From: Bacteroidales bacterium | GTDB lineage: Bacteria; Bacteroidota; Bacteroidia; Bacteroidales; UBA932 | Assembly: GCA_016281435.1 (NCBI GenBank) | Contig: JAEEIQ010000028.1 | Coordinates: forward strand, 1 to 35,832 | Length of the DNA stretch: 35,832 bases | Direction of reading: 5' to 3' | Shown: positions 1 through 35,832 of the stretch, piece after piece | Layout of the letters: every line of letters starts with the position of its first letter | Position numbering within the stretch: the first letter of the stretch is position 1 | The notes under the pieces: generated by a model | What the model saw: the letters and a program-made list of their open reading frames with translations, nothing else | What the model was told of the DNA's origin: nothing | Databases searched by the model: none | Made by a program: the position numbers and the translations under genes

Positions 1-42
1 ACGTATTTTCCGTTATGCATGTGCCATTCTACGTTAGTCTGG

Positions 43-72
43 CAAAGATAATTTCAAATCGGCGCGCTCCAA
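43..72 (-). promoter_or_regulatory. Promoter of a leftward gene beyond the left edge
   Basis: On the minus strand TATCTTTG (43-50) fits the Bacteroidota -7 box TAnnTTTG, and a TTG (70-72) stands 19 bases upstream as the -33 element. Transcription would start near base 36 and run off the left edge. An ATG on the minus strand at 18-20 opens a frame to the edge (six codons visible), so a gene may begin there, too short to identify. The 1-215 stretch otherwise holds only this promoter and the lon control region. Confidence 0.5.
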
Positions 73-151
73 AAACTGCTGTAATTACCTAACTCTCAAT
101 ATTTTCAAAGAACTTTTATAAATTTTTAGTGGACACTAATGATTTTTGTAT

Positions 152-166
152 TTGGCACAGTGATTG
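152..166 (+). promoter_or_regulatory. Possible sigma-54-like promoter of lon
   Basis: No good TAnnTTTG box precedes lon. Instead TTGGCAC (151-157), a perfect -24 half of a sigma-54 promoter, is followed at the right spacing by TTGAC, where the consensus -12 half is TTGCW. The -12 dinucleotide is GA rather than GC, a real weakness. Transcription would start near 177, leaving a leader of about 38 bases. Confidence 0.3.
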
Positions 167-215
167 ACATTAACGGCATTGGATAATTATGCTGACAATT
201 TGACAAAATGCGATT

Positions 216-2621
216 ATGATAAACCAGGATAAAGATTTCATGCTTCCCCCCGGCGCGGAAGTGAGCATCATCCCCGTGGTTCCCGGAGACGGGCCGCTCA
301 AGATCGACGAAAAAGATCTTCCGGACGTCCTTCCCATCCTGGCGCTGCGCAACGCGGTGCTCTTCCCCGGGACCGTCTATCCGATCACGATCGGACGGGA
401 GAAATCCATCAAGCTCATACAGGACGCGGACAAGGGCAACTTCTTCATCGGAGCCGTGCCGCAGACCGACATATCCGTCGAAGAACCGCAGCAGAAGGAC
501 CTGTACCGCTATGGGACCGTCGCCCGCATACTCAAGATACTCGAGATGCCGGACGGGACCATCACGGCCATACTCCAGGCGTTCAAGAGGATAGAAATCG
601 ACACGGTGATAGGCTACAACCCCTACATCACCGCACGCGTGCAGTACCTCGCCGACTTTGTCGGGGACGAAGGCTCCGCCGACGTCAAAGCCATCACCGA
701 ATCCCTGAAGGAAAAGGCCACGCAGCTCATCCGCTCCTCTTCCCTGGCCTCCAAGGAAGCCATCTCCGCCCTCCGCGGCATAGACAACTTCCCCTTCCTC
801 GTGAACTTCGTCGCGATGACCGTCGAAGTCGAGAACATACGCGAGAAGATGGAACTCCTGCAGTACGACGACCTCAAGCTCCGTGCGATGAAGCTCCTCA
901 GCATCATGGACGTGCAGATCCAGCTGATGAAGATCAAGCAGGACATCAACCAGAAGGTACGCAGCGAGATAGACCAGCAGCAGCGCGAATACTTCCTCAA
1001 CAACCAGCTGAAGACCATCCAGGAAGAGCTTGGCATGGACGACGCCGAGGAAGTCACGAAATTCAGGGAACTCGGGGAGAAGAAGAAATGGCCGGCGGAA
1101 GTCGCCGAAACCTTCAAGAAGGAGCTCTCGAAGCTTGAGAAATACAACCCCTCATCCCCCGACTACAGCGTCCAGTACAACTACATCCAGTTCATGCTGG
1201 ACCTGCCCTGGGGCGAATACTCCGAGGACAACCTCGACCTTGCGCACGCCCAGAAAGTCCTGGACGAGGACCACTTCGGCCTAGAGCAGGTCAAGGACCG
1301 CATCATCGAATACCTCGCGGTGCTGAAACTCAAAGGGAACCTCAAGTCCCCAATACTCTGCCTCTGGGGCCCTCCGGGAGTCGGAAAGACCAGCCTCGGG
1401 AAGTCCGTCGCGAAGGCCCTGGGACGCAAGTACGTGCGCATCTCCCTTGGCGGCATGCACGACGAGGCCGAGATACGCGGGCACCGCAAGACCTACGTCG
1501 GAGCCCTTCCGGGAAGGATACTGAACGGCCTGGCGAAGGCCGGCACGTCGAATCCCGTGGTCGTGCTCGACGAGATAGACAAGCTCGGCAGCGACTTCAA
1601 GGGCGACCCCTCGTCAGCCCTGCTGGAAGCCCTCGACCCCGAACAGAACGGGACCTTCCACGACAACTACCTCGACATAGACTACGACCTCTCGAAGGTA
1701 CTCTTCATCACGACGGCGAACAACATCTCCCCCGTCCAGCCGGCCCTGCTCGACAGGATGGAGGTCATCAACATCACCGGCTACCTCGCCGAAGAGAAAT
1801 ACGAGATAGCGAAGAAATACCTCGTGCCCAAGCAGCTTGAGGAACACGGCCTCTCGCGCAGCACCCTCAAGATAGGCAAGCCCGGCATCAAGGCCATCAT
1901 AGACGGCTACACCCATGAATCCGGCGTCCGCGGCCTCGAGAAGCAGATTGCGAAGATAGCCCGCGTCACGGCGAAGAAGATAGCCCTCGGGCAGGAATAT
2001 CCCGCCGAAATCAAGCCCGAGCACCTCAAGGAATACCTCGGGCTGCCCACGGCGATGCACGACCTGCAGAAGGGCAACGAAGCCCCCGGCGTCGTCACCG
2101 GTCTCGCCTGGACCTCGATGGGAGGAGAGATACTCTTCGTCGAAAGCTCCGTCAGCGCCGGCAAGGGCGTCATGACGATGACCGGCAATCTCGGCGACGT
2201 CATGAAAGAATCCGCCACGATAGCCTACCAATACCTGAAAGCCCACCCCGCACTCGCCGGAATGGACGCCAAGACCTTCTCCGAGAAGGACATACACGTC
2301 CACGTACCCGAAGGGGCGGTGCCGAAGGACGGCCCTTCGGCCGGTATCACGATGGTCTCCTCGATGGCTTCCGCGATGCGCGGCAAGGCCGTCCGCAAGG
2401 GCATAGCGATGACGGGCGAAATGACGCTGCGCGGCAGGGTCCTCCCCGTCGGCGGCATCAAGGAAAAGATACTCGCCGCCAAGCGCGCGGGAGTCTCCAC
2501 GATAGTCATCTGCGAAGACAACCGCAAGGACATCGAGGACATCAAGGAAATCTACGTCAAGGGACTTACATTCCACTATGTCAAGACCATAGAAGACGTG
2601 CTGAACTTCATATTCGAATAA
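216..2621 (+). CDS. lon: Lon ATP-dependent serine protease
   Basis: Cytosolic AAA+ protease that unfolds and degrades damaged and regulatory proteins. The 801 residues show the complete architecture: N-terminal substrate domain (about 40-240, with LRNAVLFPG), coiled-coil linker (240-340), AAA+ module with Walker A GPPGVGKT (385-392) and Walker B LDEID (451-455), and a C-terminal protease domain with the catalytic serine in DGPSAG (about S708) and the lysine in GGIKEK (about K749). Length is normal for bacterial Lon. The ATG at 216 is used; an in-frame ATG at 240 is a possible alternative, since the first eight residues lie before the conserved part. coaD follows after 4 bases, suggesting one transcript. 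Confidence 0.98.
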
Positions 2622-2625
2622 AGAC

Positions 2626-3102
2626 ATGAACCGGACAGCCCTGTTCCCCGGATCCTTCGATCCCTTCACCGCAGGCCACCTCAACATCCTGCGCAGAGCC
2701 CTTACGATGTTCGACAAGGTCGTCATCGCAGTCGGTATCAACCAGGACAAGCCCGGATTCTTCGGGATGGACCAGAGGATGGACATCATCCGCCAGGCCA
2801 CCAAAGGAATCCCCGGCATCGAGATAGTGAAATACGACGGACTGACGGTGGACATCTGCCGCGAAAAAGGCATACGCCACATTGTCAGGGGCGTGCGGAA
2901 CATGCTCGACTTCGAGAACGAAAGGGCCATCGCGGACGCCAACCGCCTGCTCGCCCCCGAAATCGAGACCATCATCATCCCTACGGCACAGGAATTCGCC
3001 CACATCTCCTCTTCCGCGGTGCGCGACATCCTGCGCCACAAGGGGGACAGTTCGCTGTTCCTCCCCGCAGGCGTCAGCCTGCCGGAACCAGGCAATGCGT
3101 AG
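2626..3102 (+). CDS. coaD: Phosphopantetheine adenylyltransferase
   Basis: Catalyses adenylyl transfer from ATP to 4'-phosphopantetheine, giving dephospho-CoA, the penultimate step of coenzyme A synthesis. The 158-residue size is normal. The nucleotidyltransferase motif TAGH (15-18) after the opening FPGSFDPF, the GVRN segment and the late ISSSAVR motif are all present, so the enzyme should be active. It starts 4 bases after lon and its last 8 bases overlap the next gene, so the three are probably co-transcribed and translationally linked. Confidence 0.97.
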   Translation: MNRTALFPGSFDPFTAGHLNILRRALTMFDKVVIAVGINQDKPGFFGMDQRMDIIRQATKGIPGIEIVKYDGLTVDICREKGIRHIVRGVRNMLDFENERAIADANRLLAPEIETIIIPTAQEFAHISSSAVRDILRHKGDSSLFLPAGVSLPEPGNA

Positions 3103-3925
3103 GATCCTCCATATCCTTGCCTCCCTGGCCATCCTCGCCGCGGCCCCGAAAGCCGCGGCGCAGCCCGATCAGGCCCGCCTCGCAGCGCTGGATTCAATGG
3201 TGGTCCGCTATGTCGGGGCCATAAGGTCCGCCGACATGGACACCAAGGCCTCCGAGGCCGATTTCATGATAGGCAGCTGCACCGATTCCCTGGTGCGCCA
3301 AAGGGTCGCCCTGAAACTCTATTCCCTGTACGTGGACTCGCCGCTGATGGGCGAAGAGGCGGTGGCCATCCATATCTACGACACCTGGTTCGCCACAGGA
3401 CGCGTCGCGATGGCCAGCGAGCTGGACCTGATGAACGCCCGGATATTCGCGGACTTCAACCGCAGCACCCTGCTCGGAATGGACGCTCCCCCGCTGCTCC
3501 TGCGCCGCCCGGACGGAAGCTGCGAGAGCCTGCCCCTGCCCGGGCACAGCTGCATCCTGTATTTCTATGACACGGGCTGCTCCAGCTGCACGGCCCAGAC
3601 CATCCTGCTTCCCTACGTGCTCGAGAAGGTCGATTTCAAGACCGACCTCTACGCCATTTACACGGGCACTGACGAAAAGCTCTGGACTTCATACACTTCG
3701 GAGCACTTCAAGATAGACAATCCCCTCGTCACGGTGCACCACCTCTGGGACCCGGAGATAGAATCCGACTACCAGCGCCTGTACGGCGTGCTTTCGACTC
3801 CGAGGATGTACCTCGTCGAGCCGCAGGGGACGCTGATCGGGCGCAGGCTGGACGTCGAGTCCCTCGGCCGGCTGATGGTTTACGCCGGCGCGCTGCAGAA
3901 TCTTTACGACAAACATTTGAAATAG
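3095..3925 (+). CDS. Secreted thioredoxin-fold protein with CxxC
   Basis: A 276-residue protein with a Sec signal peptide (basic start, hydrophobic core, AAAQ-type cleavage near residue 22), so probably periplasmic. The C-terminal half looks like a TlpA/thioredoxin-like domain: a predicted strand leading into FYDTGCSSC with a CxxC pair, then a LSTPRMYLV strand with the proline that would be the cis-Pro of the fold. Two more cysteines occur in the N-terminal half. I infer a thiol-disulfide or thioredoxin-like role; the N-terminal 130 residues are not recognised. The ATG at 3095 sits inside the end of coaD (8-base overlap); a longer frame upstream is only a shadow of coaD. Confidence 0.8.
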   Translation: MRRILHILASLAILAAAPKAAAQPDQARLAALDSMVVRYVGAIRSADMDTKASEADFMIGSCTDSLVRQRVALKLYSLYVDSPLMGEEAVAIHIYDTWFATGRVAMASELDLMNARIFADFNRSTLLGMDAPPLLLRRPDGSCESLPLPGHSCILYFYDTGCSSCTAQTILLPYVLEKVDFKTDLYAIYTGTDEKLWTSYTSEHFKIDNPLVTVHHLWDPEIESDYQRLYGVLSTPRMYLVEPQGTLIGRRLDVESLGRLMVYAGALQNLYDKHLK

Positions 3926-3945
3926 AACAAATTTCATTATATTTG
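3916..3945 (+). promoter_or_regulatory. TTTG-N18-TAnnTTTG promoter of the 76-residue gene
   Basis: TTTG (3916-3919) and TATATTTG (3938-3945) form a good Bacteroidota promoter overlapping the end of the preceding gene. The predicted transcription start (about 3951-3952) touches the ATG at 3953, so that start would be leaderless. Confidence 0.65.
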
Positions 3946-3952
3946 TCCTGCT

Positions 3953-4183
3953 ATGGCGAAAAAAAGGAACATGCCGGGGGTCGACCCCAAGTACTTTGAA
4001 AAGCAGCACGCTTCGCTTCTCAGGACCCAGAGACAGGTCATCCTGTTCAACAAGCAGGAGATGGAAGCCATCCGTCAGTACTGCCGGACCTACAAGATCT
4101 CAGCCCGCGCGCCCATGATGCGCCAGGCCATAATGGAGCACGTCCTCGCCGGACTCGACGAGGGGCATCCTACGCTTTTCTAG
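3953..4183 (+). CDS. Conserved small basic protein, RHH-like
   Basis: 76 residues, very basic N-terminus, one predicted amphipathic helical part (FNKQEMEAIRQYC...) and a conserved-looking PTLF tail. From memory, similar proteins of 70-80 residues ending the same way occur across Bacteroidales as hypothetical proteins; the middle resembles a ribbon-helix-helix DNA-binding fold, which is inference only. Met7 (ATG at 3971), preceded by AAAAAAAGGAAC, is a plausible alternative start and would fit the close promoter better. The 3' end overlaps the convergent lnt by 14 bases. Confidence 0.75.
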   Translation: MAKKRNMPGVDPKYFEKQHASLLRTQRQVILFNKQEMEAIRQYCRTYKISARAPMMRQAIMEHVLAGLDEGHPTLF

Positions 4184-4190
4184 GATCTTT
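4167..4190 (+). terminator. Weak terminator-like hairpin
   Basis: ATCCTA (4167-4172) and TAGGAT (4181-4186) form a 6-bp stem with an 8-base loop, followed by CTTTT. It spans the stop codon of the rightward gene and the end of lnt. The stem is short, so this is tentative. Confidence 0.3.
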
Positions 4191-5780
4191 TCCGGTAAAG
4201 ACGCTTACAAGGAGCGTGAGCAGCAGAAGAACGGCCACCAGACTGCACATCCGTCCGGTGACGTCCCCGTAGCGCACAAAAGCGGTCTCGTATCCGCTCA
4301 GGTTGATACTCCCCCGGAGCGTCGCCTGCTCCCACCAGGGGCCTTTCTGAACTATGTCCCCCCTCTGGTCGATGAAGGCCGAGATGCCCGTGTTGCCGCA
4401 GCGGGCTATGTCCCGCCTGAGTTCTATGGCCCTCAGGGCCGAATAAGAAAGATGCTGCCTGTACCCGGGCGTATCGCCCCACCATGCGTCGTTTGTTATC
4501 ACCGTCATCGCCTGCGCGCCCTTGCGCACATAAGACGTGCAATACTCCCCGTACACGGACTCGTAACAGACGGCGCAGCCAAGGGGAATCTCCTTTCCGC
4601 CGCCGCGCACGTTCAGCAGCGAAACCTCATCCTGCCCTATGCAGCGGCCCATCACTCCCCCGAGCTTGTCGTCAAGGGGGACGAAAAGCTTCGGATACGG
4701 AGTCAGTTCGGTGCCCACCACGAGCTTGCTCTTGTGGAACAGCTCGGTTCTTCCGCTGCCGTCCTGGATCAGGGCGCTGTTGTGTGACTCGACCCAGCCG
4801 CGTCCGCTCCGCCGTGCCAGCAGGGACGGGGCCTTGTGCGTATTGAAGAACTCATATGTCGAAGCCCCGTAAAGGATGTTCACGCCGGGCTTGTCCGAAA
4901 GGAAGCGGTCGAAGGTCTTCCAGGTAGCTCCTGCGTGGAGCTCGTTCAGGACCACGTCGCCGGTGAAGGTCTCGGGGGCAAGCAGCAGATAGGGCTGAAG
5001 GCTGTCACGGTCTTGCGCGAGAGGGCCTGCGAGGGCAAGGAGCCTGCGGTTCTGCTGGGTCTGCGTCAGGGACTCGAACTTCTCGTACGGGTCCAGGTTG
5101 GGCTGGACTATGCCGACGGCAAGCGTCCCCGCGTCCGAACGCTCCCCGTACGAAGCATAGATTCCGAAGGAAAGCGCGGCTGGGGCGATCAGGAGAACGG
5201 CCGTGCCGCATCCGAGAGCCGTCCGCACCCTTCGGGTCTGCGGAGTCGCGAAGGCCTTCAGCGTGAAGAAAACGGCAAGGTTGACTGCCCATACCCAGAG
5301 CGAGCCTCCGAGCGAGCCTGTGTACTCGTACCACTGCACGAGGCGGGTCGAACGGGCGAAAGCATTGCCCAGGACCAGCCAGGGCCATGAAATTTGCGTG
5401 CCGAAATACCACTTCTCCCAGGCTATCCAGAGAGCGGCGAGAAGCGCATACGGAAGGAAGCCCCTGAGGTGGCGGCGGCTGAAATGGAACACTCCGAAGA
5501 CCACGGACATCTGCAGCGCGTTCGCCAGGACGGCGAAAATACCCCCGCCGACGGTCGCGTTGCAGACCCAGAAGGTCGTGGCGGCATTCCAGAGCACGAA
5601 AAATCCGTAATGCCATAGCCAGAAACGGCGGCGTCCTCCCCGGAAAGCCGTCTCCTCCATGAGGAGCAGGGGCACCAGTCCGAAAAGGGCAAGGAAACCC
5701 ATGTGCGGGACGAGCCAGGGAAGGCTCATCAGCACCACGGAAATCCCTCCGAGGAGGGCCAGCCTGCCGTTTTCCTTCAT
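4170..5780 (-). CDS. lnt: Apolipoprotein N-acyltransferase
   Basis: Inner-membrane enzyme that adds the third acyl chain to the N-terminal cysteine of lipoproteins. About 200 residues of hydrophobic segments are followed by a periplasmic nitrilase-type domain. The catalytic triad can be placed: Glu in LAPETF (E270), Lys in FHKSKLV (K350) and Cys in AVCYES (C405). One more membrane segment lies at the C-terminus. The 536-residue length is normal. Its ATG shares a base with the nagB stop (TAATG), so it is translationally coupled as the last gene of the long leftward run. Confidence 0.95.
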   Translation of the reverse strand: MKENGRLALLGGISVVLMSLPWLVPHMGFLALFGLVPLLLMEETAFRGGRRRFWLWHYGFFVLWNAATTFWVCNATVGGGIFAVLANALQMSVVFGVFHFSRRHLRGFLPYALLAALWIAWEKWYFGTQISWPWLVLGNAFARSTRLVQWYEYTGSLGGSLWVWAVNLAVFFTLKAFATPQTRRVRTALGCGTAVLLIAPAALSFGIYASYGERSDAGTLAVGIVQPNLDPYEKFESLTQTQQNRRLLALAGPLAQDRDSLQPYLLLAPETFTGDVVLNELHAGATWKTFDRFLSDKPGVNILYGASTYEFFNTHKAPSLLARRSGRGWVESHNSALIQDGSGRTELFHKSKLVVGTELTPYPKLFVPLDDKLGGVMGRCIGQDEVSLLNVRGGGKEIPLGCAVCYESVYGEYCTSYVRKGAQAMTVITNDAWWGDTPGYRQHLSYSALRAIELRRDIARCGNTGISAFIDQRGDIVQKGPWWEQATLRGSINLSGYETAFVRYGDVTGRMCSLVAVLLLLTLLVSVFTGKDPRKA

Positions 5781-6571
5781 TACTTTTCAGCCTCTTCGAC
5801 TGCCTTGAAATACTTGTAGGAGTTGAGCTTGAGCTCGCCCGCGGCGGCTTCGTCGATGACGACTATGCCGTTCTCGTGGGCCTGCAGGGCCGACACGGTC
5901 ACATAGTGGGAATAAGGACCTTCGACGGCGGCCTGGATGGCGCGGGCCTTCTTCGGGCCGAAGCCCTCGATGATGACCTCGCGGGCACCGCATACCGTGG
6001 CGACGCCTACGGACATGGCCTGCTTCGGGACCTTGTTGAAGTCGTTGTCGAAGAAACGCGAGTTGACCACCCTCGTGTCGTGGGTCAGCGTGACCACGCG
6101 GGTGCGCGAGTTCAGGGACGAGAAGGGCTCGTTGAAGGCGATGTGGCCGTCCTCGCCTATTCCGCCGAGGAAAAGGTCGAATCCGCCGGCAGCCTCGATG
6201 GCCTTCTCGTAATCGGCCGCTTCCTTCTCGAGGTCGGGAGCGTTTCCGTTGAGGATGTGTATGTTTTCGGCCGGTTCGTCGATATGGTCGAAAAGATAGC
6301 GGTGCATGAAGGAGTGGTAGCTCTCGGGATGATCCTCGGGAAGGCCCACATATTCATCCATGTTGAAAGAAATCACGTTCTTGAAGGATACCTCGCCGTC
6401 GCGGACCATGCGGATGAGCTCGGCATAGGTCTCGATGGGGGTTGAACCGGTGCAAAGACCGATCACGAAGGGTTCGTCCGTGCGGGCGGCCTTTTCGTTG
6501 ATGCGCTTTGCGATGTAGCGGGCCACCCAAAGGGAGGCCTCGGACGCGTTGTCTCTGATAATTACTTTCAT
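5780..6571 (-). CDS. nagB: Glucosamine-6-phosphate deaminase
   Basis: Converts glucosamine 6-phosphate to fructose 6-phosphate and ammonia, feeding amino sugars into glycolysis. At 263 residues it aligns almost residue for residue with the E. coli enzyme: D72 in FNMDEYVGL, and D141, H143 and E148 in GEDGHIAFNEP match the catalytic set. It lies 10 bases after the RluD-type gene and shares a base with lnt. No nag regulator or transporter is nearby, so it may serve cell-wall recycling rather than an inducible chitin or GlcNAc pathway. Confidence 0.97.
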   Translation of the reverse strand: MKVIIRDNASEASLWVARYIAKRINEKAARTDEPFVIGLCTGSTPIETYAELIRMVRDGEVSFKNVISFNMDEYVGLPEDHPESYHSFMHRYLFDHIDEPAENIHILNGNAPDLEKEAADYEKAIEAAGGFDLFLGGIGEDGHIAFNEPFSSLNSRTRVVTLTHDTRVVNSRFFDNDFNKVPKQAMSVGVATVCGAREVIIEGFGPKKARAIQAAVEGPYSHYVTVSALQAHENGIVVIDEAAAGELKLNSYKYFKAVEEAEK

Positions 6572-6581
6572 AATACTACTA

Positions 6582-7607
6582 CTATTGGATTGAGTTAGTC
6601 TTCATTTTTCTCCACTTCTCCAGAAGCGCCGTCATGTCGGCGGGCAGTTCCGATTCGAAGCGTATCCACTCCCCCGTCGAAGGATGCCTGAAGCCGAGGG
6701 TCCTGGCGTGCAGGGCCTGACGGGGACATATCTCGAAGCAGTTGCGTATGAACTGCTGATATTTGGCGTAGATGGTGCCCTTGCGTATCTCGGCCCCGCC
6801 GTAGCGTGCGTCGTTGAAGAGCGGATGGCCGAGCGAGGCCATGTGGACGCGTATCTGGTGCGTGCGGCCGGTCTCGAGACGGCACTCCACGAGGGTCACG
6901 TAACCGAAACGCTCGAGGACCCTGTAATGCGTCACTGCGCGCTTCCCCTTTTCGGGATCGTCGAAGCCGCGGAAACGCAGGCGGTCGGAAGGATCGCGGC
7001 CTATGAAGCTCTCCACGGTGCCCTCGTCCTCCTTCAGGTCGCCCCACACGATTGCGTTGTAGAGCCTCTCGATGTCGTGCTTGAAGAACTGCTTCTGGAG
7101 CTTCAGCTGCGCGGGTTCGTTCTTCGCGACGACGAGAAGCCCCGAGGTGTCCTTGTCTATGCGGTGCACGAGGATCCCGCCGTGCCCGTCCTCCCCCGCG
7201 TCCGCGTTCTCGATGCCGAGATAATGCGCCAGGGCGTTGACCAGGGTACCCTCGAAATTGCCGTGACCGGGATGGACCACCATCCCTGCCGGCTTGTTCA
7301 CTATCATCAGGTCGTCGTCCTCATAGACTATGTCCAGCGGGATGTCCTGCGCGAGGATCTCCCTTCCGCGCGGGCGGTAGGGCATCTCGAAAGTGATTAT
7401 GTCTCCGGGGCGGACTATGAGGTTGGCCTTCACGGGCTCTCCGCCTATGCGGACGTAGCCGGCCTTTATGGCGTTCTGGATGCGGCTGCGGGAAGTATCC
7501 TCGAGGTGGGAGGACATGTAACTGTCCACGCGGACAGGGGCCTGTCCCGGGTCCACCACGAGCCTGAAATGCTCGAACATCTCTTCCTGCATGCCGTCCG
7601 GACTCAT
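6582..7607 (-). CDS. rluD: RluD-type 23S rRNA pseudouridine synthase
   Basis: 341 residues with an N-terminal S4 RNA-binding domain (about 24-75) and an RsuA/RluA catalytic domain containing HRIDKDTSG with the catalytic Asp (D151). This arrangement is that of RluD/RluC, which modify uridines of 23S rRNA. RluD is chosen from overall likeness; target specificity cannot be read from the sequence. Its ATG overlaps the stop of the PASTA gene by 4 bases (ATGA), an arrangement that implies translational coupling. Confidence 0.92.
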   Translation of the reverse strand: MSPDGMQEEMFEHFRLVVDPGQAPVRVDSYMSSHLEDTSRSRIQNAIKAGYVRIGGEPVKANLIVRPGDIITFEMPYRPRGREILAQDIPLDIVYEDDDLMIVNKPAGMVVHPGHGNFEGTLVNALAHYLGIENADAGEDGHGGILVHRIDKDTSGLLVVAKNEPAQLKLQKQFFKHDIERLYNAIVWGDLKEDEGTVESFIGRDPSDRLRFRGFDDPEKGKRAVTHYRVLERFGYVTLVECRLETGRTHQIRVHMASLGHPLFNDARYGGAEIRKGTIYAKYQQFIRNCFEICPRQALHARTLGFRHPSTGEWIRFESELPADMTALLEKWRKMKTNSIQ

Positions 7608-8374
7608 TTCTTCTCTTCCTTGCTGAGGTACAGGGTCACTTCAGACCCCATAGGGGTCGCGTACGAAGACGCGCCGGGAGTCTGCCTGACCACCACCGCG
7701 CTGAGCGAATCGTTGTAGGTCCGTATATCCGGATCGAAGACCAGTCCCCTGATGTTCAGGGAATTGTCCTGCACCGCATCGACGGCACGCATGTAGCGCA
7801 GTCCCGTCACGTCCGGAACGTAGGTGACGTTGTCGCTGCTGTTGAGCCCGACCACGAGGTCGATGGACGTGCCGCTCTCGATCTCCTCGCCGGCCTCTAT
7901 CTGCCTGTTGTGGCAGAGCTGCCGAAGGACGTTGTTGGTCGCTATGTCGCTGACGTAGATGAGGCGCCCGAGCACGAGCCCGCGGGACGAAAGCTCAGCC
8001 TTGGCCTGACGCATCGAAAAGCCCACGAGGGAAGGCATGGTGACCTTCTTGGGCTGGACGGAATTGGTCGTAAGCGAAATCTTGCGGCCCTTCTTCACGC
8101 GCGCACCGGCCTTGGGAATCTGGCTGAACACGGCGCCCTTCTTCATACGGCGCACGAACACGGAATCACTGACCGTAACCCTCAGGTCGGACTCCGAAGC
8201 CAGCTTGCGCGCCTCGGCAACGCTCATGTTTGTCAAGTCCGGAACTTCGACGGACTTGCCGTGCTGGGTGATTATTCCGAGCAATATGTTGACGACCAGC
8301 ACTATGCCGAGCACGAAAACCACGGCCCAGAGTATGTTGCGGACAATCCAGTTGCCAAAAAAACGGTTAGCCAT
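7604..8374 (-). CDS. Membrane-anchored PASTA-domain protein
   Basis: 256 residues: a single N-terminal membrane segment (about 10-33) then three PASTA repeats, each opening with a valine/methionine-proline motif (EVPDLTNM, TMPSLVGF, YVPDVTGL) and ending with an alternating strand. PASTA domains are known from penicillin-binding proteins and Ser/Thr kinases, where they sense peptidoglycan; here no kinase or transpeptidase domain is attached, as is common in Bacteroidota. A periplasmic, wall-related role is inferred. Four bases separate it from the upstream LysE-type gene. Confidence 0.9.
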   Translation of the reverse strand: MANRFFGNWIVRNILWAVVFVLGIVLVVNILLGIITQHGKSVEVPDLTNMSVAEARKLASESDLRVTVSDSVFVRRMKKGAVFSQIPKAGARVKKGRKISLTTNSVQPKKVTMPSLVGFSMRQAKAELSSRGLVLGRLIYVSDIATNNVLRQLCHNRQIEAGEEIESGTSIDLVVGLNSSDNVTYVPDVTGLRYMRAVDAVQDNSLNIRGLVFDPDIRTYNDSLSAVVVRQTPGASSYATPMGSEVTLYLSKEEKK

Positions 8375-8378
8375 AAAT

Positions 8379-9005
8379 CTACAATATCAATAACACACCT
8401 TTGATTATCAGAAAAATCGCGAAGCAGCACACCCCGCCGCCCAAAAGCCGTATGGCCAAGGTCATGCGGCGCGGCTCCAGAAGGTCCCTGCCCTTCGCCG
8501 CAACCCCGGTGACCACGGTCCACCACAACATCTCCCCCGCTGCAATCGACGGAATCACTATCCACAAGGGGAGACCGGATTCGGCATCCACGGCGAAAAA
8601 GGCCTGCAGCACCACCATGAGCGCGAATGCGCCCGGGTTGGCGAGGGAACTGACGAAGGCCTGGAGCATGGCTCCCTTCGGAAGGCCGCCGCTATCCACG
8701 TTCCCCTGCTTATATCCTGAAGGGGCATGCAACACGAGCGTGAGCCCTATACCCAGGACGAACAGCCCGCCGGCCACATAGATCCAGCGCCCGTTCGCAT
8801 CGAAGAAATCACGCATGAACGGCAAGGTCAGGAAGGCCAGAAGCGCAAAGATCACGTCGGCGAGCATGGGGCCGAGACCCGTGGCTAGCCCTTTCCTGCG
8901 CCCGTCCTCGAGGGTCTTGCGCAGCACGAGCATGCAGGCGGGACCCGGAGGGGCGGCAACGCACGCTCCCACAAGCACAGACTTTATTATTCCTGCCAGC
9001 AGCAT
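8379..9005 (-). CDS. LysE/RhtB-family exporter
   Basis: 208 residues, about six membrane segments. The N-terminal PPGPACMLVLRKTL followed by GRRKGL and a G...D stretch is the family signature of LysE/RhtB amino-acid exporters. The substrate cannot be deduced. A promoter-like TATCTTTG ends 6 bases before the ATG, so this gene may begin its own, nearly leaderless transcript within the long leftward run. Confidence 0.88.
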   Translation of the reverse strand: MLLAGIIKSVLVGACVAAPPGPACMLVLRKTLEDGRRKGLATGLGPMLADVIFALLAFLTLPFMRDFFDANGRWIYVAGGLFVLGIGLTLVLHAPSGYKQGNVDSGGLPKGAMLQAFVSSLANPGAFALMVVLQAFFAVDAESGLPLWIVIPSIAAGEMLWWTVVTGVAAKGRDLLEPRRMTLAIRLLGGGVCCFAIFLIIKGVLLIL

Positions 9006-9011
9006 AACTTA

Positions 9012-9019
9012 CAAAGATA
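9012..9019 (-). promoter_or_regulatory. -7 box 6 bases before the LysE-type gene
   Basis: TATCTTTG on the minus strand matches TAnnTTTG exactly and lies in the only gap (26 bases) between the cyclo-ligase and exporter genes. No TTG is found at the -33 distance, so the promoter is incomplete. Confidence 0.45.
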
Positions 9020-9031
9020 GGGATTTTCCGC

Positions 9032-9580
9032 TTAAAAGAAAACACGGTCCACGCGTGCGTCCATCTCCCCGGAAGGAACCCTTTCCACCATGCGGAAAGG
9101 GAGGCACACCCCGAAGCGGGGGCAACGAAGGATGGGCAGCAGCCTGTCATAGAAGCCACCGCCGTGGCCGAGCCGCCTGCCGTCAGCGTCGAAAGCGACG
9201 CCCGGCACTATGGCAAGGTCCACCTCGCCGGGACTGACCAGCGGAGACGCAGAAGAAGGCTCTGGAATGCCCAGGTAGCCGTTTTCCATCATATCCGGAG
9301 AGTATTCGCGGAGCTCGAGTTCCTTACCGCACACACGCGGCAGGACCAGTCTTTTGGAGCCGATCCACGCTTCCAGCCAGCCGGAAGTCGGCAGCTCTCC
9401 CGGCATCGAAGCGTAAAGCAGCACCGTACGGGCGGAGCGGAATTCAGGCAGAGCCTCGATCTCCGTCCTGATGCGGGAGGAAATCTCCGGATCCGCACCG
9501 GCTTCGTCAAGGCTCTTCCAGGACCGCCAGGCGGCCTTCATTTCCGCCCTCAGGCGGACTTTTTCTTCCGTGATGTCCAT
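9032..9580 (-). CDS. 5-formyltetrahydrofolate cyclo-ligase
   Basis: ATP-dependent enzyme that turns 5-formyl-THF into 5,10-methenyl-THF, returning the storage folate to one-carbon metabolism. The 182-residue size is normal, and the signature GRRLGHGGGFYDRLL near residue 135-150 with the earlier LPRV segment is clear; an RLRAEMKAA-type N-terminal helix is also typical. The ATG shares a base with the stop of the outer-membrane barrel gene (TAATG). Confidence 0.94.
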   Translation of the reverse strand: MDITEEKVRLRAEMKAAWRSWKSLDEAGADPEISSRIRTEIEALPEFRSARTVLLYASMPGELPTSGWLEAWIGSKRLVLPRVCGKELELREYSPDMMENGYLGIPEPSSASPLVSPGEVDLAIVPGVAFDADGRRLGHGGGFYDRLLPILRCPRFGVCLPFRMVERVPSGEMDARVDRVFF

Positions 9581-12531
9581 TATCTGGGTCCTCCGGGCCC
9601 GCGTCCGCCGGGGCCGCCGGGACCGCCCATGCCCTTCATCTTGGACCTGTCGAAGGTCCCGAAGCGATAGGTCAGGGAGGCCATGATGTAGCGCCCGAGA
9701 GTGTTGTTGCGGGACTCCTTATGCAGGTTGGCGCTGTCCGTGACCGAGAGGTTCTTGGACTGGCCGAAGATGTCGTAGGCCTTCACGGCGAGGGTAACCT
9801 TCTTTTTGAAGAGAAGTTTCTGGATCTCCGCGTCCATCACGAATTCGGAAGGCTGGGGAGTGCTGTAGCCGCGGTACCAGTTGTAGTTGAGCTCGGATTT
9901 GAAGGTCAGTCCGGCAGGCTCCACGGTCCAGTTCACCGAGCCCCGAACCTGGTTGTTCCATGTCGTCGTGTTGGAGGCCGTGGTGGCGATCGTGTACCAG
10001 GAACGGTTCATCCTCGTCCTTGGCGAGACCTGGAGTTCGAGATTGTCCGAACGGTAGGTGAAGCGCAGGCGCTCGACGATGGTCATGTTCGTCATCGTGT
10101 TCGCCGCGATATGAGCGTCGAAATAAGTCTTGTCCGCAAATTTTTCGACGAACTCCTCCATGAACTTGTAATACCCGTCCGTGTCGTAGGTGCTCATGTC
10201 GATGTCCGTGCCGACGTAGGAAGCGGAGCGTGACCAGTTGAAGCGCGTGATGTTCGAGATTGAGAAATTGGACTTCGCGATGGGAAGGTTGCCGAACTCG
10301 TTGAAGCCGAAGGAGAAGGACGAGGGGCCGTTGAACGGCATGGTGTACTGGGCCCCGTCCTTGCCGTACCATACGGTGCTGACTATGGGATCCTGCACGT
10401 AATTGCCGTTTATCCGGATGTTCAGGGATGAGAACTTCTGCTTGTTGCTGTAGCGCAGCTCTCCCCTGAGGTCGTGAGAGAAATAGGGCTTCAGGCCCGG
10501 ATTACCGAAGCTGATGTCCAAAGGGTTGCTGTTGTCCGGGACAGGCATCAGCTTCGAAGTGGAGGGCTGGGCGGTGCGTCCGTGATAGAACATGCGGGCG
10601 TTGGCGTTCTCGTTGAACTCCCACCAGGCCATCGCGCGCGGCGAGAAGTTCCATATCAGGCCCGGATCATACTCCTGGGGCTCGTACTTGCCGGTCACCC
10701 CGTTATACTTCGTGGTGCTGTTGTAAGTATGGTTCGGCTGGGCGGAAAAACCGATCTGGGCCCTGCTGGAGCCTTTCTGGTACATCAGGTTGGCCCCTAT
10801 GTTCTGAGTGTTGCTCTCGTTGACGATCTCGTTGGAATAGGTATAATCCATGGACCCGTCGGCGTTGTTGTAGGTCTGCTTTTCGGAAGTGGAACGGCTC
10901 CAGCTGTAAGAGTAGTTCCCTTCGAGGTAGAGGTTGTCCCCGAGGGGTTCGGTGTAAGTGAGACGGGACCACAGGCTGCCGTTCTTCTCCTCGGCCTCGA
11001 ACCGCTGGTCGACCGCCGTGGAAGTCCCGCTCAGGCTGCCGTCAGGGGCGAAAGCGCGCGTGCCGTTCTCGTTGAGACCGTCAAGGTCGTTGTCCGAGAA
11101 ACTGTAACGGGCCATTGCCGTAACGGTGCGGCCGGGGATGCCGAGACGCTGGCGGAAGAGGAAGAATCCGCTCGTGGATATATTCTTGTTGGCTCCGGAA
11201 GTGTTGCTGTGCGCGTCGCTGAGCTTGACGACCGAGCCGGCGCGGTCGTCGGTGTAAGTCGTGTCGTTGCTGCTCTGGAAGTAGCTGCCTGTGCCGAAAT
11301 TGAGTTGGGGCTCGAAGAGGATGGAAGTGCTCTCCGAGAACTTGTGTTCGAGCCTCATGCCGAAGCGGTTGCCGCCGGAAGTGGTGTTGCTTACGCCGGC
11401 GGAATTATAGATGAGGTCGCTGTCCTGCAGGTAAGTGCGCTTGAAACTGCTCTCCTCGATGTCGCGGCTGGTATAGTTGTAAAGGTAGTTGGCGCTGAGG
11501 TCCATCTTGTCCCCGAGGAGGTCCCAGGCTCCGTTGGCACCGCCCATGTAGGAAGTCAGGATGCCGTTGCTGCGGCCCCAGCCGCCCTGTCCGCCGCCCA
11601 TGCCGCGGCCTTCGCCGCGCATGTTGCCCATCATGTTGCCCGACAGGTCATTGAACCCGCGGTTGTTGGTGTTGTTGGCGTTCAGCAGGAAGCTGATCTG
11701 GGTCTTGTCGGTGAACTTTCCGACGAAGGCCGCGCCCTGGTAGCGCCAATCCCCATCCGTCCCCTGCGTGGAAGGCAGGTCGTGGCCGGCTCCGGCCATG
11801 ATGTTGCCGAAGGCGCCCTTCATCATGCCGGGTTTGATGCCGAGATCTATCACGGTCTCCTCCTCACCGTCGTCGATTCCGGTGAACTCGGCCTGCTCGG
11901 ACTTCTTGCGTATGACTTTCAGCTTGTTGACCATCTTCGCGGGCAGGTTCTTGGATGCCAGCTGGGGGTCGTCCAGGAAGAAGGTCTTGCCCTCGATCGT
12001 TATCTTGGAAACGGTCTCTCCGTTCACGGTGATCGACCCGTCCTCGGAAATCTCGACGCCGGGAAGCTTCTTCAGAAGGTCCTCGAGCACATCGTTGTCA
12101 GTGGTCTTGAATGAAGAGGCGTTGTACTCGATCGTATCCTTCTTCATTATGATGGCGTTGCCTGTCGCGGAGACGGTCGCGGCATCCAGCTGCTGCCGGT
12201 CAACCTTCATCTTAAGCACCCCGAGATCCACGGCGCCGGAAATCTTTAATTCCTTTACAATAGCCTCATAGCCGAGAAGTTCCGCCCTGAGGGCATACTC
12301 CCCTGCGCGGAAGCCGGAAAGCGTCGCCGAGCCGTCCTCCGAAGTGAGGGCATAGGCCGCGGGCTTCTTCGCTCCGGTCGCCTGCAGGGAGACTGTGGCG
12401 AAGCTGACCGCCTCGCCGGTAGACTCATCCACGAGCTTGAGTTTGACGGAATTGCCCCCCTGTGCAGGCAGGAGGAACTCGGAAAGGAAGAGGCAGGCAA
12501 GAACCAGTGCCGCCGTCTTAAGAATCTTCAT
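9580..12531 (-). CDS. Large outer-membrane beta-barrel protein, TonB-receptor-like
   Basis: 983 residues: signal peptide (about 1-24), a carboxypeptidase-regulatory-like domain (about 27-110), a plug-like region (about 115-240, with EDLLKKLPGVEI and GKTFFL), and a long barrel of alternating aromatic strands. This is the CarboxypepD_reg plus OMP_b-brl_3 type of outer-membrane protein frequent in Bacteroidota. No TonB box is evident and there is no SusD partner, so TonB dependence and substrate are unknown. Two odd features are a Gly/Met/Arg-rich insert near residue 300 (MGNMRGEGRGMGGGQGG) and a Gly-Pro-Arg tail after the last strand, where barrels normally end in an aromatic residue. It sits 9 bases after ruvC. 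Confidence 0.9.
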   Translation of the reverse strand: MKILKTAALVLACLFLSEFLLPAQGGNSVKLKLVDESTGEAVSFATVSLQATGAKKPAAYALTSEDGSATLSGFRAGEYALRAELLGYEAIVKELKISGAVDLGVLKMKVDRQQLDAATVSATGNAIIMKKDTIEYNASSFKTTDNDVLEDLLKKLPGVEISEDGSITVNGETVSKITIEGKTFFLDDPQLASKNLPAKMVNKLKVIRKKSEQAEFTGIDDGEEETVIDLGIKPGMMKGAFGNIMAGAGHDLPSTQGTDGDWRYQGAAFVGKFTDKTQISFLLNANNTNNRGFNDLSGNMMGNMRGEGRGMGGGQGGWGRSNGILTSYMGGANGAWDLLGDKMDLSANYLYNYTSRDIEESSFKRTYLQDSDLIYNSAGVSNTTSGGNRFGMRLEHKFSESTSILFEPQLNFGTGSYFQSSNDTTYTDDRAGSVVKLSDAHSNTSGANKNISTSGFFLFRQRLGIPGRTVTAMARYSFSDNDLDGLNENGTRAFAPDGSLSGTSTAVDQRFEAEEKNGSLWSRLTYTEPLGDNLYLEGNYSYSWSRSTSEKQTYNNADGSMDYTYSNEIVNESNTQNIGANLMYQKGSSRAQIGFSAQPNHTYNSTTKYNGVTGKYEPQEYDPGLIWNFSPRAMAWWEFNENANARMFYHGRTAQPSTSKLMPVPDNSNPLDISFGNPGLKPYFSHDLRGELRYSNKQKFSSLNIRINGNYVQDPIVSTVWYGKDGAQYTMPFNGPSSFSFGFNEFGNLPIAKSNFSISNITRFNWSRSASYVGTDIDMSTYDTDGYYKFMEEFVEKFADKTYFDAHIAANTMTNMTIVERLRFTYRSDNLELQVSPRTRMNRSWYTIATTASNTTTWNNQVRGSVNWTVEPAGLTFKSELNYNWYRGYSTPQPSEFVMDAEIQKLLFKKKVTLAVKAYDIFGQSKNLSVTDSANLHKESRNNTLGRYIMASLTYRFGTFDRSKMKGMGGPGGPGGRGPGGPR

Positions 12532-12540
12532 AAACCTATG

Positions 12541-13101
12541 CTATTTGCGGGATATCCTGTCAGGGTTTTCCTTCAGGAATATCTCCCACGAATTTGCAAT
12601 TTTCGTGCCTCCGAGGGGCGAAATCAACTGATAATAATGGCACATCGCTATCGCCAGGGCGTCGGTCGCGTCGAGGTGCCCCGGGTCGATATCGATGCCG
12701 AGGGTCTTTTCGACCATCATGGCCACCTGCTCCTTCGAAGCGGCTCCGTTGCCGCAGATCGCGATCTTGGCGCGCCTGGGGGCATATTCCGCCACCTGGA
12801 TGCCGGCTTTCGCCGCCGCAATAATGGCCGCACCCTGCGCACGGCCGAGCTTCAGGATGACCTGGGCGTTCTTGCCGTAGAACGGGGATTCGACGGCAAG
12901 ATGGTCCGGCTTATGGACTGCTATGAGCTCCTCCACCCCGGCATTGATGTTCGCCAGCTTTTCGAAAGGATCGCCTATCTTGCGGAGATCGAAGACCCCC
13001 ATATCGACGTAATGCGGCTTTCCCCCGGATACGGACACGACCCCGAAACCCAAAAGATTGGTTCCGGGGTCGATGCCGAGTATGGTGCAATCCTTAATCA
13101 A
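12541..13101 (-). CDS. ruvC: Holliday junction endonuclease RuvC
   Basis: Resolves Holliday junctions together with RuvAB. The 186 residues begin with the RNase H-like strand LGIDPGTN carrying the first catalytic Asp; VESPFYGKN supplies the Glu and the HLDATDALAIA segment the C-terminal Asp pair. The start is a TTG (13099-13101) overlapping the end of serS by 8 bases; no ATG is available before the conserved ILGIDPG strand, so TTG is needed. Confidence 0.95.
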   Translation of the reverse strand: MIKDCTILGIDPGTNLLGFGVVSVSGGKPHYVDMGVFDLRKIGDPFEKLANINAGVEELIAVHKPDHLAVESPFYGKNAQVILKLGRAQGAAIIAAAKAGIQVAEYAPRRAKIAICGNGAASKEQVAMMVEKTLGIDIDPGHLDATDALAIAMCHYYQLISPLGGTKIANSWEIFLKENPDRISRK

Positions 13102-14365
13102 TCCTGTCGAATCCTGTGTACGGACGCAGAATCTCGGGGATAATGATGCCGTCGGGAGTCTGGTTGTCCTCGAGGAGGGCGGCCACGACGCGCGGCAGTG
13201 CGAGGGAGCTTCCGTTCAGGGTGTGGCAGAGAGCGGTCTTGCCGTTCTCATCCTTGTAGCGGAGATGCAGGCGGTTTGCCTGGTAGCTCTCGAAGTTCGA
13301 CACGGACGAAATCTCCAGCCAGCGCTGCTGGGCTGCGGACCAGAGCTCGAAGTCATAGGTGATCGCGGAGGTGAAGGACATGTCCCCGCCGCAGAGGCGC
13401 AGGATCCTGTACTTCAGGCCGAGCTTGTTCACAAGGCTCTCCACGTGGGCTACCATCTCGTCGAGGGCGGCATAGCTGGCCTCGGGCTTTTCGACGCGGA
13501 CTATCTCGACCTTGTCGAACTGATGCAGGCGGTTCAGACCGCGCACGTCCTTGCCATAGGACCCGGCTTCGCGACGGAAGCAGGGAGTGTATGCGGTAAG
13601 TTTCTGCGGGAAATCCCCGTCGGAGAGTATCACGTCGCGGAAAATATTGGTCACAGGCACCTCTGCGGTCGGTACAAGATAGAAATCGTCGAGACCGACA
13701 TAATACATCTGGGCCTCCTTGTCGGGAAGCTGGCCGGTGCCGAAACCGGAAGCGGCGTTGACGACCACGGGAGGTTCGACCTCACGATATCCGGCGGCGG
13801 TGTTGCAGTCGAGGAAGAAGTTTATAAGCGCGCGCTGCAGCTTCGCACCCTTTCCTTTATAGACAGGGAATCCGGCCCCGGTAATCTTCACGCCGAGATC
13901 GAAGTCTATGATGTCGTATTTCTTCGCCAGGTCCCAGTGCGGTAGCGCGCCTTCGGGCAGGTTCACCTCGGGACCGCCCATCTTGACGACCTCGTTGTCC
14001 TCCGCTCCCTTGCCGGGCGCGACAAGGCTGCAGGGAAGGTTCGGAAGCAGCACGAGCGCGGCCTCCATGTCCTTCGCGGCGGCGTCTCCTTCGGCAAGGA
14101 GGGCCGTGGATTTCTCCTTCAGGGCAGCCACTTCGGCCTTTACGGCCTCGGCCTCTTCCTTGCGTCCTTCGCGCAGGAGAGCACCTATCATGGCCGCTTT
14201 CTGCTTCTGGGAGGCGAGAAGGGCGTCGCTCTCAGTCTGGCATGCGCGGCGGCGGGAATCGAGCTCCAGCACCTTCTCCACCACGGGAGCCGCGTCGAAA
14301 TTCTTGATCTTCAATCTGGCGACCACGCCCTGCGGGTCGTCCCTGAGCATTTTCAGCGTAAGCAT
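13094..14365 (-). CDS. serS: Seryl-tRNA synthetase
   Basis: Class II synthetase that charges tRNA-Ser (and tRNA-Sec where present). 423 residues from the ATG at 14365: an N-terminal coiled-coil arm (about 30-100, long alternating Lys/Glu/Ala heptads), motif 2 (CFRREAGSYGKD followed by RLHQF) and motif 3 ending LRPYTG. An upstream in-frame start at 14398 would add 11 residues, but those codons lie inside a terminator hairpin and do not fit the family, whose members begin MLxLKxLR. The gene starts only 15 bases after that terminator's U-tract and overlaps ruvC by 8 bases. Confidence 0.97.
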   Translation of the reverse strand: MLTLKMLRDDPQGVVARLKIKNFDAAPVVEKVLELDSRRRACQTESDALLASQKQKAAMIGALLREGRKEEAEAVKAEVAALKEKSTALLAEGDAAAKDMEAALVLLPNLPCSLVAPGKGAEDNEVVKMGGPEVNLPEGALPHWDLAKKYDIIDFDLGVKITGAGFPVYKGKGAKLQRALINFFLDCNTAAGYREVEPPVVVNAASGFGTGQLPDKEAQMYYVGLDDFYLVPTAEVPVTNIFRDVILSDGDFPQKLTAYTPCFRREAGSYGKDVRGLNRLHQFDKVEIVRVEKPEASYAALDEMVAHVESLVNKLGLKYRILRLCGGDMSFTSAITYDFELWSAAQQRWLEISSVSNFESYQANRLHLRYKDENGKTALCHTLNGSSLALPRVVAALLEDNQTPDGIIIPEILRPYTGFDRID

Positions 14366-14380
14366 AATCTCATTTATTTG

Positions 14381-14420
14381 AAAAAAGGACCTGCACACTC
14401 TGTGGGAAGTGCAAGTCCTT
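14381..14420 (-). terminator. Rho-independent terminator of rplU-rpmA
   Basis: On the minus strand a 12-bp stem (AAGGACTTGCAC paired with GTGCAGGTCCTT, one G-U pair) with a 12-base loop is followed directly by a run of six T. It lies 22 bases after the rpmA stop and 15 bases before the serS start, so it ends the ribosomal-protein transcript or gates read-through into serS. Confidence 0.85.
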
Positions 14421-14442
14421 CATACCTTTACTCCTTGTATAA

Positions 14443-14703
14443 TCAGTTCTCGAAAGGAACGACGGATACATAGGATTTGTCCGCTTTCTTGCGGGTGAAC
14501 TTCACGGTTCCGTCCACGAGGGCATAGAGAGTGTGGTCCTTGCCCATTCCGACGTTGCGGTCGGGATTGTGCACGGTGCCCCTCTGGCGGACTATGATGT
14601 TGCCGGCCTTCACGACCTCACCGCCGAATTTCTTGAGTCCGAGCCTCTTGCTGTGCGACTCACGTCCGTTCTTGGAACTTGACTGACCTTTCTTATGTGC
14701 CAT
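14443..14703 (-). CDS. rpmA: 50S ribosomal protein bL27
   Basis: 86 residues, highly basic, beginning [16 protein letters not shown] as in bL27 of Gram-negative bacteria, with the [17 protein letters not shown] core complete. bL27 sits near the peptidyl-transferase centre. There is no Firmicutes-type cleavable N-terminal extension. It lies 20 bases after rplU, the usual partner. Confidence 0.98.
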
Positions 14704-14723
14704 AACTAAAGTTCTTTTAAAAG

Positions 14724-15035
14724 TTAAGCGATCGCGTCGATACGGATCTTGGTGAGTTTCTGACGATGGCCGTTGAGCTTCTGGAAGCCCTTGCGGCGGA
14801 TCTTCTTGAAGACCAGGACTTTGTCAGCCTTGGCATTGTCATCGAGGACGGTGGCTTTCACCACAGCGCCCTTCACATAGGGAGCGCCGACCTGGACCTT
14901 TCCTTCGTTGTCGAGAAGGAGGACCTTGTCAAACTCCACGGCGGCACCGTTTGCTTCCGGAAGACGGTTGCAAAAGATTTCTTTTCCAGCTTCTACCTTG
15001 AACTGCTGGCCTGCAATGTCAACGATTGCGTACAT
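14724..15035 (-). CDS. rplU: 50S ribosomal protein bL21
   Basis: 103 residues, with the typical opening [17 protein letters not shown] and a C-terminal basic segment ([18 protein letters not shown]) that binds 23S rRNA. First gene of the rplU-rpmA pair. The promoter at 15127-15157 leaves a leader of about 85 bases that can fold, see the separate entry. Confidence 0.98.
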
Positions 15036-15056
15036 AAAAAACTTATTAAAAGTTTC

Positions 15057-15107
15057 AACCGTAAGCGTCCGTTCTCCAAACGGCTCTTTGTCAATGGCTT
15101 AGCGGTT
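15057..15107 (-). promoter_or_regulatory. Structured 5' leader of rplU, possible ribosomal-protein leader
   Basis: The leader contains an outer stem (15057-15066 with 15097-15107, ten pairs with one bulged base) enclosing a hairpin (CCGTT/AACGG, 15069-15083). bL21 leaders are known in other phyla; whether this one binds bL21 is inference from position and structure only. Confidence 0.4.
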
Positions 15108-15126
15108 ATCTAAAAATTTCGGACTG

Positions 15127-15157
15127 CAAAAATAGGGAAAAAATCCGTCATACGCAA
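15127..15157 (-). promoter_or_regulatory. Promoter of rplU-rpmA
   Basis: TTG (15155-15157) and TATTTTTG (15127-15134) on the minus strand with 20 bases between them. The -33 element lies in a small CGCAA/TTGCG dyad just after the stop codon of the lyase gene. Transcription would start near 15120. Confidence 0.7.
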
Positions 15158-15166
15158 CTATTTGCG

Positions 15167-16582
15167 CTAATTTTCCGACGCGTTTTCCCTTTCCCAGCTC
15201 ACTCCCGCCGCAGCCTTGATCGCGTTGACTTTCGAGTCGAAAACCGGCATGGTCGGAGCGGCGGAAAGGGTCTCGAGGGACGTGCCATACTGACGGCCGC
15301 CCCAGATGCGGTTCCCCTCCCAGGTGATTCCGCCTGATTCCGGTTTCAGCATGTAAACCGTATAAGCCGAGGAAGAAGAGCAGGACACGGTATTCCCGGT
15401 GAAGGTGACCCCTGTCGCGGGAAGGGTCGTGGCCCTGTCCCCGGAACCGCCGGCGAGGTTGATATAGATGGAATATTTGCAGTTCAAAAAGGTATTGTTC
15501 TCGACCTTCAGGTTCTTCACCTGGAAATACTCGTGCAGCTCGGGATTCTCCACGCCCTGCATGATGCTGAGGGCCGATCGGGCGCCGGAGCCGCTGAGGT
15601 CCCGGAAATAGTTCCCGCTGACGACGTGGTCCTCGCCTATGACCCGCACTCCCCCTTCATAGACGGACTTGCCCCCGCGGAAGTAGTTCCCGCTGACGGT
15701 GCAGCCGTTGCCGTGGCGGAGGGTAAGCGCCCCCCAGCAGTACTCGAACACGTTGCCGGTGTAGCTGTTGCGGCAGCTCTTGTTGGAAACTATTTCGCCG
15801 TTCTCCCCGACGCACTCGAGGAAAACGTTCCCGGCCACCTCGCAGAAAGCCTCCTGCATGCTGACCTGGCTGGTCCCGATGCGGATTATCTCCTGTCCGT
15901 TTATGCCGCTGTAGCCGCTGCTGAAATGCCCCACGGGATGGTAGAAGACATTGCGGAGCACCTTGTGCCGGAGGGGCTTTCCTTCGGGGAAAAGTTCCAG
16001 CGTCACCCCGAGATCCTTCTTGTCCCGGAGGGTGCAGCCGCTGAATTCGTTGTCCGTGCCGTACATCCGGACCCACTTGGAAGTCGCCGAAGCGTCCTCC
16101 GCCGTCGAGGAGCCGTCGAGAAGGCAGTCGCTTACCTTGCAGAAAGAGGACGTCTTTTCGAAACGCACCACATCGGCTCCCCCGCTGCGATCCATGCTTT
16201 CAAATATGAAACCACTGACCTCGGTGTATGAGCCCCGAAGGGTTAAGGAAGAAGCCCCCTGGAAAATCACCCGGCCCGGAGTCTCCGCCTTGATCACGAC
16301 AGGCGCCGAGGCCGTCCCGGAGCAGTTCAGGTCCAATGTAACATTTTTGTAAGTGCCGTTTTTCCAGACCACCACGGCTCCGGGCTTCAGGGTCCCGAGA
16401 GCCTTTAAATCAGTCACTGAGGCCACTTTGACGCCGGTTTCCGCCGGAGTCTCCGGCTTCCCCGGGGTGTCCGTTTCCGTCCCGGGGACTGAAGGCCTTT
16501 CCGGCTTTGCCGGGTCGTCCCCGCCGCAGCCAGAAAGAAGCAGCGCGGCAAGAGCGAAGGATGCCATGAACCTTATCTTCAT
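15167..16582 (-). CDS. Lipoprotein polysaccharide lyase, PL6 family
   Basis: 471 residues. A lipobox LSGC with C19 marks a lipoprotein, followed by a Pro/Thr/Glu-rich linker (20-50) and a right-handed parallel beta-helix. The PL6 hallmarks are present: FQGASSLTLRG, and SNKS...RHG placing Lys268 and Arg289 at 21 residues apart, the spacing of the catalytic Lys250/Arg271 of chondroitinase B. The Ca-binding Glu just before the lysine (E263) is kept, while a second acidic position is Asn. PL6 enzymes cleave alginate or dermatan/chondroitin sulfate by beta-elimination; the substrate here is open. No SusCD pair is adjacent. Confidence 0.88.
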   Translation of the reverse strand: MKIRFMASFALAALLLSGCGGDDPAKPERPSVPGTETDTPGKPETPAETGVKVASVTDLKALGTLKPGAVVVWKNGTYKNVTLDLNCSGTASAPVVIKAETPGRVIFQGASSLTLRGSYTEVSGFIFESMDRSGGADVVRFEKTSSFCKVSDCLLDGSSTAEDASATSKWVRMYGTDNEFSGCTLRDKKDLGVTLELFPEGKPLRHKVLRNVFYHPVGHFSSGYSGINGQEIIRIGTSQVSMQEAFCEVAGNVFLECVGENGEIVSNKSCRNSYTGNVFEYCWGALTLRHGNGCTVSGNYFRGGKSVYEGGVRVIGEDHVVSGNYFRDLSGSGARSALSIMQGVENPELHEYFQVKNLKVENNTFLNCKYSIYINLAGGSGDRATTLPATGVTFTGNTVSCSSSSAYTVYMLKPESGGITWEGNRIWGGRQYGTSLETLSAAPTMPVFDSKVNAIKAAAGVSWERENASEN

Positions 16583-16644
16583 ACTGCAATTATCGGAAGA
16601 ATTTCCCGCATGGAGAATACTTTAAAGCGAAAAACGCATTTCAA

Positions 16645-16676
16645 TTTGCGAAAAAGGAAGGCGTTTCCTATTTTTG
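16645..16676 (+). promoter_or_regulatory. Promoter of the ATPase gene
   Basis: TTTG (16645-16648), 20 bases, TATTTTTG (16669-16676). The predicted transcription start near 16683 supports the ATG at 16703 over the longer frame that opens at 16610 and contains this promoter. Confidence 0.7.
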
Positions 16677-16702
16677 TATTTGGAACAAATTTGTTACATC
16701 CA

Positions 16703-17860
16703 ATGGAAGGAGCCTACATTTACCACAAATACGTCACCGGCAAGAATTTCGTCGGCCGCAGGAACGAATCCCAGATACTCTCGAACCTCCTGTCGCAGGG
16801 CGAGAACGTGGTCATGTACGAACCGCCCCGCACCGGGCAGAAGTCCCTTATCCAGCACACGCTGATGAACATGCGCCTCGGCGGATCGCTGTTCGGGGTT
16901 GCTGAAATGAGCCTGCTGCCCCTGCGCAGCGTAGAAGACTTCCTGCTGGAGCTCTGCTGCACGGTCCTGCGCACCTCAGCTTCCTCCCCCGACGAGTTCA
17001 AGGCCCTCGTGGAAAGGCACCTGGAAGGCACCTGCTTCCATTTCGACGATGCCCTTTTCGAGATGGGCGGAAGGCCCCTTTCGGCTGACGACGATCCGAG
17101 GGACGAAGACATACGAGCCGCCCTTGCCCTTCCCTGGAAGATAGCCGAAGAAAGGGGCGAGCCGCTCGTCGTCATAATCCGCGAATTCCAGAACATAATG
17201 CTGACCGAAGACGGCGACGGCGTATGCCGCAAGCTGGAAGAGACGATGCGCTCGATGCCCGACGAGAGGAGGCGCAAGTGCCGCTTCATCTTCTCCGGCT
17301 CCTGCGTCAACGCGATGAAGGACATCTTCGAAGTCCACGGCCGCTTCCACAGGCTGGTCGAAAGGGTCCAGCTGCTCCGCATCGACGACAAATCCCTTAT
17401 AGAGCACATCGTACGCGGTTTCCTCGCCGGCGGAAAGGTCATCGACAGGGAACTGCTGATCGGCGTGAACCGGCTCTTCAAGGGCAACATCTGGTACATC
17501 AACCACTTCTGCTCGATCTGCGACGCCCTATCGAAGGGATACATAATGGAGCCCACGCTGGTTGACGCCCTGGAGCGCCTGCTGGCCATCCACGAACCCC
17601 GCTTCACGGCATGGATGAACGACCTGACGACCTTCCAGGTGCGGCTCCTGCGCGCAATCGTGGACGGGCACACCAAATTCAGCTCCGCCGCCGTGATCAA
17701 GCAGTACGGCCTCAACTCCTCGGCCAACGTGCGCCGCCTCAAGGACGCGCTGTGCAAAAAAGAACTCATCACGTTCGACGAACATGATGAGCCCCAGTTC
17801 CTGGACCCTGTTTTCGAATATTGGGTCCGTACCCGATTCTTCGGGCTTAAAGACGATTGA
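16703..17860 (+). CDS. ATPase-like protein with degenerate Walker motifs
   Basis: 385 residues, resembling the archaeal-type/AAA ATPases with a C-terminal winged-helix domain (about 300-380, DGHTKFSSAAVIKQYG...). The N-terminal NFVGRRNE box (15-22) is typical. At the P-loop the sequence reads YEPPRTGQKSL (39-49): relative to GxxxxGK[ST] the first Gly is Glu40 and the Lys position holds Gln46, with a Lys one residue later. The Walker B region reads VVIIREFQN, with Arg160 where DEFQ relatives have Asp. It may bind ATP unusually or not at all. Function unknown; relatives are often found in gut Bacteroidales (from memory). It ends 2 bases from the convergent rpsU. Confidence 0.75.
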   Translation: MEGAYIYHKYVTGKNFVGRRNESQILSNLLSQGENVVMYEPPRTGQKSLIQHTLMNMRLGGSLFGVAEMSLLPLRSVEDFLLELCCTVLRTSASSPDEFKALVERHLEGTCFHFDDALFEMGGRPLSADDDPRDEDIRAALALPWKIAEERGEPLVVIIREFQNIMLTEDGDGVCRKLEETMRSMPDERRRKCRFIFSGSCVNAMKDIFEVHGRFHRLVERVQLLRIDDKSLIEHIVRGFLAGGKVIDRELLIGVNRLFKGNIWYINHFCSICDALSKGYIMEPTLVDALERLLAIHEPRFTAWMNDLTTFQVRLLRAIVDGHTKFSSAAVIKQYGLNSSANVRRLKDALCKKELITFDEHDEPQFLDPVFEYWVRTRFFGLKDD

Positions 17861-17862
17861 GA

Positions 17863-18057
17863 TTACTGCTCTTCCTCGAGCCTGAGATGCTGGACGTAGA
17901 TGGCCTTCATCCTGGCTGCACGCTTCTTCACGGAAGGCTTTTCGAAGTTCTTGCGGGAGCGGAGCTCGCGTACGGCACCGGTCTTCTCGAATTTCCTCTT
18001 GAATTTCTTGAGAGCCCTCTCGATATTCTCGTTCTCTTTTACAGGTACAATAATCAT
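17863..18057 (-). CDS. rpsU: 30S ribosomal protein bS21
   Basis: 64 residues, strongly basic, with the bS21 pattern (MIIVPVKENENIERALKKFK, then LRSRKNFEKPSVKKR). In Bacteroidota bS21 has been implicated in sequestering the 16S anti-Shine-Dalgarno tail, which fits the absence of SD sites in this window. Single-gene unit with its own promoter and an adjoining palindrome. Confidence 0.97.
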   Translation of the reverse strand: MIIVPVKENENIERALKKFKRKFEKTGAVRELRSRKNFEKPSVKKRAARMKAIYVQHLRLEEEQ

Positions 18058-18077
18058 TCTTTTATCACCCCCTTTTT

Positions 18078-18094
18078 CTTTGCGGACCGCAAAG
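18078..18094. promoter_or_regulatory. Palindrome overlapping the rpsU -7 box
   Basis: CTTTGCGG-A-CCGCAAAG: two perfect 8-base arms around one base, 17 bases in all. It covers the downstream half of the -7 box and the likely transcription start, the usual place for a repressor operator; as RNA it could also form a 5'-terminal hairpin. Confidence 0.5.
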
Positions 18095-18119
18095 GTAGGA
18101 AGATTTTTTTGATTTGCAA
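18090..18119 (-). promoter_or_regulatory. Promoter of rpsU
   Basis: TTG (18117-18119), 19 bases, TACCTTTG (18090-18097) on the minus strand. Predicted start near 18083, leader about 26 bases. Confidence 0.7.
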
Positions 18120-18120
18120 G

Positions 18121-18822
18121 TCACAGAAGGGAAATAAATTCCCGCATGCCCGAAGTGGCCACGTCGCGGATGTGCCGCACCCTCGGGTCGCGGATGGGGC
18201 AATCCTTGGGGTCGATCACGAAAATCTTCGCCCCTTCCGGCGCATAACGATAAAGGCCGGCAGCGGGATAAACCTGCAGTGAAGTGCCCACGATAAGGAC
18301 TATGTCCGCCTGCGAGACTATGTTGACGGCCCTTTCCATCTTCGGCACAGCCTCCCCGAAAAAGACTATGTGCGGGCGGAGCTGGACCCCGTTCGGCCCC
18401 TTGTCCCCGAGATTGACTGCCTCGTAGCCTATGTCCATGACCGACCTTTCCGAGAAGCCGTCCTCCTCGTTGCAGGTGTTCTCCGGACGTACCTTCGTGG
18501 CCTCCCCGTGCAGATGGATCACGAGGCTGCTGCCCGCCCTCTCGTGGAGATTGTCCACGTTCTGGGTGATCACGGTGACGTCGTAATCCTTCTGGAGCGA
18601 GGCGATAAGCCTGTGCGCCTCGTTCGGGGAGCAGTCGCGCAGCTTCGCCCGCTGCATGTTGTAGAAATCCAGCACGAGCTTCCGGTTGGTGTACCATCCT
18701 TGTATCGAAGCGACCTCCATGGGGTCGTAATTATCCCACAGGCCGCCGTTGTCCCTGTAGGTGCCGAGGCCGGACTCCGCACTGACGCCCGCCCCCGTGA
18801 GAACTGCTATCTTCTTTTTCAT
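18121..18822 (-). CDS. Sirtuin, NAD-dependent protein deacylase (CobB-like)
   Basis: 233 residues. GAGVSAESG with TYRD (NAD binding), TQNVDNLHERAG, the catalytic histidine in HLHG, FFGEAVP and GTSLQVYPAAG are the sirtuin motifs in order. The zinc-binding module is reduced: only single cysteines occur after HLHG, not the usual CxxC pairs, so no classic zinc site can be formed; this seems shared by a Bacteroidota subgroup (from memory). A much longer frame continues upstream, but it is a shadow of the divergent gene; the ATG at 18820-18822 begins the conserved fold. Confidence 0.92.
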   Translation of the reverse strand: MKKKIAVLTGAGVSAESGLGTYRDNGGLWDNYDPMEVASIQGWYTNRKLVLDFYNMQRAKLRDCSPNEAHRLIASLQKDYDVTVITQNVDNLHERAGSSLVIHLHGEATKVRPENTCNEEDGFSERSVMDIGYEAVNLGDKGPNGVQLRPHIVFFGEAVPKMERAVNIVSQADIVLIVGTSLQVYPAAGLYRYAPEGAKIFVIDPKDCPIRDPRVRHIRDVATSGMREFISLL

Positions 18823-18827
18823 CAATG

Positions 18828-18855
18828 CAAAAATAAATAAAAACCCGTATATTTG
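18828..18855. promoter_or_regulatory. Compact divergent promoter pair
   Basis: Only 36 AT-rich bases separate the sirtuin and DUF4861-like start codons. TATTTTTG (minus, 18828-18835) ends 5 bases before the sirtuin ATG; TATATTTG (plus, 18848-18855) ends 3 bases before the other ATG. Neither has a clear -33 TTG. Both mRNAs would have almost no leader. Confidence 0.5.
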
Positions 18856-18858
18856 GAT

Positions 18859-19740
18859 ATGGAAATTTTCAGGATTCTCCCAGCCCTCGCGGCTCTTGCG
18901 ATAAACCTCTCCGCCGCAGCCCAGACGGACTGCAGCCTCTTCTTCAAGAAAGACAAGGTACAGATTCCCTCCGCCAGATCGGAGCAGGGCGCGTCCTACA
19001 AGACCCTCGGGCACCACGGACCGGCCGTGGAGAACCTCCAGATGGCCCTCCGCCTGTACTTCAACGACAGCGGGGCGATCGACGTATATAATAAAAGGAA
19101 AGACGGGCTCGAACTGGCCCCATACGGCTGGTACCCTACGGAAGCGCAGCAGGCCGCGGAAGACGCCGGTTCTGACGAATACTACGTCGGAAAGACCGTG
19201 GGCCTCGGCGGCGTGGCGCTGCGCGACGGCTCCGAAACCATAAGGCCCGTGGCCACGCAGGGACGCATCGCGAAAGCCGGCCGCACCCGGAGGGGCTGCT
19301 TCGCCGAGATCACCTCCCGCGGAGTCATGCTCTCCGACGGTCCCGTAGACCTGACCCTTCGCATCGACGTCCGGGACGGCAGCCGCTGGGCCAGGGTCAG
19401 CGCCAGCGCCAGCCGGAAGGTCCGCTTCGTCACCGGAATCAACCACCCCCAGATCTGCACCAGGACGGCCTCGAAGGGCCTTCTCGGCGTCTGGGGCGTG
19501 CACCCTGCCGACGTCGCGAAAGACCCCAGGCCCATAGGGGCGGCGCTCAGCTACAAGCCACGCATGTTCGGGACTCCGGAAGAACTTCCCGGGATGTCGG
19601 CCATAGTCTCCGCGCCGCGAAGGCGCATCAACACCCTCGTCTTTTCCGCCTCCTCGGCCCAGGTCCTCGCCTCCGAAGGGAACGCTTCGGCCGCCGATTG
19701 GGAAAATTACCTCAAAAAGATGCTTCCGGCGGCGTTTTAG
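18859..19740 (+). CDS. Secreted DUF4861-like protein
   Basis: 293 residues with a signal peptide (about 1-20, ending SAAAQ). The segment HHGPAVENLQMALRLYFND followed by GAIDVYNKR resembles DUF4861 proteins, which are often linked to polysaccharide degradation in Bacteroidota; the match is by eye and the protein is shorter than the usual 350-400 residues. Function unknown. The ATG at 18859 is the first; a TTG two codons earlier lies in the promoter -7 box. Confidence 0.7.
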   Translation: MEIFRILPALAALAINLSAAAQTDCSLFFKKDKVQIPSARSEQGASYKTLGHHGPAVENLQMALRLYFNDSGAIDVYNKRKDGLELAPYGWYPTEAQQAAEDAGSDEYYVGKTVGLGGVALRDGSETIRPVATQGRIAKAGRTRRGCFAEITSRGVMLSDGPVDLTLRIDVRDGSRWARVSASASRKVRFVTGINHPQICTRTASKGLLGVWGVHPADVAKDPRPIGAALSYKPRMFGTPEELPGMSAIVSAPRRRINTLVFSASSAQVLASEGNASAADWENYLKKMLPAAF

Positions 19741-19742
19741 CA

Positions 19743-19773
19743 TTGTTTTTACGGAAAAAGTTTCGTAACTTTG
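19743..19773 (+). promoter_or_regulatory. Promoter of oadGAB
   Basis: TTG (19743-19745), 20 bases, TAACTTTG (19766-19773). Transcription would start near 19780, giving a leader of about 28 bases. Confidence 0.7.
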
Positions 19774-19807
19774 AACGATTTTGTTCGTTTTTTAAAACCG
19801 TAAAACC

Positions 19808-20053
19808 ATGCAAATCGGACTACTCCTGATGGTAGTGGGGATGCTCACCGTATTCGCCATCCTGCTTATCGTCATTTATGGAAGCCGGCTGCTCGTAGCC
19901 ATAGTCAACAAGATAGCCCCCGAAGAAGCCAGACCCGTCCGCTCCGCGGAAGGGGAAGACGTATCCGCGGAAGAGCGCTCCGTGCTCGCGGCGGCAGTGG
20001 CCCAGCTTACGGCCGGAAAAGGACAAATCGCTAAAATCACGAGGATCAGATAA
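19808..20053 (+). CDS. oadG: Na+-pumping decarboxylase gamma subunit (OadG family)
   Basis: 81 residues: one N-terminal membrane helix (about 5-28), then an acidic/Pro linker and a short C-terminal segment, as in OadG, which assembles the alpha and beta subunits at the membrane. The identification depends on size, topology and position in front of oadA-oadB. The stop shares a base with the oadA ATG (TAATG). Confidence 0.85.
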   Translation: MQIGLLLMVVGMLTVFAILLIVIYGSRLLVAIVNKIAPEEARPVRSAEGEDVSAEERSVLAAAVAQLTAGKGQIAKITRIR

Positions 20054-21882
20054 TGGGTAAAACAGTCAAATTCAGCCTTGTCTTCAGGGACATGTGGCAG
20101 AGCGCAGGCAAGTACCAGCCGCGGGTGGATCAGCTCGTGGACATTGCCCCCGCAATCATCAGGATGGGATGCTTCGACCGCGTCGAAACCAACGGCGGCG
20201 GCTTCGAGCAGGTCAACCTTCTCTACGGAGAGAACCCGAACATAAGCGTCCGGCAGTGGACGAAGCCCTTCCACGAAGCCGGGATCCAGACCCACATGCT
20301 CGACAGGGCGCTGAACGGCCTCAGGATGAGTCCCTGCGCCAAGGACCTGCGCAAGCTCTTCTATAAGGTAAAGAAGGCCCAGGGCACGGACATCACCCGC
20401 ATCTTCTGCGGACTGAACGACCCCCGCAACGTGATCCCTTCCATAGGATACGCCAAGGAAGCGGGCATGATCGCGCAGGCAGCCCTGTGCATCACCCACT
20501 CCCCCGTCCATACAGTCGACTACTATGTCGGGCTGGCCAAGCAGTTCATCGACGCCGGAGCGGACGAGATATGCCTCAAGGACATGGCCGGCATCGGCCG
20601 TCCCGCCACCCTCGGCAAGATAGTCGCCGGCATCAAGGCACTGAAGAAGGACATCGTGGTCCAGTACCACTCCCACGCGGGCCCCGGCTTCAGCATGGCC
20701 TCGATCCTCGAAGTCTGCCAGAACGGCTGCGACTACATCGACACCGCGGTCTCTCCCCTCTCCTGGGGCACGGGCCACGCCGACATCATAGCCGTGCAGG
20801 AAATGCTCCGCGACGCCGGATTCGAAGTCAAGGACATCAACATGGAAGCCTACATGGAAGTACGCACGAAGATCCAGGCCATGATGGATGACTTCCTCGG
20901 CTACTACTGCCCTCCGCTCAACAGGATAGACAACTCCCTGCTGATCAAGCCGGGCCTGCCCGGAGGCATGATGGGGTCCCTCATGACGGACCTCGAAGAC
21001 AACCTCGCGACCCTCAACAAGTGGAAGGAAAAGAACGGCCAGCAGCCGCTGACGACCGACCAGCTCCTCATAAAGCTCTTCGACGAAGTGGCCTACGTAT
21101 GGCCCAAGGTCGGCTACCCCTGCCTCGTCACTCCGTTCTCGCAGTACGTCAAGAACCTCGCCCTGATGAACGTGATTCTCATGGAAAAGGGCAAGAAGCG
21201 CTGGGAGATCTTCCCCGACACGATCTGGGACATGGTGCTCGGCAAGGCCGGAAGGCTCCCCGCCCCCGTCGATGAAGAAATCCGAGCCCTGGCCGAGTCC
21301 CAGGGACGCAAGTTCCTCGACGGAGACCCGCAGCTGAACTACCCCGACTGCCTCGACGAATACCGCGCGAAGATGAAGGAAAAGGGCTGGGACACCGGCG
21401 AAGACGACGAAGAACTCTTCGAATACGCCATGCACCCGGAGCAGTACGAGAACTTCCGCAGCGGCAAGGCCAAGGCCGAGTTTGAAAAGGACCTCGAAAA
21501 GAGGAAGGCTGCGAAGGCGTCCCCCGCTTCCGCGCCCTCCGTCATCACGGTCAACCTCGGCGGCAAGACCTTCAAGCTCGACATCGCCTACGGTGACGCC
21601 GTCCCTGCGGCATCCCAGGCGGCCGCGGCTCCCGCGGGAGAAGGCGAACCCGTCCCCGCGCCGCTCTCGGGCAAGTTCTTCCTCACGAAAGACCCCCAGG
21701 AGACAGCCCGCAAGGTCGGCGACGCCGTGAAGAAAGGCGACACCCTCTGCTACATCGAAGCCATGAAGATCCAGAACGCGGTCTGCGCCGACAAGGACGG
21801 AGTCATCACGGCCATACTCGCCTCCAACGGCGACTCGGTCGAGGAAGACGACGTGATCATGAAATTCGCACCCAACAAATAA
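20053..21882 (+). CDS. oadA: Na+-pumping decarboxylase alpha subunit, carboxyltransferase plus biotin domain
   Basis: 609 residues: an HMGL-like carboxyltransferase barrel (about 1-290) with FRDMWQS (metal site) and KDMAG (the lysine that is carboxylated), a PYC/OADA conserved domain (about 290-500), an Ala/Pro-rich linker (about 525-545) and a biotinyl domain with EAMKIQN placing biotin on K572. It moves CO2 from a beta-keto acid or acyl-CoA to biotin. Two usually strict motifs differ: VETNGGGF replaces the WGGATFD type, and HSHAGPG replaces HTHDTSG. From memory the same changes occur in other Bacteroidales, so oxaloacetate specificity should be treated with caution. Confidence 0.9.
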   Translation: MGKTVKFSLVFRDMWQSAGKYQPRVDQLVDIAPAIIRMGCFDRVETNGGGFEQVNLLYGENPNISVRQWTKPFHEAGIQTHMLDRALNGLRMSPCAKDLRKLFYKVKKAQGTDITRIFCGLNDPRNVIPSIGYAKEAGMIAQAALCITHSPVHTVDYYVGLAKQFIDAGADEICLKDMAGIGRPATLGKIVAGIKALKKDIVVQYHSHAGPGFSMASILEVCQNGCDYIDTAVSPLSWGTGHADIIAVQEMLRDAGFEVKDINMEAYMEVRTKIQAMMDDFLGYYCPPLNRIDNSLLIKPGLPGGMMGSLMTDLEDNLATLNKWKEKNGQQPLTTDQLLIKLFDEVAYVWPKVGYPCLVTPFSQYVKNLALMNVILMEKGKKRWEIFPDTIWDMVLGKAGRLPAPVDEEIRALAESQGRKFLDGDPQLNYPDCLDEYRAKMKEKGWDTGEDDEELFEYAMHPEQYENFRSGKAKAEFEKDLEKRKAAKASPASAPSVITVNLGGKTFKLDIAYGDAVPAASQAAAAPAGEGEPVPAPLSGKFFLTKDPQETARKVGDAVKKGDTLCYIEAMKIQNAVCADKDGVITAILASNGDSVEEDDVIMKFAPNK

Positions 21883-21885
21883 GCC

Positions 21886-23133
21886 ATGGGAGGATTCGGT
21901 GAAACATTGAGGCGGCTCTACGACATGACCGCCATCAGCAATCTCGTGGAGGACCCGGCATTCCTGCTGATGTACCTCATCGCGTTCCTGCTCCTGTACC
22001 TCGGCATCGTGAAGAAGTACGAGCCCCTGCTGCTCGTGCCCATAGGTTTCGGCGTGCTGATCGCGAACTTCCCCGGCGGCGACATGGGCGTCATCCAGGC
22101 CAACTCCGAAGGCCTCGTGCCCCTTGCGGACGGGACCATGGCCAACATCTGGGACATGCCCCTGCACAAGATAGCGCACGAGTTCGGCATAATGAACTTC
22201 TTGTACTACAGCCTGATAAAGACGGGCCTCCTGCCTCCGGTGATCTTCATGGGCGTGGGCGCGCTGACGGACTTCGGCCCGATGCTGCGCAACCTCAAGC
22301 TCGCGATCTTCGGGGCTGCGGCCCAGTTCGGCATCTTCGCCGTGCTGCTGGCCTCCCTTGCCCTCGGGTTCACCCCGCAGGAAGCCGGTTCCCTCGGAAT
22401 CATCGGCGGAGCGGACGGCCCCACGGCCATCTTCACGACCATCAAGCTCGCCCCGCACCTGCTCGGCCCCATCGCGATCGCGGCCTACAGCTACATGGCC
22501 CTGGTGCCCGTGATCATACCCCTGGTCGTCAAGCTGCTCTGCACGAAGAAAGAGCTGATGATCAACATGAAAGAGCAGGACAAGCTCTATCCCGAGAAGA
22601 TGGAGATCAAGAACATGCGCGCCGTGAAGATCATCTTCCCAATCGCGGTGACCACTATAGTCGCTATCTTCGTCCCGACCGCAGTGCCCCTCATCGGCAT
22701 GCTGATGTTCGGCAACCTCGTCAAGGAGATAGGTTCGGACACCTCGCGCCTCTTCCAGGTCGCCAGCAACGGCCTGATGAACGCGGCCACGGTGTTCCTC
22801 GGCCTCTGCGTCGGAGCCACGATGACGGCTGACGCCTTCCTCAACCTGCAGACCCTCGGAATCGTCGTGGGCGGCTTCCTCGCTTTCGCGCTCAGCATAG
22901 CCAGCGGCATCTGCATGGTCAAGGTCTGGAACCTCGTTGCCAAGAAGAAGATCAACCCGCTCATCGGCGCCACGGGCCTGTCGGCCGTTCCCATGGCCAG
23001 CCGCGTCTGCAACGGGATCAGCACGAAATACGACCCGAAGAACCATGTCCTCAACTACTGCATGGCTTCGAACATCTCCGGCGTGATAGGATCCGCCGTG
23101 GCCGCGGGCGTGCTTATTTCCTTCCTGGGATAG
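21886..23133 (+). CDS. oadB: Na+-pumping decarboxylase beta subunit
   Basis: 415 residues, about ten membrane segments. The family motif GGADGPT with FTTIKLAP and the N-terminal FGVLIANFPG region are clear. This subunit decarboxylates carboxybiotin and exports Na+, saving energy in anaerobic metabolism. It begins 3 bases after oadA. Its last 20 bases overlap the convergent, broken metallophosphoesterase gene, with no terminator between them. Confidence 0.95.
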   Translation: MGGFGETLRRLYDMTAISNLVEDPAFLLMYLIAFLLLYLGIVKKYEPLLLVPIGFGVLIANFPGGDMGVIQANSEGLVPLADGTMANIWDMPLHKIAHEFGIMNFLYYSLIKTGLLPPVIFMGVGALTDFGPMLRNLKLAIFGAAAQFGIFAVLLASLALGFTPQEAGSLGIIGGADGPTAIFTTIKLAPHLLGPIAIAAYSYMALVPVIIPLVVKLLCTKKELMINMKEQDKLYPEKMEIKNMRAVKIIFPIAVTTIVAIFVPTAVPLIGMLMFGNLVKEIGSDTSRLFQVASNGLMNAATVFLGLCVGATMTADAFLNLQTLGIVVGGFLAFALSIASGICMVKVWNLVAKKKINPLIGATGLSAVPMASRVCNGISTKYDPKNHVLNYCMASNISGVIGSAVAAGVLISFLG

Positions 23134-25073
23134 GAACTCTGAGAAGACAGACGGCGCCGTCCATCGAAGAGGCGAGGATTTCGACATCCCCGCCTTTTTC
23201 GTATGCCGTGACGGGGTTAAGAAGGGCCGTCGAGACCCGGACGGTCCAGAGGAGCGAACCGTCCAGCGCGTCCAGGGCGGTCAGATTCCCCCGCGCGCTG
23301 CAGTTGAAGGCCATCCCTCCGGCCTCGGCGATGGCGGTAGGGCTGATGTCGTATCCAGCGAGATTTTCGACCCTCCAAAGCTCTTCCGGAGTCTCCCCTT
23401 CCGACGGCACCGGGACATCTGCAGCCAGGGCGTAGGTATGATGGAACATGGTCTTGGCATAGACACGGCTGCCGTCGGCGGAAAGGCCGACCGACTCGCG
23501 GCCGCCGTCGACGCTAAAAAGGACCGTCCCGCTCCCGGCATCCAGCGCATAGACTTTCCTGTCCGGCACGGCGACGAATATGCGTCCGGCCGCCTTCACG
23601 GGCCAGCAGGCCGCCGGAGAATACATCCTGTTGGCTCCGCGCGGGGTTTTCCAAATCCATTGAAGGGTGCCGTCGGCCGGCGAAAGGGAATACAGTTTCC
23701 CGTCCCAGGCTCCGAAGACCACCTGCGAGGAATCTACCCAGGGCCGGCATTCCACGAAACCCTCCACGGAGTCGAACGACCAGGCAAGGCTTCCGTCCCG
23801 AAGGTCCAGGGCCCTGAAAGAGCCGTCGGAAGCCCCTACGAAGGCCTTTCCGCCGAAGACCACGGGCGAGCCTAGCACCGACTTGCGGGCCTTGAAGGTC
23901 CAAAGCGTCCTGCCATTGGAAGCATCAAGGGAATAGACATTTCCGTCCGCGCAGCCGAAAACCAGTTTCCCGCCTTCAGCTGCCGGAGTGGAGAAAATGC
24001 GCCCGGGGAAGGCCCTGCTCCATATTCTCTTGCCATCGGCAAGGCGCACCGCATTCACGCGGCCGGACACCGTCGCGTAGAAGGCCCTGTCCCCTTCCAC
24101 GGCAAAGCCTGAAGCGATATTCGCCTTCTCCTGAATTCGCCAGATCTGGCGGACGGGGCCGGCAGAGGATTCTGTGCTGAGTTCTGCGGCGGTGCGGCAG
24201 GCGGTTCCTTCGGCTCCGGGCAGGGTCGCGGCGGACTTTTCAACCGCTCCGCCGGCGGGCTCCAGCGAGCCCTCCCACCATGGTTCGAGCGTCCTGAATG
24301 CGCCATCCACCCGGCGGCGTTCAGCGACGCTGACGGAGCCGTCCCGGCTGACGGTGAAGATATTGTAGCCCGTATCCTTGTTGCGGTCGGCAAGCGTCGA
24401 GCGGCAGAGGATGCCCTGCAGCCCGTCGTAGCTGGCCGAGCGGTTGTTATGGACATGTCCGCCTATGACAAGCCGCACGCCGAGCCGCCGGAGTTCCTTC
24501 GTGACCTCGGAATAATTCAGCACCGAAGTGTCTTGCGGATAATGGTTTATGAAGATGCTTCGGCGCGCCCCGCGAAGGCCTTTCAGCCACTCCACGCTCT
24601 CGCGCGGGACGAGAGCCGGGGCCATGCGCATGTCCGGCCCGCTGTTGCAGCCGAGAACGCGCCAGCCCTTCCTCCGGAACGAGAAATGGTCGTAGCCGAA
24701 GACCCGGCTGAAGGTATTGCCGCCGCTCTCCGACCACTTTGCGTCATGGTTGCCGGCGACGACCCGGTATGGCCGGCGCAGGGAATCGATTATTGCCTTG
24801 ACCGCGGCGCAGGGAATCGATTATTGCCTTGACCGCGTGGATCTCCGCATCGGAGCCGAAATCCGTCAGATCCCCGCCGAAAAGCACGAAATCTATCCCG
24901 GCGAGGCCGTTGATATCAGCGATGCAGGCCCCGAGGTCCGCGCCCGAGCGGCTCCCTTCGGAATAATGGCAGTCCGTCAGGAAGGCAAAGCGAAGCGGCT
25001 CCGGCCGGCACGAGGCCGCCAGAAGAATAGCGAGGGCCGCTGAAAGCACCCTGGAAAGGGATCCCGGTCTCAA
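23114..25073 (-). pseudogene. Metallophosphoesterase/PQQ-propeller lipoprotein, frameshifted by a 31-bp duplication
   Basis: Read without the second copy of the repeat at 24775-24836, one frame of 642 residues runs from a TTG at 25073 to 23114: lipoprotein signal (LAASC), calcineurin-like phosphoesterase with FLTDCHYS, GGDLTD, VAGNHDAKW, INHYP and GGHVHNN, then a beta-propeller of PQQ-type repeats (DGKRIWSRAFPG, SNGRTLWTFKA and others). As found, the frame shifts after SLRR and stops at 24744-24746, cutting off GNHD. The downstream part remains open from 24631 but lacks a signal peptide and the first metal ligands. The TTG overlaps the stop of the DUF389 gene (TTGA), so the gene is the third of the deoD operon. 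It could be a live phase-variable gene or an assembly artefact. Confidence 0.85.
24775..24836. repeat. Exact 31-bp tandem duplication
   Basis: GGCGCAGGGAATCGATTATT and the next 11 bases occur twice in a row (24775-24805 and 24806-24836) without a mismatch. Thirty-one is not a multiple of three, so it shifts the reading frame of the metallophosphoesterase gene. Identical copies point to a recent event. Confidence 0.97.
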
Positions 25074-26413
25074 TCCCGGAGCTTGTTGACGACGAACACC
25101 GACTCGCTTGAAAGCCGGACGCAAAGCCACCTTTCAAGCCTCTCGATCACATCCTGCCCCAGGGGCTCGGAACTTGTCACGATGGCGACTACCTGATCGG
25201 CCCCGGCCCCCGTCTCTGCGCTGATCGAGGATCCCCTCGAAAGGACGACGTCCGTGATCGTGGGATACTGGGCGAACATCTCCTTGGAGACGTCCTCGGC
25301 AGGGATCTCGCGTGCCTTGTAGCCGTCGATGGTCTTCTGGAGGTCTGTGATGGTCTCGTTCATGGAGCGCATCTGCTGGTCGCTGCGTTCGTAGATGCCC
25401 TTGACAATCTCCGAATCGGACATGCGGTCCGCAGTGCTGGCCGCGTCCTCATGCAGGAGGACCTGGGAACGCTTTATCCCATGGGACTCCGCATCGGCGA
25501 AGATGCGCTCGCGGGCGTCCGGGGACAGGGCCTCGCCGGCGAGGAATATCTCAAGCTGCGGCGACTTCCCGTTCAGGTCGACCTTGTAGTCGTAGATGAA
25601 GCCCTTGTCTATGCTCTTGTGGGCCGAAACGACGCGTTCGGCATTGATACTGAAGCGGTTCTCCCGCACTATGCGGACGGCGGAGAATATGCTCGGCACG
25701 ATGAAGATGACGAGGATCACGGCCACGGTGCTGGGCTTGAGGCGCCTGCCGACGCCGGACTCCTCGGAGAAGAGCGGATATCGCAGGTACTTGACGGTCA
25801 GGAAGGTGGCCAGGGCGATGAAGATGCTGTTGATGATGAAAAGGTACAGTGCTCCGGCAACATAGCGGAAGTTAAGGATCGAAAGGCCGTAGCCTATCGT
25901 GCAGAGGGGCGGCATCAGCGCGGTCGCGATCGCAACGCCCGAAAGCACTGTCCCCTTCTCCCTGCGGGAAATCTCCAGCATCCCGGCGAATCCGCCGAAA
26001 AGCGCTATCAGGACATCATAGATGCTGGGTTTCGTACGGGCGAGCAGCTCGGAAGGGTTGCTCAGGGTCAGGGGGCTCAGCAGGAAGTAAATCGTGGAGG
26101 CCAGGATGCTTATCGTCACCATCACTGCGAAATTCTTCATCGAATCCCGCACGAGGGAACTGTCCTGCGTACCGAGTCCGAAGCCGAAGCCGAGGATGGG
26201 ACCCATCACCGGGGATATGAGCATCGCGCCTATAATCACCGGTATCGAGTTGACGTTCAGCCCGACGGAAGCGATCACTATGGCGCAGGCAAGGATGATC
26301 ACGTTGGGTCCGCGGAACGGGATGTTCTTGCGGATGGAAAGGGCCGCGCCCTCATGGTCTATATGATCGGACAGGTTGACCAGGCCCTTGATATACTCGG
26401 AAAACTTGCTCAT
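25070..26413 (-). CDS. DUF389 membrane protein
   Basis: 447 residues. The N-terminal half has about six membrane segments with the DUF389 hallmarks (GAMLISPVMGPILGFGFG, SGVAIATALMPPLCTIG), known from many bacteria without a firm function. The C-terminal 230 residues are soluble, with a coiled-coil stretch (about 350-380, MRSMNETITDLQKTIDGYK) typical of the longer Bacteroidota versions. It lies 4 bases after deoD and overlaps the next gene at TTGA. Confidence 0.9.
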   Translation of the reverse strand: MSKFSEYIKGLVNLSDHIDHEGAALSIRKNIPFRGPNVIILACAIVIASVGLNVNSIPVIIGAMLISPVMGPILGFGFGLGTQDSSLVRDSMKNFAVMVTISILASTIYFLLSPLTLSNPSELLARTKPSIYDVLIALFGGFAGMLEISRREKGTVLSGVAIATALMPPLCTIGYGLSILNFRYVAGALYLFIINSIFIALATFLTVKYLRYPLFSEESGVGRRLKPSTVAVILVIFIVPSIFSAVRIVRENRFSINAERVVSAHKSIDKGFIYDYKVDLNGKSPQLEIFLAGEALSPDARERIFADAESHGIKRSQVLLHEDAASTADRMSDSEIVKGIYERSDQQMRSMNETITDLQKTIDGYKAREIPAEDVSKEMFAQYPTITDVVLSRGSSISAETGAGADQVVAIVTSSEPLGQDVIERLERWLCVRLSSESVFVVNKLRD

Positions 26414-26417
26414 GGCT

Positions 26418-27125
26418 CTAGACTAGTGACAGGGCCACCTCCATCATCTTCGTGAAGGTAGTGCGGCGCTCTTCGGGAGTGGTCTCCTCGCCCGTGACGA
26501 CGCTGTCCGAGATGGTGCATATCGTAAGGGCCTTCTTGCCGCAGCGGGCGGCGTTCATGTACAGGGCGGATGCTTCCATCTCGACGGCGCACACGCCCAT
26601 CTTGGTCCACTTGTCCACCTGCGGGGTGTCGGAGTAGAACACGTCGGACGAGAGGACGTTGCCGACGCGGAAGCGCCAGCCGTTCTGCTCGCAGACCTCG
26701 GCCGCCTTGCGCAGGAGCCCGAAATCGGCTATGGGGGCGAAGGTGCCCGGAAGGTCGTACTGGGCCCCGTAGTTGGAGTTAGTGCATGCGCCCATCGCAA
26801 GGACCAGGTCCCCTAGGTGCAGGTCCTTGTCGTATGAACCCGCGGAGCCTATCCTTATGATGGTCTTGACATTATAGAAGTTGAAGAGTTCGTAGCTGTA
26901 GATGCCTATCGAAGGGATGCCCATCCCGTGGCCCATCACGCTGACACGCTTGCCCTTGTAGGTCCCGGTGTAGCCCAGCATGCCGCGCACTTCGTTGAAG
27001 AGTTTCGGGTCCTCGAGGAAGTTCTCGGCCATGAATTTGGCGCGCAAGGGATCGCCCGCCATGATGACGGTTTCGGCTATTTCGTCTTTTCTTGCCCCGA
27101 TGTGGGGCGTCGGTGTATTGCTCAT
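26418..27125 (-). CDS. deoD: Purine-nucleoside phosphorylase, DeoD type
   Basis: Phosphorolysis of purine (deoxy)nucleosides to base and (deoxy)ribose 1-phosphate. The 235-residue hexameric-type enzyme has [25 protein letters not shown], the EMEASALY substrate loop and the catalytic Asp in TISDSVV. First gene of a leftward deoD-DUF389-metallophosphoesterase operon; a -7 box lies 16 bases upstream. Confidence 0.96.
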
Positions 27126-27141
27126 GTTTCAGTCCTTTTTG

Positions 27142-27149
27142 CAAAAATA
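27142..27149 (-). promoter_or_regulatory. -7 box of deoD
   Basis: TATTTTTG on the minus strand, 16 bases before the ATG. No clear TTG at the -33 position. Confidence 0.5.
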
Positions 27150-27203
27150 CAAATATTTTGTTACATTGCAGACAGTCATTCACCCCCTTGAAACCATTGC
27201 CTC

Positions 27204-27812
27204 ATGAAGAAAAAGAATTGCATCCTGAAGAAGCTGAACGACATCAGCAAGATCCACCAAAGGGCCGCTTTCACCGGAGTGGAACACGGTTTAGCCCTGA
27301 AGAAGAATCCGTTCCTCAAGCTGGCGGAAAGCCGGTACTCCTGCCGCGGCTTCGAAGGCAGGCCAGTCAGCCGGGCCGACATCGACGCCATCCTGGAGGC
27401 AGCCCGACTCGCCCCCACGGCCGTGAACAAGCAGCCCGTCCATGTCTGGGTGCTGCAGTCCGAGGAAGCTCTGGCCGCCCTGAAGGACGTGACGCCTTAC
27501 ACCTTCGACGCGCCCGTCGTCTTCGTCGTGGGCTGCAAGCCCGAGGACGCCTGGGTACGCAAATACGACGGCAAGAACGGCGCCGAGATAGACGCCGCGA
27601 TAGTCGGCACGCACATCATGCTGGAAGCCGCCGACCTCGGCCTCGGCACGACCTGGGTCGGATCCTTCGACCCCGCGAAGATGGCCGAACTCTTCCCCGC
27701 GATGCAGGGCTGGGTCCCCGTCGCCCTCTTCCCCGTCGGCATCCCCGCCGCCGCCCCCTCCGAGCGCCACTCCGTCCGGAAATCCCGCGAAGAATTGGTC
27801 AGCGAACTCTGA
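27204..27812 (+). CDS. Nitroreductase-family flavoprotein
   Basis: 202 residues. From residue 40 it is a nitroreductase: SRYSCRGF (the usual R-S-x-R FMN-phosphate contact), EAARLAPTAVNKQP, and a C-terminal GLGTTWVG loop. These FMN enzymes use NAD(P)H to reduce nitro compounds, quinones or flavins; the true substrate is unknown. The first 40 residues (KKKNCILKKLNDISKIHQRA) are an extension absent from most relatives, but no better ATG occurs before the fold. Divergent from deoD with 78 bases between. Confidence 0.88.
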   Translation: MKKKNCILKKLNDISKIHQRAAFTGVEHGLALKKNPFLKLAESRYSCRGFEGRPVSRADIDAILEAARLAPTAVNKQPVHVWVLQSEEALAALKDVTPYTFDAPVVFVVGCKPEDAWVRKYDGKNGAEIDAAIVGTHIMLEAADLGLGTTWVGSFDPAKMAELFPAMQGWVPVALFPVGIPAAAPSERHSVRKSREELVSEL

Positions 27813-27833
27813 CCCGCCCCTCCTTTTCCTTCG

Positions 27834-27935
27834 CAACGTGAAGGACACCTGCGCGCGAGAGCTCTGTCAGAGAGCCGTCAGGACCAACGTGAAAGACACC
27901 TGCGCGCGAGAGCTCTGTCAGAGAGCCGTCAGGAC
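27834..27935. repeat. 51-bp tandem direct repeat, two copies
   Basis: Two copies (27834-27884, 27885-27935) differ at one base (GAAGGAC/GAAAGAC). Each holds CACCTGCGCGC and a GCTCT...AGAGC hairpin. CACCTGCGCGC recurs at 27970-27980 and inverted at 28017-28027. The 282-base gap between nitroreductase and gph has open frames through it on both strands, but codons read across the repeat look low in information, and I see no gene there. Confidence 0.9.
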
Positions 27936-28079
27936 GAGGTGCCGCGCTCAGGTCGTGACTTTTTGGTGGCACCTGCGCGCCGTAGATGCCCCAGAACGGC
28001 CCCAGGGCGAGGGTAAGCGCGCAGGTGTTTGTCAGGTTGGGGGCCATGCAACCATACAACCACATAACCGGGAAATCGC

Positions 28080-28087
28080 TATCTTTG
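28080..28087 (+). promoter_or_regulatory. -7 box 7 bases before gph
   Basis: TATCTTTG matches TAnnTTTG. The predicted transcription start lies at about the ATG (28095). No TTG at the -33 distance. Confidence 0.45.
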
Positions 28088-28094
28088 CATCGAA

Positions 28095-28751
28095 ATGAAA
28101 AACCGATACAAGATGGTCCTGTTCGACCTTGACGGGACGCTGATAGACACTCTGGAGGACCTTGCCGACGCCGTGAACCATGCGCTGGAACTGCGCGGCT
28201 ACCCTCTGCACGGGCTCGACGAGTACCGCCGCATGGTCGGGCACGGAGTCCGGAACCTCGTGAAGCAGGCGCTTCCGGAGCCGCAGCGGGGCGACGAAAG
28301 CCTTCTCGACGCAGCCCTGGCGGACTTCAAGGACTGGTACACTGCCCATATCGACTGCCATACGCGCCCCTACCCCGGGATGCCTGAACTGGTGCGCGAT
28401 CTTGACGCCGCCGGGGTCAGGATGGCCGTGGCATCGAACAAGTTCCAGGCTGGAACCGAACTGCTGATCAAGGAGTTTTTCCCGGGGATTCCCTTCGCGG
28501 CGATACTTGGAAACCGCGAAGGACATCCGCTGAAACCGGACCCGGAGATAGTCGGGCAGGCGCTGCGTGCAGCCGGGGCGGACCGGAGCGAAGCCGTCCT
28601 GGTCGGGGACTCCGGAACGGACATGCAGACCGCCCGGAACGGCGGCATCGACGCGATCGCCGTCGGCTGGGGATACCGCCCGATGGCCCCGTCGGCGGAC
28701 TACCGCTTCGCCGCCAGCGTCCCGCAGCTCCGCCGGATGCTCATGGAGTGA
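28095..28751 (+). CDS. gph: HAD-family phosphoglycolate phosphatase-like hydrolase
   Basis: 218 residues. HAD motif I DLDGTLIDT (nucleophile and acid/base Asp), motif II ASNK, motif III Lys in HPLKPDP and motif IV GDSGTD are all present, with an alpha-helical cap after motif I. The pattern is that of Gph, which removes 2-phosphoglycolate formed by DNA repair or oxygenation; other small sugar phosphates are possible. The stop is 2 bases from the convergent zinc-ribbon gene. Confidence 0.85.
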   Translation: MKNRYKMVLFDLDGTLIDTLEDLADAVNHALELRGYPLHGLDEYRRMVGHGVRNLVKQALPEPQRGDESLLDAALADFKDWYTAHIDCHTRPYPGMPELVRDLDAAGVRMAVASNKFQAGTELLIKEFFPGIPFAAILGNREGHPLKPDPEIVGQALRAAGADRSEAVLVGDSGTDMQTARNGGIDAIAVGWGYRPMAPSADYRFAASVPQLRRMLME

Positions 28752-28753
28752 TT

Positions 28754-29026
28754 TTACTGCGCCCGCCAGCGCTTCAACTGCGGGAAGAACCGGCGCATCA
28801 TCTGCTTGTACTCCTCCTGCGTCATGGGCTTGGGCATGTTCTTGTTGACCTCGTCCACGAACTGCGCGCAGAAATCGATCATCTCGTCCATCGTGCAGTC
28901 GCGGGTGAACGCGCCGTCCTTGTAGCAATAAATGCAATAATCCTCGCTGCGGCTCCCGTCGGCATTGGTGCCTTTCATCTCATCCGTGAGCGGCATCCCG
29001 CAACTCTGGCAAAACTTCATTTCCAT
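28754..29026 (-). CDS. Zinc-ribbon protein (PF12674-like)
   Basis: 90 residues. N-terminal CxxC (FCQSCGMPL) and a second pair (YCIYCYKDG) form a zinc ribbon; the rest is helical, with TMDEMIDFCAQFVDE. This is the small putative zinc-ribbon family of anaerobes, usually stand-alone and of unknown function. No promoter box is clear. Confidence 0.85.
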   Translation of the reverse strand: MEMKFCQSCGMPLTDEMKGTNADGSRSEDYCIYCYKDGAFTRDCTMDEMIDFCAQFVDEVNKNMPKPMTQEEYKQMMRRFFPQLKRWRAQ

Positions 29027-29062
29027 ACTATAAACTGATTTTCTAATATAAAGACCGGTCCA

Positions 29063-29521
29063 CTATCGCCGTAAATAATGCGTCAGGGGCATGCCTGCGC
29101 GGACGACATGGTCCGTCCTGCCGTCGGGATGGGTTATGTCGACCGTGAAGTCTATCGTGTAGTCCGACGCATGGAACGAAAAGGCGGCAAGGATGGCATC
29201 CCAGGTCGAAACGCCATCGGCAAGGGACACCTGGCCGCTCAGGACATACTCATACGTGCCCTGAAAGAAGGTCACGTCCTCGCAGGTCCCCTGCGCGAAG
29301 CGCTCTCCCCTGCGGTAGACCGTAGCCGTGATCCCGCTCATGGTGCGGGTGTCGGCGGTATTGCCGATGGTGACGGTCACGCTCCCATTCACGGACCTGA
29401 AACTCGTCGGCCGCACGGACGAAATCCTGTACGACCGCACCGAAAACCCGGTGAAATACTGGGCGTTGGCGGCTACCGCGAATGCGACGAGCGCAACGAA
29501 AAATGCAAGCAGGCGTTTCAT
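29063..29521 (-). CDS. Small secreted beta-rich protein, function unknown
   Basis: 152 residues with a signal peptide (about 1-20, ANAQ) followed by a beta-rich domain (alternating strands such as SVTVTIGNT and YTIDFTVDI) that may be Ig-like or LEA14-like. I do not recognise a family. Its 5' leader carries copy A of the 32-bp repeat (29532-29563). Confidence 0.75.
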   Translation of the reverse strand: MKRLLAFFVALVAFAVAANAQYFTGFSVRSYRISSVRPTSFRSVNGSVTVTIGNTADTRTMSGITATVYRRGERFAQGTCEDVTFFQGTYEYVLSGQVSLADGVSTWDAILAAFSFHASDYTIDFTVDITHPDGRTDHVVRAGMPLTHYLRR

Positions 29522-29531
29522 ATTATTCCTA

Positions 29532-29563
29532 ATTCTCTTTTATTCTTTGTCCGATGTCAAATA
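29532..29563 (-). repeat. 32-bp accessory repeat, copy A
   Basis: First of three ungapped copies (29532-29563, 31488-31519, 34455-34486), all in the same orientation. It differs from copy C at 3 of 32 positions. Likeness to copy B goes on for about 25 bases to the right (to CGAATT). A TATATTTG -7 box on the minus strand overlaps its right end (29558-29565) and could serve the small secreted gene. Confidence 0.85.
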
Positions 29564-29639
29564 TATAAAATATCTCGAATTCGTGAGAAAACTTGCCGAT
29601 AAACGCTATTTGTACTGATACCGTCGATAATGGACATAA

Positions 29640-31160
29640 TCACGCAATCAGCGAGATAATAAAGCGTACAAACGGCTCGATATCCTCCTCAACGCTTGCC
29701 TTTTCCAGACTGGCCATATATTCATCACGACGCTCCACCGGAACGACAATCCAGGGATAACCACCCGTCACCAATTGGCTGTTCATTGTGAAGCGAGCCG
29801 TACGTCCGTTGCCGTCCATATACGGATGGATGTAAACAAAGAAGAAATGTCCCAGGACTGCTCGGACAAAAGCATCCGGATCTTCCTGCATCAGGGTCGA
29901 CAGTGCTGTCATAGCATCCAGTACCGCATCCGGATTGAGCGGCACGTGCATCGAATTCCGTATATACACCTGATGCGTACGATATCCCACGAGGTCAGAA
30001 GCCTTGATGATGCCGGCACGGATGCAGGGCTCAAACAACTGGAAGTGCCAACTTTGATGACTCTTGACATACATCTGGGCCGGATCCTGTCCAGCAAGAG
30101 CATCTGCTACAGACTGTTTCATTAGTTGGTAGGCCTGGTAGTAACCGCGAGCCGCCAAGGCATTCTTGCGTTCCTTGTCCGCATCATCATTCTTGGGGTT
30201 CCAGTTACCGCTTCTTACCTTCTCCAGCAGGCCTTCCGTAATCTTGTAGCCCTCGATAGACAAGGAGTTGTAACTATCTTTTATATAGGTCGCATCCATC
30301 ATGGATAGAATGCTCTCCGCGTTTTGAGCCACAGGATGAATCCCAGCGACATCTATCGCCGACATCACTTTCGGACGCATCTTCATCCACATCAGTCGAA
30401 GACGGGAAGCATATGGTGATGGCTCAAAGTGTTCCAGGCGAACGTTTTCCTCGAACGGATTCTCCTCCCTGACCTGATATCCAACCTGTTTCATCATCGA
30501 TAGTAGCTGATCCGCCATTTCATCTCGGCCGATAGAGCGAAGGGCTCCGGCTACACGACCAGCCCGGGAGGTATATCCACCATCAATAGCGGCTGTGACA
30601 ACAGGAGTAACGTCTCGTAAAGACGCCAAACAGGTCCACGCTTCCAGCGCATTACGACGATAGTAGTCTGGACCTGACATCAATAGCGCATAGGCCAGCG
30701 GGTATAGGTGAACGCCATATTGGGATTCAACCTCAACAGACGGAGGAAGAGAAGCCTTAATATCTAGGAGCGACGTGCCGAACGGCAACTGTATGATATT
30801 GTTGGCTGCGGCATCACTACGAACAATCAGTTGTTGAGGCACAACGCTTTTACCGCTGTAGAAATATAGCGACAGTTCCGGAGACAGGCACCACTTATCA
30901 CCGAACTTACTGTTAAGATAGGCAACGATAAAATACCAATACGACACATACCACACAGTAGAATCTCCCTCGCTCCCAGGATAGCAAGGGATATACCACC
31001 CCTTGATGACCATCTTGAGATAGCCACTATCTACCAGCCGCTCCGTATGGGAGCGACCCAGAGTATCTGCGCCATGGATAACCAGATTCTCACCGTGTTT
31101 ATCCTGGTATTCTTTGAGAACGGCCAGTGACTCTGCCTGCTTCTCCTGAATGGTTGCCAT
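29640..31160 (-). CDS. Fic enzyme with an AbiEi-like DNA-binding N-terminus
   Basis: 506 residues. Residues 24-58 resemble the winged-helix start of AbiEi-type antitoxin/regulators (HTERLVDSGYLKMVIKGWYIP); the likeness continues to about 235 with a second, Arg-rich segment. Residues 290-500 are a Fic domain: HPYMDGNGRTAR (445-456) is a complete active-site motif, so AMP transfer or a related activity is expected, and SLSIEG (299-304) fits the inhibitory [S/T]xxxE[G/N] helix. The enzyme would thus be self-inhibited and possibly self-regulating through its operator array. Typical Fic proteins lack the first 280 residues. Codon use and base content differ from the core genes. Confidence 0.88.
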   Translation of the reverse strand: MATIQEKQAESLAVLKEYQDKHGENLVIHGADTLGRSHTERLVDSGYLKMVIKGWYIPCYPGSEGDSTVWYVSYWYFIVAYLNSKFGDKWCLSPELSLYFYSGKSVVPQQLIVRSDAAANNIIQLPFGTSLLDIKASLPPSVEVESQYGVHLYPLAYALLMSGPDYYRRNALEAWTCLASLRDVTPVVTAAIDGGYTSRAGRVAGALRSIGRDEMADQLLSMMKQVGYQVREENPFEENVRLEHFEPSPYASRLRLMWMKMRPKVMSAIDVAGIHPVAQNAESILSMMDATYIKDSYNSLSIEGYKITEGLLEKVRSGNWNPKNDDADKERKNALAARGYYQAYQLMKQSVADALAGQDPAQMYVKSHQSWHFQLFEPCIRAGIIKASDLVGYRTHQVYIRNSMHVPLNPDAVLDAMTALSTLMQEDPDAFVRAVLGHFFFVYIHPYMDGNGRTARFTMNSQLVTGGYPWIVVPVERRDEYMASLEKASVEEDIEPFVRFIISLIA

Positions 31161-31184
31161 ACTAGTCTAATTTAGTTAATTAGC

Positions 31185-31247
31185 ATTAGTTTATTTTGCA
31201 GAATAGTATTAGTTTATTTTGCAGTGCAACATTAGTTTACGATGCAA
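31185..31247. repeat. Operator-like array of three 17-bp repeats, period 23
   Basis: ATTAGTTTATTTTGCAG at 31185-31201 and 31208-31224, and ATTAGTTTACGATGCAA at 31231-31247, spaced exactly 23 bases. A fourth, ATTAGTTTATTTTGTCA, lies at 31350-31366 upstream of the promoter. The third copy overlaps the Fic gene's -7 box and the others fill its leader, as expected for a repressor's sites, probably the Fic protein's own N-terminus (inference). Confidence 0.85.
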
Positions 31248-31275
31248 AGATACAACAAAATAACTAACCGCCAAA
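31245..31275 (-). promoter_or_regulatory. Promoter of the Fic gene
   Basis: TTTG (31272-31275), 19 bases, TATCTTTG (31245-31252) on the minus strand: a near-perfect Bacteroidota promoter. Start near 31238, so the leader is about 78 bases and contains two of the repeats. Confidence 0.8.
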
Positions 31276-31396
31276 CAAATACACATATATCTCAGTAAAA
31301 AAACACTTACCACGAAAAGGTAACAAACATCGCAAAAAACGTCAAATTCATTAGTTTATTTTGTCATAGCCGGAGGTTTTGTTATGCCCGGATACG

Positions 31397-31423
31397 AAAA
31401 AGGCATCCCGAAGGACGCCCTTT
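31397..31423 (-). terminator. Terminator with UUCG loop
   Basis: GGCGTCC-TTCG-GGATGCC followed by TTTTT on the minus strand. It lies 4-5 bases after a TGA (31428-31430) that closes an open frame ending in KPIEVELLFKTV, which has no recognisable start, so it probably marks the end of a gene whose 5' part is gone. The rest of 31161-31577 holds the Fic promoter, the repeats and copy B; I see no intact gene. Confidence 0.75.
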
Positions 31424-31487
31424 CAACTCAGACAGTCTTGAATAACAGTTCCACCTCGATGGGTTTCTCAACCTTATTCTTTCTATT

Positions 31488-31519
31488 ATTCTTTTTTATT
31501 CTTCGTTCGATGGCAAATA
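31488..31519 (-). repeat. 32-bp accessory repeat, copy B
   Basis: Second copy, 3 mismatches to copy C. It stands between the Fic module and the cupin/HigBA module, just upstream of the orphan gene tail. See copy A. Confidence 0.85.
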
Positions 31520-31577
31520 AAAGAAGAATATTCGAATTAACAGAATTAACGCAAGCCTCCGATTAAAGACAACTTGT

Positions 31578-31976
31578 TTATTTGATTTTCATCACATCCC
31601 CCTCCCCCAACGGCTCATACGGCCCGTCCTTGCACTCCAGGATTACCGTGCCGCTTTCCAGGACCTCAACGCCATGCCACTGGCCGATGGGGATGCAAAG
31701 CGCCACGCACTCGCCGCCAGGCTGAAGGTCGATAACCTCCGTCACCTCGCCCGCCTCGTTGTAAAACACCTCGCGCAGGTGCCCGCGCAGGCACACCACC
31801 GTCTCGGAGGATTTCATGTGTCGATGGATGGGTAGCGACGTCCCCGGCTCGATGGCATTCAGCATCCGCTGGGAGCCGTCCTCCGGGGAATTCCGCAGGT
31901 CCAAGTTCATCCGAAGCCGCGGCGAGGCCTGAGCCCGGGCGGTCAAATTATCCAGAATAGCTTGTGTAATCTTCAT
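31578..31976 (-). CDS. WbuC-type cupin metalloprotein
   Basis: 132 residues forming one cupin barrel: HRHMKSSETVVCLRG carries the His/Glu metal ligands of motif 1, and PIGQWHGVEVLE the His of motif 2. WbuC proteins are encoded in O-antigen and other surface-polysaccharide clusters; their reaction is not established. Together with the DegT stump it suggests this region was once such a cluster. The small membrane-protein gene lies 4 bases upstream. Confidence 0.85.
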   Translation of the reverse strand: MKITQAILDNLTARAQASPRLRMNLDLRNSPEDGSQRMLNAIEPGTSLPIHRHMKSSETVVCLRGHLREVFYNEAGEVTEVIDLQPGGECVALCIPIGQWHGVEVLESGTVILECKDGPYEPLGEGDVMKIK

Positions 31977-31980
31977 AGTT

Positions 31981-32181
31981 CTACTTCTTCAGCCCCGCCA
32001 GATACTCCTCATGCAAATGATAATACTTCTTCATGAACACCACATACGCCCCCGCCAGCACCAGCGCCACCACAATCAGATAGATCCAGTGCGCCAGCAC
32101 CGCATTCGGCACCAGGTACACCATCACCAGCGAAATCACCAGCTGCCGGCCCATCGCCAAAATCTGCACCACCAGCCGCAC
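31981..32181 (-). CDS. Small membrane protein, probably the 3' end of a larger gene
   Basis: 66 residues from a GTG at 32181, with two membrane segments and a charged tail (MKKYYHLHEEYLAGLKK). The frame stays open about ten codons further upstream (FPVKDS...) without an ATG, then stops next to the higBA control region. This and the position before wbuC suggest the C-terminus of a polysaccharide transporter or flippase cut by insertion or deletion. It could also be an intact short protein. Confidence 0.5.
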   Translation of the reverse strand: MRLVVQILAMGRQLVISLVMVYLVPNAVLAHWIYLIVVALVLAGAYVVFMKKYYHLHEEYLAGLKK

Positions 32182-32210
32182 GCTGTCCTTTACAGGAAAA
32201 TGGTGAAATA

Positions 32211-32243
32211 ATTATCATTTTTGATAATTTTGCATTATATTTG
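32211..32243 (+). promoter_or_regulatory. higBA promoter and operator
   Basis: TATATTTG (32236-32243) ends 5 bases before the higB ATG. Upstream, ATTATCA (32211-32217) and TGATAAT (32222-32228) form a perfect 7-bp dyad around TTTT at the -33 region, a likely HigA operator. No normal -33 TTG is seen. Confidence 0.6.
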
Positions 32244-32248
32244 CAGAC

Positions 32249-32587
32249 ATGGAAGAGAAAACATTGGTCATCGAGTATGAAGATGCTGAACTCGAGGCCC
32301 TCATTATAAAACACAAATGCAACGACAAGCGTTACCGCAAGCTAAAAGGGAACGCTTCCTTCTGGCGGGATTTGGATAAGGTTATGGATCTGCTCCGTAT
32401 CGCCCATAACACATCTGAACTCGTTTACTTCAAATCCTTGCACTACGAAAAGCTCAAGTACGACCGGAGCGGACAAAGCAGTGTGAGAATCGGTTACAAC
32501 ACTAAATACAGATTGATCTTCGAAGAATTCGATGGCGGAATTCGGATCAAGTTAATTGAAATTAATGAACATTATGGCGACAAATGA
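32249..32587 (+). CDS. higB: HigB-like toxin of the RelE superfamily
   Basis: 112 residues. The C-terminal part, with VRIGYNTKYRLIFEE and IEINEHYGDK, is that of HigB/RelE-type mRNA interferases, which cut mRNA on the ribosome. The central KLKG...FYW-like and LHYEKLK segments also fit. The toxin gene comes first, as usual for hig modules, and its last 14 bases overlap higA. Confidence 0.88.
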   Translation: MEEKTLVIEYEDAELEALIIKHKCNDKRYRKLKGNASFWRDLDKVMDLLRIAHNTSELVYFKSLHYEKLKYDRSGQSSVRIGYNTKYRLIFEEFDGGIRIKLIEINEHYGDK

Positions 32588-33692
32588 AACACACTCCACC
32601 CCTTTCAGGGCCGTTCATCCCGCCGAAATCATCAAAGATGAATTCAAGGCACGGGGAATGACCCAGAAGGAGCTTGCCGAGCGGATGGGAATGCAACCGT
32701 CCAACCTGTCCCGGCTGCTGAAGGGAGAGAACATCACAGCATCCATCGCCCAAAAATTGGAAGAAGCATTAGAAATCCCCGCCGATTTCTGGATGCGACT
32801 GCAAACGCAATATGACAAAGATGTAAAGTCTATTGCCGTTCGTGATGAGAAAGAGAAAGCAGCCATCAATGCTGAGAGTATGCTTTCCAGCATTTTGAAT
32901 CTCAGCGAACTTTACAAGCGCTTAAAGATAAGCGCCACTTTGTACATTCAAGAAAAGCTTGAGATTCTGAAACAGAACCTTGGTTTTGAGCCCCTTGACA
33001 TTAGAAGCCAGGGATTCGCACAGCAACGGAGCATCAGCTTTAAGAAGAGTGACAAATATGAGATAGACGAGAAGAACCAGACTACCTGGCTGACTCTTGC
33101 CTATATTGCATCTCGTGACAATAAGCCCAATGGTCGATTCACAGATGGCAATGCCAAGTTTGCTGCACAAGCCATTGCGCAAAGAGCACACGAAGGAGGA
33201 CTGAAAGAAGCTGAAATCAAACAACTTCTAAATCAGTACTGCATTGCTTATTCTGTTGTTCCCAAATTAGAGAAAACGCCCATTGATGCGGCGTCTATGG
33301 ATATGGGTGATTACCCCGCCATCATCACCACCCATCGGTACAACGATATGAGCAGACTCATTTTCAATGTGCTACATGAACTGGGGCACATTGAAAAGCA
33401 TATGTATGGAGAAGAAAAAGAAGTCTTTGTTTCCGGAGAGCCCTATTCTACCGACTCACCCAAAGAACGTGAAGCTAATGAATTTGCCCAGAGTATGCTT
33501 ATCAGCCAAAAGCTTTGGGATTCAATGATGAATAGCGGTCCCGTGAATGGTCTTCGTTTTGGGAACATTGTAACAAAGCTAAGAGATCTTTCAAAAGAAC
33601 ACAATCTGGATTTCAACATTGTAGTATGGCGCTGGAAATATGAAAGCCATATCTACAAACTCAAGGGAGCACGACCGATTCCCATCCAGTAG
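32574..33692 (+). CDS. higA: HigA antitoxin fused to an ImmA/IrrE-type zinc peptidase
   Basis: 372 residues. Residues 12-75 are a HigA/VapI helix-turn-helix (HPAEIIKDEF, TQKELAERMG, SNLSRLLKGE). From about 165 it resembles an ImmA/IrrE peptidase: HELGH (268-272) and EREANEFAQ (298-306) give the HExxH plus Glu zinc set. Most HigA proteins stop near 100 residues, so the peptidase could degrade the antitoxin or a partner on a signal, as ImmA does for ImmR; this is inference. Start choice: ATG at 32574, keeping the usual HigA opening; an ATG at 32565 is possible. Confidence 0.88.
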   Translation: MATNETHSTPFRAVHPAEIIKDEFKARGMTQKELAERMGMQPSNLSRLLKGENITASIAQKLEEALEIPADFWMRLQTQYDKDVKSIAVRDEKEKAAINAESMLSSILNLSELYKRLKISATLYIQEKLEILKQNLGFEPLDIRSQGFAQQRSISFKKSDKYEIDEKNQTTWLTLAYIASRDNKPNGRFTDGNAKFAAQAIAQRAHEGGLKEAEIKQLLNQYCIAYSVVPKLEKTPIDAASMDMGDYPAIITTHRYNDMSRLIFNVLHELGHIEKHMYGEEKEVFVSGEPYSTDSPKEREANEFAQSMLISQKLWDSMMNSGPVNGLRFGNIVTKLRDLSKEHNLDFNIVVWRWKYESHIYKLKGARPIPIQ

Positions 33693-33698
33693 ACACGA

Positions 33699-33734
33699 TT
33701 CGGGCCAGCACCTCGTTGAGGTTGCTGGCCCGAA
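33699..33734. terminator. Long hairpin after higBA
   Basis: TTCGGGCCAGC (33699-33709) pairs with GCTGGCCCGAA (33724-33734), and ACCTC with GAGGT inside: 16 pairs with one bulge and a 3-base loop. It starts 7 bases after the higA stop. There is no T-run, so termination would be unusual; it may be an mRNA 3' stabiliser. Confidence 0.5.
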
Positions 33735-33751
33735 CAGTTCATAACAAGAAT

Positions 33752-33868
33752 ATGAGATTCCCGGTGATTGCAGACCCTACTCCAGACACACTGGATGGAA
33801 CGCTACCTTGGTTGTTGGTAGTGAAAGAACACTTCTCCACCCGGATCTTTCGAGAGCCATCCTCTTAA
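33752..33868 (+). CDS. Possible 38-residue ORF
   Basis: ATG to TAA, MRFPVIADPTPDTLDGTLPW followed by 18 more residues. No family, promoter or start signal is evident. It is the only open frame of note in the 33693-33953 gap. Probably a remnant. Confidence 0.15.
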   Translation: MRFPVIADPTPDTLDGTLPWLLVVKEHFSTRIFREPSS

Positions 33869-33953
33869 TCCCGGTAATTTATTATCAGTATTAGTCATAA
33901 TCTCAATGATTTTAAATGAGGATTTCAGAGATAAAGATGTCCTTCATACCGGG

Positions 33954-34313
33954 TTAACGAGTGTCAAACTCCTGGATAAGACGATAGATGCGGTCCTTCT
34001 TCCACTGGGAGGAACGATGCTGCCGCGAGATGGCGGCCAGACGCCAGAGGAAACGGCGGTCCGAGACTACTTGTCCGTTCGAATGATCAAACAGGGATCC
34101 GAGATAAACCACATCCTTGGACCGGACACCCAGCAGTTTCTCATCAAACGCCCCGGGCGTGCCGAAGAAATCTGCCGACACCGCATCGAACGGAAACACA
34201 TGATACTCATCCAGCACGGTATACGTATCCACCCGGCCGTTCCAAGTCCCGCCGATAATCTCCGTATCTGGAGACACCCGGGAAAGCTTCTCTATAAGTT
34301 CACCTGCTTTCAT
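33954..34313 (-). CDS. Hypothetical protein of 119 residues
   Basis: The first 80 residues look like a real folded domain (MKAGELIEKLSRVSPDTEII...); the opening recalls small phage and plasmid proteins with a KELIEKL-xxxDPDxEV start, which is only a likeness. The last 40 residues are basic and look less regular. The start ATG overlaps the stop of a 19-codon frame (ATGA). Function unknown. Confidence 0.5.
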   Translation of the reverse strand: MKAGELIEKLSRVSPDTEIIGGTWNGRVDTYTVLDEYHVFPFDAVSADFFGTPGAFDEKLLGVRSKDVVYLGSLFDHSNGQVVSDRRFLWRLAAISRQHRSSQWKKDRIYRLIQEFDTR

Positions 34314-34564
34314 AGGTCATCCTTAATCCACATAATCCGGCACGGGGATTCCGTGATCTCCGGCGACATTCATCGCAACCCCGCCAAAAACTGATTAATC
34401 ATCCTATCCCGTCCGATAAACTGCTCCGGACGATTCCCCAAAGTGGGCTCTTTATTCTCTTTTATTCTTTGTTCGGTGGCAAATATGCTATCACCTGGAC
34501 AACATCTCCCTTTGTCATTATGGCTCTTAGTCTTTGATGCAAAGGTAGCCACTCCCGAGTAGCC
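34314..34564 (-). other. Decayed coding remnants with repeat copy C
   Basis: A -7-like TACCTTTG (minus, 34540-34547) is followed by short frames: MTKGDVVQVIAYLPPNKE ending in copy C, a frame ending INQFLAGLR with its TGA overlapping an ATG, and MNVAGDHGIPVPDYVD (34323-34373). Each looks like the end or start of a protein, none is complete. I read this as fragments of lost genes. Confidence 0.4.
34455..34486 (-). repeat. 32-bp accessory repeat, copy C
   Basis: Third copy, 3 mismatches to A and 3 to B. It stands between the HigBA/119-residue module and the DegT stump. See copy A. Confidence 0.85.
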
Positions 34565-34699
34565 CTAATAGACGTAGTTTATCGGAGGCTTACGCGGCAC
34601 GACCCAGTTGGTATCAAACGCCTCTTTTATATACTTCTGCTCCATACCCGCCTCGCTCATGTGAGCAAGGCAGAGGTAAATGCGTTTTCTTTCAGACAT
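34565..34699 (-). pseudogene. DegT/DnrJ/EryC1 aminotransferase, N-terminal stump
   Basis: 44 codons. MSERKRIYLCLAHMSEAGME followed by QKYIKEAFDTNWVVP is the N-terminus of PLP-dependent sugar aminotransferases of surface-polysaccharide clusters, where LGPNVN would come next. Instead the frame reads RKPPINYVY and stops. The break falls at a sequence with an inverted partial copy at 31550-31568. The full family length is about 370-400 residues, so about 90 percent is missing. Confidence 0.8.
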
Positions 34700-34705
34700 A
34701 GTATG

Positions 34706-35314
34706 TTATAAGTTTATTATTTCCTCAATTATATCAAATAGCTTATACATCTGTGAATAAGATTTATACACTTCCGGGGCCTTGGCACGCAACTCATCCA
34801 GTTCTTGCGAAAGGCCAATGGCTCGCACCATATCACCCTTCTCTTTCAGTACCCTGTAGATATGCGTTTTATTGAAGAAAACCTCCGTCTTGTCATAGTT
34901 GGGAATATGTTTCTTGAGTTCTTGGGCCACTGCATCGTAGTTGGCATACTCCTTACTCGACGGACCCGGCATAAAATGCATCAGAAACCAATACTCCGTG
35001 CAAGGGCTGGACTCCACAAAGATGATTTTGGGATTGTCATTCTTCAGAGCACGGTAATGCTCCATCTTGTCGCGGTTCCCTTCAATCACATCCATATCAA
35101 TAAGGCAAAGCACATAGTCATACCCGGCACTCACGCGTTCTCGGGCGAGCCTGACGATATCATCAATGTCCGAATGTTTCGGGATGCCGGGCACAAGACT
35201 GAATCTATATCGCTCCGTCGTACGGAGATCGTCCACATAACGGTACTCCGTCAGCCCCTCGCCAATGATGGCGATGCTCTTTCGAGCTCTTCTACTCACC
35301 GTTCTCCTGCTCAT
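34706..35314 (-). CDS. RloB-like protein (AbiLii type)
   Basis: 202 residues. The opening SIAIIGEGLTEYRY and the later LIDMDV fit RloB-family proteins, whose EGxTE and DxD motifs recall a TOPRIM fold. RloB proteins are found beside AAA ATPases in restriction islands and as AbiLii of the AbiL abortive-infection system. The ATG at 35312-35314 is chosen; it overlaps the ATPase gene by 23 bases, so the two are one unit. An alternative GTG lies 5 codons later. Confidence 0.85.
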   Translation of the reverse strand: MSRRTVSRRARKSIAIIGEGLTEYRYVDDLRTTERYRFSLVPGIPKHSDIDDIVRLARERVSAGYDYVLCLIDMDVIEGNRDKMEHYRALKNDNPKIIFVESSPCTEYWFLMHFMPGPSSKEYANYDAVAQELKKHIPNYDKTEVFFNKTHIYRVLKEKGDMVRAIGLSQELDELRAKAPEVYKSYSQMYKLFDIIEEIINL

Positions 35315-35832
35315 AGTACTCATCCATATCCATATAAATGCTATCCAGGAACGGGAGATCCACGAGTTTCTCCTGCCTGTACGCGTTATAAACCGATAAC
35401 GTCTTGTGCAGTCCAAGGGTTGACAGCCTCACCAGCCGGGTCTCACCAGCGTCATTCTTATCCGTGAACCAGATCACATCCCTCCGGATATAATCCTCAT
35501 CCAGCAGGTTGATGTCGTGCGTAGAGACAACCAACTGTCCGCCCCGTTTGCTATTCACCAGGAACACCTTGATGAAATAAGACAGTAACTCGTAGTGAAT
35601 ACTCGTCTCAATCTCGTCGATAGGAAGAATAACGCCATGAACCAGCAGGTCATAAAGGACCGTAGCCAATCCCATGTACCGCTTGGTTCCCCGCGACTCC
35701 AACTCCTCGTAAAGCTCTTTATCTCCACGACTGGTATGATGCACAAAGAACATCTCGTCCGACTGGAGCGTTCCCTTTTTCAGAATCTCCTCCTTGGCCC
35801 TTTCCGGCATACCGGGAGTGTTCTTGATCATC
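35292..35832 (-). CDS. AAA/SMC-like ATPase, partial at the right edge (AbiLi/RloA type)
   Basis: The visible C-terminal 180 residues have Walker B VILPIDEIETSIH and the switch histidine STHDINLL of ABC/SMC-like ATPases (AAA_15/AAA_21 type). The P-loop must lie beyond the edge. Coupled to the RloB gene it matches AbiLi-AbiLii or RloA-RloB pairs that act in phage defence. The start is outside the window. Confidence 0.88.
   Translation of the reverse strand, partial: MIKNTPGMPERAKEEILKKGTLQSDEMFFVHHTSRGDKELYEELESRGTKRYMGLATVLYDLLVHGVILPIDEIETSIHYELLSYFIKVFLVNSKRGGQLVVSTHDINLLDEDYIRRDVIWFTDKNDAGETRLVRLSTLGLHKTLSVYNAYRQEKLVDLPFLDSIYMDMDEYYEQENGE

Follow-up and report, generated by a model that had tools for sequence, protein, structure and literature searches.

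The minus strand of the window (the whole 35,832 nt stretch of DNA that was analysed) carries an intact gene for a 506 aa protein in which a predicted AbiEi-like module precedes a Fic enzyme, and a row of short direct repeats lies upstream of it. The features, all on the minus strand, are the following.

29640..31160, minus strand: CDS of the AbiEi-like/Fic fusion protein (506 aa), intact, ATG start
30972..31160, minus strand: predicted winged helix-turn-helix, the candidate DNA reader, residues 1–63 (AF2 model and PDB comparison)
30471..30968, minus strand: predicted nucleotidyltransferase-like domain as in AbiEi/Rv2827c/MenT, residues 65–230 (AF2 model and PDB comparison)
29643..30416, minus strand: Fic part, residues 249–506, nearest solved structures FICD/HYPE
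30249..30266, minus strand: inhibitory motif SLSIEG, S299–G304, N-terminal to the Fic core (the class II position)
29793..29828, minus strand: catalytic Fic motif HPYMDGNGRTAR, residues 445–456 (motif and alignment)
31161..31170, minus strand: repeat unit at -10, degenerate, TTAGACTAGT, 3 mismatches
31185..31194, minus strand: repeat unit ATAAACTAAT at -34
31208..31217, minus strand: repeat unit ATAAACTAAT at -57
31231..31240, minus strand: repeat unit GTAAACTAAT at -80
31245..31275, minus strand: putative Bacteroidota-type promoter TTTG-N19-TATCTTTG (pattern match)
31350..31359, minus strand: distal repeat unit ATAAACTAAT at -199, upstream of the promoter

The promoter was recognised by a consensus that we take to be the Bacteroidota type. 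A previous, sequence-only reading had placed the fusion at 29640–31275; the coding sequence starts at 31160, and 31275 is the first base of the promoter.

Both hallmarks of class II Fic proteins are present, a complete HPx(x)DGNGRxxR-type motif and an (S/T)xxxE(G/N) motif N-terminal to the Fic core. Pfam PF02661 (Fic) matches residues 391–463 (E 1e-12). In an alignment of 73 rows, the catalytic His of HPYMDGNGRTAR is kept in all 66 rows with a residue at that position (7 gaps), and the remaining key positions of the motif deviate in only 1 or 2 of 67 rows. The inhibitory motif (S299xxxE303G304) sits at the end of a modelled helix (281–302), and SLSIEG is invariant in the 69 rows that have residues there (4 gaps). 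Both motifs had been picked out in the sequence-only reading, and the alignment bears them out. Among solved proteins, the nearest relative of the Fic part is FICD/HYPE, with a profile match (E 2.1e-26) over residues 264–503 that includes the inhibitory helix; FICD/HYPE is a eukaryotic ER enzyme with TPR repeats. Judged by these motifs, the fusion protein would be a class II Fic AMPylator, an assignment that forms part of the overall reading given below and shares its fairly good likelihood. Excerpts from one study describe class II Fic proteins as restrained by an inhibitory helix, and some of them as toxic or phage-protective (PMC12249575).

The N-terminal part (residues 1–265) was modelled by AlphaFold2 with a pLDDT of 92.5 and a pTM of 0.86. 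The predicted fold has the AbiEi-family layout, a winged helix (at about residues 1–63) and a nucleotidyltransferase-like C-terminal domain, and its top two Foldseek matches are AbiEi (6y8q, E 4.3e-3, prob 0.99) and Rv2827c (1zel, E 8e-3, prob 0.99), which are the two solved AbiEi-family antitoxins. An AbiEi-like N-terminus of 280 residues had been proposed from the sequence; the likeness holds for the predicted fold, while its extent shrinks to about residues 1–230. Comparison with AbiEi profiles, suggested at the same time as a check, gave no clear match. No Pfam family scored above cut-off in the N-terminus of the window protein, and a scan of 29 N-termini with Pfam and NCBIfam returned only weak and scattered matches, none to an AbiEi model. 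Pfam AbiEi_4 and AbiEi_1 each match just one of the 73 family members (E 0.075 and 0.096), and hhalign of the 29 N-termini against nine AbiEi_1 proteins gave a weak, collinear alignment, at 5.9% probability and with an E of 0.0063 in one pair. The proposed kinship to AbiEi is one of predicted structure, and sequence profiles by themselves do not show the module to belong to the AbiEi family. A search of the N-terminal profile against the PDB returned five chains (E 0.014 or worse), each either a designed alphaREP protein or fused to one, and these were discarded.

When the N-terminus alone was used as a query, 68 proteins of about 146–464 aa were found, carrying either PF02661 or no Pfam domain, and other named fusion partners were absent from them. 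Among the matches listed, 13 protein clusters (P0154–P0166; 393–396 aa, with PF02661) cover only 54–57% of the N-terminal query, and are shortened forms or split genes. A gene split near residue 324–338, into two frames or two contigs, is seen at two pairs of loci (L030/L034 in genome G091, L049/L051 in G459), where a frameshift, an insertion or a rearrangement may be the cause. With an AbiEi-like two-domain fold followed by a Fic domain that has its own inhibitory motif, the fusion called in the sequence-only reading is a real and widespread variant.

The three repeat units at -34, -57 and -80 (core ATAAACTAAT) follow one another in 23 bp steps and in the same direction just downstream of the promoter, which stops just ahead of the -80 unit. 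The window contains three exact copies of the core where 0.01 would be expected, each of them upstream of the Fic fusion gene. A genome of 2.0 Mb that carries a 92%-identical relative (G001) has four copies of the 13-mer AAAATAAACTAAT, all four in the promoter of the Fic fusion gene; allowing one mismatch adds one copy, equal to each reversed-pattern control. Inverted repeats of 23 bp, as in AbiEi promoters, are not present in the window promoter, which has direct repeats of 23–24 bp instead and only two short inverted pairs, 76 and 92 nt apart. These upstream repeats were absent from the sequence-only reading, and they are the strongest evidence for regulation.

The 200 bp upstream of 51 homologues were compared with themselves at each shift from 12 to 60; three duplicates or near-duplicates (L015, L045, L060) and two loci with no start codon near the expected place (L030, L034) were left out before counting, and loci where the match begins after residue 25 were not scored. 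The strongest self-repeat fell at 22–25 bp in 46 of the 51 homologues, which are not independent samples, and at 47–48 bp in three more. At 48 of the 51 loci, no more than 5% of 200 dinucleotide shuffles reached the 22–25 bp score, the exceptions being L031, L043 and L049. Among the 51, L031 and L036 have no array, and L043 and L049 do not rise above shuffles. A peak at 22–25 bp with a score of at least 13 was seen for 44/51 homologues versus 2/121 other ORFs of the same loci (13/121 at any score), and the two high-scoring controls, L027 and L030, are themselves Fic relatives. Another control, L003 at 305, reached 15 within 22–25 bp, yet its peak is at 18 bp, in a coding repeat. None of 11 Fic genes of other architectures peaks at 22–25 bp, two of them peaking at 46 and 48 bp with a score of 10 (22–25 bp scores of 7 and 4), although for several of the 11 the upstream 200 bp is mostly coding sequence of the preceding gene. 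As the homologues are related to one another, a binomial figure computed for this comparison is too confident.

The sequence of the repeat is specific to each clade (ATAAACTAAT, AAATTAGTG, AATAACAAAGTT, AAAACGTGT, TAAAAGCTAAA) while its period is constant, so recent common descent alone does not suffice as an explanation. Exact units are found on both sides of the promoter, in one direction, in the window and in L001, L002 and L003, and two pairs of units enclose it in L001 and L003. Four other loci (L004, L005, L039 and L040) have a single row, one unit per 24 bp. Units at -10 or -11 are also found in L001, L002, L004, L039 and L040, and reverse matches (up to 2 mismatches) are scattered at irregular spacing in L001, L002 and L005. 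By blastn (E <= 1e-5), the window aligns with the compared stretches of L001 (window 29609–31364), L002 (29645–31285) and L003 (29646–31364) only over the gene and its upstream block, so that array and gene seem to travel together. On the upstream side, alignment with L001 and L003 begins at 31364, just past the distal unit. L004 shares a 72%-identical stretch (L004:5088–5374) with a nitroreductase gene of the window (27390–27676); the surroundings of its Fic gene are otherwise unrelated.

The array is probably the operator of the Fic fusion gene. In excerpts from the literature, AbiEi has two 23 bp sites and Rv2827c four, arranged as inverted repeats at their own promoters (PMC7319586; PMC3985639). 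The repeat period found here equals that site size, with units placed head to tail without gaps; most simply, each unit would be occupied by a single AbiEi-like module that represses its own promoter. Control of its own expression by the regulator part had been suggested before the repeats were seen, and the phylogenetic footprint of upstream repeats of conserved period supports it.

We infer that the winged helix reads the repeats. Covariation between the winged helix and the repeat sequence (39 of the 51 loci) gave a partial r of 0.14 given the Fic part, 0.006 given the middle domain, and a value of 0.03 for distant pairs. It does not prove which part is the reader, because the repeat sequence tracks the winged helix no better than it does the Fic and middle domains; the covariation, mostly relatedness, was set aside as support. 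L027 is a counterpoint to the winged helix as reader. This Fic relative (L027, 1–260), whose match lacks residues 1–146 and with them the winged helix, still has 23 bp repeats upstream (TGTTCGAxGTTCAxCGGATT), which are either a remnant or read by something else.

Taken together, the locus is rather likely to encode a one-gene, self-repressing class II Fic enzyme that acts as a toxin-antitoxin-like accessory module. Monomers of the protein, one to each unit, would bind through the AbiEi-like N-terminus to the tandem direct repeats of 23–24 bp that surround the promoter of the gene, and keep transcription low. In whatever protein is made, the built-in inhibitory helix (S299xxxE303) would block the Fic active site. 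Some trigger would then lift the block, allowing the Fic part to AMPylate a bacterial target, which would probably halt growth, and the gene would act as a solitary module of plasmids and other accessory DNA.

The distribution of the gene bears on this last step. Of 8000 candidates scored in a protein search, 7985 matched at E <= 0.001, perhaps often through the Fic part only; the 120 matches listed, of the 7985, are 70–97% identical over 98–100% of the protein. Full-length relatives were found in Bacteroidota and Proteobacteria, often on plasmids, and of 158 matching plasmid records, 76 span 80% or more of the query. The p5482-type plasmids of Bacteroides, Parabacteroides and Phocaeicola carry a form with 49% identity, and forms of 37–45% identity are on plasmids of Novosphingobium, Roseobacter, Sulfitobacter, Mesorhizobium, Sinorhizobium, Agrobacterium, Variovorax and Vibrio. 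The survey of other Bacteroidota that the sequence-only reading had proposed finds the same fusion there, in a patchy pattern: matches at E <= 1e-60 occur in 19/395 genomes of the phylum and 13/299 of the family, counts that include partial genes and the centre genome G001. Phage records gave three matches, none full-length, and IMG/VR gave 106 pattern matches with four loci confirmed. On p5482 (L006:4415–5897), a RhuM-family gene (PADLOC PDC-S05, E 5e-133) and a recombinase gene lie just upstream of the Fic gene.

No gene for an AbiEii-type nucleotidyltransferase toxin was found among the seven neighbouring ORFs scanned in the window, which include the adjacent ones on both sides. Further along, at 32249–33692 on the plus strand, a HigB-like toxin gene (112 aa) precedes the gene of a HigA-type antitoxin (378 aa from its mechanical start), which has an IrrE/M78-like domain and matches PADLOC PD-Lambda-2_B (E 4.7e-27). 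Three rhizobial plasmids have the Fic fusion gene between traH and traM, and a fourth has it downstream of traH; on plasmids of Shinella and Vibrio it adjoins other transfer genes. Apart from these related rhizobial plasmids, no partner gene recurs in the loci examined. Plasmid carriage, transfer-region neighbours and the want of a recurring partner fit a stand-alone accessory module better than a defence device.

A defence role, which had been proposed from the sequence, is possible but weakly supported. It would make the gene a single-gene anti-phage system of the SoFic type, in which infection is sensed by, or displaces, the AbiEi-like part, and the Fic part brings about abortive infection. 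The PADLOC SoFic model matches residues 287–504 (E 4.3e-24), and SoFic is itself a class II Fic protein with an inhibitory helix and an extra domain, reported in excerpts as phage-protective (PMC12249575). The patchy spread, the PD-Lambda-2_B match of the HigA-like neighbour, and the helicase or RhuM genes with PADLOC matches near some plasmid relatives point the same way, but this support is generic. Against it, the SoFic and PDC-S24/S04 matches are confined to the Fic part: NCBIfam SoFic scores 27.4 bits against a cut-off of 550, and the PADLOC match spans only positions 52–259 of 361. In the excerpted descriptions, the extra domain of SoFic/EcSofic is C-terminal, unlike the N-terminal module here, and an AS1 antitoxin gene lies downstream (PMC12249575). 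None of seven neighbour proteins tested at L001–L005 matches a defence model at E <= 1e-10, and we consider this role unlikely.

Somewhat less likely again, the protein may be mainly a transcription factor for conjugation or plasmid genes, its Fic part serving as a signal input with auto-AMPylation tuning DNA binding. The tra and other transfer genes beside the rhizobial, Shinella and Vibrio relatives would suit such a role, as would the Yersinia pseudotuberculosis protein CccR, which alters expression of other genes according to an excerpted account (PMC9755527). However, all exact repeat copies of G001 fall in the gene's own promoter, and transfer genes are absent among the window neighbours scanned.

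A more speculative proposal, to which we give little credence, is that the antitoxin is the operator array, with Fic molecules kept inactive head to tail on the 23–24 bp repeats. Loss of the repeats, by plasmid loss or by destruction during infection, would free active Fic, and the agent of addiction would be DNA, in place of an antitoxin protein or RNA; a constant period with drifting sequence, and a gene without a recurring partner, would fit. Least probable is that the repeats act in the leader RNA, on translation or stability: three clear units and one degenerate unit do lie between promoter and start codon and the leader folds with a z of -1.88, but the window, L001, L002 and L003 also have distal units on the upstream side of the promoter, there is no Rfam match, and a winged helix is predicted.

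The favoured reading, a self-repressing Fic enzyme, has a counterpart in CccR, a Fic protein with a DNA-binding domain that, in excerpts from its description, acts as a repressor at its own promoter and AMPylates FtsZ (PMC9755527). CccR differs in having a C-terminal helix-turn-helix, 10 bp inverted repeats 26 bp apart, and a role as a secreted T6SS effector (PMC9755527). The present family seems to repress itself as CccR does, with another module at the opposite end and another kind of operator. AbiEi of S. agalactiae and Rv2827c/MenA4 are type IV toxin-antitoxin antitoxins that adjoin a nucleotidyltransferase toxin gene, whereas here the module is fused to Fic, its repeats are direct and tandem rather than inverted, and there is no convincing sequence-profile match. 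The 495 aa Fic proteins of pNL1 and Sphingorhabdus (L084, L085) also have an N-terminal extension, with a start that looks winged-helix-like by eye, but their Fic domain is mid-protein, identity is 30% over 92 Fic-core residues, and no upstream peak occurs at 22–25 bp. These two genes (L084:430–1917, L085:427–1914) possibly represent a second DNA-binder/Fic architecture. No description of the AbiEi-like/Fic fusion was found in open-licence PMC papers, a scope that most subscription papers fall outside, and the fusion with its direct-repeat array of conserved period is apparently a variant new to the literature.

Class II Fic proteins are common, and what controls them is called almost wholly obscure in the excerpted source (PMC9755527). 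In this family, a likely regulator is built into the Fic protein and its putative DNA sites are legible in the genome, so that control of expression, control of the enzyme and any coupling between them could be tested with one gene and a short promoter. It would also be a case of an AbiEi-like module away from its usual toxin partner, working on direct rather than inverted repeats.
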